Part shown: piece after piece, positions 1-64,000 of the stretch
How positions within the stretch are numbered: the first letter of the stretch is position 1
Layout: every line of letters starts with the position of its first letter
Assembly: GCF_900105025.1 (NCBI RefSeq)
Contig: NZ_LT629759.1
Span: 310,001-374,000, forward strand
DNA length: 64,000 nucleotides
Direction: 5' to 3'
Origin: Parafannyhessea umbonata
Lineage (GTDB): Bacteria > Actinomycetota > Coriobacteriia > Coriobacteriales > Atopobiaceae
Notes under the pieces: generated by a model
Database searches by the model: none
What the model was told of the DNA's origin: nothing
The model's input: the letters and a program-made list of their open reading frames with translations, nothing else
Made by a program: the position numbers and the translations under genes

Positions 1-773
1 TCCTCGTATGCCCTGCGGACACCCTCCGCAATGGCGAAGATGTCGTTCGGCCGCTCCTCCGGACGGTAGTCGATTCCGACGCCACCCGAGAGGTTGACGA
101 ACGTCACGTGGGCACCCAGCTTTTCGTGAAGTCTGGCAGCAACGTCGAACAGCGTGCGTGCGAGGGTGGGGTAGTACTCGTTAGTCACCGTGTTCGAGGC
201 AAGGAGCGCGTGGATGCCGAAGTCGCGCACGCCCAGTCCCATGAGGCGACGCACGGCATCGAACAGCTGCTCTTCTGTCATACCGAACTTTGCCTCCGAC
301 GGTTTGCCGAAGATACCGTTCGCGAAGGGGAACTCGCCGGGATTGAGCCTGAGGCTCACGGTCCGGGAAACCTCGTCCACCGCGTCGAGCAGGGTGTCGA
401 TGTGCGTGACGTCATCCAGGTTAATGGTGGCTCCCAGTCGTGCGGCGTGGGCGAACTCCTGGGAGGGGGTGTCGTTTGAGGAGAACATGATCTTCTCGCC
501 TCGGACACCGAGCCTTTCAGCCATCTGAAGCTCGCATTCCGACGAGACGTCGAGGCCGAAGCCCATGTCGAGGAGCATCTGGATGATCCTGGGGTTGGGA
601 CACGCTTTTACGGCGTAGAACTCACGATAGCCGGGGTTCCAGCCGAACGCGTCCAGCACCGACTGTGCGGTGGAGCGGATGCCCGCCTCGTCGTAAAGGT
701 AGAACGGCGTGGGGTACGTGGAGGCAATGTCCTCCAGCTGTCGTGCCGTTGCGAAGGGAGTCTTGCGTCCCAT
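1..773 (-). CDS. lysA: Diaminopimelate decarboxylase (C-terminus outside window)
   Basis: Catalyses the last step of lysine synthesis, meso-diaminopimelate to L-lysine plus CO2, in the cytoplasm with PLP. The visible part is the first 257 or so residues, the alanine-racemase-type TIM barrel of fold III decarboxylases. The PLP lysine lies in the motif FYAVKA at about residues 52-57 (Lys56), followed by a Gly-rich strand and the VNLSGGVGIDY segment late in the visible part, where the phosphate loop of the cofactor is expected. The start is set by a perfect AGGAGG a few bases upstream of the ATG at 773. The gene stops at the window edge, so it is partial and not broken. A lysine riboswitch directly upstream fits lysA better than an ornithine or arginine decarboxylase of the same fold. 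Confidence 0.93.
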   Translation of the reverse strand, partial: MGRKTPFATARQLEDIASTYPTPFYLYDEAGIRSTAQSVLDAFGWNPGYREFYAVKACPNPRIIQMLLDMGFGLDVSSECELQMAERLGVRGEKIMFSSNDTPSQEFAHAARLGATINLDDVTHIDTLLDAVDEVSRTVSLRLNPGEFPFANGIFGKPSEAKFGMTEEQLFDAVRRLMGLGVRDFGIHALLASNTVTNEYYPTLARTLFDVAARLHEKLGAHVTFVNLSGGVGIDYRPEERPNDIFAIAEGVRRAYE

Positions 774-825
774 GTATCCTCCTACGCGGCCATCCTTTGC
801 GACGGCCCCTTGGCCGCGGTCGCGT

Positions 826-985
826 GGGGATAGCGCACCTGACTTTTGCCAGACAGTCCCCGGGGTATTTCCCCGGGTCCCACCCCGCCTATGTGCCCAT
901 CAGCGGGGTTCGGCGGATTTGGCCTCCCTTGGGGATCTATGCCTGCCGGCTAGCCCCAAGCTCTTCGTGTCCGCGCCTCTATCGT
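826..985 (-). ncRNA. Lysine riboswitch (L-box) upstream of lysA
   Basis: Read on the minus strand, the leader starts with GATAGAGGCGC (973-983) and ends with GCGCTATC (830-837), which pair to form the long P1 helix typical of the L-box. Between them are the conserved CCGCCGAA segment near 920 and the hairpin arm GACTGTCTGGC near 850-865. These match the known lysine aptamer plan. After the aptamer, GCGGCCA and TGGCCGC (811-817 and 786-792) can form a hairpin that ends just before the lysA Shine-Dalgarno at 777-783; no poly-U run follows it, so control may act on translation initiation instead of termination (inference). A possible -10 TACACT lies at 993-998. Confidence 0.88.
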
Positions 986-1186
986 TGGGGCAAGTGTAGC
1001 GGGTGTCCCACGTAAGCGCACGATTGGCCACGGCTTTGCCACACTCCGTTAACATTTACGCGTCGCCTATGAGGAGCCGGCATCGCCTGCTTCCGATTCG
1101 TTTCCCTTGCGGCACACTGCGATCTCGTGCGATAGAATGCGCGTTGCTGTTGGCTAAGGGGCCCTGGCGCTCGGACGGGAGGAAAA
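986..1186. promoter_or_regulatory. Divergent promoter region between lysA and the M20 deacylase
   Basis: About 200 bases without a gene. For the minus strand a -10-like TACACT (993-998) lies about ten bases before the riboswitch P1. For the plus strand a -10-like TAGAAT sits at 1133-1138, about 50 bases before the ATG at 1187; no good -35 is visible for either. Nothing else was recognised. Confidence 0.4.
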
Positions 1187-2320
1187 ATGGCTGGCATCGA
1201 GACGCTTAGGAAGTGGCGCCGAGACCTTCACGAGGTTCCGGAGTGCGACTTCGACCTGCCCCAGACGCTTGCCTATGTTAAGGAGCAGCTTGAGCCCATG
1301 GCTGCACGCTGCGACTGCATGTCGGTCTTCTCTCCCGCCCGTTCCACCGTGTGCGCCTTCTTCGACCGCGGAGGCTCTGCGGCGACGGCGCTCCGGACCG
1401 ACATGGACGCCCTCCCCGTTCGCGAGGAGACGGGGGCGCCCTACTCGTCTCGTCACGACGGACGCATGCATGCGTGCGGGCATGACGGGCACATGGCCAT
1501 GGCCCTGGGAGCATGCGACTGGATGGCAAGCAATCCCGACCGACTTGCCCGCAGCGTCCTGGTGGTGTTCCAGCCGGCGGAGGAGACCACGGGAGGTGCG
1601 CGACAGGTCTGCCAGAGTGGCGTGTTCGAGCGCTTGGGCGTCGATCGCATCTTCGGGTTTCATCTTTGGCCGGACCTCCCATCGGCTTGCGTGGCGACTC
1701 GCTCTGGCGCGCTGCTTGCGGCAAGCAACGAGACAACCGTGGAGTTTCGCGGACGCGCATCCCACATCGCAAAGTCTCGACAGGGGAGGGATGCACTCCT
1801 TGCTGCGTGTATGTTCGTTCCCGAGGCATACCGCTTCATGGACGAGCGGTCCCAGGAGGAGCCGTGCCTGCTGAAGTTCGGGCACATGGAAGCCGGTGAG
1901 GTTCGCAACCAAATAGCGGCGTCCGCCCGCGTCGAGGGAAGCCTCCGGACGTTCTCTGCCGAGATGGGAAGACGTTGCCGAGACGAGCTTCCTCGCATTG
2001 CGAAGGAGGTTGCCACGGAGGTGGGCTGCACGGCGGAGACGACCTTCAGCGAGGGGTACCCTCCCGTCGTGAACGACGAGAACGTGACCTCTTGGGCGCG
2101 CGAGGTTCTTTCCAAGGCGGGCATCGACGTCCACGACGTGCCAGAGCCCCTGCTGATTGCGGAGGACTTCTCATGGTACCAACAGTGGCTGCCTGGCACC
2201 TTCTTCCTGCTTGGGACGGGTACGGGCACGCCGCTGCATGCGAGTACGTTCGACTTCGACGAATCGATACTGATGCGTGGCGTCGAGGTCTATCGCCGGC
2301 TCGTAACGGCTCCCCTCTAG
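1187..2320 (+). CDS. M20D-family amidohydrolase, candidate N-acetyl-diaminopimelate deacetylase
   Basis: A 377-residue dinuclear zinc amidohydrolase of the M20D group (hippurate, IAA-amino-acid and N-acetyl-DAP deacylases). Metal-site motifs are clear: MHACGHDGH at residues 94-102, FQPAEET around 129-135 with the catalytic Glu, FGFHLWP around 156-162, and the late LIAEDFSWY segment. It is cytoplasmic, with no signal peptide. GGGAGG precedes the ATG by five bases. It sits between lysA and a class I aminotransferase and overlaps the latter by four bases tail to tail. In lactobacilli and bacilli the same pair (DapL/PatA types) forms the acetylated branch of DAP synthesis, so N-acetyl-DAP is the preferred substrate guess; a general N-acyl-amino-acid or hippurate hydrolase cannot be excluded from sequence alone. 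Confidence 0.85.
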   Translation: MAGIETLRKWRRDLHEVPECDFDLPQTLAYVKEQLEPMAARCDCMSVFSPARSTVCAFFDRGGSAATALRTDMDALPVREETGAPYSSRHDGRMHACGHDGHMAMALGACDWMASNPDRLARSVLVVFQPAEETTGGARQVCQSGVFERLGVDRIFGFHLWPDLPSACVATRSGALLAASNETTVEFRGRASHIAKSRQGRDALLAACMFVPEAYRFMDERSQEEPCLLKFGHMEAGEVRNQIAASARVEGSLRTFSAEMGRRCRDELPRIAKEVATEVGCTAETTFSEGYPPVVNDENVTSWAREVLSKAGIDVHDVPEPLLIAEDFSWYQQWLPGTFFLLGTGTGTPLHASTFDFDESILMRGVEVYRRLVTAPL

Positions 2321-3465
2321 CGGCGAAGGTCTGCGACGAACTGCTCCAGCCGGGAGAGCCCTTCCGAAAGCGTCCTATCGTCGGTGGCGTAGCTCAGGCG
2401 AACGTGGTCCGGGCAGCCGAAGACCGATCCCGGGACGAGTGCCACCCCTGCCTCGCGGATGGCCCGCTCGCAGAACTCCTCGTCACTTTCGCAGAGTCCC
2501 GCGACGCTTGGAAACGCGTAGAATGCTCCCTCTGGAACGATGCAGGCAAGGCCCATTCTCTCGAGTGCCGCGAGCGTGATTGCGCGGCGGGCACGGTATC
2601 GCTCGCGCATGGGCGTCGTATCGGTCTGCAGCGCCTGCACCGCCGCGTCTTGGGTGAACGAGACGACGCAGGAGACGGCGTACTGATGAACCTTCGCGAC
2701 CTGAGACGCGACCTCGGGGTCTGCGGTGAGCCAGCCCAGGCGCCAGCCGGTCATGGCCCAGGGCTTCGAGAGGCTGTTCACCACGATGGTCCTGTCGGCA
2801 AGTTCCGGGTGGAGCCTTGCGAACCCATGACCGCGTAGATCCTCGTCGTATACCAGCTCCTCGTATACGTCGTCGCAGACTACGTAGAAGTCGCTCCTGG
2901 AGGCGAGGTTCGCCACCGCATCGAGGCTCTTCTCGTCCAGAACGCAGCCTGTCGGGTTGTTTGGCGACGTGAGCACGATTGCCTTCGTCCTGGGGGTCAC
3001 CGCTGCTGCCAGCTTCTTGGCGTCAATCTGGAAGCCGTCCTCGGAGGTGTCGAGGGTCACGACGCGCGCGCGGGCGAGAAGGGCGATGGACTCGTAGAGT
3101 ACGAACGCCGGCGTGGGTACGATGACCTCGTCTCCGGGGTTGAGGAGTGCGATCAGGGTGCTAAAGAGCGCCTCGGTTGCCCCGTTTGTCACGATGACCT
3201 GTTCGGGGCTCACCGGAAGACCTGTGCGGGAGCACCTGTCGGCGATTGCCTGACGTAGGACTGCCGTGCCGTTGTTGGGCGGGTAGTGCGTCTTTCCTGC
3301 GGCAAGGCTCCGACCGACACGCTCGCGTATGGCGACGGTCGTCACCTCGCCAGGCTCCCCGAGCGTGAGCGATATGCACCCCGGCGTCGCTGCGGCAAGC
3401 GCCGAGAAACGCCTGATGGCCGAGGGGCGAAGTCCCTCCAGCGCGTGGTTGAGTTCGAGTGACAT
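2317..3465 (-). CDS. Class I PLP aminotransferase, candidate N-acetyl-L,L-diaminopimelate aminotransferase (PatA-like)
   Basis: A 382-residue fold-type I aminotransferase. Visible motifs are SPNNPTG at residues 167-173, the PLP Schiff-base lysine in SLSKPWAMTGWRLGW (Lys234), and a conserved Arg near the C-terminus in the DHVRLSYA segment that should bind the substrate carboxylate. An ATG lies 15 bases further upstream, but the bases between the two ATGs form a strong AGGTGGGAG ribosome site for the inner start, so the protein is taken to begin MSLELN. Its neighbours, an M20D deacetylase and lysA, point to transamination of N-acetyl-2-amino-6-oxopimelate in lysine and cell-wall DAP synthesis; aspartate or aromatic aminotransferase activity is the alternative. 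Its 3' end overlaps the deacetylase gene. Confidence 0.85.
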   Translation of the reverse strand: MSLELNHALEGLRPSAIRRFSALAAATPGCISLTLGEPGEVTTVAIRERVGRSLAAGKTHYPPNNGTAVLRQAIADRCSRTGLPVSPEQVIVTNGATEALFSTLIALLNPGDEVIVPTPAFVLYESIALLARARVVTLDTSEDGFQIDAKKLAAAVTPRTKAIVLTSPNNPTGCVLDEKSLDAVANLASRSDFYVVCDDVYEELVYDEDLRGHGFARLHPELADRTIVVNSLSKPWAMTGWRLGWLTADPEVASQVAKVHQYAVSCVVSFTQDAAVQALQTDTTPMRERYRARRAITLAALERMGLACIVPEGAFYAFPSVAGLCESDEEFCERAIREAGVALVPGSVFGCPDHVRLSYATDDRTLSEGLSRLEQFVADLRR

Positions 3466-3540
3466 ACTCCCACCTTCCATCGTCGGCGCGATTTGGAACT
3501 ATCCTGAGATTGCGGTCTGTCTGTGTGACTGTTTAGGCGA

Positions 3541-3568
3541 ACTGTAAACGAGCGCGATTGGTACGCAA
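3541..3568 (-). promoter_or_regulatory. Candidate promoter of the PatA-like aminotransferase gene
   Basis: On the minus strand TTGCGT (3563-3568) and TACAGT (3541-3546) are 16 bases apart and lie about 75 bases upstream of the aminotransferase start. Both hexamers are two mismatches or fewer from the sigma70/A consensus. Confidence 0.4.
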
Positions 3569-3585
3569 ATTGGAACGAGTATACT
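3558..3585 (+). promoter_or_regulatory. Candidate plus-strand promoter reading into a gene-free stretch
   Basis: TTGGTA (3558-3563) and TATACT (3580-3585) are spaced by 16 bases. No gene lies downstream on this strand; about 110 bases later there is a GC-rich hairpin (3694-3719). The pair could make a short RNA of roughly 130 bases, antisense to any transcript from the LexA-box promoter at 3752-3801. This is a pattern observation only. Confidence 0.3.
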
Positions 3586-3693
3586 TCGCAGCGCTTGCGC
3601 CGGCTTTGCTCGACGCGGTACAAGGCGAGGTTGGCGGCACCCGTGGCAGCGGGGCAGGCCGCTCCTTTTCTTTTTAGGAAAAGTTGGGAAGTG

Positions 3694-3719
3694 GCCGCGT
3701 CCGCCTAGGCGGGGGCGGC
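3694..3719. terminator. GC-rich hairpin, possible terminator for plus-strand transcript
   Basis: GCCGC-GT-CCGCC-TA-GGCGG-GG-GCGGC forms two stacked five-base helices with a two-base mismatch between them, followed on the plus strand by TATCTCTTT. On the minus strand the same hairpin covers the end of the ten-codon frame at 3705-3737. Confidence 0.4.
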
Positions 3720-3737
3720 TATCTCTTTCGTAACCAT
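3705..3737 (-). CDS. Ten-codon open frame behind a LexA-type box
   Basis: Reads M-V-T-K-E-I-A-A-P-A and a TAG stop. The start has a very strong AAAGGAGG site at the right spacing, which is unusual for chance. The frame is preceded by a LexA-type box and a promoter (3752-3801). I do not recognise the peptide. After the TAG the same frame stays open to about 3342, and inserting one base into the CCCCC run just before the stop would give a frame of about 79 codons ending just before the aminotransferase gene. It may therefore be a leader peptide, a truncated SOS gene, or a gene interrupted by a one-base sequencing indel. No homology can be claimed. Confidence 0.3.
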   Translation of the reverse strand: MVTKEIAAPA

Positions 3738-3751
3738 GGCTTCCTCCTTTA

Positions 3752-3801
3752 GAACAAACGTTCTGTATAGAGCATTATGCCACGGGCAAACGGGTTGTCC
3801 A
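3752..3801 (-). promoter_or_regulatory. SOS-type promoter: sigma-A promoter with LexA box
   Basis: On the minus strand TGGACA (3796-3801) and CATAAT (3774-3779) are spaced by 16 bases. Immediately downstream of the -10, at the expected transcription start, lies GAACGTTTGTTC (3752-3763), which fits the Gram-positive LexA box GAAC-N4-GTTC exactly. A Shine-Dalgarno and ATG follow at once. LexA bound here would block initiation, so the transcript should be induced by DNA damage. The ung gene upstream on the same strand ends about 130 bases before. Confidence 0.6.
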
Positions 3802-3933
3802 GCGGCATTTTTGAAGGATGTCAAGTTTTTTAAAAGCGCAGGTCGGCATAGGTGTCACTCGCAGATATCCGCAAGGTAAGCGAAAGACGTCTGCACGCGT
3901 TCAGGCCTGGGCGCATCGTTTGCAACGTTTGCG

Positions 3934-4647
3934 CTAAGCCCACTGCACAGGCTTCGCGCCATGCGAAGCAAGAAAGGCGTTCGCCTGCGAGAAGGGCCTC
4001 GAGCCCATGAACGGGACGAGCCCTCCGCCCGCGCGGTTTGCGGAGAGCGGGGAGGGATGCGTAGACGAGAGCACGCACTTCTCGCCCGCAAGGGTGCCCG
4101 CGGAGCGAGCGTCCTCTACCGCAGAGGTGACGAGGGTGGCGGCATGGCGTCCCCATGCAAGGTAGCAGATGGGCTGCGGAAGCTCTGTCGTGCGCCTGAC
4201 CAGGTAGTTTGTAAGGCTTTGCCACCCAAGCCGCACGTGGGAGTTCGCGGCGTGCTCGCGCACGGTGAGCGTCGTGTTAAGCAGCAGAACCCCCTGGCGC
4301 GCCCACGGGGTGAGGTCGCCCGTCGCGGGCGGCTCGCAGCCAAGGTCCTGCGAGAGCTCCTTGTAGACGTTGCGCAGGCTGGGCGGGAGCCGCTGGCCGG
4401 CGGGAACGGAGAACGACAGCCCCATGGCCTGCCCCGGCTCGTGGTACGGGTCCTGCCCCAGAATCACCACGCGCACGTCGTTTGGCGCGGTGAGCTCGAG
4501 CGCGCGCAGGATCTGGTCCTGCGCGGGATAGATGACCTGGTCCTGGCGCAGGCGCTCCACCTCGCCCAGCAGGCGCTCCGTGTCGCCGCGAACCTGATCC
4601 GGCGCGCCGTCAAGCCAGAGCTCCACGTTGTCCTTGGTCGCGTCCAT
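3934..4647 (-). CDS. ung: Uracil-DNA glycosylase, family 1
   Basis: Removes uracil from DNA to start base-excision repair. The 237-residue length is typical. The water-activating motif GQDPYH is at residues 64-69 and the DNA-intercalation loop HPSPLSA is near residues 198-204; PPSLRNVYKEL is also a family hallmark. GGGAGG precedes the ATG at 4647. The gene is divergent from hslO with 129 bases between the starts. A LexA-box promoter lies just beyond its 3' end but reads away from it, so ung itself does not look SOS-controlled. Confidence 0.95.
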   Translation of the reverse strand: MDATKDNVELWLDGAPDQVRGDTERLLGEVERLRQDQVIYPAQDQILRALELTAPNDVRVVILGQDPYHEPGQAMGLSFSVPAGQRLPPSLRNVYKELSQDLGCEPPATGDLTPWARQGVLLLNTTLTVREHAANSHVRLGWQSLTNYLVRRTTELPQPICYLAWGRHAATLVTSAVEDARSAGTLAGEKCVLSSTHPSPLSANRAGGGLVPFMGSRPFSQANAFLASHGAKPVQWA

Positions 4648-4776
4648 CGCAATACCTCCCTTGTGTGCTTGTCGCAGGCGACGGTAGCATCAATGGAGCT
4701 TTGGGTAAAGACATGTGGTAACCAACTGAGAGAGATGCCCGCGGCCGCAGCCGGCCCGTGGAGCGAGGGAGGCCGC

Positions 4777-5757
4777 ATGACGAATGACCAGCTGGATCGC
4801 GAGGGTGCCCGACTGCCGGAGGGCGTGGTAGACCTCCGGGCGGAGCGAGAGCGCAGGGAGGACCACATCGTGCGCGGCACGGCGGCCGACGGCATGGTGC
4901 GTGCGTTTGCTATCACAGCACGCGCGACGGTGGAGGAGGCGCGCGCCCGGCACGACACGACGCCGGTGGCGACGGCGGCTCTGGGGAGGCTGCTCATGGG
5001 CGCGCAGATGATGGGCGCCATGTCCAAGAACGACGACGAGCTCGTCACCATCACGGTCATGGGCGACGGCGAGCTTGGCCGGATCACCGTGACGGCTGAC
5101 AACCGTGGCCACGCGAAGGGCTTCGTGCAGAACCCGCGGGTGTGGCTGCCGCTCAACGGCCGTGGTCACCTGGACGTGGGACAGGCCGTCGGGACGGGCA
5201 CGCTCTCCGTCGTGCATGACGTCGTGGGGATGGATCCGTACTCGAGCGAGGTCGAGCTCGTCTCGGGCGAGATTGGCGACGACCTCACCTACTACTTTGC
5301 TGCGAGTGACCAGGTCCCAACCTCGCTTGGGGTGGGCGTGCTCGTGGACCGCGACATGAGCGTGCGACGCGCCGGCGGCTTTATCATCCAGCTGATGCCC
5401 GGTTGCGACGACGACGTCGTAGCGGCGCTCGAGGCGAACCTCGCGCCCGTGCACTCCGTCACGGACCTGCTCGAGGCGGGCATGTCCCCCACGGAGATGC
5501 TGCGGCATCTGCTGCAGGGGCTGGGCTACCAGGAGCTCGACCGCATGCCCGCGGGCTTCCGCTGCGGCTGCGACCGCTCGCGCGCCAAGCGCGCGGTGCT
5601 GGCCCTTGGCCGCGCGGAGCTTCGCGACATGGTCGAGAAGAACGAGCCTGCCCAGGTGCACTGCCACTTCTGCGGCGCCGACTACCGCTTTGAGCCCGCG
5701 GAGCTCGCGGACATGCTCGAAGGTGCGGGCGACCCCGCGCCGGAGGCCGAAATCTGA
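4777..5757 (+). CDS. hslO: Hsp33 redox-regulated chaperone
   Basis: Cytoplasmic holdase activated by oxidative unfolding. The 326-residue protein has the Hsp33 N-terminal domain and the C-terminal zinc switch: a CxC pair (about Cys263 and Cys265) and a CxxC pair (about Cys296 and Cys299), the four cysteines that bind zinc when reduced. The chosen ATG at 4777 follows GGGAGG; a longer in-frame reading upstream would run through the ung gene on the other strand and lacks a ribosome site. In a fermentative anaerobe this gene fits oxygen or bleach defence. Confidence 0.95.
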   Translation: MTNDQLDREGARLPEGVVDLRAERERREDHIVRGTAADGMVRAFAITARATVEEARARHDTTPVATAALGRLLMGAQMMGAMSKNDDELVTITVMGDGELGRITVTADNRGHAKGFVQNPRVWLPLNGRGHLDVGQAVGTGTLSVVHDVVGMDPYSSEVELVSGEIGDDLTYYFAASDQVPTSLGVGVLVDRDMSVRRAGGFIIQLMPGCDDDVVAALEANLAPVHSVTDLLEAGMSPTEMLRHLLQGLGYQELDRMPAGFRCGCDRSRAKRAVLALGRAELRDMVEKNEPAQVHCHFCGADYRFEPAELADMLEGAGDPAPEAEI

Positions 5758-5866
5758 TGCGCTCGTGCGGGGCGGCCCTAGACCACGGTACCCAAAGCGT
5801 CTAACGTAGGAGATGCGCTGTTTGCGAGCGCGGTCGTATCGGTCACTCAGTTTGATTGGAGCCGCG

Positions 5867-6814
5867 ATGTGCACAGGTGTTAGGTTTACCGACGGCAAGG
5901 GCAACATGTACTTTGGTCGCAACCTCGACTGGAGCTGCTCGTACGGAGAGCGCGTGGTCATTACCCCGCGCGGCTACAAGCCCAAGTCCCCGTTTGGCGC
6001 CGTTCCCCAGGTGGGCATGGCCATCATCGGCATGGGCATCGTGGAGGACGACACACCCCTCTACTTTGACTGCGGAAACGAGAAGGGCCTTGCGGTGGCC
6101 GGGCTCAACTTCCCGGGCTACGCGGTGTACGCGGACGCCCCGCGTGAGGGCGCCACGAACGTTGCGGCCTTCGAGTTTCCGCTCTGGGTGGTCGCGAACC
6201 ACACCACGGTGGACGAGGTCGAGGCGGAGCTTGCCAACGTGACGATCGTGGACGAGCCCGTCAGCCCCAAGTTCCCGTCCTCGATGCTGCACTGGATCAT
6301 TGGCGACTCCACGCGCTCCATCGTAGTGGAGCAGACCGAGGCCGGCCTCCAGGTGTTCCACGACGACGTGGACGTCCTCACGAACCAGCCCGGCTTCGCG
6401 TGGCACACCGAGAACCTGCGCAACTACATCAACCTCACGAGCGACGTGCCCGGACCACTGTCTTGGCGCACGCAGGAGCTCTCTGCGTTTGGCTCCGGCG
6501 CCGGCATGCGCGGGCTGCCCGGAGACTACTACTCCCCGTCGCGCTTCGTGCGCGAGGCCTACCTCAACGCGAACTACCCCACGCAGGAGGGCGAGAAGGC
6601 AAACGTCAGCAAGATCTTCCACATCCTCGGTGGCGTGAGCATGATCGACGGAGCCGCGAAGATGACGAACGGCGAGTTCGAGACCACGATCTTCACGGGA
6701 GCGTTCTCCTCCGCGACGTGCACGTACTACTGGTCCACCTACGATGACCCGGCCATCCGCTCCGTTGCGCTGTTCGACCACGACGTGGACGCGGACGTCC
6801 TCATCGAGGAGTAG
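5867..6814 (+). CDS. bsh: Bile salt hydrolase / choloylglycine hydrolase (Ntn hydrolase)
   Basis: Hydrolyses the amide bond of glycine- or taurine-conjugated bile salts. The start is fixed by chemistry: the N-terminal nucleophile Cys2 follows the initiator Met in MCTGVRF, and a GGAG lies upstream of this ATG (5867); an in-frame ATG 54 bases earlier would bury the cysteine. Other catalytic residues are Arg18 and Asp21 (GRNLDW), Asn81 (GLNFPGY), Asn173 (TNQPGF) and Arg226 (PSRFVREAYLN). The 315-residue length and the LPGDYYSPSRFV and NYPT..GEKANV segments fit lactobacillus-type bile salt hydrolases more than penicillin V acylases. It is cytoplasmic and stands immediately before a MacAB-like exporter. 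It strongly suggests life in a gut. Confidence 0.9.
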   Translation: MCTGVRFTDGKGNMYFGRNLDWSCSYGERVVITPRGYKPKSPFGAVPQVGMAIIGMGIVEDDTPLYFDCGNEKGLAVAGLNFPGYAVYADAPREGATNVAAFEFPLWVVANHTTVDEVEAELANVTIVDEPVSPKFPSSMLHWIIGDSTRSIVVEQTEAGLQVFHDDVDVLTNQPGFAWHTENLRNYINLTSDVPGPLSWRTQELSAFGSGAGMRGLPGDYYSPSRFVREAYLNANYPTQEGEKANVSKIFHILGGVSMIDGAAKMTNGEFETTIFTGAFSSATCTYYWSTYDDPAIRSVALFDHDVDADVLIEE

Positions 6815-6900
6815 ACTCTCTGCACAACCAACGGAATGTTGCGGCTGCGGGCCCTGTGTCCGCGGCCGCTCGCACACTACCCCCAGGATGGGAGCAGCGT

Positions 6901-8418
6901 ATGAGCAAGAAGTTCGGTTTTGGCAAGGCTTCGCCCGGGGACAACGAGGCTGCGGACGCCAAGGGCGAGAAGGACGGAGCCCCAGGGGACGCGGGCGCCA
7001 CGCAGGCGGTGACGCCACCCCTGCCCGCAAACCCGCTCCAAAGCGCGTTGGACGGCGCGCCTGTCGACCCGACGAGCGGCTCCGCCTCCGTCGACGATGC
7101 GCCGGACGACGACGCGAACGGCATGCTCGCGTACCAGAACCTCGAGCGCCACCGCAAGGAGAAGAAGCGCCGCCGCAACGTGAAGATGGCGGTGGGGGTG
7201 TGCGCCGCCGTCGTGATCGCGGCGGCCATCATCGTGCCTCGGGCGCTTACGCCAGCGGACAGCGGCAAGCAGATGCCCGCGACCGCGGAGGTCACGCGCG
7301 GCGACCTCACCTCCAGCGTGAGCGTCACGGGCGCTGCCCAGCCTGCGTCCAGCGTCTACGTCACACCCGAGGTGAGCGGCATCGTCCAGGACCTTCGCGT
7401 GTCCGAGGGCGACACTGTGAGCAAGGGCGACGTGCTCTTCTCGCTCAAGAACGACTCCCTCGATCGCGCGGTCGCAGACGCCCGGCGGCAGGTTTCTGAC
7501 GCGCAGGCGCAGGTCAACACCGCCCAATGCAGCGTCGACAACGCAAACGCCGCCTACCAGAAGGCGTTGGACGCCTGGAACTCCGCGCCGGACGCGGAGT
7601 CGCAGGCGGAGCTCACGGACCCGGACAGCCTCTATGGCGACGTGCAGACGGCAAACGACAGCCTGGGAAGCGCAAGGTCCGCGCTCGACTCCGCAAGCCA
7701 GGCGCTTCAGGACGCGAGGGCGCAGGCAGCAAAGCGCACGGTGACGGCACCCGCCTCGGGAAGCGTCGTTGCGGTGAACGCGAGGAACGGCGCCGCGTAC
7801 GGGGACGTCGCGGGCGGCTCCACCACGAGCGACGGGACAGGCCAGGGCCAGGGCACGGGCGCCGGCTGGGCCGTGCAGATCGCGGACCTCTCCAAGATGA
7901 GGGTGGCCACACAGGTGAACGAGGTGGACATCTCGGGCGTGGCCATGGGGCAGACCGCGAGCGTGACCTTCTCGGCGATACCTGGTCTCGAGTGCGACGC
8001 AACGGTCGAGAAGATTGCGACGGTGGCGAGCGGCGATGGCTCCATGGGCGCAGACGGCGTCGTGACGTACGAGGTCGACCTCTTGATCGACCACCCGGAC
8101 GAGCGCATCAAGCCCGGCATGACGGCAAACGCGACCATCCAGACGCAGAGCGTGTCGGACGTGCTCATGGTGCCAATCGCAGCGCTGAACGACTACGACG
8201 AGTCCGCCGGAACCGCCAGCGTGACCGTCGTCACGCTCGACGGGGACGGTAACATCAAGACCTCTCGCGACGTCGACGTGAAGGTGGCTGAGAAGAACGG
8301 GTCCGACGCGGCCGTGACGGGCGTGAAGGAGGGCGAGACCGTCAAGCTCGCGGACGAGGGCGACTCCGCGGACGGAGGCTCCGGCGAGGGCGACGCCGCC
8401 GCGGCAGACGGGAGCTAG
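6901..8418 (+). CDS. Periplasmic-adaptor (HlyD/MacA-like) subunit of an ABC exporter
   Basis: A 505-residue membrane fusion protein. Residues 1-93 are acidic, Ala/Asp-rich and end in a very basic stretch; residues 95-113 form a single membrane helix; then come a lipoyl-like half (EVTRGDLTSSVSVTG, VSEGDTVSKGDVLFSL), an Ala/Gln-rich coiled coil (about 200-285), the second lipoyl half with VTAPASGSVV, and a beta-barrel ending in a Gly/Asp-rich tail. In monoderm bacteria such proteins reach through the wall and work with a MacB-like pump. It is followed after two bases by the ATPase gene. GGGAG precedes the ATG at 6901. The long charged cytosolic N-terminus is unusual for MacA. Confidence 0.85.
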   Translation: MSKKFGFGKASPGDNEAADAKGEKDGAPGDAGATQAVTPPLPANPLQSALDGAPVDPTSGSASVDDAPDDDANGMLAYQNLERHRKEKKRRRNVKMAVGVCAAVVIAAAIIVPRALTPADSGKQMPATAEVTRGDLTSSVSVTGAAQPASSVYVTPEVSGIVQDLRVSEGDTVSKGDVLFSLKNDSLDRAVADARRQVSDAQAQVNTAQCSVDNANAAYQKALDAWNSAPDAESQAELTDPDSLYGDVQTANDSLGSARSALDSASQALQDARAQAAKRTVTAPASGSVVAVNARNGAAYGDVAGGSTTSDGTGQGQGTGAGWAVQIADLSKMRVATQVNEVDISGVAMGQTASVTFSAIPGLECDATVEKIATVASGDGSMGADGVVTYEVDLLIDHPDERIKPGMTANATIQTQSVSDVLMVPIAALNDYDESAGTASVTVVTLDGDGNIKTSRDVDVKVAEKNGSDAAVTGVKEGETVKLADEGDSADGGSGEGDAAAADGS

Positions 8419-8420
8419 CC

Positions 8421-9152
8421 ATGCTGCCCGTGATAGACGTGCGGAACGTGCACCGCATCTACGACTCCGGCGGCGTGCCGACCCATGCGCTGCGGGGCGT
8501 GTCGCTCACGGTGCGCAGGGGCGAGTTCCTGTGCATCATGGGGCCGTCAGGCTCCGGCAAGTCCACGCTCATGAACATACTGGGCTGTCTGGACACGCCC
8601 ACGTCCGGCTCGTACCTGCTCGAGGGGGTCGACGTCGCGAAGCTGGACGACGACGAGCTCGCGCAGGTACGCGCGACGCGGATCGGCTTTGTGTTCCAGT
8701 CGTTCAACCTGCTGCCACGCTCGACGGTCATAAGGAACGTGATGCTGCCGCTCCTGTACACGGACGTTGCCCCGCGCGACCGCGAGCGGCGCGCGTGCGA
8801 GGCCCTTGCGTCCGTGGGGCTTCCGGCGGAATACTTCGACCATAGGTCGAACGAGCTTTCCGGCGGGCAGATGCAGCGCGTCGCCATCGCGCGCGCACTG
8901 GTGAACGACCCCGCCCTGGTGCTGGCGGACGAGCCTACGGGAAACCTGGACTCCGCCACGAGCGAGGTGGTGCTGAACACCTTCGTCAGGATGCGGGACG
9001 CCGGCAAGACCGTCGTCCTCATCACGCACGACCCCGAGGTCGCGACGTGGGCGGACCGCTGCGTGCACATACGCGACGGAAGGCTCCTTACCGACGAGCA
9101 GGAGCGCGCCCATGTTATGAGGTCTGAGTCCCGCGGAAGGGGGAGCACATGA
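8421..9152 (+). CDS. ABC transporter ATPase, MacB/LolD class
   Basis: A 243-residue ATP-binding subunit. Walker A is GPSGSGKS near residues 40-47, the signature LSGGQMQRVAIARAL is near 150, and Walker B plus D-loop read LVLADEPTGNLDS. The FQSFNLLPR Q-loop and GNLDSATS are typical of the lipoprotein/macrolide (LolD, MacB, FtsE-like) class. It starts two bases after the adaptor gene and overlaps the permease gene by four bases, so the three are co-translated. Confidence 0.93.
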   Translation: MLPVIDVRNVHRIYDSGGVPTHALRGVSLTVRRGEFLCIMGPSGSGKSTLMNILGCLDTPTSGSYLLEGVDVAKLDDDELAQVRATRIGFVFQSFNLLPRSTVIRNVMLPLLYTDVAPRDRERRACEALASVGLPAEYFDHRSNELSGGQMQRVAIARALVNDPALVLADEPTGNLDSATSEVVLNTFVRMRDAGKTVVLITHDPEVATWADRCVHIRDGRLLTDEQERAHVMRSESRGRGST

Positions 9153-10363
9153 GGCTGAGGGACCTTTGGACCGAGACCTGGGAGGCCCTTGACGCAAACC
9201 GTGGCAGGTCGCTCCTCACGGTGCTGGGCATCGTGATCGGCATCAGCGCCGTCATCGCGATGACGGCGCTGATTGGCGGCGTGCGACAGGGCCTCATGGG
9301 CGAGCTCGGCCTCGACCGCGCCCGCGTCATATCCATGGGTGTCTACAACGGCTCGCAGGTGCGCACCGAGGACATCGCGAAGATCGAGGAGGGGCTGCCG
9401 GAGTACGAGTACATCACGGGCAGCGCCTACGGTAGCGGCAAGGTCGCGAGCGACGCCAAGAGCGCCGACGGCCAGGTCCTGGGCATCTCGTCCCACTACT
9501 TCGACGTGACGGGCCAGAAGCTCGTGGAGGGTCGTACGTTCACGAGCGGCGAGAACGACTCCGCCTCGACGGTGGCGATACTGGACAAGACAAGCGCACA
9601 CAACCTGTTTGGAGACAAGGACGCCCTCGGCCAGAAGGTGCGCATCAAGGGGATCGAGTATCGCGTGGTGGGCGTGCTGGAGAGTGGCCAGCAGACCGAC
9701 CCGAAGAGCGTGACGGCATACGTCCCGCTCAAGGCATGCGTCCAGAGGGTCACGGGCTACGACAGCGTGGACTCGCTCGCCGGCATGGCTCGGGAGGGCG
9801 AGGACATCGACTCCCTCGTCACGAAGACGAAGGACTTTCTGGCGACGTACTACCACATGAGCGACGAGGACGTCGATAACGGCCTGTACGTATCGTCCAT
9901 GAAGTCCATGATCGACAGCTTCAACTCCGTCATGTTCACGTTCCAGCTGCTCATGACATCCGTCGCGTCCATCTCGCTCGTGGTTGGCGGCATAGGCATC
10001 ATGAACATGATGCTCACGAACGTGACGGAGCGCATCCGCGAGATCGGGCTTCGCAAGGCCCTGGGTGCGCGCAGGTCAGACATCACGCGGCAGTTCCTGC
10101 TGGAGTCCGTGTGCCTGACGCTTGCGGGTGGGGCCATCGGCATCGTGCTTGGCTACGTGGGGGCGTTCGCCCTCGGCGGCGTTGCGACCAATCTTCTAGC
10201 CTCGGGCGACGGCGGCATGTCGCTTACCGTGACGCCCGTGATCGAGCCCATGGCGGTGCTCGGCGCGACGGGCATCTGCGTGCTCATAGGCGTGGTGTTT
10301 GGCTACTACCCGGCGCGCCGCGCCGCGAAGCTCGACCCCGTGGAGTCCCTGCACTACCAATAG
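9149..10363 (+). CDS. ABC transporter permease, MacB/FtsX family
   Basis: A 404-residue permease with the MacB plan: one membrane helix near residues 25-47, a large extracytoplasmic MacB_PCD domain (about 50-270), and three C-terminal helices in an FtsX domain (about 275-400) containing GGIGIMNMMLTNVTERIREIGLRKALGA. It completes an adaptor-ATPase-permease exporter. The substrate cannot be read from sequence; macrolides, peptides and lipophilic molecules are known for the family, and the bile salt hydrolase next door makes bile acids worth testing. Confidence 0.92.
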   Translation: MRLRDLWTETWEALDANRGRSLLTVLGIVIGISAVIAMTALIGGVRQGLMGELGLDRARVISMGVYNGSQVRTEDIAKIEEGLPEYEYITGSAYGSGKVASDAKSADGQVLGISSHYFDVTGQKLVEGRTFTSGENDSASTVAILDKTSAHNLFGDKDALGQKVRIKGIEYRVVGVLESGQQTDPKSVTAYVPLKACVQRVTGYDSVDSLAGMAREGEDIDSLVTKTKDFLATYYHMSDEDVDNGLYVSSMKSMIDSFNSVMFTFQLLMTSVASISLVVGGIGIMNMMLTNVTERIREIGLRKALGARRSDITRQFLLESVCLTLAGGAIGIVLGYVGAFALGGVATNLLASGDGGMSLTVTPVIEPMAVLGATGICVLIGVVFGYYPARRAAKLDPVESLHYQ

Positions 10364-10490
10364 CAAACAGCATCAGAGTCAGCATACGTCCCTCACCTTC
10401 TGGATGCGCGTCGGCTACGATAGACGACGCGCAGGCAAGGCCGCCTGCTTCCGACTGACTAGCCGCGGATTCCAGGGGAGAAGAACGCAC

Positions 10491-11177
10491 GTGACGGGCA
10501 AGACGCACATAGCCATAGGCGTGGCATCCGCGCTGGCCGTGGCCCCGCTGGCCGGAGCCCCTCTTGGGGTGCCGACAGACGTGGTGCCGCAGGCGATTGC
10601 GCTCGTGCTTGGCGGTATGGTGGGCGGCATGCTGCCGGATACTGACACGCCATCCAGCATGGGCGCGCGTGAGACGCGTCGTGTGTGGGCGGCGCTTGCC
10701 GTTATGACGGCGGCGCTTCTGGTGGTGGACCACGTGCGGGGAAGCGACCTCGCGCTCACCCTGGTGTCGGGCTTCTCGTACGAACAACTGGCAGGTCTGG
10801 CGATCGTGGTGGCCACCTGCGCAGTTGGCAGGGCGTCCGGGCACAGGGGCTTCTCGCACTCGCTTGTGGCGCTTGCGCTGGTGGGGTATGGCGCGTGGAT
10901 GCTCTGCCGCCCGATTGCGGTCGCCGTTGCCGTGGGCTATGCGTCGCACCTGGCACTCGACCTCACAAACAAGAGGGGAGTCAGGCTCCTGTGGCCATGG
11001 GGGCGGCCGCTCTGCCTCGGCCTCTTCGAGTCCGGTCGCCTTGCGGATTGGACGCTCTTCGTGCTGGGCGTAGCGGCTGCGGCCCTCATGGTGGCAACGC
11101 GCCTGCAGCTGATTGGCCTCATGTCGACCTTGCCGTCCGTTGGGATGCCGGCGGCCGTCATGGCCTTGCCGTGGTAG
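10491..11177 (+). CDS. Membrane-bound metal-dependent hydrolase, YdjM/DUF457 type
   Basis: A 228-residue protein with about six hydrophobic segments and the family pattern KTHIAIG at the N-terminus, LPDTDTP near residue 46 and GHRGFSHSL near 118, plus SHLALDLTNKRGVRLLWPW near 155. These His and Asp residues form the putative metal site of the YdjM family. The function is unknown; family members are linked loosely to DNA-damage response and membrane phospholipid chemistry. The start is a GTG at 10491 with GGGGAG ten bases upstream. It converges on the next gene with 30 bases between. Confidence 0.75.
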   Translation: MTGKTHIAIGVASALAVAPLAGAPLGVPTDVVPQAIALVLGGMVGGMLPDTDTPSSMGARETRRVWAALAVMTAALLVVDHVRGSDLALTLVSGFSYEQLAGLAIVVATCAVGRASGHRGFSHSLVALALVGYGAWMLCRPIAVAVAVGYASHLALDLTNKRGVRLLWPWGRPLCLGLFESGRLADWTLFVLGVAAAALMVATRLQLIGLMSTLPSVGMPAAVMALPW

Positions 11178-11207
11178 GGGGCACCATGGGGGGACGCTTT
11201 GGGAACG

Positions 11208-11903
11208 CTATTTGCGGAAGCGTCTGAGCGGATGCCGCGCGCGGTCCGCCATCTGGCGCTGGCGCTCCTCTTGGGCGTCGCGCCAGGACTGCGTTGCCTC
11301 CGGGTGCTCCGAGGCCGCCTTCGCGCACAGCGCATAGAGCGCGATTCCCAAACCAAAGCTCAAGACGGATGCCAGCACTTCTCCGCCGGGCTCCCTTGCT
11401 CCAATCGTGCTTCCCGGTACCATCATTAGCACCACGTCCACAAAGGAGAAGAGCGTGGGGACCGTGGCCCAGCCTCGCACGACCTGCGGGAGCTGTGTCG
11501 TGTCGATGGCTGCGCGGATGGTGAACGCTGCGGCGACGACCATCGCCGACAGGCGGAGCACGGCCATGAGTATATCGGTCTGGTAGAGGCCGAGCACGTC
11601 GATGGCACCGGTGCACGCCTCGAAGTAGACGACGGACCAGACCGCAACGGCAACGGCGCATGCGATGAGGGCGTTCTGCGCGGCGGACCTTGGCAGCTTC
11701 GCGAGGTCCGCAAGCCTGCCCTTGCCCTCTCGCAGCGAGGTGCGGCTCGACGCCCGCATGTCATGGGAGAGCTCCCTCGCAACGCGCCCGGCTGCGGTCG
11801 GTGCGCCCGCGCTCTTCTCGCCTGCGGATTTTTCCGCCACGCGCGTTCGTTCGTAAGCCAGATGCTGACGCCGGCGAGCCTTCTGGCTGGACCTCTTGGA
11901 CAT
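11208..11903 (-). CDS. Membrane protein of unknown function
   Basis: A 231-residue protein not recognised. The first 75 residues are very basic and hydrophilic (MSKRSSQKARRRQ), followed by about four hydrophobic helices (near 77-95, 105-130, 145-165, 178-195) and a charged tail rich in Arg and Gln ending RHPLRRFRK. Both basic ends suggest cytoplasmic termini. It is on the minus strand, converges with the YdjM-like gene and lies 64 bases upstream... of nothing obviously related: the next gene on the right is the LacI regulator in the same direction. Confidence 0.55.
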   Translation of the reverse strand: MSKRSSQKARRRQHLAYERTRVAEKSAGEKSAGAPTAAGRVARELSHDMRASSRTSLREGKGRLADLAKLPRSAAQNALIACAVAVAVWSVVYFEACTGAIDVLGLYQTDILMAVLRLSAMVVAAAFTIRAAIDTTQLPQVVRGWATVPTLFSFVDVVLMMVPGSTIGAREPGGEVLASVLSFGLGIALYALCAKAASEHPEATQSWRDAQEERQRQMADRARHPLRRFRK

Positions 11904-11967
11904 GGCTTGACCCCCGTGTGCCTCGTAGTTGCGAATATTATGTTCTCACGGCTCGCGTCGAGACGCG

Positions 11968-12966
11968 CTAGACGCGAGCGACGGAATCCCGTATCACGAA
12001 ATCGGAGGATATGTGGGTGACGCACGTAAACCCCTGCGGGTTTCTGACCTGGCCCAAGAGCTTCTGGACGGCCATGTTGCCAATATCGTGCTTGTGGATA
12101 TGGATGGTCGTGAGGGAGGGGAGCGTGAGCCTTGCCAGCGGAAGGTCATCGAAGCCGATGAACGATACCTCCTCCGGCACGCGGATCCCTCGCTCGAGAA
12201 ATGCGCGCATCGCTCCGCTTGCGAGGACGTTGTTGTCCGCGAAGAAGGCGGTGGGAAGTTCGGGGTCGTGACTGAGCCATTCCTTCGCGTCGGAATATGC
12301 CGTCGAGAGCTTCGTTCCCACGTGCATGACGTATTTCTCGTCGAGCGAAAGCCCGGCCTCCGTCAGAGCGTGCTCGCATCCGCGTCTTCTGAGGGGGAAG
12401 TTCTGGATGATGTCCCCTGCGGTGATGTATCCGATCTTGGTATGCCCCATGGAAATGAGGTAGTGGACCGCCGTGTACGAAGAGCTCTCGTTGGAGATGA
12501 CTATCGACTCGATGGGCTTGTGGAAGCAGAAGCCATCCACGATGACCAAGGGGGCCTCGCAGTCGTAGAACGGCCTGTAGTCCTCTTCCTTCAGCTCCGT
12601 ACCCAAGAGGATCAGGCCACTTGACTTGTCCCTGCAGAGCTCCTCTATTTGGTCCTGGGCCGTGGGGGTCTCGAGGTCGACGGTAACGTAGCGCGTCGGC
12701 ATGCCCTCGCGACGTGCCGCCCGCTCGATTCCGTCCATAACGGCGGGGTGAAACTCGCCCTCGTCGAGGATGGAGCCGGTCTTTCGTGCGACAACGAAGT
12801 TTATACGCTCGATGCGGTTCTGGGGCTGGTAGCCCATCTCTGCCGCCACGCGTACGATCTGGGCGGCCGTCTTCGGCGACACCCCGGGTTTGTGATTGAG
12901 CGCGTTCGAAACCGTCGCCGGGGAGAATCCCGTAACCTTGCTGATGGTGCGGATGCTTACCTTCAT
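11968..12966 (-). CDS. LacI-family transcriptional regulator of the adjacent sugar operon
   Basis: A 332-residue repressor: N-terminal helix-turn-helix (VSIRTISKVTGFSPATVSNALN, residues 2-23) with the hinge KPGVSPKTAAQIVRVAAEMGYQP, then a periplasmic-binding-protein-like effector domain ending in SFIGFDDLPLARLTLPSLTTIHI. It is transcribed away from the sugar operon at 13560-24256. The start at 12966 gives a normal LacI N-terminus; upstream in-frame starts would add about 70 residues without resemblance to the family. LacI-type palindromes lie at 13134-13168, between it and the operon, so it probably represses both itself and the operon and is released by the sugar (inference). Confidence 0.9.
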   Translation of the reverse strand: MKVSIRTISKVTGFSPATVSNALNHKPGVSPKTAAQIVRVAAEMGYQPQNRIERINFVVARKTGSILDEGEFHPAVMDGIERAARREGMPTRYVTVDLETPTAQDQIEELCRDKSSGLILLGTELKEEDYRPFYDCEAPLVIVDGFCFHKPIESIVISNESSSYTAVHYLISMGHTKIGYITAGDIIQNFPLRRRGCEHALTEAGLSLDEKYVMHVGTKLSTAYSDAKEWLSHDPELPTAFFADNNVLASGAMRAFLERGIRVPEEVSFIGFDDLPLARLTLPSLTTIHIHKHDIGNMAVQKLLGQVRNPQGFTCVTHISSDFVIRDSVARV

Positions 12967-13559
12967 GGTGTGTTCGCCTGCGACTCTAGTTTTAACGATG
13001 TCTCGGTCCGTGTGGAAGAGGGCCTTTCGGGCTGCAACTTTCGCGGTTCGTTCCGCTAACAACCGAAGCTCCCCCCAAGAAGTATAGCTAAACAAAATAG
13101 TTACTGTTAGGTAAATGCAAAACACTTGTTTACTGCAAGCGTTAAGTAGTGTTCTGCAAACGTTTCCAATTGTCACTCTTGCACACAAATTTAAAGTAGA
13201 TTCATTATCAAATCACTTACATACAATACAAATACAATTAATCGCATAATAAAGGATAGATTACTAAATATAAAAAAGTATCTCTGTAAAAATCCAAATG
13301 TTTAAGACTACCAATTACCCTACAAGATGCAAAGCAAAAGTTAAGAAATTTCGTTCAGCTATAAAAGTACTACCGTCTGCACTTCTCTCCTTCTGTTTAG
13401 CAAAACCTATCAGTACAGTGTTTTAGGGAGGGTCCTAAAAGGTAATTTGTGCTTTGTGACTCTCATATCTAAACAAAACACTAAACACTCTCTTCAAATC
13501 AGGATAGGACGACAGACCAAGGCGCCATGTCGGATGAGCTGGATGGGGAAGGAACTGAA
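12967..13559. promoter_or_regulatory. AT-rich regulatory region between lacI-like gene and sugar operon
   Basis: About 590 gene-free bases; from 13080 to 13500 the sequence is strikingly AT-rich compared with its surroundings. It holds the LacI-type operators at 13134-13168, several A/T tracts and -10-like elements such as CATAATAAAGG near 13255 and CTATAAAAG near 13368, and a long leader to the first operon gene. No small gene with a ribosome site was found. The low GC may reflect promoter architecture or acquired DNA. Confidence 0.6.
13134..13168. promoter_or_regulatory. Two LacI-type operators, 21 bases apart
   Basis: TGCAAACGTTTCCA (13155-13168) is an almost perfect palindrome of the LacI/GalR/CcpA type with central CG. 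A weaker copy TGCAAGCGTTAAGT starts at 13134, exactly 21 bases upstream, which puts both on the same face of the helix. Candidate binding sites for the divergent LacI-type regulator; catabolite control by a CcpA-like protein would use nearly the same sequence. Confidence 0.65.
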
Positions 13560-14996
13560 ATGGGAGACGGCTACAAGCAGATCAAGATCGGCATGGCCCC
13601 AACGAGGCGGAGCATCTTCAGCGCACCCGACGCTATCAAGTACGCAAACCTCACGCGCGCCAAGCTCGACGAGCTGGGCGTCAACTACGTCGATATCACG
13701 GACATCAACGAGGAGGGCCTCCTCTACGACGACGAGGACCGCAAGAAGATAGCCGCCAAGTTCAAGGCCGAGAAGATCGACGGCCTCTTCCTCCCGCACG
13801 GCAACTTCGGAACGGAGTACGAGTGCGCCCGCCTTGCAAAGGAGCTCGACGTCCCCGTGCTCCTCTGGGGTCCGCGCGACGAGGCGCCCCTCGAGAACGG
13901 CATTCGCCTGCGCGACACCCAATGCGGGCTCTTCGCAACTGGCAAGGTCCTGCGCAGGTTTGACGTCCCGTTCACGTACATGACGAACTGCCGCCTCGAC
14001 GACCCAGAGTTCAAGCGCGGTCTCTTCGACTTCCTCGCCGTCTGCAACGTGGTGAAGAAGTTCCGCAACATGCGCATCCTCCAGATCGGGCCCCGTCCCT
14101 TCGACTTCTGGTCAACCATGTGCAACGAGGGCGAGCTTCTCGAGAAGTTCAACATCCAGCTCGCACCCATCCCGCTTCCCGAGCTGACCGATGCGATGAA
14201 GGATGCCGAGAAGAACGAGCCCGACGTGGTCGACAGCGTCGTTGCATACTGCCACGAGAACATGACGTGTGACATCTCGGAGGAGCTGCTGCGCAACGTC
14301 GCGTCGCTCAAGGTGGCAATGCGCAACCTGGCGACGAAGTACGGTGCCTCCGCAATCGTCATCCAGTGCTGGAACGCCCTGCAGGGCCAGATTGGCATCA
14401 TGCCCTGCGCGGCGAACGCTCTTCTCAACGAGGAGGGCCTGCCTGTGGTCTGCGAGACCGACGTGCACGGCGCCATCTCCCAGGTCCTCGCTGAGGCGGC
14501 AACGCTCGGGGACACGCGCGCGATGTTCGCAGACTGGACGGTGCGCCACCCCACCAACGACAACGGCGAGCTGCTCCAGCACTGCGGTCCGTGGCCGATC
14601 TCGGTCGCGAGGGAGAAGCCCACGATCTGCGTGCCCGTAGCCTTCGACCACAACGGCGCCGTCTCTGCGGAGGCGAAGCCGGGCAAGCTCACGATCATGC
14701 GCGTCGATGGCGACCACGGTGAGTACTCGATGCTGCTCGGCCACGCCAAGGGATGCGACGGCCCGTTCACCAAGGGCACCTACCTCTGGATCGAGGTCAA
14801 CAACCTCAAGCGCCTGGAGGCGAAGGTGGTCGAGGGTCCCTACATCCACCACTGCGTCGCCATCCATGCGGACATCGTGCCTATCCTCTACGAGGCCTGC
14901 AAGTACATCGGGATCAAGCCCGACCTCTACGACCCGATCGAGGACAAGGTCAAGGCGTACCTCCATGGAGAGGACGTCACGTTCGACGAGGTCTAG
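13560..14996 (+). CDS. L-fucose/L-arabinose isomerase-family protein
   Basis: A 478-residue protein of the fucose/arabinose isomerase fold; family members interconvert aldoses and ketoses with Mn2+. Residues 1-170 form a Rossmann-like substrate domain (LFLPHGNFGTEYE). The segment VVCETDVHGA (Glu299, Asp301, His303) and the C-terminal YIHHCVAIHADI carry the acidic and His residues expected at the metal site. The length is below FucI (about 590) and near AraA, so it is a divergent subfamily. The ATG at 13560 has AAGGAA upstream; an ATG 33 bases earlier lacks a site. It is the first gene of the sugar operon and is followed by a split transketolase. The sugar substrate is not known. Confidence 0.75.
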   Translation: MGDGYKQIKIGMAPTRRSIFSAPDAIKYANLTRAKLDELGVNYVDITDINEEGLLYDDEDRKKIAAKFKAEKIDGLFLPHGNFGTEYECARLAKELDVPVLLWGPRDEAPLENGIRLRDTQCGLFATGKVLRRFDVPFTYMTNCRLDDPEFKRGLFDFLAVCNVVKKFRNMRILQIGPRPFDFWSTMCNEGELLEKFNIQLAPIPLPELTDAMKDAEKNEPDVVDSVVAYCHENMTCDISEELLRNVASLKVAMRNLATKYGASAIVIQCWNALQGQIGIMPCAANALLNEEGLPVVCETDVHGAISQVLAEAATLGDTRAMFADWTVRHPTNDNGELLQHCGPWPISVAREKPTICVPVAFDHNGAVSAEAKPGKLTIMRVDGDHGEYSMLLGHAKGCDGPFTKGTYLWIEVNNLKRLEAKVVEGPYIHHCVAIHADIVPILYEACKYIGIKPDLYDPIEDKVKAYLHGEDVTFDEV

Positions 14997-15041
14997 GTAC
15001 GCGTTTTGGCCATCAGGAAAAACCCGAAGGGAGAGGTGGCA

Positions 15042-15875
15042 ATGAACTACAAGTCTCTTGCATACGATCTGCGCAAGGACACGCTCGACATCATCATGTC
15101 CGGTGGCGGCGGACACATCGGCGGGGACATGAGCGAGATGGAGATCCTCGTCGCCCTCTATCTTGCGGGGCAGATGAACGTCTCCCCGGAAAACGCCGAC
15201 GATCCCAACCGCGACCGCTTCGTACTTTCGAAGGGCCACGCCGTCGAGGCCTACTACGCGGTCCTCGCCAAGGCCGGCTTCCTCGACATCGACGAGGTCA
15301 AGGAGAAGTTCTCGAAGTTCGGGTCTCAGTACATCGGACATCCGAACAACCATCTGCCCGGCATCGAGATGAACTCCGGCTCGCTCGGGCACGGCCTTCC
15401 CGTCAGCGTCGGGATGGCACTCGCCGGCAAGATGGACGGCCGCGACTATCGCGTGTACACCCTGCTTGGCGACGGCGAGTTCGCGGAGGGCTCCAACTGG
15501 GAGGCGCTCGAGTCCGGCGCCATGTACGGTCTCGACAACCTGTGCGCGATCATCGACCGAAACCACCTTCAGATCTCGGGCGACACCGAGGATGTCATGG
15601 CGCACGAGAAGCTCGCCGCGAAGGTCGCCGCATTCAACTGGAACGTGATCGACATCGAGGATGCGAACGACCTCGACCAAGTGATGGCAGCGCTCGAAGA
15701 GGCGAAGCAGTGCAAGGGAAAGCCCTCGTTCATCATCGCGAACACCGTCAAGGGCTGCGGGTCTCCCGTCATGGAGAACAAGGCGTCGTGGCACCACCAC
15801 GTGCCCACCCCCGAAGAGTACGACCAGATCGTCAAGGACCTCGAGTCCAGGAAGGAGGCGCTCCAGGATGCCTAA
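15042..15875 (+). CDS. Transketolase N-terminal (TPP-binding) subunit
   Basis: A 277-residue half-transketolase. Motifs: GGGGHIGGDMSEMEIL near residue 25, LSKGHAVEAYYAVL near 65, GSLGHGLPVSVGMALA near 113, and the TPP/Mg motif GDGEFAEGSNWEA near 143 continuing to IDRNHLQ. The partner domain is the next gene, which overlaps its 3' end by eight bases. Transfers two-carbon units between sugar phosphates. ATG 15042 follows GGGAGAGG; an in-frame reading 36 bases longer has no better site. Split transketolases of this type often sit in catabolic clusters and are not the housekeeping copy. Confidence 0.9.
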   Translation: MNYKSLAYDLRKDTLDIIMSGGGGHIGGDMSEMEILVALYLAGQMNVSPENADDPNRDRFVLSKGHAVEAYYAVLAKAGFLDIDEVKEKFSKFGSQYIGHPNNHLPGIEMNSGSLGHGLPVSVGMALAGKMDGRDYRVYTLLGDGEFAEGSNWEALESGAMYGLDNLCAIIDRNHLQISGDTEDVMAHEKLAAKVAAFNWNVIDIEDANDLDQVMAALEEAKQCKGKPSFIIANTVKGCGSPVMENKASWHHHVPTPEEYDQIVKDLESRKEALQDA

Positions 15876-16806
15876 CAAGATCGCCAACAGGAAGGTCATC
15901 TGCGACGTGCTCATGGAGCACGCGAAGACCGACAAGGACATCGTCGTCCTCTGCAGCGACTCTCGCGGGTCCGCTTCCCTCACACCGTTCTTCAACGAGT
16001 ACCCGGAGCAGTCCGTCGAGGTCGGCATCGCCGAGCAGGATCTCGTCGGCATCTCCGCCGGTCTTGCGGCCTGCGGCAAGAAGCCGTTCGCGGCCTCGCC
16101 GGCATCGTTCCTCTCGACGCGCTCCTACGAGCAGTGCAAGATTGACTGCGCATATTCCGACACGAACGTGAAGCTCATCGGCATCTCCGGCGGCGTCTCG
16201 TACGGCGCCCTCGGCATGAGCCACCACAGTGCGCAGGACATCGCCGCGATGAGCGCGATTCCCAACATGAGGGTGTACCTGCCGAGCGACCGCTTCCAGA
16301 CCAGGAAGCTGTTCGAGGCGCTGCTCCAAGACCAGAAGTGCGCCTACATCCGCGTCGGTCGCAACGCCGTGGAGGACGTGTATACGGAGGAAGACTGCCC
16401 GTTCCAGATGGACAAGGCGACGCTGGTGCGCGACGGCGAGGACGTTCTGCTCGTCGCGTGCGGAGAGATGGTCAGGCCCGCCGTCGACGCGGCAGGGATT
16501 CTCGAGAAGAGCGGCGTCTCCGCCTCCGTGCTCGACATGTACTGCGTCAAGCCCCTGGACCGCGAGGCCATCGTGCGCCAGGCGAGCAAGGCGAAGGCCG
16601 TCATCTCCATCGAGGAGCACTCGCCGTTCGGCGGACTCGGATCGATGGTCGCGCAGGTCGTGGGGCAGGAGTGTCCGAAGACGTGCGTCACGATGGCGCT
16701 CCCGGATTCACCGGTCATCACCGGCACCTCGAAGGAGGTCTTCGACTACTACGGCCTCAACGGCGAGGGAATCGCGAAGCGTGCCATCGAGGCACTCGGC
16801 AAGTAA
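15868..16806 (+). CDS. Transketolase C-terminal (pyrimidine-binding) subunit
   Basis: A 312-residue partner of the preceding subunit. Residues 1-170 form the pyrimidine domain with the catalytic glutamate in VEVGIAEQDLVGISAGLA (near residue 55), and the rest is the transketolase C-terminal domain with MYCVKPLDREAI and EEHSPFGGLGSMVAQV. The eight-base overlap with the N-subunit gene implies coupled translation and equal amounts. A short GGCC hairpin and a purine-rich ribosome site for the next gene follow within 60 bases. Confidence 0.9.
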   Translation: MPNKIANRKVICDVLMEHAKTDKDIVVLCSDSRGSASLTPFFNEYPEQSVEVGIAEQDLVGISAGLAACGKKPFAASPASFLSTRSYEQCKIDCAYSDTNVKLIGISGGVSYGALGMSHHSAQDIAAMSAIPNMRVYLPSDRFQTRKLFEALLQDQKCAYIRVGRNAVEDVYTEEDCPFQMDKATLVRDGEDVLLVACGEMVRPAVDAAGILEKSGVSASVLDMYCVKPLDREAIVRQASKAKAVISIEEHSPFGGLGSMVAQVVGQECPKTCVTMALPDSPVITGTSKEVFDYYGLNGEGIAKRAIEALGK

Positions 16807-16866
16807 GGCAGTCGTCAGGCCAAAGGGCCTGCTGCAAAAGGAAGCTAAAGGGGAAAGGGAAAAGAA

Positions 16867-17891
16867 ATGGCAATCTCTAGGCGTTCGTTCGTGGAAATGT
16901 CCGCTCTCGCTGGCACGACCATCGCTCTGACCGCTTGTGGCGGAAGCAAGGGTTCCGACAAGGCATCGAGCGCTGACTCGAGCAAGTCGGGCTCCAAGAA
17001 GGAGGCCAAGGTCCTCAAGGGCGGCGGCTCCAACATCATCTACGTCATTACCCCTCCGTCTCGAACCCCGCGTTCAAGGCCGAGGCTGACGGCGCGACCG
17101 ACGAGGCCAAGAAGATGGGCTACGAGGTGAAGGCGAACTCCCACGACGACGACGCGAACAAGCAGTCCGAGTTGTTCGACTCCGCCATCGCCGACAAGGC
17201 CGCGGCGATCATCTGCGACAATGCCGGTGCGGACGCAACCGTCGAGGCCGTCAAGAAGGCCGCGAAGGCGGGCATCCCGACCTTCCTGATCGACCGTGAG
17301 ATCACCACGACCGGCGATGCCATCGCCCAGATCATCGCAGACAATAACCAGGGTGCGTCCGACGTCGCGCAGACGTTCGTCGATGCCATGGGCGAGAAGG
17401 GCAACTACGTCGAGCTCCTCGGCAAGGAGTCCGACACCAACGCCAAGGTCCGCTCTGACGCCTTCCACTCGGTCATCGACCAGTACAAGGACATGAAGAT
17501 GCTCGAGCAGCAGACCGCGAACTGGGAGCAGACCCAGGCATATGACAAGATGGAGACCCTGATTCAGACCTACGGCGACAAGATCCAGGGCGTCGTCTCC
17601 GGCAACGACACCATGCTCCAGGGCGCCTGCGCTGCGCTCGAGGCGCACAACATGAACGTCCCCGTCATCGGCGTCGACGGCTCTGACGAGACACGCGATC
17701 TCATCAAGCAGGGCAAGGCGACCGCGACCGCGCTCCAGCAGTTCGACGTCATCGCCCGCACTGCCGTCCAGGAGGCCGATAAGTACCTGAAGGACGGCTC
17801 TACCGGCGAGGACGAGAAGCAGCTCATCCCGTGCATCGTCATCACCAAGGACAACGCGGACAAGCTGAACGGCTTCGTATACACCGAGTAG
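16867..17891 (+). pseudogene. Ribose-type ABC substrate-binding lipoprotein, interrupted by a one-base frameshift
   Basis: The N-terminus MAISRRSFVEM...LTACGGS is a lipoprotein signal with a lipobox Cys near residue 24 and a twin-arginine-like start. The frame follows the family to SNIIYVIT (about residue 61) and then leaves it at the run CCCC (17051-17054); adding one base restores PSVSNPAFKAEADGATDEAKKMGYEVKANSHDD and joins the 258-codon frame that ends at 17891, which has the typical RbsB-like body (AIICDNAGADATVEAVKKA, PTFLIDREI, GVVSGNDTMLQGA, VIGVDGSDETRDLI). So either the gene is broken, it switches by C-run slippage, or the base was lost in sequencing. The intact ATPase and permease downstream argue for an error or slippage. 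Confidence 0.85.
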
Positions 17892-17913
17892 TCGCAAATC
17901 GATTTCAACATCG

Positions 17914-17942
17914 CGGGGGCATGGGTGCCACCCATGCCCCCG
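17914..17942 (+). terminator. Strong hairpin after the binding-protein gene
   Basis: A perfect inverted repeat: GGGGGCATGGGT, three-base loop, ACCCATGCCCCC. There is no poly-U tail, so it probably stabilises the upstream message or gives partial termination, the usual way to make more binding protein than permease. Confidence 0.65.
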
Positions 17943-18006
17943 TGATGCATTGGATGTTACGTGGCAGTACGCGTGGTCGGGCGCGTTGCCAGATTGGAGG
18001 AGAAAG

Positions 18007-18690
18007 ATGAGGAAGGGGTTTCTCCCGGTAGTGGCAAGCGCACTTGTGGCGGGGGCCGTCGCGCTCTCCGGCTGCACCGTCGTGCCCATCGGTCAGGAGG
18101 CCAAGTATACGGGCGAGGTCACGTTCGACGCCAAGGCCCAGTCCAAGGACCTTTGGAAGAAGGTTAAGGACGAGGTTCCCTCAAAGGCTGCGGACCTCGG
18201 CGAGCTGCTGACCGCGGGCGATGCCGGAAGCCTCACGAAGGACGATGTCATCCAGAAGTTCAACGGCAAGAGACTCAGCACCTCCAAGGTCGCGGCGGGT
18301 AGCGGCGTCGTTTACGCCGTCAAGGGAACGGGAACCGTCACCGAGGTCAACGCGAAGGCCGTTGACAAGAGCGCCTCGTCCAAGGGCACGATGACCGTCG
18401 TCGTCGATGGCTACGCGGGGAGCAAGAAGGTCGTCATCAACGTTGGACCCGTCATCTCCGACACGTCTCTGCGTGACTACCTCACGAGCATCAACCTGAA
18501 CGACTACAAGGACACCACGCAGTGGAGCCAGGTCTCCCAGGCAATCAACGACACCGCCCAGAAGGACGTGATCGACAAGGCCGACATCGGGAGCCTGAAG
18601 GGCAAGAAGATCAGCTTCACCGGAGCGTTCACCGCCAAGACCGGAATGACCATGGCCAGCATCACCCCGGTCGAGTTGAGCGCCGAGTAG
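18007..18690 (+). CDS. DUF2291-family lipoprotein linked to sugar ABC transporter
   Basis: A 227-residue protein with a lipoprotein signal peptide (MRKGFLPVVASALVAGAVALSGC; lipobox Cys at residue 23) and the DUF2291 pattern that includes ESDLWKK-like and KKISFTGAFT segments. Genes of this family sit between binding-protein and ATPase genes of ribose-like importers; the role is not established. ATG 18007 has GGAGGAG upstream, and an earlier in-frame ATG would hide the signal peptide. Confidence 0.75.
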   Translation: MRKGFLPVVASALVAGAVALSGCTVVPIGQEAKYTGEVTFDAKAQSKDLWKKVKDEVPSKAADLGELLTAGDAGSLTKDDVIQKFNGKRLSTSKVAAGSGVVYAVKGTGTVTEVNAKAVDKSASSKGTMTVVVDGYAGSKKVVINVGPVISDTSLRDYLTSINLNDYKDTTQWSQVSQAINDTAQKDVIDKADIGSLKGKKISFTGAFTAKTGMTMASITPVELSAE

Positions 18691-18724
18691 GACGTCCTCG
18701 ACATTAGGAAGGAGATGCATGCAC

Positions 18725-20284
18725 ATGGCAGGATACAGCTGTCCCGATAACGTCTTCCTGCATGCCGAGAAGATCTCGAAGATCTACCCGGGCACCAAGG
18801 CCCTGGACGAGGTTTCCTTCGATCTTCTGAAGGGCAAGGTCAACGTCCTCATCGGTGAGAACGGCGCGGGTAAGTCCACGCTCATGAAGATGATCGCCGG
18901 CATTGAGCAGCCGTCCTCCGGAACGATGTACATCGGTGACCAGGAGGTCCACTTCAAGGACACCACGGAGGCGAGGAAGCACGGAATCGGCATCATTCAC
19001 CAGGAGCTGAGCCTGTTCCCCAACCTCAACATCTACCAGAACATCTTCATGAACAAGGAGCTGAAGAAGGGTGCGTCGCTTGACAATGCGAAGCACGTCG
19101 AGCGGGCCAACAAGGTCCTCGCGAAGCTCGAGCACCCGATGGACCCCAACACCATCGTCGGCACCCTTCGAGTTGGTCAGCAGCAGATGGTCGAGATCGC
19201 GCGCAATCTCGTCGACGACGACCTCAAGGTACTCATAATGGACGAGCCCACCTCGTCGCTCTCCCAGCAGGAGGTCCAGGTCCTCTTCAAGATCATGCGC
19301 GAGCTCACGAGCGAGGGTCTCTCGATCGTCTACATCTCTCACCGTCTCGAGGAGATCATGGAAATCGGCGACCACGTCACCATCCTGCGCGACGGCAAAT
19401 ACGTGGACGACGCGGACGTCAAGGACATCAGCGTGTCTTGGATCGTCTCCAAGATGACGGGAGGCGAGAAGAACTATCCCAAGCGCGACCGCACCGTCGA
19501 CTGGGCCAGGCAGCCCAAGGTGCTCGAAGTCAAGGATCTGTGCCTGCCGAAGCCTGGCGGAGGCTATCTCGTCGACCACGTGAGCTTCGACCTCAAGAAG
19601 GGCGAGGTCCTTGGCATCTACGGTCTTCTCGGCGCCGGACGCTCCGAGATCTTCGAGTGCATCATGGGCCTGCATCCCGAGCACACGGGCGAGGTGGACA
19701 TCGAGGGGAAGCCGGTGCAGATCAAGAGCGTCTCCCAGATGATTGACATGGGGGTTTCGCTCATTCCCGAGGACCGTCAGGGCAGCGGTCTCGTCCAGAC
19801 GCTCGACATCGAGAAGAACGCCTCCCTCGCCGCGCTGAAGCGCTACAAGAGGGGGCCGTTCATCGATTCGGCGCTCGAGGACAAGAAGGTAGACGAGGAG
19901 ATCGAGGACATCCACATCAAGGTCGCGGACAAGCACCTGCCGATTCTCTCGCTCTCCGGCGGAAACCAGCAGAAGGTCGTCATCGCAAAGGGCCTGCTCA
20001 CCGAGCCGAAGATCTTTTTGATGGACGAGCCGAGCAGGGGCATCGACGTCGGCGCGAAGACGGAGGTCTTCGAGATCATCAACAAGTACGCCCAGCAAGG
20101 TCTGTCCATCATCGTCATTTCCTCGGAGCTCGAGGAGATCATGGCGATCTCCGACCGGATCATCGTCCTGTCGAACGGCAAGAAGACGGGCGAGTTCGTC
20201 GGGGATGACATCACAAAGGACGCGCTCGTGATGGCTTCGTACAAAGGCCATCACACGGAAACGAAACAGCAGGAGGGTAAGTAA
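18725..20284 (+). CDS. Sugar ABC transporter ATPase, RbsA-like (two ATPase domains)
   Basis: A 519-residue duplicated ATPase for ribose-class import. The first domain has Walker A GENGAGKST (residues 44-52), the motif RVGQQQMVEIARNL and Walker B VLIMDEPTSSLS; the second has the degenerate Walker A YGLLGAGRSE, the signature LSGGNQQKVVIAKGL and LMDEPSRGIDVG. Two in-frame ATGs lie close together; the second (18725) is chosen because it sits ten bases from AGGAAGGAG, while the first is only four bases away. The permease gene follows after two bases. Confidence 0.93.
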   Translation: MAGYSCPDNVFLHAEKISKIYPGTKALDEVSFDLLKGKVNVLIGENGAGKSTLMKMIAGIEQPSSGTMYIGDQEVHFKDTTEARKHGIGIIHQELSLFPNLNIYQNIFMNKELKKGASLDNAKHVERANKVLAKLEHPMDPNTIVGTLRVGQQQMVEIARNLVDDDLKVLIMDEPTSSLSQQEVQVLFKIMRELTSEGLSIVYISHRLEEIMEIGDHVTILRDGKYVDDADVKDISVSWIVSKMTGGEKNYPKRDRTVDWARQPKVLEVKDLCLPKPGGGYLVDHVSFDLKKGEVLGIYGLLGAGRSEIFECIMGLHPEHTGEVDIEGKPVQIKSVSQMIDMGVSLIPEDRQGSGLVQTLDIEKNASLAALKRYKRGPFIDSALEDKKVDEEIEDIHIKVADKHLPILSLSGGNQQKVVIAKGLLTEPKIFLMDEPSRGIDVGAKTEVFEIINKYAQQGLSIIVISSELEEIMAISDRIIVLSNGKKTGEFVGDDITKDALVMASYKGHHTETKQQEGK

Positions 20285-20286
20285 CC

Positions 20287-21372
20287 ATGGCAGCGGATAC
20301 TAAGAAGGGCTCGGGCGGCAACAACCAGCTGTTGATGACGCTGCTCAAGGGTCGTACGCTCATCGTTCTCGCAATTCTCTTCGTGTTCTTCAGCTTCGCG
20401 GCACCGAACTTCTTTAACGTGGACTCGCTCCTCTCCGTCGCGAAGCACGTGGCTTTGTATGGCATCCTCGCCATCGGCATGACCTACGTCATCATCACGG
20501 GCGGCATCGACCTCTCCGTTGGCGCCGTCGTCGGATTCTGCGGCATGCTCGCGGGCGGCTTTTTGCAGGAGGGCCTGACGCTGCCCATGTTCGGCGTCAC
20601 GATCTACATGTCCGTCCCCGTCGTCGTGCTCGTTACGCTTGCCATTGGCGTGCTTTTGGGAGTCGTGAACGGCCTTATCATCACGAAGCTCGGTGTGACG
20701 CCCTTCATTGCGACTCTGGGCACCATGTACGTGTGGCGCGGATTCGCGAACATCCGCTCCAATGGCGCGACCTTCAACGACATCGCGGGCAAGGCGGGCC
20801 TTGGCAACATGGGCTTCTCGTTCTTCAGCTCCAGCATCTTCGGAATCGTACCCATGGGCGTCGTGATCCTCGTGATCTTTGCGGTCATCGCGGGCCTCGT
20901 CCTGAACAAGACGGCGTTCGGCTGGCATGTGCTTGCCATCGGCGGCAACACCAACGCGGCGAGGCTGTCGGGCATCAAGGTCGACAAGAGCCTCATCATC
21001 GTGTACGCGATTTCTGGCCTGTGCTCGGCCATGGTCGGCATCATCACCACCTCTCAGCTGATGGCCGCGCACCCCGCGACTGGCAACTCCTGGGAGATGA
21101 ACGCCATTGCGGCATCCGTCCTGGGCGGCACCTCGATGGCAGGCGGCGTCGGAACCATCATCGGAACCATCGAGGGTGCCTTCGTCATCGGCGTGATTAA
21201 CGACGGCATGACCATGATGGGCGTCACGGAGTTCTGGCAGCAGGTCATCCGCGGTCTCGTCATCATCGTCGCCGTCGTGATCGACCAGGTGCAGCGCAAC
21301 ATCCAGGCGCGTATGGCGCTTCAGGCGAGAAACGAGTCCAAGAACGAGGAGAAGGCCGCGGCAACGGCATAG
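20287..21372 (+). CDS. Sugar ABC transporter permease, RbsC-like
   Basis: A 361-residue inner-membrane protein with about nine to ten hydrophobic helices and the family signatures GMTYVIITGGIDLSVGAVVG (near residues 65-85), TLGTMYVWRG, and LGGTSMAGGVGTIIGT (near 280). Forms the channel used by the RbsA-like ATPase and the lipoprotein binding protein. The C-terminal tail is basic and Ala-rich. Confidence 0.93.
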   Translation: MAADTKKGSGGNNQLLMTLLKGRTLIVLAILFVFFSFAAPNFFNVDSLLSVAKHVALYGILAIGMTYVIITGGIDLSVGAVVGFCGMLAGGFLQEGLTLPMFGVTIYMSVPVVVLVTLAIGVLLGVVNGLIITKLGVTPFIATLGTMYVWRGFANIRSNGATFNDIAGKAGLGNMGFSFFSSSIFGIVPMGVVILVIFAVIAGLVLNKTAFGWHVLAIGGNTNAARLSGIKVDKSLIIVYAISGLCSAMVGIITTSQLMAAHPATGNSWEMNAIAASVLGGTSMAGGVGTIIGTIEGAFVIGVINDGMTMMGVTEFWQQVIRGLVIIVAVVIDQVQRNIQARMALQARNESKNEEKAAATA

Positions 21373-21416
21373 CGACTCGCCCTTGCAAGGGGACTTGACA
21401 GCAGTTCGTAGTGAGT

Positions 21417-21456
21417 GGGGGCGCCGCCATCCGCCGCATGGCGGGGCGACGCCCCC
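21417..21456 (+). terminator. Intercistronic hairpin between permease and rbsD-like genes
   Basis: GGGGGCG (21417-21423) pairs with CGCCCCC (21450-21456), and an inner CCGCC/GGCGG extends the stem with one mismatch. There is no U-run, so attenuation or message stabilisation is likelier than full termination. Confidence 0.55.
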
Positions 21457-21474
21457 AAGTCGAAGGGACACGCC

Positions 21475-21870
21475 ATGAAGAAGAGTGGCATCATCAACGC
21501 GCAGCTTGCGGGCCTCCTTGCGGGGCTGGGGCACAAGGACACCTACATGATCGCGGACGCGGGCATGCCCATACCGAGGGGCGTGGAGATCGTGGACTTG
21601 GCCGTCGTGGGTGGAGTTCCGACGTTTAGGCAGGTCATGGACGCGATTGCGGACGAATGCGTCTTCGAGCACTATACGCTTGCGGAGGAGATCAAGGAGG
21701 CGAACCCCGAGCTCCATGCGTACGTGCAGGAGAAGCTCGAGGGGGTCGAGCATGACTACGTGCCACACGTCGAGCTGAAGCGCATGGAGGCCAGCTGCAA
21801 GTTCGTAATCAGGACGGGCGAGTTTTCGCCGTACCCCAACGTTCTGCTGACCGCTGCGTGCGCGTTCTAG
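21475..21870 (+). CDS. rbsD: RbsD-like sugar pyranase (mutarotase)
   Basis: A 131-residue protein of the RbsD/FucU fold, which converts pyranose and furanose ring forms so that the right anomer reaches the kinase. Visible family residues: His20 and Asp28 in LGHKDTYMIADAGMPIP and the C-terminal RTGEFSPYPNVLL, which holds the substrate-contacting Tyr and Asn. CGAAGGG precedes the ATG. It is followed after eight bases by the FGGY kinase gene. Confidence 0.88.
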   Translation: MKKSGIINAQLAGLLAGLGHKDTYMIADAGMPIPRGVEIVDLAVVGGVPTFRQVMDAIADECVFEHYTLAEEIKEANPELHAYVQEKLEGVEHDYVPHVELKRMEASCKFVIRTGEFSPYPNVLLTAACAF

Positions 21871-21878
21871 GGGTGGAC

Positions 21879-23372
21879 ATGTCGAAGTACGTATTGGGCA
21901 TCGACCAGAGCACGCAGGGGACCAAAGCCATCCTCTTCGACGAAAAGGGGGCTCTTCTCGCCCGGGCGGACCGTCCCCACAGGCAGATCGTGAACGATCT
22001 CGGATGGGTCGAGCACGACCCGGAGGAAATCTATGGCAACGTGGTCGCGACCGTGGCGGACGTGGTCGCGAAGGCAGGCGTCGACAAGGGCGACATCGCG
22101 TGCGTGGGCATCTCGAACCAGCGCGAGACGTCGCTTGCGTGGGGCGCGGACGGCACGCCGTGCCACAACGCCATCGTGTGGCAGGACGCGCGCGCGAAGG
22201 ATGTGTGCGAGCGCGTTGCGGCCGCGGGCATGGCAGACGCGGTGAGGGAGAGGTCGGGAACCAGGCTGTCCCCGTACTTTCCCGCGGCGAAGCTCGCGTG
22301 GATCTGCGAGAACGTGGACGGCGTCGCCTCGGGTCTGCGTCGTGGCGGCCTGCGCCTGGGCACGGTTGACGCGTACCTGGTGTATAGGCTGACGCATGGG
22401 AAGTCGTACAAGACGGACTACTCGAACGCGTCGAGGACGGAGCTCTTCGACATACACACGCTCACGTGGGACGAGGAACTGTGCGACGCGTTCGGCATCC
22501 CGGTTGCGGCGCTTCCCGAGGTGTGCGACTCCGACGCGCTCTTCGGCGTGACCGACTTCGAGGGCTACCTGGACGCGCCCATCCCCATACACGCGGTGAT
22601 GGGCGACTCCCACGGTGCACTGTTTGGGCAGGGTTGCCTGCGGCCTGGCATGGTGAAGGCGACGTATGGCACCGGCTCCTCTGTCATGATGAACGTGGGG
22701 GAGAGCCCCGTGACGTCGGATAGCGGCCTCGTCTCCTCCCTCGCGTGGAAGCTGGGCGGCAAGGTGAGCTACGTCCTGGAGGGCAACATCAACTACACGG
22801 GTGCCGTCGTGACGTGGCTGAAGGACGACGTGGGGCTCGTGAAGTCCGTGGGTGAGACCGAGGAGCTCGCGCGCGCCGCGAGCGAGAGCGACCAGAGCTA
22901 CCTGGTGCCGGCGTTCTCCGGCCTGGGCGCGCCGTACTGGGACTCCGCCGCCGTGGGCGTGCTGTATGGGATGACGAGGACGACGCACAGGGCAGAGATC
23001 GTGCGCGCGGCGCTGGACAGCATAGGCTACCAGATAACGGACGTGCTGAGGGCGATGGAGAGGGACTCCGACGTCTCGCTCGGCGAGCTGCGCGTGGACG
23101 GCGGCCCCACGCACAACGGATACCTCATGCAGTTCCAGAGCGACATCGCCCGCGTGCCGGTGGCGGTCTCCCCGACGGAGGAACTCTCCGGCATGGGCAC
23201 CGCGTACGCCGCGGGGTGCGGCATGGGGATCTACGACGCGGACCAGCTGTTCGACGGCGTGGAACGCCGGGTCTTTAGGCCCGAGCGCGACGAGGCGTGG
23301 TCGCGTCGGAAGTATGATGGCTGGAGACGCGCCGTGTCCAAGGCGCTCTCTGAGACGAAGGAACGCTCATGA
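21879..23372 (+). CDS. FGGY-family carbohydrate kinase (xylulokinase/glycerol-kinase-like)
   Basis: A 497-residue sugar kinase with the FGGY actin-like ATPase fold: N-terminal phosphate loop LGIDQSTQGTKA (residues 6-17), conserved NQRETSLAW and AIVWQDAR, ATP-site GTGSSVMMNVG, and the C-terminal signature LRVDGGPTHNGYLMQFQSDI with a catalytic Asp expected at about the DSHG segment. ATG 21879 has GGGGTGG upstream. The gene overlaps the following PfkB kinase gene by four bases. The ketose substrate is not clear: it groups with xylulokinase, ribulokinase and erythritol kinases by pattern. Confidence 0.85.
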   Translation: MSKYVLGIDQSTQGTKAILFDEKGALLARADRPHRQIVNDLGWVEHDPEEIYGNVVATVADVVAKAGVDKGDIACVGISNQRETSLAWGADGTPCHNAIVWQDARAKDVCERVAAAGMADAVRERSGTRLSPYFPAAKLAWICENVDGVASGLRRGGLRLGTVDAYLVYRLTHGKSYKTDYSNASRTELFDIHTLTWDEELCDAFGIPVAALPEVCDSDALFGVTDFEGYLDAPIPIHAVMGDSHGALFGQGCLRPGMVKATYGTGSSVMMNVGESPVTSDSGLVSSLAWKLGGKVSYVLEGNINYTGAVVTWLKDDVGLVKSVGETEELARAASESDQSYLVPAFSGLGAPYWDSAAVGVLYGMTRTTHRAEIVRAALDSIGYQITDVLRAMERDSDVSLGELRVDGGPTHNGYLMQFQSDIARVPVAVSPTEELSGMGTAYAAGCGMGIYDADQLFDGVERRVFRPERDEAWSRRKYDGWRRAVSKALSETKERS

Positions 23373-24256
23373 GGATTCTCGACTTCGGATCTTTGAACAT
23401 CGACTACGTGTACCAGGTCGACCACATGGTCAGGCCTGGCGAGACCCTCGCCGCGGGGCGGCGCGACGTGTACCCCGGCGGCAAGGGGCTGAACCAGGCC
23501 GTCGCGTGCGCGCGGGCCGGCGCCAAGGTGTGGCAGGCGGGCCTCGTGGGCCCCGAGGGCGGCCTGCTTCTGGACGTGTGCCGAGAGGCCGGCGTGAACA
23601 CGGATTTCGTGCGGACCGTCGACGTCGCGAGTGGCCACACCGTCATCCAGGTGGATAGGGGAGGCCAGAACTGCATCCTGTTGTACGGGGGTGCAAACCA
23701 GCGCATCGACGAGGCGTATGCGGACGAGGTCCTCTCGCACTTCTCGGCGGGCGACTATGTGATCCTGCAGAACGAGATTTCGTGCCTGCCGCACATCGTG
23801 GACGCGGCCGCCGCGCGCGGTATGAGGGTCGTGCTGAACCCCTCGCCGTACAACGAGGCGCTGGAGGCCGTCGACATGTCGAAGGTCTCTCTCTTCCTGC
23901 TGAACGAGGTCGAGGGCGCGCAGGTCGCCGGCGGCTCCGAGGACCCGGACGAGGTCCTGGCGCGCCTGGGCGAGAAGTACCCGGACGCCGCGGTCGTGCT
24001 GACGCTCGGGTCCGAGGGCTCGCGCTACCAGCGGGGCGACGAGCGCTACGCGCAGGGCATCTACCACGTGGACGCGAAGGACACCACCGCCGCCGGCGAC
24101 ACGTTCACCGGCTACTTCGTGTGGGCCGTGAGCGAGGGCAGGCCCGTGCCCGAGGCGCTCGACATCGCCGCGAAGGCATCCGCCATCGCGGTGTCGCGCG
24201 CGGGCGCCGTGCCGTCCATCCCCACGATCGACGAGGTCATGGCGGCCAAGCTCTGA
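23369..24256 (+). CDS. PfkB-family sugar kinase, ribokinase-like
   Basis: A 295-residue kinase of the ribokinase/PfkB fold. The N-terminal signature GGKGLNQAVACARAGA (about residues 37-52) and the C-terminal anion hole with the catalytic base DTTAAGDTFTGYFVWA (about residues 236-251) are both intact. It is the last gene of the sugar operon. Why one operon needs both an FGGY and a PfkB kinase is not obvious: either two related sugars are handled or one kinase acts on the product. Confidence 0.9.
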   Translation: MRILDFGSLNIDYVYQVDHMVRPGETLAAGRRDVYPGGKGLNQAVACARAGAKVWQAGLVGPEGGLLLDVCREAGVNTDFVRTVDVASGHTVIQVDRGGQNCILLYGGANQRIDEAYADEVLSHFSAGDYVILQNEISCLPHIVDAAAARGMRVVLNPSPYNEALEAVDMSKVSLFLLNEVEGAQVAGGSEDPDEVLARLGEKYPDAAVVLTLGSEGSRYQRGDERYAQGIYHVDAKDTTAAGDTFTGYFVWAVSEGRPVPEALDIAAKASAIAVSRAGAVPSIPTIDEVMAAKL

Positions 24257-24287
24257 CGCCCGCCTGCGGTCAGACCCACAGACCCTC

Positions 24288-25109
24288 CTAGCGCTCGCCC
24301 GGCTCCTCCCCCAACACGAGCCGGGCGAGCGTCTTTGCGACGCCGGACTCGAGGTTGGACCACTCGCACACGTGAGCGGCGGCCTCGCGCACGGACGGCT
24401 CGCCGTTTGGCATGGCATAGGACTCGTCCACGGCAAGCAGCATGTCGAGGTCGTTCGGACCGTCGCCAAACGCGACGGCCTCGCCGCGGCTGGCGCCAAA
24501 GTGGTGGCACAGCACGTCGACCGCGTGGCTCTTGCTCACGCCGGCCGCCATGACCTCGCACAGGACGTCGTTGCTGCGCACCACGGTCAGCTCCGGGTAG
24601 CGCGCGCCGAGGGTGCTCTCGGCCGAAAGGATCGCGTCGGGTTCTCCCATTAGCAGGAACTTGTGGATGCCGCGCTTGCCGAACGTGCCCTTGAGGTCGC
24701 GGCTCTGGGTCGCGCGCGTCTGCACGAAGTACTCCTCCTGCAGCACGCGCGAATCGCGCGCGTCGTCCACGATCCACTTGTGGAAGCCGTACGTGCCTGC
24801 CACCACGTTGGGCAGGTCACTCTCCAGATACGCCTTCACCTCGAGCGCGAGGTCGAGCGGGATGGTCTTGCTGTAGAGCTCGTCGCCCTTCTCGTCCAGC
24901 ACGTACGCACCGGAAAACGCCGCGATCGGGCCGGTGATGCCCAGCGCCCTCTGCACGGAGTGGATGCCCTCCGGCGAGCGGCCCGACACCAGGCACAGGG
25001 GGATGCGCTGCGTGACGCGCCTGAGGGTGGGGCCGTCCGCGGGAAGCGCGTGGTGGTTCGTGTCAACGATGGTTCCGTCCACGTCGCTGAACGCGATGCG
25101 AATGCTCAT
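24288..25109 (-). CDS. Cof-type HAD phosphatase
   Basis: A 273-residue HAD hydrolase of the IIB cap (Cof) class. Motif I is FSDVDGTIVD (Asp8 nucleophile, Asp10), motif II is CLVSGR with the Ser near residue 39, and motif IV is VAFGDGPNDLDML (near 216). These enzymes dephosphorylate sugar phosphates and cofactors. It is divergent from a GntR regulator and converges on the sugar operon with 31 bases between the stops. Confidence 0.85.
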   Translation of the reverse strand: MSIRIAFSDVDGTIVDTNHHALPADGPTLRRVTQRIPLCLVSGRSPEGIHSVQRALGITGPIAAFSGAYVLDEKGDELYSKTIPLDLALEVKAYLESDLPNVVAGTYGFHKWIVDDARDSRVLQEEYFVQTRATQSRDLKGTFGKRGIHKFLLMGEPDAILSAESTLGARYPELTVVRSNDVLCEVMAAGVSKSHAVDVLCHHFGASRGEAVAFGDGPNDLDMLLAVDESYAMPNGEPSVREAAAHVCEWSNLESGVAKTLARLVLGEEPGER

Positions 25110-25180
25110 GGGTGCTCCTTCTGCCGGGTGTGTGTGGTCTCAGCGTCGCACGTTGCGGCTGCCTGGCGGGCGAGCTTTCG

Positions 25181-25211
25181 CATTTGGTCCAAATGTATGG
25201 TAGCTATGGTA
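25181..25211. promoter_or_regulatory. Palindrome in the HAD/GntR divergent promoter
   Basis: CATTTGGTCCAAATG (25181-25195) is a perfect palindrome with one central base, followed by the direct repeat ATGGTA-GCT-ATGGTA (about 25196-25210), all within 40 bases of the GntR start at 25222. Likely autoregulatory operator of the GntR protein. Confidence 0.5.
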
Positions 25212-25221
25212 CATTTAGCAC

Positions 25222-26007
25222 ATGAACGCACTCGATGCCATATGCGCGACGCCGCTTGACAAGACGTCGGACGTACCCCTGTACCTGCAGCTCAAGCTCA
25301 GGCTCATGGGGCTCATCGCCACGCATGCCTTTGATGGGCAGACGCCGCTTCCCGCGGAGGCGGACATCTGCCGCGCGCTTGGCCTTTCGCGCTCGACGGT
25401 CAGGCGCTGCTTTCGCGACCTCGTGGACGAGGGCCGCGTCGTCCGGCGGCGCGGCAAGGGCACGTTCGTTGCCCGATACCAGCAGGGCCGTACCACCGAT
25501 GTCGCGCTGAACTTCTCCGCGCGCATGGAGGCGCTGGGGAAGGCGCCGTCGTCGCGCATCCTCTCGCTGAGGCAGGTGCCGGGCACGGAAGTCCTCAGGC
25601 ACCGGCTTCGCCTTGGCGAGAAGGACGGGGCGCTCTGGGAGGTGCGGCGCCTGCGCATCGCGGACGGCGTGCCGATGGAGATAAACACGGCGTACGTGCC
25701 GACGTCCGTGTGCCCGGCCCTCACGCGCGGGCGGCTGGAGCGGTCGCTGTACGCGTGCGTTGCGGAGGACGCGGGACTTCTGCCCACGTACGAGGACGCG
25801 TACCTCGAGGCCGTGGTGCTGGATGCCGCGGAGGCAGACGCGCTTGATCAGGTACGCGGTGCCCCCGGGATCCGCGTGGTGAGGACGACGTACGACGCGG
25901 ACATGGTTCCGTTCGAGGTGGCCGTGCTCGTGCGTCGCGCGGACAAGAACCGCCTGCACCTGCGGCTGGGGCCGTCTGGCTCGGAGGTCATGCTGGACGT
26001 GACGTGA
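25222..26007 (+). CDS. GntR-family regulator with UTRA domain (HutC type)
   Basis: A 261-residue transcription factor. The winged helix-turn-helix covers residues 16-85 (LPAEADICRALGLSRSTVRRCFRDLVDEGRVVRRRGKGTFVA), and the rest is a UTRA effector domain that binds small phosphorylated sugars or similar ligands. No clear ribosome site precedes the ATG and a -10-like element is close by, so the message may be leaderless. Divergent from a HAD phosphatase with palindromes between, which suggests joint control of the two. Confidence 0.88.
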   Translation: MNALDAICATPLDKTSDVPLYLQLKLRLMGLIATHAFDGQTPLPAEADICRALGLSRSTVRRCFRDLVDEGRVVRRRGKGTFVARYQQGRTTDVALNFSARMEALGKAPSSRILSLRQVPGTEVLRHRLRLGEKDGALWEVRRLRIADGVPMEINTAYVPTSVCPALTRGRLERSLYACVAEDAGLLPTYEDAYLEAVVLDAAEADALDQVRGAPGIRVVRTTYDADMVPFEVAVLVRRADKNRLHLRLGPSGSEVMLDVT

Positions 26008-26060
26008 GGCCGCGTGGCGCGCTGGGCGAGAAACGCATGAATCGAGGTTGGGAGCGAATA

Positions 26061-26222
26061 ATGAAGAACGAGAGGACCCGCGACGCGTGGGGGAAGATCA
26101 AGGGCTCGAAGCCAAGGCGGCAGGAGATGCGCGGCATGCGCTTTGGCCAGAAGGGCATCGGGCCGAACAAGGCCTCGGGCCACAAGGGCGGCATGGGCAG
26201 GCAGGGGTCGCGGCGCGGGTAG
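26061..26222 (+). CDS. Small very basic Gly/Arg-rich protein
   Basis: A 53-residue frame rich in Lys, Arg and Gly, with repeated glycines towards the end (KGGMGRQGSRRG). GGGAG sits nine bases before the ATG at 26061. It resembles nucleic-acid-binding tails, but I recognise no family. An upstream in-frame ATG at 26037 is possible. A long hairpin that acts as terminator follows at 26304. The frame could also be chance, since the region is short and GC-rich. Confidence 0.4.
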   Translation: MKNERTRDAWGKIKGSKPRRQEMRGMRFGQKGIGPNKASGHKGGMGRQGSRRG

Positions 26223-26303
26223 CGCGAAGCGCGCGGCACCGAACGGCCGACCCTGCGATTTCCAGTTCCGGACCCGACGAGGGGCCGCGGCCTGACGCGC
26301 GCG

Positions 26304-26350
26304 GCGAAAGGGGCCTCCCGGCACCGTCTGGTGCGGGAGGCTCCTTTCGC
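26304..26350. terminator. Long bidirectional terminator-like hairpin
   Basis: A near-perfect inverted repeat from GCGAAAGGGGCCTCCC to GGGAGGCTCCTTTCGC with inner GGCACC-GTCT-GGTGC. It lies between the convergent small-protein gene and pflB and can end transcripts from both sides. Confidence 0.75.
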
Positions 26351-26398
26351 GTGTTGCGATGTGGCGGCCCCTGGAGCAGGCCGCGTCACGTGCCCGCG

Positions 26399-28672
26399 TT
26401 ACATGTGGTCGTGGCAGGTGCGCGCGATTACGTCGAGCTGCTGCTCGCGGGTGAGGTCGATGAACTTGACCGCATAGCCTGAGACGCGGATCGTGAAGTT
26501 GGCGTATTCGGGCTTCTCGGGGTGCTCCATCGCGTCCTTCAGCTTGTCGACGCCGAAGACGTTCACGTTCAGGTGGTGGGCACCGGCGGCGAAGTAGCCG
26601 TCCATCACGTTCACGAGGTTCGCCTTGCGCTGCTCCAGGTCGTTGCCGAGCGCGCTTGGGTTGATGGTCTGCGTGTTGCTGATGCCGTCGAGCGCATACT
26701 CGTACGGGAGCTTGGCCACGGAGTTGAGGCTGGCGAGAAGGCCGTTCTTCTCCGCGCCGTACGCGGGGTTCGCGCCGGGCGCAAACGGCTTGAAGGCCTC
26801 GCGACCGTCGGGCAGGGCGCCCGTGGCCTTGCCATAGACCACGTTCGACGTGATGGTCAGGATCGAGGTGGTCGGCTCGGAGTTGCGGTAGGTGTGGTGC
26901 TTCTTGATCTTGCCCATGAAGGTCTTGAGCAGCCACACCGCGATGTCGTCCGCGCGGTCGTCGTCGTTGCCGTAGCGGGGGAAGTCGCCCTCGATTGCGT
27001 AGTCGGTCACGAGGCCGTCCTCGTTGCGGATGCACCTGACCTTTGCGTACTTGATGGCGGACAGCGAGTCCACCACGTGGCTGAAGCCGGCGATGCCCGT
27101 GGCGAAGGTGCGGCGGACGTCGGTGTCGATGAGCGCCATCTCCGCGGCCTCGTAGTAGTACTTGTCGTGCATGTACTGGATGAGGTTCAGGATGTTGACG
27201 TACAGGCCGGAGAGCCAGTCCATCATGAGGTCGAACTTGTGCATGACCTCGTCGTAGTCGAGGTACTCGCTCGTGATCGGCGCGAGCTCCGGGCCGACCT
27301 GCATGTTCTTGCCGGTCTTCTTGTCCAGGAACTTCTCGTCCTTGCCGCCGTTGATGGCGTAGAGCAGGCACTTCGCCAGGTTGGCGCGCGCTCCGAAGAA
27401 CTGCATCTCCTTGCCGGTCTGGGTCGCGGAGACGCAGCAGCAGATGCTGTAGTCGTCACCCCAGACGGGACGCATCACGTCGTCGTTTTCGTACTGGACG
27501 GAGGAGGTGTTGATGGAGACCTTCGCGGCGTAGCGGCGGAAGTTGAGGGGAAGGCGCTTGCTGTAGAGCACGGTGAGATTGGGCTCCGGCGCGGGTCCCA
27601 TGTTCTCGAGCGTGTGCAGGAAGCGGTAGTCGTTCTTCGTGACCATATGACGGCCATCCTGGCCGAGACCGGCCATCTCGAGCGTCGCCCAGACGGGGTC
27701 GCCGGAGAAGAGCTCGTTGTAGCTGGGGATGCGCGCGAACTTGACCATGCGGAACTTGAGGACCATGTGGTCGACGAGCTCCTGGGCCTCGGACTCCGTC
27801 AGGGTTCCCGCAGCGAGGTCGCGCTCGATGTATATGTCCAGGAAGGTCGCGATGCGGCCGACGGACATGGCCGCGCCGTTCTGGGTCTTGATGGCTGCGA
27901 GGTAGCCGAAGTACAGCCACTGGAACGCCTCGTGTGCGTTGGTGGCGGGCTTCGAGATGTCGAAGCCGTAGGTGGCGGCCATGTCCTTGATGCCCCTGAG
28001 GGAGCGAATCTGCTCGGCGATCTCCTCGCGCAGGCGGATGACGTCGTCGGTCATGGTGCCGTCGCCGCAGTTCAGGAGGTCCTCCTGCTTCTTGGCGATC
28101 AGGAAGTCGATGCCGTACAGGGCGACGCGGCGGTAGTCGCCGACGATGCGGCCGCGGCCATAGGTGTCGGGCAGGCCGGTCACGATGTGGGAGTGGCGGG
28201 CGGCGCGCATCTCGGGGGTGTACGCGTCGAACACGGCCTGGTTGTGGGTCTTGTGGTACTCATTGAAGATCTTGTCGTACTTCGGGTCGATCTTGTAGCC
28301 GTAGCTCTCGGCGGCCTGCTGCGCCATCTTGATGCCGCCGTACGGCATGAACGCGCGCTTGAGGGGCTTGTCGGTCTGAAGGCCCACGACCTTCTCGAGG
28401 TCCTTCAGCTCGGGGTCGATGTAGCCCGGACCATATGCGGTGAGGCCGCTCACGACCTCGGTCTCGCAGTCGAGGACGCCGCCGTTCGCGCGCTCCTGCG
28501 CCTGAAGCTCCTGGACCTTGCCCCAGAGCCTGTCCGTGGCCTCGGTGGGGCCGGCGAGGAAAGACTCGTCCCCGTCGTAGGGCGTGTAGTTCTGCTGGAT
28601 GAAGTCGCGGACGTTCACGTCGGACGTCCAATGGCCTGCGGCGAAGCCGTTCCACTCTTCCCTAAGCTGCAT
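26399..28672 (-). CDS. pflB: Pyruvate formate-lyase
   Basis: Splits pyruvate with CoA into acetyl-CoA and formate in anaerobic fermentation, using a glycyl radical. The 757-residue length is typical. The active-site cysteines are in [10 protein letters not shown] (Cys411-413, of which two adjacent ones take part), and the radical Gly is in RVSGYAVKF (Gly732); most homologues have RVSGYAVRF, so Lys replaces Arg. The activase gene lies directly upstream on the same strand, with 85 bases between. The usual oxygen lability explains the FNR-type control seen in front of pflA. Confidence 0.97.
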
Positions 28673-28757
28673 CGTGCTCCTCTCTTTCTGGCGGCCGCGC
28701 CGCCGTTTTGGCTGCTATTGGCTTTACTGCGCGCTGCGCAGGTGGTTCGCGGTGTGA

Positions 28758-29501
28758 CTAGGCGGGAGCGCCCTGTGCCCCGAGGATGCGCCTGGCGTTC
28801 TGCACGCGCTCGGGACTTGGCGGCTCGACGCCGTCCAGGGTGTACGGGATGCCGAGCTCCCGCCACTTGTAGGCGCCGAGGGTGTGATAGGGGAGGACCT
28901 CGACGCGCCCCACGTTCGAAAGGGTTCCTATGAACTTCGCGGTGCGCCGGAGGTATGCGTCGTCGTCCGTTATGCCGGGGACGAGGACGTGGCGTATCCA
29001 GACGGGTTTCGCGATGTCGCTCAGGTAGGCGAGGGCGTCGAGGATGTTGGCGTTGTCGTGGCCGGTCAGGCTCTTGTGCTCCGTCGCCTCGATGTGCTTG
29101 AGGTCCGCGAGCAGGAGGTCGCACGACCCCATGAGGCGCTCGAACTTGCCGAAGAACGGCTCGCGCCTGGTGAATGGCTGGAGGGCCGTGTCGAGGCAGG
29201 TCCCGATGCCCCGCCGCCTTGCCTCCTCGAAGAGCTCCGTGACGAAGTCGATCTGGAGGAGTGCCTCGCCGCCGCTCACGGTGATGCCGCCGTCCTCACC
29301 CCAGTAGCCGCGGTAGCGCTCGGCCTTGTCGAGCACCTCTTCCACGGACATGAGCGTCCCCTTGTCCCGGGCCCAGGTGTCGACGTTGTGGCAGTAGCGG
29401 CACCTCATGGCACAGCCCTGCAGGAAGACGAGGTAGCGGACGCCGGGACCATCGGCCGACCCAAACGACTCCAGAGAGTGGACCCTTCCGAGCATTCCCA
29501 T
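28758..29501 (-). CDS. pflA: Pyruvate formate-lyase activating enzyme (radical SAM)
   Basis: Abstracts the H atom of the PFL glycine with a 4Fe-4S cluster and S-adenosylmethionine. The 247-residue protein has the radical SAM triad CAMRCRYC (Cys30, Cys34, Cys37), the GGE-like DGGITVSGGEALLQ segment that binds SAM, and YHTLGAYKWRELG near the C-terminus, typical of PflA. An earlier ATG at 29537 is possible, but GAGGAGG lies just before the ATG at 29501, which is chosen. Gene order pflA-pflB is inverted relative to E. coli. Confidence 0.95.
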   Translation of the reverse strand: MGMLGRVHSLESFGSADGPGVRYLVFLQGCAMRCRYCHNVDTWARDKGTLMSVEEVLDKAERYRGYWGEDGGITVSGGEALLQIDFVTELFEEARRRGIGTCLDTALQPFTRREPFFGKFERLMGSCDLLLADLKHIEATEHKSLTGHDNANILDALAYLSDIAKPVWIRHVLVPGITDDDAYLRRTAKFIGTLSNVGRVEVLPYHTLGAYKWRELGIPYTLDGVEPPSPERVQNARRILGAQGAPA

Positions 29502-29560
29502 CGCCTCCTCAAGAAAATGTCTGTCGTTAGACAACATATCTTGGGGTGGCAGAAAGTTCC

Positions 29561-29574
29561 TTGATTACAGTCAA
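29561..29574. promoter_or_regulatory. FNR-type box upstream of pflA
   Basis: TTGATTACAGTCAA is one mismatch from the FNR consensus TTGAT-N4-ATCAA. It lies about 60 bases before the pflA start, and a -10-like TATGTT follows about 20 bases nearer the gene, giving the class II activator position at about -41.5. The FNR-like gene next door is its probable partner. Confidence 0.7.
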
Positions 29575-29688
29575 GTAACGGAGAAAAGTTTTTGCCGTGA
29601 GTGGCGCAGGAAAAGTGATATGCGAGATGGCCTTCGCTTTATGCATGCGGGAGCACGCCGCGCGGGGCACCCGTCACGAGGCCTGCGT

Positions 29689-30408
29689 CTATGCGTCGTC
29701 GCAGAGCCTGCGAAGCGCGCCGTGGTCGAGCACGCGGATCTTGCCGCGTCCGATGCGCCGTACCATGCCTTCGCGCTCGAACGATCCAAGGGCGCGGCTG
29801 ACGGTCTCCGGCCTGAGGCCCACGGAGTTCGCGATGTCGCCCAGGGTGAGGTGAATCTCCGGACCGATGCAGCGCTCGTCGCGCCACAGCAGGAACTTCG
29901 CCAGGCGGCGCCGAGGGTCCCTCGTGCTGAGGACCTTGATCTTCTCCTCCGCCTCCACGAGCTCCGTGCCAAGGGTCTGGACTAGGCTCGTCGCGACCTC
30001 GCGGCTGTCGCCGATGAGTCGCATGAAGTCCGTGCGGCGGATGCGACAGAGGTCGACGTGGGTGAGGCAGCCGACGCTGTATCGGTAGACGTTCTCCTTC
30101 AGGAACATGCCGTGCCAGATGGCCTGGCCGTCGTGCAGGATGTCCAGGAGGTACTCCTCGCCGTCCGCGTCCGCGTGGAACGTCTTGATGCGTCCGTGAC
30201 GCACTACCAGGATCGACTCGATGGGGTCTCCCTCGCGTACCAGCAGGCTCCCCGCGGGGTGGGCGGAGCGCAGCGCGTGCGCCATGAGGTCGTTGCGCGC
30301 GGACTCCGGGAGCCCCGCAAACAGGCGGATGCTTCCCATGCAGCTGCTGCCGTCCACGCGAAAGGGACAATCCATCGTCTCCTCGCACCGAGCCGGATCC
30401 TTGGCCAC
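29689..30408 (-). CDS. Crp/Fnr-family regulator with an Fe-S-type N-terminus
   Basis: A 239-residue CRP-fold activator: N-terminal cysteines Cys8, Cys14 and Cys23, two more at Cys114 and Cys121, a cyclic-nucleotide-like jelly roll (residues 25-140), and a C-terminal winged HTH (LGDIANSVGLRPETVSRALGSFE). The cysteine count fits a 4Fe-4S oxygen sensor like FNR, though the spacing C-x5-C-x8-C differs from E. coli FNR (C-x2-C-x5-C). The start is a GTG at 30408 with a strong GAGGAGG. It precedes pflA and pflB in the same direction, and an FNR-type box stands in front of pflA. Confidence 0.85.
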   Translation of the reverse strand: MAKDPARCEETMDCPFRVDGSSCMGSIRLFAGLPESARNDLMAHALRSAHPAGSLLVREGDPIESILVVRHGRIKTFHADADGEEYLLDILHDGQAIWHGMFLKENVYRYSVGCLTHVDLCRIRRTDFMRLIGDSREVATSLVQTLGTELVEAEEKIKVLSTRDPRRRLAKFLLWRDERCIGPEIHLTLGDIANSVGLRPETVSRALGSFEREGMVRRIGRGKIRVLDHGALRRLCDDA

Positions 30409-30596
30409 CGCTCCTCCTCACGTTGCCCTCGTACCCATGATACCCAAGCGCGGCCGCCCGAGGTCGAGACAGGCGACCGCTGGGGTGTCGGGAGAACGCC
30501 CCCTGCGACAGGTGTGGTAGCCTTTTAGGCTGCAGCGTCAAAGCTGGGCCCTCCCGCGAGGCAGGGCCACGTCTCATGTGTTGCAAGGAGATGCGC

Positions 30597-31832
30597 ATGG
30601 CACTCGATCAGGACAGCGAGGCCGCGAAGGCGGCCGAGGCATCGGCCCAGAAGACGGCGGACGGGGCGACAACGGGGATGGCGGACGCAGCGCCATCGCC
30701 CCTGGAGCAGGAGCTTGCCAGGAGGGAGGCCCTCTGCGAGCAGGCGGAACGCGTCGCGGGCGAGAAGGACTGGCGCCACGGGTCGGCGGACCTCCGTAGG
30801 CTCGCGGACGAGTGGCGCTCGCTGCGCCGCTGGCACGACCCGCGAGAGGACGCGCTCTGGAAGCGCTTCGACGCGGCACGCGAGGCGTTCTACCAGGCTC
30901 GGGACGACGCCCGCGACGATGCGCGCAAGAAGAAGGAGGCCCTTGCGGCCGAGGCCGAGCGCCTGGCCGGCTCCACGAGCTGGAAGCAGACGGCCGCGCG
31001 TATGCGCGAGATGATGGACGAGTGGAAGGCCGCCGGCACGTGCGGCCACGAGGCCGACGAGGAGCTCTGGCAGCGCTTCGACAAGGCCCGCAAGGCGTTC
31101 AACGCCGCGCGCGAGGAGGACTATGCTCGCCTGGAGCAGGCGCGTGCGCAGGCGAAGGCCGCGAAGGAGCGACTCGTGGAGGAGGCCCGCAAGGCGGCGG
31201 TGACATCTCCCGACTGGAAGGGCCAAGAGTGGCGTGCCGCCTCGCAGCGGATGAAGGACCTCATGGCGCGCTGGAAGGAGGCCGGCGTCGCGGACCGCGC
31301 GGACAACGACCGCCTGTGGGAGGAGTTCGCGGCGGCGCGCCAGCCGTTCTTCGACGCGCAGCACGCCCACTACGAGGCGCTCGAGGCCGCGCAGAAGAAG
31401 GCTGCGGACGCGAAGCGGGCCCTTGTGGACGAGGCGCGCGCCCTTGCGGCCGCGGATGACTTCTCGCGCGAGGCGACGGAGCGTGCCAAGGACCTCGACC
31501 GCAGGTGGAAGCAGCTGGGCTTTGCCGGGCGCGAGCTGAACGACACGCTGTGGGAGGAGTTCAACACGGCGAAGGAGGGCTTCTGGGACAAGAAGCGCGC
31601 CTTTGGCGAGGCTCGCCACGAGGAGTGGCGCCAGCGCACGCAGGACGCGATCGTACGCAGGCAGAAGCGTATATCCGACCTGCAGCAGCAGGTGGACCGC
31701 CTGCAGGAGCGCCTGAACAACGCCTACGCCACGGACCACGTAGAGGAGATGCAGGACAGGCTCGAGCAGAAGCTCGACCTGATAGACAAGATCAAGGCGG
31801 AGGTCGAGGACATCAAGTCCAGGCTCGACTGA
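30597..31832 (+). CDS. DUF349-repeat protein (coiled, charged)
   Basis: A 411-residue protein built from about four or five DUF349 repeats of roughly 70 residues, each with a WK.xG motif and the pattern LWxRFxxARxAFxxAR (near residues 80-100, 155-175, 235-260 and 320-345). Ends in a coiled coil with QQQVDRLQERLN. High Lys, Glu, Ala and Arg content. Family function is poorly known; E. coli YicC/DUF349-type proteins are tied to RNA or stress biology. ATG 30597 follows AAGGAG at six bases. A terminator follows. Confidence 0.8.
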   Translation: MALDQDSEAAKAAEASAQKTADGATTGMADAAPSPLEQELARREALCEQAERVAGEKDWRHGSADLRRLADEWRSLRRWHDPREDALWKRFDAAREAFYQARDDARDDARKKKEALAAEAERLAGSTSWKQTAARMREMMDEWKAAGTCGHEADEELWQRFDKARKAFNAAREEDYARLEQARAQAKAAKERLVEEARKAAVTSPDWKGQEWRAASQRMKDLMARWKEAGVADRADNDRLWEEFAAARQPFFDAQHAHYEALEAAQKKAADAKRALVDEARALAAADDFSREATERAKDLDRRWKQLGFAGRELNDTLWEEFNTAKEGFWDKKRAFGEARHEEWRQRTQDAIVRRQKRISDLQQQVDRLQERLNNAYATDHVEEMQDRLEQKLDLIDKIKAEVEDIKSRLD

Positions 31833-31857
31833 TATGTAGATAGACTTGTCAAGTGGC

Positions 31858-31903
31858 AAAGGTGGGCCAGCCTCCGACTTCTCGGGGACCGGCCCACCTT
31901 TTT
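31858..31903 (+). terminator. Intrinsic terminator of the DUF349 gene
   Basis: AAGGTGGGCC pairs with GGCCCACCTT across a 20-odd base loop that itself can form further pairing, followed by TTTTT, the classic U-run. Confidence 0.85.
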
Positions 31904-32136
31904 CTATGGCCACCTCCCGCGCGACGGCGCCCAGGGCGTGTCTGGTTCGACGCACGACTGCAAGTCTGATATCCGCGTGTTGGCTAACGCATTCCGACGC
32001 TTCGGCTGGGGAGCTCCGCTGGTCTAGGGTCGCGCGTGGCGAGGCCCGGCCTCGCTGCGCATAGTCGAATCGCGGGGTGCCCCACGCGCCTCGGCCGCGC
32101 CGCGCGTGCGGGAGGGTGGTTTCGCGGCTCGGCGGC

Positions 32137-33222
32137 TCACCCGCAGAGGGCGAGCGCCCAGCAGAACCCGACGAGCTCGCGGGCGACGGCGACGTTGGTG
32201 ACGTTGGCGCCCTTCCCCTTCGCCCTTAGGTCGAGGTACCTGCGGTGCAGCCTGCGGTTGGCCCGCGCCGCAATCCCCGCCGCCTCCGCCGGGAGCCCCG
32301 CCGACGAGGCCACGTCGGTCTCGGAGGCCGGCGACAGGGGCCTGGCGTGGTGCCAGGCGGCCTCGACGAGGAGCCGCCTGACGTGCGAGTTGCCGGTCTT
32401 GGTGATCCCGCCCCTCGAGGTCGTCTCGCCCGACGACGACTCCGACGGCACGAGGCCGACGTAGGACATGAGCGCCCTGGGGCTGGCGAAGCGGGAGAAG
32501 TCGCCGATCTCGACGGCGATCCCGAAGGCGGTGACGGTCGAGACGCCGCGCAGGGCGCGGAGCCTGGAGGTGACGCCGGCGAGGTCGTCGGCGCCGGACC
32601 TCTCGGCGATGGCCGAGTCGAGGCGGTCGCGGCGCTCCTCGCACTCCCTGACCTGCGCGACGTACTCCTCGAGCACGAGCCGCTCGCACGGGTCGTCGAG
32701 CTCGATGGAGCGCAGCCACTCGCGGTGCGCCCTGGTCCACGTGGACCTGCCCTTCGGCCACACGTGGCCCTTCCTGAGCAGGAACTTCGACAGCTGGTGG
32801 CGCGCCCTCATCAGCGCCTCGCGCGCGTCCTCGCGGGCGCGGGACAGGTCGCGCGCCGCCTCCATGGCCGGCGTGGGAGGGGCGCACTCGACGAACTCTC
32901 CCACGGCCAGCAGCCTCGAGAGGAAAAGGGCGTCCCTCCTGTCGGTCTTGACGCGGTCGCCCGAGGGCCGCACCATCTTCGAGACGGCGCCCACGTGGCA
33001 GGGCAGCCCGAGGGCGACGAGCCTCCTCTGCAGGTCGAAGCCCGTGGGGCCGCTCTCGTAGAGGCAGCCCGCGGGCTGCGGCAGCGAGGCCGCCCAGGCG
33101 GCGACCGCGTCGGGGTCGTAGCCGAACGTGCGCTGCACGACCTCGCCCGTCTCGAAGACGAACGCCGCGGCGCTGATGGAACGGGCGTGCACGTCAAGGC
33201 CGATGCTGGTAGAGTACAACAT
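32137..33222 (-). CDS. IS110-family transposase (DEDD)
   Basis: A 361-residue recombinase. The N-terminal RuvC-like catalytic domain has GLDVHA (Asp9), YESGPTG (Glu near residue 60), and KTDRRDA (Asp near 100), the DEDD set; the C-terminal Tnp domain has LRALRGVSTVTA (helix-hairpin-helix) and the Ser-containing PSESSSGETTSRGGITKTGN. A strong AGGAGGTCC precedes ATG 33222. The gene appears intact and complete, so the element may be active. Confidence 0.92.
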   Translation of the reverse strand: MLYSTSIGLDVHARSISAAAFVFETGEVVQRTFGYDPDAVAAWAASLPQPAGCLYESGPTGFDLQRRLVALGLPCHVGAVSKMVRPSGDRVKTDRRDALFLSRLLAVGEFVECAPPTPAMEAARDLSRAREDAREALMRARHQLSKFLLRKGHVWPKGRSTWTRAHREWLRSIELDDPCERLVLEEYVAQVRECEERRDRLDSAIAERSGADDLAGVTSRLRALRGVSTVTAFGIAVEIGDFSRFASPRALMSYVGLVPSESSSGETTSRGGITKTGNSHVRRLLVEAAWHHARPLSPASETDVASSAGLPAEAAGIAARANRRLHRRYLDLRAKGKGANVTNVAVARELVGFCWALALCG

Positions 33223-33224
33223 GG

Positions 33225-33323
33225 TCGGGACCTCCTGTGAATGTGGTAAGCCGGACTCCTTCAAGACCGAGCCTAACCCACGCTGCCACTCGATGGCCAC
33301 TGCTTTACAGAGTGAGGTCCCGA
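33225..33323 (-). repeat. Inverted repeat that can mask the transposase ribosome site
   Basis: TCGGGACCTC (33225-33234 on plus) and its exact complement GAGGTCCCGA (33314-33323) flank about 80 bases. In a minus-strand message the second copy pairs with the Shine-Dalgarno AGGAGGTCCC just before the transposase start. Transcripts begun outside the element would therefore be poorly translated, while those begun between the arms would not. Confidence 0.6.
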
Positions 33324-33366
33324 TCACTCTACATATCGTCTAGCCGCGCGAAAGACGGAGGCACAC

Positions 33367-35214
33367 ATGGCAGAGGAAGCCAAGGACAGCACGGACAACA
33401 AGGGCGCCGCGGGCGAGAAGGTCGTGACGTACGAGAGCAGGGACCAGGTGCCCGAGCGCTACCGCTGGGACCTGAGCGACCTGTTCGCAAGCGACGAGGA
33501 CTTCGAGCGCGCCCTCGACGAGGCGGGTTCGCTCGTGGCCGAGTACGCCGGCTGGCGAGAGAAGGCTACGGCGACGGGGGCAGACCTTCTCGCCTACCTG
33601 CGCTTCGACGACGATGCGACCATCCGCGTGCAGCGCCTGTGGAACTACGCGTCGCGCCGCGCGGACGAGGACACGCGCGTTAGCCGCTACCAGGACCTCA
33701 ACTCGCGGGTGACGAGCCTTGCGACGCGCGTGTCGGCCGCTTCGTCGTGGTTCGAGCCCGCGGTGCAGGCGCTCGACGGCGACCGTCTTGAAGAGTGGTA
33801 CGCGTCCACGCCCGGTCTTGGCCTGTATCGCCTGGCGCTCGACCGCATCCGCGCGCTGGCCGCCCACACGCTCGCGCCTGAGCAGGAGGCGATCCTCGCC
33901 CAGGCACAGGAGCTGATGGAGCAGCCGGGCAAGGCGTTCACGATGCTGAACGACGCGGACCTCAGCTTCCCGGACGCGACGGACGCGGACGGCCAGAGGC
34001 ACGCCGTCACGCACGGCAGCTACGTCCCGCTGGAGATGTCGCCGGACCGTGCGCTGCGCGAGTCCGCGTACCACAGCGTCTACGGCACGTACCGCTCCGT
34101 CAGGAACACGTGCGCCGCGCTTCTGGCCTCGCAGATGCGGCACCTCGCGTTCTTCTCGAACGCGCGCCACTACGCCAACTCGCTCGAGGCGTCGCTCACG
34201 CCGACGGAGGTCCCGGTCGAGGTGTACGCGAGCCTCATCGACTCCGTCCACCGCAACGTCGAGTCCCTCCACCACTACACGGAGGTCCGCCGCCGCGCAC
34301 TCGGGCTGGACGCGCTGCGCTACTGGGACCTCTACGTGCCCATCGTGAAGGCTCCGGAGCGTCGCTACACGTTCGAGGAGGCGTGCGACCTTATGCTTAA
34401 GGCCCTCGCCCCGCTGGGCGAGAAGTACGTGTCCGTCGTGCGCCGCGCCCTCTCGGAGCGCTGGATCGACGTGTACGAGACGCCCGGGAAGATGAGCGGC
34501 GCGTACTCCGCTGACGGTCACGGCATGCGCCCCGTCATCCTGCTCAACTTCCAGGGCACGCTCGACGACGTGTTCACCCTCGTGCACGAGATGGGCCACT
34601 CCATGCAGACGTGGCTCTCGAACGAGACCCAGCCGCCGCGCTACCAGGAGTACCCCATGTTCGTGGCGGAGGTCGCCTCGACCACGAACGAGTGCCTGCT
34701 CATCCGCTACCTGCTCGACCACACCACCGATGACGCGGAGCGCCTGTTCCTCGTGAACCACTTCTGCGAGATGTTCCGCGGCACCCTGTTCAGGCAGACC
34801 ATGTTCGCGGAGTTCGAGCGCGACGCCAACGCCGCGTGCGCCGCGGGTGAGGGCGTGGGCGCAGGTGCGCTCTGCACCCGCTATCGCGCGCTGAACGACC
34901 TGTACTACGGCGACGCGGTGCAGTCGGACGACGAGATCGCGCACGAGTGGGCGCGCATTCCGCACTTCTACTACGACTACTACGTCTACGTGTACGCCAC
35001 GAGCTTCGCGGCGGCCGTCGCCCTGTCCGAGCGCATGCTGCGCGAGGGCGAGCCTGCCGTGGCGGACTACCTTGGCTTCCTGTCCGGCGGCTGCTCCAAG
35101 ACCCCCATCGAGCTTCTGCGCGGTGCCGGCGTGGACATGGCGTCCGGCGAGGCGGTCGACGCCGCGCTCGCGCGCTTCGCCGAGCTCGTGGACGAGCTCG
35201 ACCGCGGGATCTAG
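33367..35214 (+). CDS. pepF: Oligoendopeptidase F (M3 metallopeptidase)
   Basis: Cytoplasmic zinc peptidase that cuts oligopeptides, 615 residues, the normal PepF size. The HExxH motif is LVHEMGHSMQ (His407, Glu408, His411), followed about 25 residues later by the third ligand Glu in FVAEVASTTNE. The first 30 residues are charged and low in complexity. GGAGG lies just before the ATG at 33367. The IS110 element stands directly upstream, so the original promoter may be separated from the gene. Confidence 0.95.
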   Translation: MAEEAKDSTDNKGAAGEKVVTYESRDQVPERYRWDLSDLFASDEDFERALDEAGSLVAEYAGWREKATATGADLLAYLRFDDDATIRVQRLWNYASRRADEDTRVSRYQDLNSRVTSLATRVSAASSWFEPAVQALDGDRLEEWYASTPGLGLYRLALDRIRALAAHTLAPEQEAILAQAQELMEQPGKAFTMLNDADLSFPDATDADGQRHAVTHGSYVPLEMSPDRALRESAYHSVYGTYRSVRNTCAALLASQMRHLAFFSNARHYANSLEASLTPTEVPVEVYASLIDSVHRNVESLHHYTEVRRRALGLDALRYWDLYVPIVKAPERRYTFEEACDLMLKALAPLGEKYVSVVRRALSERWIDVYETPGKMSGAYSADGHGMRPVILLNFQGTLDDVFTLVHEMGHSMQTWLSNETQPPRYQEYPMFVAEVASTTNECLLIRYLLDHTTDDAERLFLVNHFCEMFRGTLFRQTMFAEFERDANAACAAGEGVGAGALCTRYRALNDLYYGDAVQSDDEIAHEWARIPHFYYDYYVYVYATSFAAAVALSERMLREGEPAVADYLGFLSGGCSKTPIELLRGAGVDMASGEAVDAALARFAELVDELDRGI

Positions 35215-35219
35215 CCGCC

Positions 35220-35936
35220 ATGCAGCGCGACTCCCTGGTGCACGTGGCCGCGACCGGCGGCTACGGCAGCGTGTTCGAGGTGCATGACGGCATGTGCGAG
35301 GTGGGGCTCATCGATCCCACCGCGGACGAGTATTCCGTCACGGTTCCGCAGTCCGCCGTGCAGGAGATGAGTCCCGTGCGCGATTCGGCGCGCGCGGGGC
35401 TTCTCGGGCACCTCGTCCTGTTCCACCTTCGCGTCAACTGGCGCCTCAGGCTCGCGTGGAGCTTCGAGGCGTTTGCGGGAAGGGGAGAGGACGGCGCCCT
35501 CGAGCTTTGGGCCACCTGCGGCACGTCGCGTCCCCGCAAGGTCGCGACGCTTACCCCGCAGGAGGCGTCGCTCCTGACCGCCTCACTCGCGGTCCTCTCG
35601 CTCGACGCGTGGGCGCCCGGTCGCGCTGGCGCCGCGCCAAGCCTCGAAGGCTGGGGCTGGTCCACGGAGCTTATCGGCGCGGGCATGGGGCAGTCCGCCT
35701 ACGGCAGCTGCCCTTCGGGCGAGAAGGACGGGGGCCCACTGCCAGAGGGCACCGTTCCGGAAGGGCTGCCCGCCGTGGTAGATGCGCTTGCGTCCCTCGG
35801 TCTTCCCGTCGCGTGGACGGATCGTGGTCCGCGCGCGACCGGCGCGCCGCTTCCGGAGGCGCCGCAGCCAGAGGACGAGGCTGGCGCGCCGGAGGGACCC
35901 GTGCTGCCGTTCGACCTCGGTGCGCTTGGCCTGTAG
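35220..35936 (+). CDS. Unknown protein co-expressed with PepF
   Basis: A 238-residue protein that starts five bases after the pepF stop, so it is translated with pepF. Residues 1-60 may form beta strands (VHVAATGGYGSVFEVHDGMCEVGLIDPT), the middle is hydrophobic-mixed with several Trp, and the C-terminal third is Pro/Glu-rich. I recognise no domain. The codon use matches its neighbours. A role with peptide metabolism is only suggested by position. Confidence 0.6.
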   Translation: MQRDSLVHVAATGGYGSVFEVHDGMCEVGLIDPTADEYSVTVPQSAVQEMSPVRDSARAGLLGHLVLFHLRVNWRLRLAWSFEAFAGRGEDGALELWATCGTSRPRKVATLTPQEASLLTASLAVLSLDAWAPGRAGAAPSLEGWGWSTELIGAGMGQSAYGSCPSGEKDGGPLPEGTVPEGLPAVVDALASLGLPVAWTDRGPRATGAPLPEAPQPEDEAGAPEGPVLPFDLGALGL

Positions 35937-35979
35937 CGGCCTGGGTCATGTGGCACGAATGCACAACCGCTGCCAAAAA

Positions 35980-36020
35980 GAGGGGCCGGTCGGCTTGAGT
36001 GAACTGCCGACCGGCCCCTC
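35980..36020 (-). terminator. Terminator of the zinc-ribbon protein gene
   Basis: AGGGGCCGGTCGGC and GCCGACCGGCCCCT form a 15-pair stem; read on the minus strand it is followed by CTTTTTGG, a short U-run. It terminates the minus-strand gene ending at 36075 and may serve the convergent gene too. Confidence 0.85.
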
Positions 36021-36074
36021 CGCGTTCGTGCGATTCAGGCGTCCCCACGCCCGCGGGCGTCCCTCGCCCGTGTG

Positions 36075-37199
36075 CTACTCGCTCTTCTCGAAGCTGATCT
36101 GGGTGTAGTTGCTGTCGTAGTCCGCCAGGGCCTGGTAGATGTCGCCACCTTCGGACGTGCTCTGCTCGAACGGCGTCTGCAGCGTCTCGGGATAGTACGA
36201 GGGGTAGTTGAACCCAAGGTCGATCGCCCAGGCGTTGTCCACCCTCTGCGCCGCCGTCAGCAGGTCGTTGTAGCAGTTGCCCGTTGCGATCCACGCTCGA
36301 TAGAACGGGGCTGTCTCCTGGTAGGCGAGGGCGTTGTTCGCATCGAGGTCCGTCTGGAGCTGCGAGATGAGGCCCTGCACCTCCTCGCGCTTTGCCGTGC
36401 GCTGTGTGCGGTCCGCCGTGTATAGCGTCTTGTAGTCGGAGACCGCCGCGTCAACCTTCGAGCGGTAGTCCTGAAGCTTGTCGGAGTACTGCTTGATGGC
36501 CTTCTTCTCGGCCTTCTCCTCATCGGTCAGACCTGCGTCGGGGTCCTTTTTCTTGCTCTTCTTGGAGGATTTCTTCGAGTCCTTCTTGGAGGAGCCGTCC
36601 TTCTTCGTGGAGCTCTCGGACGTCTGCCCGCTGTCCACGCGCGGCGTGACCTTGCTTGCCTGCGGGTCGCTGAAGCCGGTTCCACAGGAGGATGCCAAAA
36701 AGATCAGCAGCACCAGCACGGCCGTCGCCGCGATGATGGCGATGGGAACCCTCCTGTCAGACGTCCAGAAGCTGTCGGACCTCTCGAAGCGGGACTCGGT
36801 CGGGTTCGTGCCCACGGGCGCCCTCATGGGCGAGCTCGACGCGTCGATCACGTCGAAGCCCTGGGGCTTTCCGTAGTTCGGAAGGTCGGGCAGGTACGAT
36901 GCGCCGTCCTGCGGGGCGGGTTGCTCGGTGGCGCCGTCGTGGTGCAGGCGGTGCGCTGCCGCGGGGACGTCCTTGGCGGACTCCGCCTCCTGCGTCTCTT
37001 TTCCTGCGGCCTCGTCCTTCGCGGGCCCGGTCACGACCAGCGTCGGGTCGTCCTCCGCCACGGCCTCCTCGGCGTCCGCGAGCTCCGGCTCGACGGCATC
37101 GTCGTCCTGCCAGACGTCAAGGTGGGTTCCGCACTCCATGCAGAACTCCTGACCGGGTTTTAGTGGTGCGCCGCATTTCGGGCAGAACTTCGGGAACAT
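36075..37199 (-). CDS. Zinc-ribbon membrane protein of unknown function
   Basis: A 374-residue protein with an N-terminal zinc ribbon (Cys6, Cys9, Cys20, Cys23 in FCPKCGAPLKPGQEFCMECG), an acidic Ala/Glu region (about 35-150), one membrane helix (about 152-172, IAIIAATAVLVLLIFLA) and a Lys/Ser-rich linker followed by a folded helical C-terminus outside the membrane. The zinc ribbon would be inside the cell. A -10-like TATACT lies at 37233-37238 before the start. It follows a PASTA protein gene in the same direction; a link to cell-wall sensing is a guess. Confidence 0.75.
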   Translation of the reverse strand: MFPKFCPKCGAPLKPGQEFCMECGTHLDVWQDDDAVEPELADAEEAVAEDDPTLVVTGPAKDEAAGKETQEAESAKDVPAAAHRLHHDGATEQPAPQDGASYLPDLPNYGKPQGFDVIDASSSPMRAPVGTNPTESRFERSDSFWTSDRRVPIAIIAATAVLVLLIFLASSCGTGFSDPQASKVTPRVDSGQTSESSTKKDGSSKKDSKKSSKKSKKKDPDAGLTDEEKAEKKAIKQYSDKLQDYRSKVDAAVSDYKTLYTADRTQRTAKREEVQGLISQLQTDLDANNALAYQETAPFYRAWIATGNCYNDLLTAAQRVDNAWAIDLGFNYPSYYPETLQTPFEQSTSEGGDIYQALADYDSNYTQISFEKSE

Positions 37200-37317
37200 G
37201 GCTCTCCAAGGTCTCGTTAGGGATTCTTAAAGAGTATACAGGTCGGGTGGCGCTCATGCCGCCCCTCAATAATGCCACACGTTCTGTTTCCACGCCCGTT
37301 TCGGCTGACGGGCGTCC

Positions 37318-38379
37318 CTACTCGTCCGACTTCGCTACGTAGACGGTCACGGTCGAACCTACCTCCGCCTCGTCGCCAACGGCGGGTGAAACGCTCGAGA
37401 CCATGCCCGCGGGGATGCCGTAGTCCAGCACGTCCTTTCCGCGCGCGCTCTTCAGGCCCATGCCCCTCAGCAGCGTGACGGCGTTCTGGTAGGTCATGCC
37501 AACCACGTCCGGGATGGTGACGGTGTTCTTGCCGCTTTCGCTCGCGTGGTCGCCGTCGGTCCCGGCCGGGTTCGGCCCGTCCGAGACTATCAGGTCGATG
37601 GCGGTGCCGCGAATCCTCTCGCTGCCTGCCTGCGGCGCCTGGCTTATCACCGTCCCGGCGGGCACGGTGCTCGAGTATGCGTACATCACGTCATCCTGCA
37701 CAAAGAAGTTCGTCTGCATGATGGCGTTCGCGGCATCCGCCTTGGAAAGCCCCACGAGGTTCGGTGCGTCCTGCGTTTCCTGGGTCACGGTGCCCACCAC
37801 GATCGTCACGGTGCCTCCGGGGCCCACGGATTCGTCAGCCGCCGGCTCCGTGGAAAGCACGTGCCCCTTGTCAGAGACGCGCTCCGTCTCCTGCTCCTCG
37901 ACCTTGACCTTAAGGCCCTTCCGCTCCAGGGTCGCGCGCGCCCGCTCCTCCCCGTAGCCAACGACGCTCGGCACCGTCGTGCCGCTCAGCAGGCCAAAAC
38001 ACCTTGTGACTATGAGCGTCGACCCCAGGATGGCGGCAAGCACGACGAGAAGGACCGCCCTGATCGTCATGGACCGCTTCTTGGCGTCCAGCTCGCTCGT
38101 GGCCTTGACCGGTGCGGTGTACTCCGTCTTCGGCACGTAGATCTTTCCCGTGTCCCCAAGCTCCCGCACTGCCTCGGGCTTCGGTTCGGTCTCGTGCTCC
38201 GGCTCTGCCTCAGGTTCCGGCGCGGTCTCCGGCTCTGCCTCGGGCCTTGGCTCCGCTTTCGGCGGGGCAGCATGCTTCGGCCTTTTCGGCTCCGTCTCTT
38301 CCGGCACCTGAGGTGTTCGTGCGTCGTCTGCGGTCGTGTCTGGCTTGGCGGAGTCGCCCCGTGCGTCGTCAGCTGCCAC
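37318..38379 (-). CDS. PASTA-domain membrane protein
   Basis: A 353-residue protein: a Pro/Glu-rich cytoplasmic region (about 10-95), one membrane helix (about 115-137, with AVLLVVLAAILGSTLIV), and three PASTA repeats outside (about 140-350; VPSVVGYGEERARATLERKGLKV, APNLVGLSKADAANAIMQ, IPDVVGMTYQNAVTLLRG). PASTA domains bind peptidoglycan or lipid II and normally sit on a Ser/Thr kinase or a penicillin-binding protein; here no kinase is present, so it looks like a PASTA-only sensor or partner. The GTG at 38379 is preferred because GGGGTG precedes it and the promoter at 38418-38445 would start 30 bases before it; a TTG at 38403 is the alternative. Confidence 0.8.
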   Translation of the reverse strand: MAADDARGDSAKPDTTADDARTPQVPEETEPKRPKHAAPPKAEPRPEAEPETAPEPEAEPEHETEPKPEAVRELGDTGKIYVPKTEYTAPVKATSELDAKKRSMTIRAVLLVVLAAILGSTLIVTRCFGLLSGTTVPSVVGYGEERARATLERKGLKVKVEEQETERVSDKGHVLSTEPAADESVGPGGTVTIVVGTVTQETQDAPNLVGLSKADAANAIMQTNFFVQDDVMYAYSSTVPAGTVISQAPQAGSERIRGTAIDLIVSDGPNPAGTDGDHASESGKNTVTIPDVVGMTYQNAVTLLRGMGLKSARGKDVLDYGIPAGMVSSVSPAVGDEAEVGSTVTVYVAKSDE

Positions 38380-38417
38380 TACATCACCCCATGTCCGGTC
38401 CAATCGCCATCTGTCCT

Positions 38418-38445
38418 ATGATAATGCATGACAGACCACATTCAA
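38418..38445 (-). promoter_or_regulatory. Promoter of the PASTA-protein gene
   Basis: On the minus strand TTGAAT (38440-38445) and TATCAT (38418-38423) are 16 bases apart. The likely start near 38411 gives about 30 bases of leader to the GTG at 38379. Confidence 0.55.
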
Positions 38446-38540
38446 AACGCCCTGGTGTAAGGCGTCCCTGCTCGCACGGGGACGTTGCCCGGGAGCCACT
38501 CGGGGTACGTAGCCTCTGCCGCTGTCGCTGCGCGTAGGGG

Positions 38541-39770
38541 CTAGTCTCCCAGCATCAGCCGCAGCACCACCTCGAGGCCCTCCTTCAGGCTCTCCTTCTC
38601 GATCCACTCTCCGCGGGTGTGGAGCTTCGCGCCGCGCACGGTGCCTATCGTGTTCGCGGGAATCCCCAGGGAAAGCGGGACGTTCGCGTCCGTGGAGGCC
38701 GGCCTCAGGTCTGGGTCCCCGCCCGTCACGCGCCTCACGATGGCGGCGCTTCTCTCCGTCATCCTCCGCAGCGCCTCGTCGTCCACGCCGTTCGCGTACG
38801 GGCGCACGCCCAGCGTCGTGACCGTGATCTTGCCGGCGTCATCGCGCTTCAGGAGCTCGTGGCGGTGCCTCTCGATCACGCTTTCGAAGAACGCGCGCAT
38901 GACCTCGATGTTCTCGCGCGAGGAAGACCTGAACTCGAACTTCGCCATCGCGTGCGACGGGATGGAGTTGATGGTGGTGCCGCCCTCGATCTTTCCCACG
39001 TTCATGGTGGTGTGCGCGCCGTCCATCACGTCGGTCGGCGGGTTTATGCGGTACAGGTCCTCTATTATCGAGCAGATCTCCTCTATGGCGTTCGCGTTGC
39101 CATAGTCGTGGTACGAGTGGCCGCCCGTGCACTCCACGTCTATCTGGTAGCGCTCCGACCCCACGCATACGGAGATGCACTGCGGAAGGTACAGGTCGAA
39201 CGAGAAGTACCGGTCCACGCAGTCGCCGACCTCTTCAAACAGGTTGCGCGTTCCCGCGAGGTTGCCGAGCCCCTCCTCGCAGGTGTTCGCGACCACCAGG
39301 ATGTTGCCCTTGCGCGTGGCCCTGTCCAGTGCAAGCGGGTTCTGCAGCAGGAACTTCGTCGCCATCAGCAGGTTCACGAGGTTCGCGGTGTCGTCGCCCA
39401 CGCCGGGCGCCCACATGCGCGCGTCGTCCTCGCGAAGCGGCAGCTCCGCCGTGTCCGGAAACACGACGTCGGTGTGGGCGGCGTACATCGTGAGCGTGTG
39501 GTTCTTCACGCTCTCGGCAAGAGTCTGCGCGTCGTGGTGCGCCTCGCGCCTCTCGCGGGGGTTCATCAGCAGGCACAGCACGTTCTTCTCGTCGTCCACG
39601 CGCACGTTGCGCGCGCCGTGCGCGTGAAGCCATCCCGCGATGAAGCTCGCGCGCTGCTCCTCGTGGTGCGACGGTGCGGGAATCCGCGCCAGCGTGCGCA
39701 GAAGCTCCAGCGCCTCCGCGTGCGAGTCCCTTACGTAGCGCCTGATGGCCTGGCTGACGAAGAGGTCCAT
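38541..39770 (-). CDS. M20-family peptidase (PepT/dipeptidase-like)
   Basis: A 409-residue metallopeptidase. Metal motifs: YAAHTDVVFPD near residue 96 (His and Asp), GVGDDTANL near 120, TCEEGLGNLAG near 160 (catalytic Glu pair), and GGHSYHDYGNANAIEEI in the lid domain. Similar to PepT and PepD-type di/tripeptidases. Its ATG follows directly after the glpK stop codon, so the two are translated together. Confidence 0.85.
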   Translation of the reverse strand: MDLFVSQAIRRYVRDSHAEALELLRTLARIPAPSHHEEQRASFIAGWLHAHGARNVRVDDEKNVLCLLMNPRERREAHHDAQTLAESVKNHTLTMYAAHTDVVFPDTAELPLREDDARMWAPGVGDDTANLVNLLMATKFLLQNPLALDRATRKGNILVVANTCEEGLGNLAGTRNLFEEVGDCVDRYFSFDLYLPQCISVCVGSERYQIDVECTGGHSYHDYGNANAIEEICSIIEDLYRINPPTDVMDGAHTTMNVGKIEGGTTINSIPSHAMAKFEFRSSSRENIEVMRAFFESVIERHRHELLKRDDAGKITVTTLGVRPYANGVDDEALRRMTERSAAIVRRVTGGDPDLRPASTDANVPLSLGIPANTIGTVRGAKLHTRGEWIEKESLKEGLEVVLRLMLGD

Positions 39771-41261
39771 CTACATCGATCTCCTAATCGCGTCCTTCCA
39801 GCCGGCCAGAAGGCCGGCAACGTCGTCCTCGTCCATGGTAGGACGGAACACGTCGTCAGAGGAGCGCAGGGCGAGAAGATCTTGCGTCCCCGACCAGAAC
39901 CCGCTTGCGAGGCCCGCGAGGTATGCGGCCCCAAGGGACGTGGTCTCGATGTTCTGGGGGCGCCTGATGCTCGCCCGCAGGACGTCTGCCTGGAACTGCA
40001 TGAGGAAGTCGTTGCGCGATGCGCCTCCGTCCACGTTCAGGTCGCGCAGGGTGACGCCGGCGTCGGCCTCCATGGCGCGCACGAGGTCGTACGTCTGGTA
40101 CGCCAGCGCCTCGAGCGCGGCGCGCGCCACGTGCGCCGGCGTGGTGCCACGGGTGATGCCGCAGATGATCCCGCGCGCGTCAGGCTTCCAGTATGGGGCG
40201 CCCAGACCGGTGAACGCTGGCACGATGTACACGCCGCCCGTGTCGGGGACGCTGCGCGCCAGGAACTCCGTCTCCTCGGCGGTGCGGACGAGGTGCATCT
40301 CGTCGCGCAGCCACTGTATGAGGGCGCCTGCCACGAACACGCTGCCCTCGAGCGCGTACTGCACGTGCGGCGCGTCCGGCGGCGTGGCAGCTATGGTCGT
40401 GACTAGGTTATTCTTGGAGACCGGCGCCTGCTCGCCCGTGTTCATGAGCAGGAAGCAGCCAGTGCCGTACGTGTTCTTCGCCTGGCCGGGCTCGAAGCAG
40501 CACTGGCCAAACAGCGCGGACTGCTGGTCGCCGGCGACGCCGCGGATGGGAATGCCCGCCGGGATGCCCGGGTAGCTCGTCTCGCCAAAGAACGAGGCGG
40601 ACGGCCGCACCTCCGGCATCATGGAGGCGGGAATGCCAAACAGGTCCAGAAGCTCCTGGTCCCAGCGGCCCTCGTGGATGTTGTACAGCATGGTGCGGCT
40701 GGCGTTCGTGGGGTCCGTCGCGTGCACGAGCCCGCCCGTGAGCACCCACACGAGCCACGTGTCCACGGTGCCAAACACGAGCTCGCCGGCCTCGGCACGC
40801 TCCCGCGCCCCGTCCACGTTGTCGAGCAGCCACTTGATCTTGCTGGCCGAGAAGTACGCGTCTGGCAGGAGCCCGGTCTTCGCCTGGACCATGCGCCTTG
40901 CCTCCTGCGTGCCGCACAGCTCGTCGATGATGGGCGCGGTGCGGCGGCACTGCCAGACGATGGCGTTGTGGATGGGCTCGCCCGTGGTGGGGTCCCACAC
41001 GATCGTGGTCTCGCGCTGGTTGTCGATGCCGATGGCGGCGACGTTGTCCGCGGTGAGGGAGTGGCGGCTCGCGAGCTCCGTCAGGCTTCCGAGCTGCGAG
41101 TACAGGATCTCCTGCGGGTTATGCTCCACCCAGCCCGGCTTGGGGTAGATCTGCGGGTACGTGCGCTGCACGCAGTCGACCATGCGCCCCGCGTGGTCCA
41201 CCAGGACGGCGCGCGAGGACGTGGTGCCCTGGTCGAGCGCGACTATGTACTTCTCGCCCAT
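39771..41261 (-). CDS. glpK: Glycerol kinase
   Basis: Phosphorylates glycerol to sn-glycerol 3-phosphate. The 496-residue FGGY-family protein has the N-terminal [13 protein letters not shown] loop (about residues 8-20), [37 protein letters not shown] near 250 and the C-terminal [20 protein letters not shown] 41261 has GGAGG upstream, and the lipase-like gene upstream ends within it. The stop codon is followed at once by an M20 peptidase. Glycerol from lipid or from glycerol uptake would enter glycolysis here. Confidence 0.96.
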
Positions 41262-41262
41262 G

Positions 41263-42258
41263 CTATGCCTCCATCTTGGGGTCTTGGTTCGGGACGGGCA
41301 CGTGCCGGTCGAGCCAGCCGCGCACGCAGTCGAACACGGCGGCGTGGCCGTCCTCCTGGAGGACCTCATGCCGCATGCCGTCGAATATGCGGTACGTGAC
41401 GTCGGTGGAGCCGGCGCGTCGCGCGAGCTCGGCCGAGCGCACGACGCCGCGGCCGCAATCGCCCACGGGGTCCTCCGCGCCGGCGACGTAGAGCAGCGGG
41501 AGGTCGTGCGGGACGCGCTGCGCGCACTCCAGCGTGCATACCTCTGCCGTGAGCTCCGTGAGCGTGGCGTACCCGCCTGCGGAGAACATGAAGCCGCACG
41601 CGTCGTCCGCGATGTACGCGTCCACGTTGCGCTGGTTGTGGGACAGCCAGTCGAAGTCCGTGCGGCGGTTTGGGATGGCCTTCGCGTACGCTCCATCCGC
41701 CATTGCGTGGAGAAGGGCGCTCTTGTGGTCCTGACCGCGCATGCGCGCAATCGCCGTGGCCATGGCGTGGCCGGCGCGTGACGTGCGGGGCTCGACGAAG
41801 CCGGTGCCGCAGATGACGGCGCCAGAGATCCTGTCGCCGTACGTGGCGGCGTAGTGGCGGGCGACGAAGCTTCCCATGGAGTGGCCGAACACGAAGCACG
41901 GCGTGCCGGGCGCGCACCACGTCGCGGCAAGCACGCGCAGGCGCTCGACGTCCTCCACCAGGATCTTGCTTCCGCCGTGGACGGGAAGGCAGCCCCAGCG
42001 ATCCGGTGCGGCGCTCGATCCGTGGCCGATCTGGTTGTGGCCGCAGACGAGGTAGCCGCCGTCCGCGAGGTAGCGGGCGAACTCGTCGTAGCGCTCGATG
42101 TGCTCGGCCATGCCATGCACGAGCACGACGACGCCTCTGGGGCGTGCCTCGTGGCCGACCGTGGGGTCGCCCGCGTACCAAGCGTATCCGTGAATGGTCG
42201 AGACCCCGTCTGCCGACGCAAACGAGACGGGCGTGCGTGCGACCTCGCCCTGTGACAT
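41263..42258 (-). CDS. Alpha/beta-hydrolase, monoacylglycerol-lipase-like
   Basis: A 331-residue serine hydrolase of the monoacylglycerol-lipase/lysophospholipase type: oxyanion motif VLVHGMAEH near residue 49, nucleophile elbow GHSMGS (Ser127), and a C-terminal Asp/His in PVGD and GMRHEVLQ. Its end coincides with the glpK start (gap of one base), so release of glycerol from acylglycerols may be coupled to phosphorylation by GlpK. No signal peptide, so it would act in the cytoplasm. GGAGGG precedes ATG 42258. Confidence 0.85.
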
Positions 42259-42398
42259 GCGCTCTCCCTCCGCTCGAAAAAGACGAGACAGAGTATATGC
42301 GCGCCCCGGCGCGCCGCCCGCGGCTCTTACGCCAGACGCCCCGTGCGCTCGACGTGCGGGCGGGGCAGGTACGGCAGACGGAGGCTTGAGCGGTGGGG

Positions 42399-43241
42399 CT
42401 AGTCGCGAAGCACGTCCCCCGCGGGGTCGCAGGAGAGCTCGAACGCGCCCTCGGGCGCGAGCGGCGCGTCTGACGCGACGACGACGTTGTTGTCCTCCAC
42501 GTCCGGCTCGTCCGTGGAGCACGGGATGACGTACACGTGCGAGAAGACCTCGCGAAGCGTGCACGTGACGTCGCGAAGGAGCCGCGACCTCTCTCCCTCG
42601 AGCGCGGACACGACGTTTGCCACGTAGATGCCGTCCCGTGCGAGGCGGCCCCTCGCGACGCGGGCGCCCTCGAGCGTGGCGAGGGAGCGCGTGGGCAGAA
42701 GCGCCCCGAAGCAGTCGTTTGCGATTACGTCGTAGCGCGCGTGCCCGTAGCCGCCCTCCAAGAACGCGCGGCCGTCCATGTTGGTGGTGCTGATGCGCGA
42801 GGAGCTGCCGGGGCTCATCTGGTCGAGGCGGTCCAGCAGGAAGTGGTCGCGCGCGAGCTGCGAGACCGCGGGGTCGACCTCGACCACGTCCACGCGGACG
42901 TCCGGGTCGTGCGCGACGAGGTACTTGGGAAACGCGTAGCCGCCCCCGCCGAGCATGAGAACGCGGCGGGGCCGCCGGCCCATGGCCTCCATTGCGCGCG
43001 CGAACAGCCGGTGGTACGGGAAGACGAGCTCGCACCAGGAGTCGTCCAGGTAGGTGGCGCTCTGCCACGTGCCGTCCACCTCGAGCACGCGGACGGGCGC
43101 GCCGGAGGCGTCGTGCACGTCCACGACCTGCGTGGGCCCGAACATGGTGTCGGCAGATGCCACGACGACGCGGTCGCGAAGCAGCCGTTCGCCGGCGCTT
43201 TCCAGCCAGTCCACGAATGCCCTTGCGATCCTGGCGCGCAT
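42399..43241 (-). CDS. Spermidine-synthase-like methyltransferase-fold protein
   Basis: A 280-residue Rossmann protein with the glycine-rich SAM/dcSAM loop VLMLGGGGYAFPKYL (about residue 88) and acidic VDVVEVDPAV about 25 residues later. It matches the spermidine-synthase superfamily, but the Asp residues that hold the polyamine are not recognisable, so true aminopropyl transfer is doubtful. It precedes the lipase/glpK group by 140 bases on the same strand. Confidence 0.65.
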   Translation of the reverse strand: MRARIARAFVDWLESAGERLLRDRVVVASADTMFGPTQVVDVHDASGAPVRVLEVDGTWQSATYLDDSWCELVFPYHRLFARAMEAMGRRPRRVLMLGGGGYAFPKYLVAHDPDVRVDVVEVDPAVSQLARDHFLLDRLDQMSPGSSSRISTTNMDGRAFLEGGYGHARYDVIANDCFGALLPTRSLATLEGARVARGRLARDGIYVANVVSALEGERSRLLRDVTCTLREVFSHVYVIPCSTDEPDVEDNNVVVASDAPLAPEGAFELSCDPAGDVLRD

Positions 43242-43411
43242 GCTCTTCTCCCATTCCCCTGTGGTGGACGTTCGTGCGATGATGCGTGGTGCGACGCTAC
43301 CACGATAGCGCTTGTGGCGTGGCGCGCGGACGCCGTCTGGCGAGCAGGGTGAATCAAAGCCGGCTCGCCGGGAAGACTTTATGGGTGGCGATGCCTTGGA
43401 AAGGATGACCG

Positions 43412-43687
43412 ATGGCGACAGGACTGCACTGTTCCGATTGCATATTCAGCAGCTTTTCGTACAACGAGGAGTGGGGGAGGTACCAGGGCTCGTGCAGCAG
43501 GGGCTACACGCTGGCCGACCCGCACGAGACCCGCGACCCCGACATGTACTTCGCGAAGAGCCCGCGCGACCTTGTGCCGCTGACGGACCCGTGGGGCAGG
43601 GAGTATTTGCGCACGGATAACATCTGCAAGCAGTTTCTGCGGCCGACCGATCCAGACGCGGCCCGCTACCTGCGCAAGAAGGACTAG
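43412..43687 (+). CDS. Small Cys-containing protein of unknown function
   Basis: A 91-residue frame with AAAGGA before the ATG. Cys7 and Cys10 (CSDC) and Cys28 and Cys72 could bind a metal. Tyr/Asp-rich; no family is recognised. It lies two bases ahead of the macrodomain gene, so they are probably co-expressed. Confidence 0.55.
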   Translation: MATGLHCSDCIFSSFSYNEEWGRYQGSCSRGYTLADPHETRDPDMYFAKSPRDLVPLTDPWGREYLRTDNICKQFLRPTDPDAARYLRKKD

Positions 43688-43689
43688 CC

Positions 43690-44232
43690 ATGCTCTGTGT
43701 GGTGCAAGGCTCCGTCGTGGACCAGCATGTGGACGCCATTGTGAACGCCGCGAACCACACGCTCTTGGGCGGCGGGGGCGTGGACGGTGCCATCCACCGC
43801 GCCGCCGGGCCGGCCCTGCTTAAGGAGTGCCGCACGCTTGGCGGCTGCCGCACGGGCGAGGCGAAGGCGACGGGCGCGTATGGCATACGCCAGGCGCGCC
43901 ATGTGATCCACACCGTCGGTCCGGTGTACAGCGCGAGAAGGGCGGACGAATGTCGGCGGGAGCTTGAGTCTTGCTATCGCTGCTCGTGCGAGCTGGCGCT
44001 GGGGCTGGGCGACGCGTCCATCGCGTTTCCGGCGATATCGTGCGGCGTGTACGGCTATCCGCTTGAGGAGGGGATGGGCGTGGCGCTCGAGGTGCTGGCG
44101 TCGTACGCGCCGCGCTTCCAGAGGGTGGTGCTCGCGCTGTTCAAGTCCGGAGAGTATGCCGTGGCGCGTGACGTGGCGGCGGGGCTGTATCACGTGCGGG
44201 AGGAGCCGGAAGGGCTCGTCGTCCTGGCATAG
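43690..44232 (+). CDS. Macrodomain protein, ADP-ribose hydrolase-like
   Basis: A 180-residue macrodomain. The N-terminal DAIVNAANHTLLGGGGVDGAIHRAAGPAL (about residues 16-44) is the signature of O-acetyl-ADP-ribose deacetylases and ADP-ribosyl-glutamate hydrolases, and IAFPAISCGVYGYPLEEG holds the second ADP-ribose loop. It would remove ADP-ribose from proteins, RNA or O-acetyl-ADP-ribose. The gene follows a small Cys-containing protein gene. Confidence 0.9.
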   Translation: MLCVVQGSVVDQHVDAIVNAANHTLLGGGGVDGAIHRAAGPALLKECRTLGGCRTGEAKATGAYGIRQARHVIHTVGPVYSARRADECRRELESCYRCSCELALGLGDASIAFPAISCGVYGYPLEEGMGVALEVLASYAPRFQRVVLALFKSGEYAVARDVAAGLYHVREEPEGLVVLA

Positions 44233-44260
44233 TGCCAACGCCAATGGGCTTTGCACAAGA

Positions 44261-44291
44261 AACGGGCCCCCGGCGCTGCCGGGGGCCCGTT
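44261..44291. terminator. Terminator hairpin between the macrodomain and mscL genes
   Basis: AACGGGCCCCCGGC, three-base loop, GCCGGGGGCCCGTT, a perfect 14-pair stem. On the minus strand it is followed by TCTT, so it may serve the mscL transcript, and it could end the macrodomain transcript as well. Confidence 0.8.
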
Positions 44292-44315
44292 ACGTAACGG
44301 TGCTGGTGCGGGCGC

Positions 44316-44756
44316 CTACGCCTTCGCGCGGGCGCCGCCGGGAATCTCGCCGCCGCAGTGCGGGCAGCGGGTGGCGCCGGCCTTGACCTCCTCCAGGCAG
44401 TGCGGACACACGGGGGCCGCGGCCTCCTCCTTCTGCTCCTGTGCGTGCGTGAGCTTCGCCGTGGCCTCGCTCAGCCTGTTCACGCTCTTGACGAGGATGA
44501 ACACGATGAGCGCCACGATGAGGAAGTTGATGACGGAGCTGATGAACGCGCCGAAGTCGATCTTGGTGCCGGGGACCACGAGGCCGGAGATCTCCGTTCC
44601 GCCGCCGGTCAGGAACGTGATGAGCGGGTTGATGATGTTGTCCGTGAGCGACGTGACGATGCCGGTGAACGCGCCGCCGATGATGACGCCGACTGCCATG
44701 TCCATCACGTTGCCGCGACTGACGAACTCCTTGAACTCCGCGAAGAACTTGCTCAT
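44316..44756 (-). CDS. mscL: Large-conductance mechanosensitive channel with C-terminal zinc ribbon
   Basis: A 146-residue MscL: amphipathic N-terminus, TM1 (about 18-45, with AVGVIIGGAFTGIVTSL), periplasmic loop, TM2 (about 68-92) and a short coiled tail. It releases solutes on hypo-osmotic shock. Unlike E. coli MscL the end carries a zinc ribbon (Cys117, Cys120, Cys131, Cys134 in CPHCLEEVKAGATRCPHCG). Similar ribbons occur in some clostridial and lactobacillus MscL proteins. The gene is four bases from dtd in the same direction. Confidence 0.95.
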   Translation of the reverse strand: MSKFFAEFKEFVSRGNVMDMAVGVIIGGAFTGIVTSLTDNIINPLITFLTGGGTEISGLVVPGTKIDFGAFISSVINFLIVALIVFILVKSVNRLSEATAKLTHAQEQKEEAAAPVCPHCLEEVKAGATRCPHCGGEIPGGARAKA

Positions 44757-44760
44757 GGGG

Positions 44761-45222
44761 CTACCTCCTGGGTCTTGACAGCTCGTCCGTGTCGAGCCAT
44801 ATGGTGATGGGGCCGTCGTTTACGAGAGACACCTGCATGTCTGCGCCAAAGACGCCGTGGCCTACGTGACGGACGTCGTTGGCGGCGAGCTCGAGGAAGT
44901 TGTTGTACAGGCGCTCTCCGAGTTCTGGGGGAGCGGCGTCCGTGAACGACGGCCGGTTGCCGCGCCTGCAGTCCGCATAGAGCGTGAACTGGCTCACCAC
45001 GAGCACCTCGCCGTCCACCTGTGCCAGCGAGAGGTTCATCTTGCCGTCACGGTCGTCGAACACCCTGAGGCGGAAGATCTTCTCCCATAGGCGCCGCGCG
45101 GCCTGCTCGTCGTCGTTGGGGCCGACGCCCAGAAGGACGAGAAACCCGCGGCCACAGCTTCCCGTGACGCTTCCGTCCACGGATACGCTGGCCTCGCTGA
45201 CGCGCTGGACGCATGCCCTCAC
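44761..45222 (-). CDS. dtd: D-aminoacyl-tRNA deacylase
   Basis: Removes D-amino acids (such as D-Tyr) from tRNA. The 153-residue length is normal. The catalytic pocket motifs are [17 protein letters not shown] near residue 78 and [11 protein letters not shown] near 136; the GP of the second blocks L-amino acids. A GTG start at 45222 overlaps the stop of the M32 peptidase gene by four bases (GTGA), so the two are coupled. Confidence 0.93.
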
Positions 45223-47165
45223 GCCTGACCGCCGTCCTCGGGCTCCGCCATCCTGACGCCGTAGATGGCGCAGAACTTCTGGAGCAGGTAGTCGGTGTAG
45301 TAGGTGGCGTTGAACGGCTCGCCGCACGCGTTCTGGATGAGCTCCGCGGAGTCCTTGGAGCGGCCGTACTGCCAGATGCGCGTGCGCAGCCACTCGCGCA
45401 CGGGAGCGAGGTCGCCCTTGGAGAGCAGGCCCTCCCAGTCCATGCCCTCGGCGATCATCTGGTGGCGCAGCTGCGCGCCGATGGCGCCGCCGAGCGCGTA
45501 GGTGGGGAAGTAGCCGAACAGGCCGTCTGCCCAGTGGGAATCCTGCAGGCAGCCATGGGTGTCGTCCGGGACGTCGACGCCGAGGTAGTCCTTGTACTTC
45601 TGGCCCCAGACCGCAGGCACGTCCTTGGCGGCGATCTGGCCCGAGAAGAGCATCTGCTCTATCTCGTAGCGCACGAGCACGTGCAGCGGATAGGTGAGCT
45701 CGTCGGCCTCGGTGCGGATGAGGCCGCCCTCGGCCCTGTTGACCGCGAGGTAGAACTGGTTCGGCGTGACGCGACCGAGCTGGCCGCGGAAGTGGCTTGC
45801 CATGGTCTTGAGCAGCGGTGCGGCGAACGCGCGGCTACGGCCGACGTAGTTCTCGAAGAAGCGGGACTGCGCCTCGTGCATGCCGGCGGAGGTGCCGCCC
45901 TTGAGCGAGGTGTAGTTGAAGTCCGGGTTCACGCCGCACTCGTACAGCGTGTGGCCGCCCTCGTGCAGCATCGTGTACACGTTCGAGACGACGTCGTTCT
46001 CGTACACGTGGGCGGCGATGATGGAGTAGTTGGTGGTGAGGGCGTCGGAGTACGGGTGCTCCGTCGTGGTGACGAACAGGGCGTCGCGGTCGAGCCCCTC
46101 GAGGTCGACGAGGTCGCTTGCGAGCGCCCACTGGCGGCGCTCGTCGAAGCGGCCCTCGATCACGGAGCGGTCCGGCTGCCAGCCGCGGCGGCGGATCTCT
46201 GCGAAAAGCGGCACGACGATGCCCTTGACCTGGCCGAAGAACTCGTCGTAGAACGCGCGGTCGCAGCCATGCTCGAAGCTGTCGAGCCAGACGTCGTACG
46301 GGTCGGCGTCCGCGTTGCGATAGTGGGCGATCTTGACCATGGTCTGGACGATCCTGTCGAGGTAGGGCTCGAACGACGCAAAGTCGTTCGCGGCCTTCGC
46401 CCTCTGCCAGACGCTGTCAGACTCGGCGAGCAGGCGCGTGAAGTCCATCTGGACGTCGTCCGGGACGTCGACCATCTGCGCGCGGTCGCGGCGCAGAATC
46501 TTGACCTGGGCCTTTTGGGTCTCGGTCAGGATATCGGGCATGGAGTTGAGACGCTCGAGCATGGCGCCGGTCTCCGGGTTGCAGACGAGCTCCTTATCCT
46601 CCTGCTCGAGGATGGCCTGGGCCTCGCCGCGGTCGCCCACGGCCTTCGCCGGGTCGATGGACGGGCCGTAGCACGAGATGCCGATGCGCGCGTAGCGGTG
46701 CGCGTACAGGTGACGCTCCAGGTCGTTAAGGGAGGCGATGTCCTCCTTGGGGTTGCTGATGGCCGCGGGAGCCGGCTTTCGCGGCACGCCCATGGCCTCG
46801 CGCCCGTCCGCCGGCTTCGGCCGACTGGGCCTGGCCGCGTGGGGCGCCTCCTCGTCGGCGGCCTCCGGTGCCGCCTTCGCGACCTCCTGACGGTACATCT
46901 GCTCAACGGCATCAGCCGGCTCCACCGGCTCTGGGGCGGGTGCGGGCTCCGGAGCCGTTGCCGCGGGCGTCTGCTCGGCCTCGTCCAGGTTGGGACCGCG
47001 CTCTATCGTGAGGTCGCCATCGCCGACGGGCTCGCCCTCGACAACCGGTGCGGGATCCTCGAACCTGTCGGCCGCGTGGGCGAAGATGCTCAGGAACGAG
47101 GGCACTGCGCCGGTGGACGCGGCCTTTCTCGCCTCTTGCCTGCGCTTGGAATCATCTGAGGGCAT
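45219..47165 (-). CDS. Carboxypeptidase Taq (M32) with a long N-terminal extension
   Basis: A 648-residue zinc metallocarboxypeptidase. The HExxH motif is HEGGHTLYE (His401, Glu402, His405) and [31 protein letters not shown] follows, typical of M32. Compared with the usual 500 residues the N-terminus has about 140 extra residues, rich in Pro, Ala and Glu (to about residue 138), then the standard start near [22 protein letters not shown] is placed before the ATG at 47165. The extension could be disordered or bind another protein; a shorter start near residue 124 cannot be ruled out. Confidence 0.9.
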
Positions 47166-47473
47166 GTTCTTCTCCTTGCCTGCCCTGCCATGGCCGGCGT
47201 GGTGGCCGGTGGTGGTGGGGCTGCGGAATTCGTGCTACTGATGCACAAGTCTAGCGTGATTGGAAGGTTTGCGGGAGCGGCGACACGCGCGATTTGGTGC
47301 GTTGACGCGCATGGGGCGCCGTGCGGCGCCAACGCTTGCTCGCCCGTCGACCAGATGCGCTCCCAGGCGGACATGTTGCGGGTTCTGGGCGTGCGCGCGG
47401 CCGACTTGGACGATACTCTTAGGTATTTGGAACACGTTGTCCGTCCCGGCGCGTGCCGGGGAGAGGAGCCCTT
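47166..47473. promoter_or_regulatory. Divergent region between M32 peptidase and ROK kinase
   Basis: About 308 bases with no convincing gene. Contains a small perfect hairpin GGCGCC-GTGC-GGCGCC near 47313-47330, a -10-like GATACTCT at about 47411 for the plus strand, and GAGAGGAG before the kinase start. Nothing else was recognised. Confidence 0.35.
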
Positions 47474-48424
47474 ATGAGTTGCGTGCTGGGTATCGACATT
47501 GGCGGAACGAGCATCAAGGCGGGGCTGTTTACGCCGGAGGGCAAGCTCGTGGAGGTGAAGAAGATCCCGACCGGAGCCATCGACGACGAGAAGGCGTTCG
47601 CGGAGGTGTGCGAGGGGCTGAGCTCGCTCGTGGTTGGCGCCGGATTCTTGCCGGACGACGTGGCGGCTGTGGGGCTGGACATCCCCGGACCCGTGGATGA
47701 CGGCGGCCGCGTGGGCATGCTGCCGAACATAAGGCTCGACCCCGACGGGCTGAAGACCGCGATCAAGCACGAGTTTGGCAAAGCGGCCCTCGCGTTCGTG
47801 AACGACGCGAACGCGGCGGCGCTCGGCGAGCTGTGGCAGGGCTCTGCGCGCGACCTTTCGAGCTTCGTGATGGTGACGCTGGGCACCGGCGTGGGCGGCG
47901 GCGTCGTGACCGGCGGAAAGCTGGTCTGCGGTGCGTTTGGCGCCGGTGGCGAGATCGGCCACATCACCGTGAACGCGGGGGAGACGCGCGTGTGCGGCTG
48001 CGGGCGCAGGGGCTGCCTGGAGCAGTACGCGTCCGCGACGGGCATCGTCTGGCTGTACCAGCAGGCATGCAAGGCCGATGGCGGCGAGCACCCGAAGCCG
48101 GAGCACGCGACGGACACCATCACGGTCTTCGACGCGTGCCGCGACGGCGACGCGTGCGCCGAGCGCGCCATCGACCAGATGTGCGACACGCTGGGCCTTG
48201 CGCTTGCGCAGATCAGCTGCGTGATTGACCCGGCGGCGTACCTGATTGGCGGCGGCGTGGCCGGCGGCTTCGACCTGTTTGCGGAGAGGCTTGCGGCCTC
48301 GTTCAGGTCGCACTGCCTCTCGACCAGCGCGAGCGCGCGCATCCTGCCGTGCAGCCTCGGCAACGAGGCCGGCATGTACGGCGTCGCATACGCGGCGCTG
48401 CAGGAGGCTGCGAAGGGCGAGTAA
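47474..48424 (+). CDS. ROK-family glucokinase
   Basis: A 316-residue ROK kinase. The phosphate loop is GIDIGGTSIKAGLF (residues 6-19), the second LGTGVGGGVV is near 139 and the ROK zinc site is HITVNAGETRVCGCGRRGCLEQYAS (His near 161, Cys177, Cys179, Cys184 region). Phosphorylates glucose for glycolysis; ROK repressors would have an N-terminal HTH, which is absent. GAGAGGAG precedes ATG 47474. Confidence 0.88.
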   Translation: MSCVLGIDIGGTSIKAGLFTPEGKLVEVKKIPTGAIDDEKAFAEVCEGLSSLVVGAGFLPDDVAAVGLDIPGPVDDGGRVGMLPNIRLDPDGLKTAIKHEFGKAALAFVNDANAAALGELWQGSARDLSSFVMVTLGTGVGGGVVTGGKLVCGAFGAGGEIGHITVNAGETRVCGCGRRGCLEQYASATGIVWLYQQACKADGGEHPKPEHATDTITVFDACRDGDACAERAIDQMCDTLGLALAQISCVIDPAAYLIGGGVAGGFDLFAERLAASFRSHCLSTSASARILPCSLGNEAGMYGVAYAALQEAAKGE

Positions 48425-48441
48425 CGCCAGGTGCGAAGGCT

Positions 48442-48475
48442 GGGCGAGAAGTGCGTGGCCGCGCTCTTCTCGCCC
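48442..48475. repeat. Inverted pair of the GGGCGAGAA motif
   Basis: GGGCGAGAA at 48442-48450 and its exact complement TTCTCGCCC at 48467-48475 flank 16 bases and could form a nine-pair hairpin or a palindromic binding site. It starts 18 bases after the kinase stop and precedes the EIIA gene. The 9-mer occurs many times in this window. Confidence 0.45.
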
Positions 48476-48624
48476 GCAATGGTGGCGACGGACGGTGTCG
48501 GGAGGAAATGTCCACGAATGCGTGAGCAGCAAACTTTTGCTTCTTTTATGACGTTGGCCACCGTTTACGCGGATACAATTGGATTTAAGAGTGTTGGTAA
48601 CCGGCTTTGCCAAAGGAGACTGTC

Positions 48625-49077
48625 ATGGCAGATTTCGTTAAGTCGTCCCACGTGTTTCTTGACAACCCTGCGAAGAACGTAGACGAGGCTCTTGAGTTCC
48701 TGTCGAAGAAGATGGTCGAGCTCGGTTATGCCGACGACGAGAAGGCAGTGCTGGACGCCTTCAAGGCTCGCGAGTCCGAGGGCACCACGGGAATGATGGA
48801 CGGCTTTGCCATTCCGCACGCGAAGAGCGATGCCATCAAGCAGACGGCCGTCCTGCTGGTGAAGTTTGCCGGCGACATCGAGTGGGAGTCGATGGACAAG
48901 AAGCCCATCAAGGTCGCCATTGCGATCTGCACCCCGCAGGAGGACAAGGGCACGACGCACCTGCAGCTACTGAGCGAGGTCGCCATCATGCTGACGAAGG
49001 AGTCGTTCCGCAGCGACCTTCTGACCTGCGACGACCCCGAGAAGCTTGCCGCGATCGTCGCGGGCTGCTTCGAGTAG
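48625..49077 (+). CDS. PTS EIIA-domain protein, fructose/mannitol type
   Basis: A 150-residue stand-alone EIIA of the PTS fructose family. The phosphorylated His is in GFAIPHAKSD (about His64) and GTTHLQLLSEVAIMLTK is the second conserved helix. It receives phosphate from HPr and passes it on to an EIIB, but no EIIB or EIIC is nearby, so it may serve a transporter elsewhere or act in signalling. AAAGGAG precedes the ATG. A -10-like TACAAT lies at 48574-48579. Confidence 0.88.
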   Translation: MADFVKSSHVFLDNPAKNVDEALEFLSKKMVELGYADDEKAVLDAFKARESEGTTGMMDGFAIPHAKSDAIKQTAVLLVKFAGDIEWESMDKKPIKVAIAICTPQEDKGTTHLQLLSEVAIMLTKESFRSDLLTCDDPEKLAAIVAGCFE

Positions 49078-49273
49078 GACGAGCTGGGCGCCGTCGGCTT
49101 GGGCCGGGGGCATGCAGGAGCTTTTGATCGGGATGCGGGGCTCGGCCAAGGCCGGGCCCCGTTTGCATGGCGGGGCGTGCTGCCAGGAGCAGGCGTTGCC
49201 GTGACGGGAGCGGGCGTTGCCGTATCATACGCTGTGATGTTTTATGGCACACACCGCGCGAAAGAGGAACGAA

Positions 49274-50143
49274 ATGGCACGTCAGAAGATCAGGCTCATC
49301 CTTGCGGACATCGACCGCACGCTGCTTCCGTGGGGGCTCGACGCCGTGCCGCCCCGCACGCGCGCGGCGATGCACCATGCCATGGAGGCGGGCATCCATG
49401 TGGGGCCGGCCACGGGACGCGGCTTCGACTGGCTGGAGCCGCTCTTCTCGGGCGACGCGGAGTGCTTCCGGACGTGCGTCGCGACGAACGGGAACCAGGT
49501 GTTCCTGGACGGCCGCAAGATTCGCGAGGCCAACTTCAGCGGCGGCGCGCTTGCGAAGGTGACAAAGGTCGCGGCGCGGTTTCCGCATGCGGGGGTCATC
49601 GCGTTCGACGGCGCGACGCCCTCGCTCGTGAGCGGCGACCTCGAGGACCTCAGGGCAACGTTTCCCGCGTACGCCGCGGCCTGTCGCACGCGTCCGGATG
49701 GCACGGCGATGGGGCTTCCGGACTTCGCGGCGACCAAGGCTAACGTGTTTCTGGCCCAGGAGTCCGCGGACGGCGCGCTTGCGCCTGCGGGCGAGAAGGA
49801 CTCGCGCGCCATGGTCGAGGCCCTGAACCAGGGGGTGGACGGCCTCGACTTCGACTATCCGCAGCCGGGCTTCACGAACGTCATGCGCGCGGGGTGGAAC
49901 AAGGCGACGGGCATACTCGCGCTGGCGCGCGAGCTGGGAATCGGCACGGACGAGGTCGTGGTCTTCGGCGACGCCGGGAACGACCTCTCTATGTTCGAGG
50001 CCATCCCCAACTCCGTGGCGGTGGAAAACGCGACGCCGGAGGCGGCTGCGGCCGCCCGCTGGCACATTGGGCCGAGCTCGAAGGAGTCCGTGGCGGACGC
50101 GATCGAGTCGCTCGCCGCGGGGGAGTGGCCGTTTACCGCGTAG
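49274..50143 (+). CDS. Cof-type HAD phosphatase
   Basis: A 289-residue HAD hydrolase of the Cof class: motif I LADIDRTLLP (Asp near residue 11), motif III Lys near 205, and motif IV VVFGDAGNDLSMFE near residue 240. The second Asp after the nucleophile is retained (D-x-D). Substrate unknown, likely a sugar phosphate or cofactor. It precedes the pheS T-box by about 115 bases. Confidence 0.85.
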   Translation: MARQKIRLILADIDRTLLPWGLDAVPPRTRAAMHHAMEAGIHVGPATGRGFDWLEPLFSGDAECFRTCVATNGNQVFLDGRKIREANFSGGALAKVTKVAARFPHAGVIAFDGATPSLVSGDLEDLRATFPAYAAACRTRPDGTAMGLPDFAATKANVFLAQESADGALAPAGEKDSRAMVEALNQGVDGLDFDYPQPGFTNVMRAGWNKATGILALARELGIGTDEVVVFGDAGNDLSMFEAIPNSVAVENATPEAAAAARWHIGPSSKESVADAIESLAAGEWPFTA

Positions 50144-50257
50144 CGCGCGACGCATGCGACCCGTCCCCGTCGCCCGCGCGTCCCGCGCGCTGCGAGTTGT
50201 GAATGTCCGCGTTCTTCTCGCCCTTGGGGGCGTTCTGTGCTATCCTCAGCCACTAGG

Positions 50258-50527
50258 CAATGACGGAGAGGTTCGGCCGTCGCGTCGCCGGAGGACAGAG
50301 AGGGAGCTCATCGGCTGAGAGGCTCCTACGAAGGCTGACGGACGAAGTTCACTCCACCAGCCGCGACCTGAACGCCCGCGGGCAGACGCCGGCAAGTAGG
50401 GAAGCCGTCCGCCCCACGGAACGGGGCTCAACGAGTGGGTGCTCGCGAGAGACAACGTGAACGCCAATCAAGGTGGTACCGCGGATAACTCCGTCCTTGA
50501 GCCATGTGCTCGAGGACGGTTTTTGTT
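50258..50527 (+). ncRNA. T-box riboswitch with Phe specifier
   Basis: A T-box leader for pheST. The T-box sequence AAGGTGGTACCGCGG is at 50470-50484. Upstream, Stem I has GAGAGGGAGC and GCTGAGAG elements; the specifier is TTC (Phe) at 50348-50350 in the usual context of AAG-TTC-ACT. A terminator CCGTCCTTGAG...CTCGAGGACGG with TTTTTG (50491-50527) follows, and the T-box pairs with it to form the antiterminator. Uncharged tRNA-Phe binding lets transcription continue. Confidence 0.95.
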
Positions 50528-50542
50528 TAAAGGGGGATTTTC

Positions 50543-51610
50543 ATGGCAATGTCGGACGACCTGAACGCGATTCAGGAGCGGGTGCAGGAGGCGCTTGCGG
50601 GCGCGCACAGCCTGGAGGACCTTGAGAAGATCCGCGTGGCGGCGCTGGGCAAGAAGGGCTCGCTCACCGCGATCATGCACATGATGGGCAAGGTGCCGCC
50701 CGAGGAGCGCCCCGCGATGGGCAAGCTCGCGAACACGGTGCGCGCCAACGTGGACAGTGCCATCAAGCAGGCGCGCCTCGAGATCGCGAAGCGCGCGATG
50801 GACGAGAAGATCATGGCGGAGGCAGCCGACGTCACCTTGCCGGGACGCAGGCTGAGCCCCGGGACCGAGCACCTCATCAGCCAGATCCGCGAGGAGATAG
50901 AGGACATCTTCTGCGGCCTGGGCTACACCGTGGAGGACGGCCCGTACGTCGAGACCACCTATTACAACTTCACGGCCCTGAACGCCCCGGAGGATCACCC
51001 CAGCCGCTCGGCGAAGGACACGTTCTACGTGGTGGACAACGCGCCCGAGGGCAAGGAGAAGCACGTCCTGGGCGAGTCGGACGTCCTGCTGCGCACCCAG
51101 ACCTCCGGCGTGCAGGTGCACACGATGGAGGAGAAGAAGCCCCCCATCTACATGATCTGCCCGGGCACGGTGTTCCGCCCCGACACGGCCGACGCAAACC
51201 ACCTGCCGCAGTTCACCCAGGTCGAGGGCCTCGTCGTGGACGAGGGCATCACGTTTGGCGACCTTAAGGGCACGCTGGACTACTTCTGCCGCGAGATCTT
51301 TGGCAAGGACCGCGCCACGCGCTACCGTCCGCACTTCTTTCCGTTCACGGAGCCCAGCTGCGAGGTCGACGTCAGCTGCGGCGTGTGCCACGGCAAGGGC
51401 TGCCGCTTCTGCAAGAACACCGGCTGGCTCGAGATCCTGGGCTGCGGCATGGTGGACCCCAACGTGTTCCGCTACTGCGGCATCGACCCCGAGAAGTACT
51501 CCGGCTTCGCCTTCGGCATCGGCGTGGAGCGCGTCGCGGCCCTGCGCTACGACCTGCCGGACCTGCGCATGCTCATGACCGGCGACATGCGCTTCCTCAG
51601 GCAGTTCTAG
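50543..51610 (+). CDS. pheS: Phenylalanyl-tRNA synthetase alpha subunit
   Basis: Class II aminoacyl-tRNA synthetase subunit, 355 residues. The N-terminal coiled region (residues 1-90) and the catalytic core with motif 1, motif 2 (RFFPFTEPSCEVDVSC) and motif 3 (FGIGVERVAALRY) are clear; the FCKNTGWLEILGCGMV segment binds Phe. The insert CGVCHGKGCRFC is a zinc-binding loop seen in some actinobacterial PheS. Follows the T-box and precedes pheT by 90 bases. Confidence 0.97.
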   Translation: MAMSDDLNAIQERVQEALAGAHSLEDLEKIRVAALGKKGSLTAIMHMMGKVPPEERPAMGKLANTVRANVDSAIKQARLEIAKRAMDEKIMAEAADVTLPGRRLSPGTEHLISQIREEIEDIFCGLGYTVEDGPYVETTYYNFTALNAPEDHPSRSAKDTFYVVDNAPEGKEKHVLGESDVLLRTQTSGVQVHTMEEKKPPIYMICPGTVFRPDTADANHLPQFTQVEGLVVDEGITFGDLKGTLDYFCREIFGKDRATRYRPHFFPFTEPSCEVDVSCGVCHGKGCRFCKNTGWLEILGCGMVDPNVFRYCGIDPEKYSGFAFGIGVERVAALRYDLPDLRMLMTGDMRFLRQF

Positions 51611-51700
51611 CTGCCGCGCACCCCGCGCACGCGGGGGCGCACCCCAGACAAAGGCGACGTGCGGGCGGCCGCGCAGGCTCCCGCAAAGAAAGGCAACAAG

Positions 51701-54172
51701 ATGCGTGTCTCTTATGAGTGGCTCAAGACCATGGTGGACGTGCCCGAGGACCCCCAGGACCTCGTGAGGGAGTTCGTCCGCACCGGCACGGAGGTCGAGG
51801 CGGTCGAGCGCGTAGGCGCGGACATCACCCGCGTCGTGACGTCCCAGGTGCTCGAGAAGGTGCCCCATCCGGACTCCGACCACATGTACGTCTGCAAGAT
51901 GGACGTGGGCAAGTACAACGTGGACGAGAAGGGCGAGCCCTGCCCGCTGCAGGTGGTGTGCGGCGCCCAGAACTTCGAGGTGGGTGACAAGACCGTCACC
52001 GCACTCGTGGGCGCAACCCTGCCCGGCGACGTCAAGATCAAGAAGGGCAAGCTCCGCGGCGTCGACTCGTTCGGCATGAACTGCTCCAGCCGCGAGCTCG
52101 GGCTCGACGCGGACCACTCCGGCATCATGATCCTGCCGAAGGACGCGCCCGTGGGCGTCGACTTCGTGGAGTGGAAGGGCATGAGCGACACGGTGATCGA
52201 CTGCGAGATCACGCCGAACCGCCCGGACTGCCTGTCCATGTGCGGCATGGCGACCGAGGTCTCGGCAATGCTCGACGAGGACACCCACATCGAGCTCCCC
52301 GCCATCAAGAACGAGTCCGCAGAGTTCGGCCGCACGGCCGACATGGTCGACGTCACGATTGACGACGCGGAGCTGTGCGGCCGCTACACCGCGCGCGTCG
52401 TGCGCAACGTGAAGATAGGCCCCAGCCCCGAGTGGCTCGCAAAGTGCGTCATCGCCGCAGGCGCACGCCCCATCAACAACGTGGTCGACGTCACCAACTA
52501 CGTCATGTTCCTCACGGGCCAGCCGCTGCATGCGTTCGACCTGGGCAAGGTTTCGGCACGCGACGGCAAGCGACACATCGTCGTGCGCGCGGCGCACGAG
52601 GGCGAGAAGCTCGTGACCCTCGACGGCCAGGAGCGCACGCTCACGCCGGACATGGCCGTCATCACGGACGATGGCAACGCGCCCGTGGCGCTCGCCGGCG
52701 TCATGGGCGGCCTGAACTCAGACATCGACGACGGCACCGTGGACGTCCTTCTCGAGAGCGCCGTGTTCGACAAGGGCCACGTCAGCCGCACGAGCCGCAA
52801 CCTCGACCTCATGAGCGAGGCGTCCATCCGCTACGAGCGCCAGGTCGACGGCGCGCGCTGCGCCCTGGTGAGCGACGTCGCGGCCGCGCTGTTCGAGCAG
52901 TGCTGCGGCGCGGACGTGTGCGAGGGCATGGTCGACGCGTACCCCGCGCCGGTCGACGCGCCGCAGATGGACCTTCGTCCCGACCGCGTCCGCGCGCTCA
53001 CGGGCGCTCCCATCGAGACCGAGTTCATGGCGCGTCGCCTGGAGCGCCTGGGCTGCACCGTCGCGCGCGGCGCGGACGAGCACGCTCCCATGCACGTGAT
53101 CGCGCCCACGAACCGTCCGGACCTCACGCGCGAGATCGACCTCGTCGAGGAGGTGCTGCGCCTCTGGGGCGAGGGCGACGTCGAGCCCACGCTCCCCGCT
53201 GCCAAAAACCATGCCGGCGGCCTCACCGTCGAGCAGCAGCGCGTGCGCAAGATCGGTCAGGTCCTGCGCGCGAGCGGCCTCAGCGAGACGTCCACGTACA
53301 ACTTCGCCGACCCCAGGGACCTCGAGCGCCTCGGCATGAGCGAGGAGGGCCGTGGCGTCCCCGTGAAGATCATGCGCCCGCTCGTGGCCGACCAGTCCCA
53401 GATGCGCCGCGACATGATCCCGGGACTCCTCCGCTCCGTGGCCTACAACCTCGACCATGGCGTGCAGAACGTCCACCTCTACGAGGTCGGCCGCGTCTTC
53501 TTCGGCCACGAGCACAAGAGCCAGCCCGACGAGCCCAGCTACGTCGCCGGCGTCATGTGCGGCGCGTGGAACGACGACCAGTGGAACAGGAAGTATGGCA
53601 AGCTCGACTTCTTCGACGCCAAGGGCGTGGTCGAGAACCTGCTTGACGCCCTGCGCATCACGAAGGTCCGCTTCAAGGCCGCGGACCCCAAGCAGTACGG
53701 CTGGCTCCAGCCCGGCCGTGCGGCCGAGGTCCTCGCCCAGGGCGAGCTGCTCGGCTGGGTCGGCAACATCCACCCGTCGAGCCTTAAGAACTTCGACCTG
53801 GACGTCCCCGTCGTCGCGTTCGAGCTCTCCGTCAAGGCGCTGCTGCGCCTTGCCCAGCGCGAGCTCCCGTACAAGGAGGTCCCGACGCTGCCCGGCGTCT
53901 CCATCGACCTCGCGCTCGTCGTGGACGAGGACATGACGTGCGAGCAGGTTGTCCAGCGCATCCAGAGCGCGGGCGGCAAGCTCCTTTCGGACGTACGCCT
54001 CTTCGACGTGTACCGCGACAAGGTCCGCGTGGGCGAGGGCAAGAAGTCCATGGCCTTCTCGCTCACCTACCGCGCGGCCGACCACACCCTCACCTCCGAG
54101 GAGGTCGAGAAGGCCCACAACAAGCTCGTGACGAAGGTCATGAAGTCCACCGGAGGCGAGGTCCGCAGCTAG
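51701..54172 (+). CDS. pheT: Phenylalanyl-tRNA synthetase beta subunit
   Basis: An 823-residue subunit that binds tRNA-Phe and edits mischarged Tyr. Domain order: N-terminal tRNA-binding OB fold (about 40-150), B3/B4 editing domain (about 210-400; GRYTARVVRNVKIGPSPEWL), B5 (about 400-480), the catalytic-like domain (about 490-700), and the anticodon-binding FDX-ACB domain at the end (LPYKEVPTLPGVSIDLALVV; RLFDVYRDKVRVGEGKKSMAFSLTYR). It starts at the ATG after an AAAGAAAGG site; the extra in-frame codons before it have no site. GEK codons here include one copy of the recurring 9-mer. Confidence 0.97.
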   Translation: MRVSYEWLKTMVDVPEDPQDLVREFVRTGTEVEAVERVGADITRVVTSQVLEKVPHPDSDHMYVCKMDVGKYNVDEKGEPCPLQVVCGAQNFEVGDKTVTALVGATLPGDVKIKKGKLRGVDSFGMNCSSRELGLDADHSGIMILPKDAPVGVDFVEWKGMSDTVIDCEITPNRPDCLSMCGMATEVSAMLDEDTHIELPAIKNESAEFGRTADMVDVTIDDAELCGRYTARVVRNVKIGPSPEWLAKCVIAAGARPINNVVDVTNYVMFLTGQPLHAFDLGKVSARDGKRHIVVRAAHEGEKLVTLDGQERTLTPDMAVITDDGNAPVALAGVMGGLNSDIDDGTVDVLLESAVFDKGHVSRTSRNLDLMSEASIRYERQVDGARCALVSDVAAALFEQCCGADVCEGMVDAYPAPVDAPQMDLRPDRVRALTGAPIETEFMARRLERLGCTVARGADEHAPMHVIAPTNRPDLTREIDLVEEVLRLWGEGDVEPTLPAAKNHAGGLTVEQQRVRKIGQVLRASGLSETSTYNFADPRDLERLGMSEEGRGVPVKIMRPLVADQSQMRRDMIPGLLRSVAYNLDHGVQNVHLYEVGRVFFGHEHKSQPDEPSYVAGVMCGAWNDDQWNRKYGKLDFFDAKGVVENLLDALRITKVRFKAADPKQYGWLQPGRAAEVLAQGELLGWVGNIHPSSLKNFDLDVPVVAFELSVKALLRLAQRELPYKEVPTLPGVSIDLALVVDEDMTCEQVVQRIQSAGGKLLSDVRLFDVYRDKVRVGEGKKSMAFSLTYRAADHTLTSEEVEKAHNKLVTKVMKSTGGEVRS

Positions 54173-54300
54173 CGGCGCGCAATTCGCCCCACGCTCCGCC
54201 CCATTTGCGGCGTACGGCTTCCGTCCCGTCGTACGGGTGCCGTGCGCCGTCGCCGGGCGAGAAGGGCGCGTCCCCCGGTCGTGCCACGGCCATGGGCCAA

Positions 54301-54332
54301 AGGCCCCTCCCGGGCAGTGTCTCGGAGGGGCT
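54301..54332 (+). terminator. Hairpin after pheT
   Basis: GGCCCCTCC pairs with GGAGGGGCT (54301-54332) across an 11-base loop. There is no U-run, so the strength is uncertain. The surrounding 250 bases (54173-54425) contain no gene, but do contain one copy of the GGGCGAGAA motif at 54255-54263. Confidence 0.5.
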
Positions 54333-54412
54333 GCCTGCCGGCGTTGGGTGCGAACTTGGTGTCTTTGGCTGCCGATGCGCCATGCTTCGTGCACGCCTTC
54401 GGCGTTTACGCA

Positions 54413-54418
54413 TAGAAT
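54413..54418 (+). promoter_or_regulatory. -10 element suggesting a leaderless message
   Basis: TAGAAT is only seven bases ahead of the ATG at 54426, so transcription would start at or next to the start codon. No ribosome site precedes the ATG. Confidence 0.4.
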
Positions 54419-54425
54419 GGACCCT

Positions 54426-55139
54426 ATGCCAAGCTGGAACATACATATCGCCCACGTGCAGCGCCTGCTCCACGAGCAGGACGCGCGGGCACTGGGCATT
54501 CGCGACGCGAACGCGTTCCTGTTCGGCAACCTCGTGCCGGACATCTACGTGGGCTACCTGGTGCAGCCCATCTCACGCAAGGTGCCGTACCGGGTGACGC
54601 ACTTCGCGGATCCGGCCTTCGTTCCGCAGCCGGCGTACTGGGACTTCTGGACGCGCTACGCGCGCGCCTCCGCGGACGAGCGCGGCCGCGTGTCCGACGT
54701 GGTGCTCGGCGCGTGGATGCACCTTCTGGCGGACAACGTGTACAACGCCGCTAACAACCGCTACATAGCAGAGCGCGGCATAGAGCCGGGGGAGGAGACC
54801 CGCAAGCGCAAGCAGGCGGACTTCGACCTGTTTGGCCGTACGCTCGAGCTTGACATAGCACCGCAGGTCAGCAGATCCGTCCTGCAGCAGGCGGCCGCGT
54901 TTCCGCAGTATCCCATAGCAGAGGCGGACGCGATTCGCGCCATAGCCGTCGCGGACGACGTGGTGGAGCAAAACAGCGAGCATCACATCGCGGACACGCC
55001 GCGCTATTGCATGCTCGACGCGTCGTTCTTCTCGCAAACGTACGAAAATGTCTATCATCTAATGGTCAGGAATCTGAGGGCCTACGCCGAACGTGGCGCA
55101 CTGGAGTGCGGCGAGATCGGCAGCGACGGCAACGCGTAG
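54426..55139 (+). CDS. Zinc-dependent phospholipase C-like protein
   Basis: A 237-residue protein that fits the zinc-dependent phospholipase C/S1-P1-like helical fold: N-terminal NIHIAHVQRLL, FGNLVPDIYVG, VTHFADP and AWMHLLADNVYN carry the His and Asp residues expected as zinc ligands, as does the late SEHHIAD. It lacks a signal peptide, unlike secreted toxins, so an intracellular phosphatase-type role is likely. The message may be leaderless. Confidence 0.7.
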   Translation: MPSWNIHIAHVQRLLHEQDARALGIRDANAFLFGNLVPDIYVGYLVQPISRKVPYRVTHFADPAFVPQPAYWDFWTRYARASADERGRVSDVVLGAWMHLLADNVYNAANNRYIAERGIEPGEETRKRKQADFDLFGRTLELDIAPQVSRSVLQQAAAFPQYPIAEADAIRAIAVADDVVEQNSEHHIADTPRYCMLDASFFSQTYENVYHLMVRNLRAYAERGALECGEIGSDGNA

Positions 55140-55202
55140 GGCGGTCGCAGGCGCACGAGGCTAAATGCGGCGATCCACTGGCTGCCGCGGAAGGGTTGAT
55201 GC

Positions 55203-55940
55203 ATGCCCAAGTTCGACAAGTCTGATGGCGAGCTGCTGTACGTCCAGGTCTCGGACTACGTGCGCGAGAAGATCTACTCAAAGGACTGGGGGGTGGACGA
55301 GCCCATCCCGTCCGAGCACGAGCTGATGGATATGCTCCACCTGTCCCGCGGCACGGTCCAGAAGGGCATCCGCCAGCTTGTGGACGAGGGGCTGCTCGTG
55401 CAGCAGCGCGGCCGCGGCACCTTCGTGGTGCAGCCCGTCATGGCGCGGCCGAGCTCCAACCGCCTGCTCTCGTTTGGCGAGTCCATGAGCGCGCAGGGCA
55501 TAAAGTACCTGACGAGGGTCGTGAAGTCCGAGGTGAGGCAGGCAGGCCCCCTCTGCGCGGAGAACCTGCAGATAGACGTGGGCGATGACTACCTGTACCT
55601 GTGCCGCGTGCGCTACGTGAGCCACCGCGCCGTGATGTTCATCGAGAGCCACCTGAACCTGAGCGTGTGCCCTGGGATCGAGGACGCGAACTTCGAGCAC
55701 GAGGCGCTGTTCGCGGCCGTGGAGCGAACGAGCGGGCACGAGATCGGCCGTTCCGAGATGGTCTACACCGCCCGCACGGCGGGCAAGGTGAGGGGAGGCT
55801 ACCTGGAATGTGACGAGCATGCGCCGGTGCTGGAGCTTGACCAGCTGGTCAGGCTCGACAACGGCGTGCCGTTCGAGTGGGGCAGCGTCTGGTTGCCCGC
55901 AAACAGGTGCGTCATCAGCAACGAGACACACCGCGCCTAG
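55203..55940 (+). CDS. GntR-family regulator (HutC/UTRA type)
   Basis: A 245-residue regulator: winged HTH about residues 10-80 (SEHELMDMLHLSRGTVQKGIRQLVDEGLLVQQRGRGTFVV) and a UTRA ligand domain (about 95-240). It lies just upstream of the GH13 glycosidase gene and the TreR-like architecture makes it a likely local regulator of that glycosidase (inference). GGAAGGG is ten bases before the ATG. Confidence 0.88.
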   Translation: MPKFDKSDGELLYVQVSDYVREKIYSKDWGVDEPIPSEHELMDMLHLSRGTVQKGIRQLVDEGLLVQQRGRGTFVVQPVMARPSSNRLLSFGESMSAQGIKYLTRVVKSEVRQAGPLCAENLQIDVGDDYLYLCRVRYVSHRAVMFIESHLNLSVCPGIEDANFEHEALFAAVERTSGHEIGRSEMVYTARTAGKVRGGYLECDEHAPVLELDQLVRLDNGVPFEWGSVWLPANRCVISNETHRA

Positions 55941-56003
55941 CGCGGACGCCTGCCAAGGGCGGCGGGCCGGGCGAAACACACGTCCCGCAATGGGGGAGGC
56001 TGT

Positions 56004-57374
56004 ATGAGCTGGTACGAGGAATCGGTTGTCTATCAGGTCTATCCGCTGGGGCTCACGGGTGCGCCCTACCAGAATGACAGGACGAGCGAGCCCGTGCACA
56101 GGCTGCGCAAGCTCGTGGACGACGGCTGGGTGGAGCACATGCACAGGCTCGGCGCAACGTGCCTGCTGCTGAACCCCGTGTTCGAGAGCGAGGCGCACGG
56201 CTACGACACCATCGACTACACGCAGGTGGACCGTCGCCTTGGCACAAACGACGACCTGCGCTACGTGGTGTACGCGTGCCACGAGGCGGGCATCAAGGTG
56301 CTTTTGGACGGCGTCTTCAACCACGTGGGCCGCAGCTTCTGGGCGTTCGAGGACGTCCGCAAGAACCACCAGGCAAGCCCGTACGCCGGCTGGTTCAACA
56401 TCGACTGGGGTTCCAACGACGAGTGGGACGACGGCTTCAACTACGAGTGCTGGGAGGGCGTCCGGCACCTCGTGAAGCTCAACCACAACAACTTCGAGCT
56501 GAACGACTACCTCGCGAAGGTCATCCGCGACTGGGAGACGGAGTTCGATGTCGACGGGCTGCGCCTTGACGTCGCATACTGCCTGGACCGGGGCTTCCTC
56601 GGCTACCTGCGCCGCATCGCGAACGAGCTTTCGCAGAAGCGTTCTTCTCGCCTGGGCGAGAAGGGCGGGAAGTTCCTGCTTTTGGGCGAGACCATGTTCG
56701 GCGACTACAACCAGTGGATGGGCGACGACCTCTGCGACTCCGTCACGAACTACGAGGCGTACAAGGGCTTGTGGTCGTCCGCGAACTCTGCAAACATGCA
56801 CGAGATCGCGTACTCGCTCGAGCGTCAGAGCGGCTCGCACCCGTGGGACCTGTATACCGGCCGGCACCTGCTCAACTTCCTCGACAACCACGACGTGCCG
56901 CGCATCGCGACGAAGCTGGACGACAAGCGTCAGCTGCGGCCGCTGTATGGTCTGCTCTTTGGCATGGCGGGCGTCCCGAACGTGTACTACGGAAGCGAGT
57001 GGGGGATCGAGGGCGAGCAGCTCCCGGGCGATCACGAGCTCAGGCCTGCGCTCGATGCGCCGGGGTGGAACGACCTAACGGATTGGGTCTCTGCCCTCGC
57101 AGAGTGCCGCAAGCCCGGTCACCCCGGCGCGGAGGCGCTGGCGTGGGGCGACTATTCGCAGGTTGCGGTACAGCCCAAACAGCTGCTGTTCCAGCGCCAG
57201 AGCGAGCACGAGCGTCTGTTCGTGGCCATAAACATCGCGGCGGAGCCCTACACGTTCCACTTCGACGCTGGCTGTGGCAGGGCGCAGGACGTGATAGACG
57301 GCTCGGACCACGACTTTGGCGGTGGCAGCGAGGTCGAGCCCTTCTCGGCGCATTTCTGGCTCTGCGAGAGGTAA
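56004..57374 (+). CDS. GH13 alpha-glycosidase (maltodextrin glucosidase/neopullulanase-like)
   Basis: A 456-residue alpha-amylase-family enzyme with the four GH13 motifs: DGVFNH (His107), GLRLDVA (nucleophile Asp189), GETM (acid/base Glu229) and FLDNHD (Asp297). The length and the single-domain plan with short start fit intracellular cyclomaltodextrinase or maltogenic-type enzymes that cleave maltodextrins. No signal peptide. GGGGGAGG precedes the ATG. It could feed glucose to the ROK glucokinase. The bases for residues 216-221 include an 18-base near-palindrome of the recurring 9-mer. Confidence 0.9.
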   Translation: MSWYEESVVYQVYPLGLTGAPYQNDRTSEPVHRLRKLVDDGWVEHMHRLGATCLLLNPVFESEAHGYDTIDYTQVDRRLGTNDDLRYVVYACHEAGIKVLLDGVFNHVGRSFWAFEDVRKNHQASPYAGWFNIDWGSNDEWDDGFNYECWEGVRHLVKLNHNNFELNDYLAKVIRDWETEFDVDGLRLDVAYCLDRGFLGYLRRIANELSQKRSSRLGEKGGKFLLLGETMFGDYNQWMGDDLCDSVTNYEAYKGLWSSANSANMHEIAYSLERQSGSHPWDLYTGRHLLNFLDNHDVPRIATKLDDKRQLRPLYGLLFGMAGVPNVYYGSEWGIEGEQLPGDHELRPALDAPGWNDLTDWVSALAECRKPGHPGAEALAWGDYSQVAVQPKQLLFQRQSEHERLFVAINIAAEPYTFHFDAGCGRAQDVIDGSDHDFGGGSEVEPFSAHFWLCER

Positions 57375-57491
57375 CGGGCGGCCTTGTGCCCAGATCGATC
57401 AAACGCCATCGGGGCGCCCGGCTCACAACTGCCCGGCGCCCCGATTTCGTCCCCGATTTCGTTGTAGATGCTTTCCCGCTAGGCTTTCCCG

Positions 57492-57860
57492 CTAGCCCAG
57501 GAGCCGCTGCTCCCACTCCGCTTCGCGAAAGCCTACGAGCACGAGGTCTGCCCCCACCAGAAGTGGGCGTTTCACGAGCATGCCGTCCGTGGAAAGCAGC
57601 TGGTAGCACTCCTCGTCGGACATGCCTGGCAGCCTGTCCTTCAGTCCCATCTGACGGTAGAGCATGCCGGACGTGTTGAACAGCCTCCTGATGGGAAGCC
57701 CGCTGCGCGCGTGCCAGGTGGCAAGCTCCTCGGACGTGGGGTTCTGTAGCGTGATGTCGCGGTACTCGTAGGGTATGCCGTGCTCGTCCAGCCACTTGAT
57801 GGCCTTCTTGCACGTCGAGCACTTGGGATAGCACAGTGCCGTGATCATGCCTGCGGACAT
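57492..57860 (-). CDS. ArsC/Spx-family thioredoxin-like protein
   Basis: A 122-residue protein of the ArsC/Spx/YffB fold with the N-terminal redox motif CSTCKKAI (Cys14 and Cys17, CxxC). Spx has CxxC and binds RNA polymerase; arsenate reductase ArsC normally has a single N-terminal Cys. The CxxC and the small size fit Spx or YffB-like proteins. ATG 57860 has GGAGGAG. A -10-like TAGAAT lies at 57923-57928 on its strand. The gene is next to a GH13 gene on the opposite strand, converging. Confidence 0.75.
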   Translation of the reverse strand: MSAGMITALCYPKCSTCKKAIKWLDEHGIPYEYRDITLQNPTSEELATWHARSGLPIRRLFNTSGMLYRQMGLKDRLPGMSDEECYQLLSTDGMLVKRPLLVGADLVLVGFREAEWEQRLLG

Positions 57861-57946
57861 GGCTCCTCCTGTCTGCCGTAGCCTTTCGCGCCGCCCGTGG
57901 GCGGCCATGCCATGTGGCATTCATTCTATCTATAATCCGTCGCATG

Positions 57947-57978
57947 AAAAAAGGGCCGCCCCTTGAGGGACGGCCCCG
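57947..57978 (-). terminator. Intrinsic terminator of the pyk transcript
   Basis: On the minus strand GGGGCCGTCC and GGGCGGCCC pair across a short loop and are followed by TTTTTT. It lies about 30 bases after the pyruvate kinase stop. Confidence 0.85.
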
Positions 57979-58008
57979 AAGCATGTCCTTGCCTTAGCCG
58001 ACGGGCTC

Positions 58009-59460
58009 TTACTGAATCTGGGAGACCATCGCCATGTTGGTGGACGTGATGTAGTCGCCCTGAGAGGGTGACGTCTGCGGGTCACCGGCGGTGACGACCA
58101 CCAGGTCGCCGGTATCGACGACGCCGTTCTCCTTCGCGACGGTCAGCGCGTTGTAGCACGTCGCGGACAGAGAGCCCTGCTCGGTGGTCTTGTACGCGTC
58201 GACGCCCCACTGGAAGCACGTCTTGCGGATGGCGTGGTTCGAGGGCGACATCGCGACGATGGGGATGCGGGGACGGAAGTTGGAGATCAGGCGAGAAGTG
58301 CGGCCACTGTGGGTCGGGCAGATGATGCACTTCGCGTTCACGCGCTCCGCGACCTCCGCGGCCGCGAGACCGATGGCGGAGTTGACGTTGCGCATGCCGC
58401 CACGGTCGTGGTACTCGCGACGCTCGGGGAGGTACTTCTCGGTCTCCCTGCAGATGGAGGCCATCATCTTGACGGCCTCGACGGGATACTTGCCCGCCGC
58501 GGTCTCACCGGAGAGCATGACGCAGTCGGTGCCGTCGTAGATGGCGTTCGCGACGTCGTTTACCTCGGCGCGGGTCGGGCGCGGGTTGCGGATCATGGAG
58601 TCGAGCATCTGGGTGGCCGTGATGACCGGCTTGTAGCTCTGGGCGCACTTCTTGATGATGATCTTCTGGATGTGCGGGACCTCCTGCGCGGGAATCTCGA
58701 CGCCCAGGTCACCACGGGCAACCATGCAGCCGTCGGAGGCGGCAAGAATCTCGTCGAAGTTCTTCACGCCCAGGGCGCTCTCGATCTTGGGGAAGATGTA
58801 CACGTTGCGAAGGCCATTGTCCGCGCAGAGCTTGCGGATCTCGTCGACCGCCTGGGCGTTGCGGATGAAGGACGCGGCGATGGCGTCGATTCCAAGCTCG
58901 CAGCCAAACATGATGTCAGCGATGTCCTGCTCGGTGACGGACGGCAGGCCAATCTCGACGTTCGGGACGTTGACGCCCTTCTTCTCGCCGATCTCGCCAC
59001 CGTTCGTGACGACGCAGTGCATGTCGTTGCCCTCGACGTGGTCGACCTCGAGGCCCACGAGGCCGTCGTCGATCAGGATGATCGATCCCTTCTCGACCTC
59101 CTTGGGGAGGTTGAGGTAGTCAAGGGAGATGTGTCCGGCGTTGCCGTGCCAGTCCTCGGTGGTGGGCTGAGCGGTGACGACAATCTTGTCGCCGGTGTTG
59201 ACGGTGACCTTCTGGCCACCCTCGAGAAGACCCGTGCGAACCTCGGGGCCCTTCGTGTCTAGCATGATCGCGACGGGAATGCCAAGCTCCTCGGAGATGC
59301 TGCGGACACGCTCGATGTTCTGGCGGTGGTACGCGTGGGATCCGTGGCTAAAGTTGAAGCGGGCCACGTTCATGCCGTTCTTGATGAGCTCGCGCAGAAC
59401 CTCATCGCTCTCGGTCGCGGGTCCCATCGTGCAGACGATCTTGGTCCTCTTGGTAGACAT
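58009..59460 (-). CDS. pyk: Pyruvate kinase
   Basis: Turns phosphoenolpyruvate and ADP into pyruvate and ATP. The 483-residue length is normal. The barrel starts TKIVCTMGPATESDEVL, with NFSHGSHAYH near residue 36; the catalytic MVARGDLGVEIP (about residues 240-251), TQMLDSM and SGETAAGKYP are intact. The C-terminal effector domain is present, and the extra 1-70 extension of the Gram-positive type is absent. The start at 59460 has AAAGGA; the ATG 18 bases upstream is too far from a site. A candidate cre and a hairpin lie directly upstream. Confidence 0.97.
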   Translation of the reverse strand: MSTKRTKIVCTMGPATESDEVLRELIKNGMNVARFNFSHGSHAYHRQNIERVRSISEELGIPVAIMLDTKGPEVRTGLLEGGQKVTVNTGDKIVVTAQPTTEDWHGNAGHISLDYLNLPKEVEKGSIILIDDGLVGLEVDHVEGNDMHCVVTNGGEIGEKKGVNVPNVEIGLPSVTEQDIADIMFGCELGIDAIAASFIRNAQAVDEIRKLCADNGLRNVYIFPKIESALGVKNFDEILAASDGCMVARGDLGVEIPAQEVPHIQKIIIKKCAQSYKPVITATQMLDSMIRNPRPTRAEVNDVANAIYDGTDCVMLSGETAAGKYPVEAVKMMASICRETEKYLPERREYHDRGGMRNVNSAIGLAAAEVAERVNAKCIICPTHSGRTSRLISNFRPRIPIVAMSPSNHAIRKTCFQWGVDAYKTTEQGSLSATCYNALTVAKENGVVDTGDLVVVTAGDPQTSPSQGDYITSTNMAMVSQIQ

Positions 59461-59480
59461 GCTGTTCCTTTCTGCCATAG

Positions 59481-59545
59481 AAAAAGGCGAGCCACAGTGT
59501 GCGGCTCGCCTGGAAACGCTTTCAAACCGCTTGCGCCCTATTGTA
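59481..59545 (-). promoter_or_regulatory. pyk leader: -10, cre-like site and terminator hairpin
   Basis: Reading the minus strand: TACAAT (59540-59545) is a candidate -10; TGAAAGCGTTTCCA (59511-59524) matches the cre consensus; then GGCGAGCC and GGCTCGCC (59486-59510) form a stem followed by TTTTT (59481-59485). The hairpin ends only 20 bases before the pyk start codon. It may terminate the upstream ldh transcript, attenuate pyk, or both. Confidence 0.6.
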
Positions 59546-59611
59546 AACCGCTGACGGCAGACTTAGTTGGCGATGTTCAAGGAAATGGTAATGACCGCGA
59601 TTCCTAGTCAT

Positions 59612-60616
59612 CTAGCAGACGACGCTGCGCTCGCTGAACTCCTCGCCCTTCGCGTAGCGCTCTGCGTTGTCCAGCGTGACCTGGGCAATCTGCTGCAGCG
59701 CCTCGTAGGTGAAGAACGCCTGGTGCGAGGTGAGGACGACGTTGGGGAAGGAGCAGAGGCGGGCGGTGATGGAGTGGCCGAGGATTTGGTCCTCGCGGTT
59801 CTGGTACACGTTCGCGTTCTCGCCCTCGTACACGTCGAGGCCGGCAGCGCCGATCTTGCCAGAGCGGATGCCGCGGATGAGCGCCTCAATGTCGACGAGA
59901 CCGCCGCGTGCGGTGTTGATGAGGATGACGCCGTCCTTCATCTTGGCGATGGTGTCGTCGTTCACGAGGTGATAGCTCTCCTCGTTCAGGAAGGCGTGAA
60001 GGCTGATGAGGTCGGCCTGCTCGTAGATGGTGTCGTAGTCGACGTACTTGTCAATCACGCCGTCGTCAACGAGCTTCTGGTTGGGATAGAGGTCCGCGCC
60101 CAGGACGGTCATGCCGAAGCCCTTGCAGATGCGGGCGAGCGCGGCGCCGATGCGGCCGGTGCCAATGATGCCGGCGGTCTTGCCGTGCAGCGTGTGGCCG
60201 ACGAGGCCGTCGAGCGAGAAGTCGTTCTCGCGGACGCGGATGTACGCCTTGTGGATGTGGCGGTCGGCGCAGAGGGCGAGGGCGATGGCGTGCTCGGCGA
60301 TGGCCTCGGGGGAGTAGGCGGGGACGCGGGTGACCTTCATGCCGATGGACTTCGCGAAGTCGACGTTTACGGCGTCAAATCCGGCGCAGCGCATGAGGAC
60401 GAGGCCGACACCGAGGCCGCGGAGAATCTCTAGGGTCATTGCGGAGACATCGGCGTTAACGAAGGCGCAGACGGCGTCATAGCCCTTGGCGAGTGCGGCG
60501 GTCGTGGGCGTGAGGTTCACCTCGGTGAAGTCGACCTGAACGTCAGGATAGTTGGGGAGTTCCGCCGAGAAAGACTTCTTATCGTAGCCACGCGTGCCAA
60601 AGAAAAGAACCTTCAT
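59612..60616 (-). CDS. D-lactate dehydrogenase (D-2-hydroxyacid dehydrogenase family)
   Basis: Reduces pyruvate to D-lactate with NADH, 334 residues. The NAD-binding GTGRIGAALARICKGFGM (about residue 152) follows GLVGHTLHGKTAGIIG; catalytic residues are Arg in NTARGGLVD (about 235), Glu in DVYEGE (about 264) and His in TSHQAFFT (about 296). D-lactate dehydrogenases of lactobacilli and clostridia have the same plan, and the first part RMKVLFF-type start agrees. A TATAAT (60697-60702) lies about 80 bases before the start with GAAAGG at the ATG. Glycolytic pyruvate from pyk may be used here. Confidence 0.9.
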   Translation of the reverse strand: MKVLFFGTRGYDKKSFSAELPNYPDVQVDFTEVNLTPTTAALAKGYDAVCAFVNADVSAMTLEILRGLGVGLVLMRCAGFDAVNVDFAKSIGMKVTRVPAYSPEAIAEHAIALALCADRHIHKAYIRVRENDFSLDGLVGHTLHGKTAGIIGTGRIGAALARICKGFGMTVLGADLYPNQKLVDDGVIDKYVDYDTIYEQADLISLHAFLNEESYHLVNDDTIAKMKDGVILINTARGGLVDIEALIRGIRSGKIGAAGLDVYEGENANVYQNREDQILGHSITARLCSFPNVVLTSHQAFFTYEALQQIAQVTLDNAERYAKGEEFSERSVVC

Positions 60617-60988
60617 GCCTGATCCTTTCGTCGTGGCGGCGCAATGCCGCCTTGCCTAGGCTGTGCTTGCCAGCCGCTAGCCTATCGATACACCAAATTA
60701 TAGCGACGACACGACCCGTTGGCGCTTGCCAGGGCAAGTATGTGGTGGTCAGCGCCGATTTGTCTACGTTCGTGCGGTCAACCGTCGTATGGACCAGTCC
60801 ATGGCGCGGGGGGCCAGCCCCTCTTCGGAAAGCCCGTCGCACACGGCCAAAACCGTTCTCCAAACGACACTGCGGCCGTGCTAGCCGGGGCGCCATCTGT
60901 GCCTTCTGGAGAATCCTCCTAAGGTAGTTGACGAAGACACGGGTACCATAACGAGAGCAACGATTGTCACTCTTGAGAGGACGTGCAA
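60617..60988. promoter_or_regulatory. Intergenic region with ldh promoter
   Basis: On the minus strand a perfect TATAAT (60697-60702) precedes ldh, with GGCGGC-GCAAT-GCCGCC as a small leader hairpin near 60634-60650. A palindrome CTTGCC-AG-GGCAAG (60725-60738) lies upstream and could be an operator. The rest (60740-60988) shows nothing I can support; a TTGACG near 60930 may belong to the promoter of the next gene. Confidence 0.45.
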
Positions 60989-61363
60989 ATGGACAAGGAG
61001 ACGTTGGCATACACTGCGTCCAAGGTGGATGAGATACTCGCTGCTCCGTCTGCTTCGGAGGACACGAAGTCATTCGCCCGGGCTTGGAAGAGCGCCGTCA
61101 CGAACGGCGATGATGTGGACAAGGCCACCGATACCTTCCTGGATGCCATCAGCGAGCACCGGACCACCATCGACGACCTCATTGCGTTCGCAGGCTCCGA
61201 TGTGGGGAAACAGGTATTCGGCGAGGAAGGGGCGAACGCGATGGTCGCCCACTCCAAGAAGCGCAAGGAGGCGGGCGCAATGTTTTGCGACTGCGCGGCC
61301 TGCAGGCCTTGCCATGAGCTGCTCCACAAGTTCGGGCGCGAGAAGGCAGACGTATACCTGTGA
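60989..61363 (+). CDS. Small cysteine-motif protein of unknown function
   Basis: A 124-residue protein with an N-terminal helical part and a C-terminal cysteine cluster CDCAACRPCHELL (about residues 98-110). The last part matches CxxCH, but without a signal peptide cytochrome c is unlikely; the five Cys/His rather suggest a metal site. GAGAGG precedes the ATG; a GTG six bases earlier is possible. Confidence 0.6.
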   Translation: MDKETLAYTASKVDEILAAPSASEDTKSFARAWKSAVTNGDDVDKATDTFLDAISEHRTTIDDLIAFAGSDVGKQVFGEEGANAMVAHSKKRKEAGAMFCDCAACRPCHELLHKFGREKADVYL

Positions 61364-61437
61364 CGTTCTGCGGCGTCGGGCGTAACGGCTGGGCGAGATA
61401 CGGAAACGGCAACATCGCCATGTCTCTCGGCAGCATG

Positions 61438-61466
61438 GGGCGGGTTTCGAAGCCCGCCCTTTGTTT
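61438..61466 (+). terminator. Terminator after the Cys-motif gene
   Basis: GGGCGGG and CCCGCCC form a seven-pair stem with an eight-base loop, followed by TTTGTTT. The region from 61364 to 61646 has no gene; it also holds one copy of TTCTCGCCC at 61505-61513 and a -10-like TAGAAT (61531-61536). Confidence 0.7.
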
Positions 61467-61646
61467 CTGGGGAGTTTCTGTCCAAGGCCACACAAGCCAA
61501 GCGCTTCTCGCCCGCGCGATGACCCTTGGGTAGAATGGGTGACGTCATGTTGGGCGTCCGGCATGGCAACCTTGGTGAGCCCTTGCCCCTCCTGGGGAAT
61601 TATGATCGGGCATCAATCTGCCGGACGAATGATCCAGGAGGGAAAA

Positions 61647-64000
61647 TTGAAGGAATACCTGCAAGACTCCTCGGCAGTCCTCGAGGCCGTCGGCTCCGAC
61701 GGCGAGCGCGGGCTGACTGCGGGGGAGGCTGCCGCGCGCCTCGAGCGTGACGGCTTGAACAAGCTCAAGGAGGCCGAGAAGGACCCGCTGTGGAAGCGGT
61801 TCCTCGCGCAGATGGCCGACCCCATGATCATCATGCTGATCGTGGCCGCGGTCATCTCGGCGCTCACCGGCATCGCCCAGGGCGAGGCCGACTTTGCGGA
61901 CGTGATCATCATCTGCTTCGTCGTGGTGGTGAACGCCGTGCTCGGCGTGGTCCAGGAGTCCAAGGCCGAGGAGGCCCTGGCCGCCCTGCAGGAGATGTCC
62001 GCCGCGCAGAGCAAGGCGGTCCGCGACGGCAGGATCGTGGCGGTGCCCTCCTCCGAGCTCGTCGTGGGCGACGTGGTGGTGCTCGAGGCGGGCGACTCCG
62101 TCCCGGCGGACTGCCGCATCCTCGAGAGCGCCTCGATGAAGATCGAGGAGGCCGCCCTCACGGGCGAGTCCGTGCCCGCGAACAAGGTCGCCGGGACGCT
62201 CGACGCCCCCGAGAGCGGGGACGTCCCGCTCGGCGACCGCAAGAACATGTGCTACATGGGTTCGACCGTGGTGTACGGCCGCGGGCGGGCCGTCGTGGTC
62301 GCCACCGGCATGGGCACGGAGATGGGCAAGATCGCCGACGCGCTGTCCCGCGCGACCGACGAGGAGACCCCTCTCCAGAAGAAGCTCGACGAGCTCTCGA
62401 AGGTCCTCTCGATCATCTGCATCGTGATCTGCGCCCTCGTGTTCGGCGTCACGTGGCTTAAGCACGGCATGGGCTTCTTCAACAACATGCCCCTGGTGCT
62501 GAACACCTTCATGGTCGCGGTGTCGCTCGCCGTCGCCGCCATCCCCGAGGGCCTCGCGGCCGTCGTGACCATAGTGCTGTCCATCGGCGTAACGAAGATG
62601 AGCCAGCACAACGCGATCATCCGCAAGCTCTCGGCCGTCGAGACCCTCGGATGCACGCAGGTCATCTGCTCCGACAAGACGGGCACCCTCACGCAGAACA
62701 AGATGACGGTCGTACGCCACTTCACCGAGGACCAGGACAGGCTCGTGCGCTGCATGGCGCTCTGCTCCGACGCGAAGTGGGACGAGCAGAGGGACGAGGC
62801 CGTGGGCGAGCCGACGGAGGCCGCGCTCGTGGCCGACGCCGCGAAGCTCGGCTTCACCTCGGGCGACCTCGACGCGGCGAACCCCCGTGTTGGCGAGGCC
62901 CCGTTCGACTCCGGCCGCAAGATGATGTCCGTCGTGAACCTCGCGCCGGACGGCAACTACGTCCAGCACACCAAGGGCGGCCCGGACGTCGTGCTCGCCC
63001 GCTGCACCATGGTCCGCACGGCCGAGGGCGACGTGCCCCTCACCGACGAGCGCCGCGCGCGCATCATGGAGGCCAACAAGGCCATGGCGGACGACGCCCT
63101 CCGCGTGATGGCGGCAGCCCGCGTCAACTACGGCAAGGAGGAGCCGAAGTCCTTCTCGCCCGAGGCGCTCGAGCACGACATGACCTTCCTCGGGCTCTGT
63201 GGCATGATCGACCCGGTCCGCCCCGAGGTCGGGCAGGCCGTGGCCGAGGCCCATGCCGCCGGCATGAACGTCGTGATGATCACCGGCGACCACATCGACA
63301 CCGCCGTCGCCATCGCGAAGGAGCTCGGCATCGTCGCCGACCGCTCCCAGGCAATCACCGGCGCAGAGCTCGACCGCATGAGCGACGAGGAGTTCTCGAG
63401 GAACATCTCCAACTACGGCGTGTACGCCCGCGTCCAGCCGGAGCACAAGACCCGCATCGTCGACACGTGGAAGAGGCTCGGCAGGGTCGTCGCCATGACC
63501 GGCGACGGCGTGAACGACGCCCCGTCCATCAAGCGCGCCGACATAGGCATCGGCATGGGCATCACGGGCACCGACGTCACGAAGAACGTCGCCGACATGG
63601 TGCTCGCGGACGACAACTTCGCCACGATCATCAACGCCTGCGAGGAGGGGCGTCGCATCTACGACAACATCAGGAAGTCGATCGCCTTCCTGCTCTCCTC
63701 CAACCTCGCCGAGGTCATCTCCGTCTTCGTCGCGTCCCTCATAGGCTTCACCATCCTCGAGCCCACGCACCTGCTGTGGCTGAACCTCATCACCGACTGC
63801 TTCCCCGCCCTCGCGATGGCGATGGAGGAGGCCGAGCCCGACATCATGGAGCGCGAGCCCCGCAGCTCCACCGACGGCATCTTCGCCGGCGGCATGGGCC
63901 TCGACTGCCTCGTCCAGGGTGCGATGATCGGCGCGCTCACGCTCGCCTCGTACTTCGTCGGCCTGCGCTTCGAGGGCGTGCCCCTCGCCGACGTGCTCTC
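61647..64000 (+). CDS. P-type calcium-transporting ATPase (C-terminus outside window)
   Basis: P2-type cation ATPase. The visible 784 residues hold: N-terminal cation_ATPase_N domain, TM1-2 (about 50-95), actuator domain with LTGESVPANK (about residues 170-179), TM3-4 with IPEGLAAVVTI, the phosphorylation motif DKTGTLTQNKMTV (Asp343), the ATP-binding domain, TGDGVNDAPSIKRADIGIGMG (about 610-630), and the first C-terminal helices including LNLITDCFPALA. PEGL in TM4 and the short N-terminus fit calcium pumps of the PMCA/SERCA-like bacterial type. A TTG start with AGGAGGG at the right distance (61647) is preferred; an in-frame ATG at 61629 has no site. About 100 residues are missing. Confidence 0.93.
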   Translation, partial: MKEYLQDSSAVLEAVGSDGERGLTAGEAAARLERDGLNKLKEAEKDPLWKRFLAQMADPMIIMLIVAAVISALTGIAQGEADFADVIIICFVVVVNAVLGVVQESKAEEALAALQEMSAAQSKAVRDGRIVAVPSSELVVGDVVVLEAGDSVPADCRILESASMKIEEAALTGESVPANKVAGTLDAPESGDVPLGDRKNMCYMGSTVVYGRGRAVVVATGMGTEMGKIADALSRATDEETPLQKKLDELSKVLSIICIVICALVFGVTWLKHGMGFFNNMPLVLNTFMVAVSLAVAAIPEGLAAVVTIVLSIGVTKMSQHNAIIRKLSAVETLGCTQVICSDKTGTLTQNKMTVVRHFTEDQDRLVRCMALCSDAKWDEQRDEAVGEPTEAALVADAAKLGFTSGDLDAANPRVGEAPFDSGRKMMSVVNLAPDGNYVQHTKGGPDVVLARCTMVRTAEGDVPLTDERRARIMEANKAMADDALRVMAAARVNYGKEEPKSFSPEALEHDMTFLGLCGMIDPVRPEVGQAVAEAHAAGMNVVMITGDHIDTAVAIAKELGIVADRSQAITGAELDRMSDEEFSRNISNYGVYARVQPEHKTRIVDTWKRLGRVVAMTGDGVNDAPSIKRADIGIGMGITGTDVTKNVADMVLADDNFATIINACEEGRRIYDNIRKSIAFLLSSNLAEVISVFVASLIGFTILEPTHLLWLNLITDCFPALAMAMEEAEPDIMEREPRSSTDGIFAGGMGLDCLVQGAMIGALTLASYFVGLRFEGVPLADVL

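Follow-up and report, generated by a model that had tools for sequence, protein, structure and literature searches.

Which sugar feeds an operon that combines an isomerase of the fucose/arabinose-isomerase superfamily with a split transketolase and two kinases? The question is raised by a locus of Parafannyhessea umbonata within the 64,000-nucleotide stretch of DNA analyzed here (the window). The operon is genuine. Open reading frames and family models recovered every gene that the original prediction had named, with correct coordinates and the operon genes on the + strand. The LacI gene said to face the operon is present and divergent, but at 11968-12966 it lies outside the span 13560-24256 that had been given. 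The features are as follows.

11968..12966, - strand: LacI-family regulator, divergent from the operon (open reading frame; NCBIfam)
13088-13094 (+), 13394-13400 (-), 13469-13475 (+), 13481-13487 (+): CTAAACA/TGTTTAG boxes, putative LacI operator half-sites (box count against shuffles)
13560..14996, + strand: isomerase, fucose/arabinose-isomerase superfamily, proposed D-apiose isomerase (superfamily matches and context)
15045..15875, + strand: transketolase N subunit, AptA-like (family models, comparison with the E. coli apiose cluster, tree)
15868..16806, + strand: transketolase C subunit, AptB-like (family models, comparison with E. coli AptB)
16867..17891, + strand: ribose-type sugar-binding protein gene, frame broken near 17052 (C-run comparison, match to PDB relatives)
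18010..18690, + strand: DUF2291 lipoprotein, importer accessory (Pfam 138.9 bits, cut-off 22.5)
18719..20284, + strand: sugar ABC transporter ATPase (family model, E. coli apiose-cluster ATPase)
20287..21372, + strand: sugar ABC transporter permease (family model, E. coli apiose-cluster permease)
21475..21870, + strand: RbsD mutarotase/pyranase (145.1 bits, cut-off 93)
21876..23372, + strand: FGGY kinase, AplK-like, proposed apulose kinase (family models, tree, active-site letters)
23369..24256, + strand: PfkB kinase, ribokinase-like (TIGR02152, below cut-off)

Resemblance to enterobacterial apiose clusters

Apiose is a component of rhamnogalacturonan II in the cell walls of higher plants and of numerous flavonoid glycosides. 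With a probability of roughly 84%, judged from sequence comparison, we read the locus as an operon for D-apiose uptake and catabolism of the transketolase type. Seven of its products align with the apiose cluster of E. coli SE15 (L128), at identities of 50% (permease), 47% (ATPase), 46% (transketolase N subunit to AptA), 42% (binding protein), 38% (FGGY kinase to AplK), 34% (transketolase C subunit to AptB; 186 bits, by pairwise comparison alone) and 25% (DUF2291). PMC13001218 reports growth on D-apiose for other E. coli strains with a cluster of the SE15 type, whereas E. coli K-12 does not grow on this sugar. Unlike the window, the E. coli cluster carries a pair of SDR dehydrogenases and lacks an isomerase. 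The split transketolase, FGGY kinase, ribose-type binding protein, DUF2291 lipoprotein, ABC ATPase and permease recur in clusters of Klebsiella (pINF102.2, L129), Rahnella (L130) and Sodalis (L131), and these three also carry an isomerase of the fucose/arabinose superfamily, as the window does. A "sugar-binding transcriptional regulator" is annotated in the enterobacterial clusters where the window has LacI, and RbsD and PfkB are extra in the window.

The original prediction had equated isomerase, kinase and split transketolase with the apiose route, and the matches of the transketolase N subunit, the kinase and the importer to the E. coli cluster bear it out. Its claim that neither known pathway has exactly this gene set is not supported, as three enterobacterial clusters contain the same parts. 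Since they combine these parts with an isomerase of the same superfamily, "undescribed pathway" is too strong a description. The operon is most likely a divergent case of the known apiose route with a distantly related first enzyme, rather than a new pathway.

The above identities of the binding protein, DUF2291 lipoprotein, ATPase and permease place the predicted transporter with the E. coli apiose importer. A run of four C near position 17052, where two close relatives have five, gives the binding-protein gene a one-base frameshift; the copies in relatives are open reading frames. The product of its 3' part matches PDB 4ry0/5ibq at 316 bits, and the next solved relative at 151; 5ibq was presumably solved with D-apiose. 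Apiose forms no pyranose, so RbsD, a ribose enzyme, has no obvious fit to it. RbsD and the frameshifted binding-protein gene were both counted against the apiose reading.

The proposed route would start with the uptake of free D-apiose, with RbsD probably speeding exchange among its furanose forms. The isomerase would convert apiose to apulose, a role suggested by context and superfamily, and the FGGY kinase, by its kinship with AplK, would yield apulose 4-phosphate. From this compound the split transketolase, akin to AptA/AptB, would transfer a two-carbon unit to glyceraldehyde 3-phosphate, releasing DHAP and xylulose 5-phosphate. PfkB and RbsD may let the same importer supply ribose too.

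The LacI protein would probably repress the operon through CTAAACA boxes. Its best NCBIfam matches are CytR/RbsR, all below cut-off, and its gene holds the same position in two relatives (L047 and L048). The CTAAACA/TGTTTAG box occurs five times in the whole window against 1.09 expected, a count reached in 0 of 100 shuffles, and four of the five copies fall in the gap between the LacI and isomerase genes. The equivalent gap holds four copies of CTAAAC in L047 and five in L048. When the promoter gap was searched for inverted repeats, no palindrome common to the three relatives emerged, so the repeated CTAAACA box is the sole basis of the proposed operator.

The distant isomerase

The isomerase matches Pfam Fucose_iso_C at 28.9, just below the gathering score of 29.3, and was not accepted as an L-fucose isomerase. 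Profile and phmmer searches of solved structures returned no close relative (by phmmer, none at E 0.01). Its profile aligns weakly with an arabinose isomerase (E 0.28): E299 falls opposite a Glu, H341 opposite a His, and D325 opposite an Asp adjoining a Glu, one place off. We take the Glu and His residues of arabinose isomerase to be metal ligands. Within the family, E299, D325, H341, H430 and H431 are invariant in two alignments of relatives.

The comparison with the characterized apiose isomerase ApsI of Pectobacterium used L129-L131 as stand-ins, chosen by gene order. The window isomerase is 26-29% identical to that of the enterobacterial apiose clusters, and the two fall in different clades of a tree with long branches. 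One of the cluster isomerases aligns with the window clade over 441 columns (profile match, E 1.3e-33). Because of this identity of only 26-29% and the separate clade, the conversion of apiose to apulose is attributed to the window enzyme on the basis of context and superfamily. The closest relatives outside the window clade (L003-L008) are 41-50% identical, and no transketolase neighbor was seen on their stretches (L033-L038), which are mostly short contigs. The low identity, the separate clade and these relatives without a transketolase neighbor were counted against the apiose reading. The original doubt, that apiose isomerases are TIM barrels, is dispelled by the Klebsiella, Rahnella and Sodalis clusters, whose isomerases belong to the same superfamily and are annotated "L-fucose/L-arabinose isomerase family" or "fucose isomerase".

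Kinases, transketolase and competing routes

Family models class the FGGY kinase overall as glycerol-kinase-like, not fuculokinase- or ribulokinase-like. It scores 560.7 against TIGR01311 (GlpK; cut-off 590.35), a threshold passed by the isomerase-linked kinases of 2 of 16 relatives, and 566.5 against the broader NF000756, above its cut-off of 498. In the kinase tree, AplK and the isomerase-linked FGGY kinases stand together, apart from GlpK (SH-aLRT 96). At the residue following the catalytic D and at the TGxF position, all 19 GlpK rows have Q and F; both are replaced by S in 75 of 75 isomerase-linked rows and 5 of 5 AplK-type rows. The 75 comprise 60 rows from named loci, 12 from genomes in which such loci also occur, and one each from the window, Listeria and Monoglobus; rows from named loci shorter than 470 residues were dropped. 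The window kinase has D-S and S where GlpK has D-Q and F, so that tree and active-site letters both point to an AplK-type enzyme. A plain glycerol kinase was rejected for the operon on its score below TIGR01311, the missing GlpK letters and a separate GlpK in the genome; such a separate GlpK above the family cut-off is found in the genome of the window and in all 16 genomes that were checked for it.

The N subunit of the transketolase gives a similar picture. The window clade (21 rows), AptA (5) and three proteobacterial FGGY-linked transketolases form one 29-row set, split from 20 other transketolases with an SH-aLRT of 99, in a tree that omitted L142, a 1-deoxyxylulose-phosphate-synthase-like match from the same genome as the window. 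The window subunit is accordingly of the AptA type.

Three other routes were weighed. The locus might serve ribose or a straight pentose, with the isomerase forming a ketopentose, the FGGY kinase a 5-phosphate, the transketolase acting as an extra pentose-phosphate copy, and RbsD and PfkB handling ribose. The importer type, RbsD and a ribokinase-like PfkB are indeed shared with the rbs operon, and nucleoside-hydrolase-like genes are seen in seven related loci and Sde182-type relatives in five (Pfam was run on one member per kind); the recurrent nucleoside-hydrolase-like neighbors were counted against the apiose reading. Yet rbs operons lack such an isomerase, and also a transketolase of the AptA type and a kinase of the AplK type. 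PfkB scores 217.7 against the ribokinase model TIGR02152 (cut-off 299.65) and does not class as a ribokinase; a gene elsewhere in the genome scores higher, at 260.8 bits, likewise below the cut-off. Moreover, the FGGY kinase falls far below the ribulokinase and xylulokinase cut-offs, the transketolase groups with AptA, apart from the further transketolases encoded in the genomes that carry it, and just 8 and 6 of 80 loci, with flanks of unequal length, show RbsD and PfkB, respectively, no more than 8 kb from the isomerase. We regard a pentose operon as improbable.

An apiose route in another order, with the transketolase cleaving unphosphorylated apulose to dihydroxyacetone that a GlpK-like kinase then phosphorylates, would agree with the overall glycerol-kinase likeness of the FGGY protein, and glycerol kinases accept dihydroxyacetone. 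It is slightly less probable still, as the kinase groups with AplK and bears its active-site letters instead of those of GlpK. Sulfoquinovose, an option of the original prediction, is very unlikely, judged from the isomerase model and the matches to the apiose cluster. The sulfo-transketolase pathway has a split transketolase and an isomerase of the same superfamily, and its isomerase SftI (NF048012) is the best NCBIfam match of the window isomerase, but at 103.1 bits against a cut-off of 700. The enterobacterial apiose-cluster isomerase is equally weak on this model (114 and 116.5 bits), proteins scoring 381-423 bits occur elsewhere in 3 of 32 genomes in a separate clade, and importer, kinase and transketolase all match the apiose cluster. 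The transketolase route to D-apiose thus remains our preferred reading.

Spread in gut bacteria and apiosidase neighbors

Many gut bacteria have this core of genes. Among 80 related loci kept of at least 581 confirmed, 60 have 5 kb or more downstream; all 60 show both transketolase subunits no farther than 8 kb away and 58 the kinase as well, mostly in Bacillota, so the grouping is more than chance. In L054 and L064 the kinase was not seen near the isomerase; the assembly of L064 has a gap at that place.

Sixteen genomes contain 19 genes of the apiosidase family (PF13204), seven of them within 20 kb of the isomerase against 0.16 expected (P about 1e-10, if genes are placed uniformly, related genomes count as independent and genome sizes are rounded, with the 20-kb limit set post hoc). 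Seven of the 16 genomes have such a gene at this distance and nine do not. The genome of the window yielded no PF13204 match; this and the nine genomes were counted against the apiose reading. One neighbor cluster (c10) is represented by L078, its single member scanned with Pfam, at 55 bits to PF13204; nine of the ten loci were assigned by our own clusters or profile, L073 of these being a fragment.

A Listeria monocytogenes cluster (L133), which corresponds to lmo1031-1036 by gene order and product names, shares with the window LacI, a 74% identical isomerase, both transketolase subunits and an FGGY kinase of the same 36-row tree set. Unlike in the window, a PTS transporter gene and a strong PF13204 match (313 bits) follow the four enzyme genes in place of the ABC importer, RbsD and PfkB. 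The odd Listeria kinase, which was counted against the apiose reading, retains both S residues but has E for H, differs at other positions (ADSE, LGTGCSVM) and sits on a very long branch. The portion of PMC2996996 at hand gives no substrate for the lmo cluster and terms lmo1030 a BglG-type regulator, whereas LacI is annotated there in L133.

No paper that treats the gut cluster as an apiose pathway came up in our literature search, nor any that says which of such Gram-positive gut bacteria consume apiose. Carter et al. 2018, cited by PMC13001218 on the breakdown of apiose by Bacteroides and Clostridia, may have reported some of this already; the present clade of isomerases and its distribution among gut anaerobes may be undescribed. 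Tentatively, and at somewhat less than even odds, we propose that a second, independently recruited family of apiose isomerases underlies an apiose pathway that is widespread among Clostridia and Coriobacteria of the gut and perhaps also present in Listeria, and that the ABC-importer form of this pathway may handle apiose as well as ribose, aided by a dedicated RbsD- or FucU-type mutarotase for furanose forms of apiose. If so, "glycerol kinase" labels in Listeria and Monoglobus records would denote apulose kinases, many genes of the "L-fucose/L-arabinose isomerase family" would acquire a substrate, and the Listeria cluster, as partially documented, would gain a likely role.

Layout of the operon and its conserved core

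The operon runs from the isomerase start at 13560 to the PfkB end at 24256, as originally predicted, within a genome of 2.35 Mb in one contig.

11968-12966, facing the operon: LacI-type regulator gene
13560-24256, + strand: operon for the isomerase, transketolase N and C subunits, binding protein, DUF2291 protein, ATPase, permease, RbsD, FGGY kinase and PfkB kinase
39774-41252, - strand: separate glycerol kinase (GlpK; 686 bits, over the TIGR01311 cut-off), about 16 kb from the operon end

The window has five CTAAACA boxes, four of them in the gap between the LacI and isomerase genes, and CTAAAC recurs in the equivalent gap of two close relatives, L047 and L048; these boxes are plausible, putative LacI half-sites. 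L047, Parafannyhessea umbonata strain 105184, is the closest named record among the matches listed (isomerase 99% identical). The binding-protein gene is frameshifted by one base near 17052 (17040-17060), where a C run is one base shorter than in L047 and L048, both open; the frameshift may be real, marking a pseudogene, or an assembly error in the C run.

Scanning with an isomerase alignment confirmed at least 581 relatives, from which 80 loci were kept (74 Bacillota, 3 Synergistota, 2 Actinomycetota and 1 Chloroflexota; 45 of the 80 from Lachnospiraceae). Among the 60 kept loci with at least 5 kb downstream, both transketolase subunits lie within 8 kb of the isomerase in every one and the FGGY kinase in 58. 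The transporter is not constant, with a ribose-type ATPase in 16 of the 80. A mutarotase, read by eye, accompanies this ATPase as an RbsD-type gene in 7 of the 16 and a FucU-type gene in 6; two of the remaining three loci end early (L085, L095) and L122 is without a mutarotase. L087, L093 and L104 show a reordered form, RbsD-isomerase-LacI-PfkB-FGGY; L104 alone has the transketolase pair further downstream, the contigs of the other two ending. In an even draw from the window's phylum, 62 of 396 genomes have any isomerase relative at E 0.001; among 30 short loci and 16 longer stretches, the transketolase pair stands beside the isomerase only in G249, a genome of the window's taxonomic order, and in the window itself.

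Kinship with apiose clusters

The available text of PMC13001218 describes an E. coli D-apiose cluster, giving SE15 locus tags with AplK (apulose kinase), AptA and AptB (transketolase N and C), and reports that E. fergusonii and three E. coli strains carrying the cluster grow on D-apiose, while K-12 does not. Seven window products align with the SE15 cluster, from 25% (DUF2291) to 50% (permease). Gene content and synteny are matters of direct observation, as is the relationship of the importer, the kinase and transketolase N to their counterparts there. A 49-row transketolase N tree unites the window clade (SH-aLRT 79 by itself) with AptA and three transketolases of rhizobial or Caballeronia origin in a 29-row set (SH-aLRT 99), outside which fall 20 other transketolases from the window genome and six other genomes. 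The window genome has two further split transketolases (L143, 60000-76000; L144, 1993000-2008000), beside PTS-like genes by eye, and these lie outside this set. On Rhizobium, Caballeronia and Agrobacterium plasmids (L239, L240, L241), the AptA-grouping transketolases are accompanied by an FGGY kinase as well as SDR dehydrogenases, and no isomerase was seen in the stretches shown; their substrate is perhaps an alditol such as apiitol.

The isomerase-linked FGGY kinases group with five AplK-type kinases in a 58-row tree (SH-aLRT 96). In this tree, clade status is not firm for either the isomerase-linked group (49) or the GlpK group (51), and the branch leading to the Listeria row is very long. 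At two positions, which we take to be glycerol contacts in GlpK, all 75 isomerase-linked rows and 5/5 AplK-type rows carry S + S, and 19/19 GlpK rows Q + F. Glycerol-kinase-like scores (cut-off 590) are 495 bits for E. coli AplK and 561 for the window kinase, and a true GlpK is present in addition to the isomerase-linked kinase in the window genome and 16/16 other genomes.

The original prediction had doubted apiose since apiose isomerases were taken to be TIM-barrel proteins. This objection falls, as three clusters from enterobacteria that have the apiose core plus importer genes (L129 Klebsiella, L130 Rahnella, L131 Sodalis) encode a fucose/arabinose-type isomerase (Fucose_iso_C, 110.9 bits in Klebsiella), its gene flanked by the transketolase pair on one side and the kinase on the other. 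Because the available text of PMC13001218 places apsI in the Pectobacterium reference cluster and not in that of Escherichia, we take these isomerases as ApsI by gene order. They are 26-29% identical to the window isomerase; the Klebsiella copy is alignable with the window's clade across 441 columns, and E299, D325, H341, H430 and H431 of the window isomerase are invariant among relatives. Judged from these alignments, the two kinds are homologous, either as orthologs or as separate recruitments. A 46-row tree places all 17 transketolase-linked isomerases in a single clade (100) and the enterobacterial copies in another, the deeper order being unsure because of long branches. Isomerases of L003-L008, 41-50% identical to the window's, lie outside its clade, with no transketolase nearby on their mostly short contigs (L033-L038).

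Importer, neighboring hydrolases and substrate

Against solved proteins, the binding-protein product matches 4ry0/5ibq best (316 bits; next best 151). These entries are reportedly structures of a single protein from Rhizobium etli, with ribose and apiose as ligands. The available text of PMC8112048 annotates it only as 'probable ribose'. An importer taking up both sugars would account for RbsD and PfkB; alternatively, both could serve apiose alone.

The Listeria monocytogenes cluster (L133, 4004-13086), matching lmo1031-1036 by gene order, shares the window's four core genes, with an unusually divergent FGGY kinase, and differs in its transporter, which is of the PTS type, and in the presence of an apiosidase-family gene; the available text of PMC2996996 describes lmo1031-1036 as unevenly spread across lineages. 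In Listeria and Monoglobus alike, the four core genes are shortly followed by a PF13204 gene (313 and 60 bits). Neighbor family c10, found by a custom profile in 10 of the 80 kept loci, is Pfam Apiosidase-like by its single scanned member (a modest score of 55 bits, alongside DUF5060 and DUF5605), and two further loci have strong PF13204 genes (L081, 327 bits; L109, 321 bits). Sixteen searched genomes hold 19 PF13204 genes, spread over 10 genomes, and 7 of the 19 are no further than 20 kb from the isomerase vs 0.16 expected, assuming uniform placement and with the limit set after the places were seen. Counting against apiose, PF13204 was not found in the window genome, nor at E 1e-6 in 6 of the 16, and the family is broad. 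GH78, GH127, GH43, GH3, GH2, GH29 and GH106 genes (Pfam) and nucleoside-hydrolase-like genes also recur near the core and indicate no single sugar. Cluster c13, nucleoside-hydrolase-like, lies beside the core in L057, L081, L096, L106, L111, L115 and L123 (L115 alone scanned); its products may act as furanosidases on apiosides or ribosides.

We infer every enzyme activity of the operon, and the roles of RbsD and PfkB, from these relationships. The window operon is likely an apiose operon of known kind, in a form whose isomerase is distant and which carries additional genes of ribose type.
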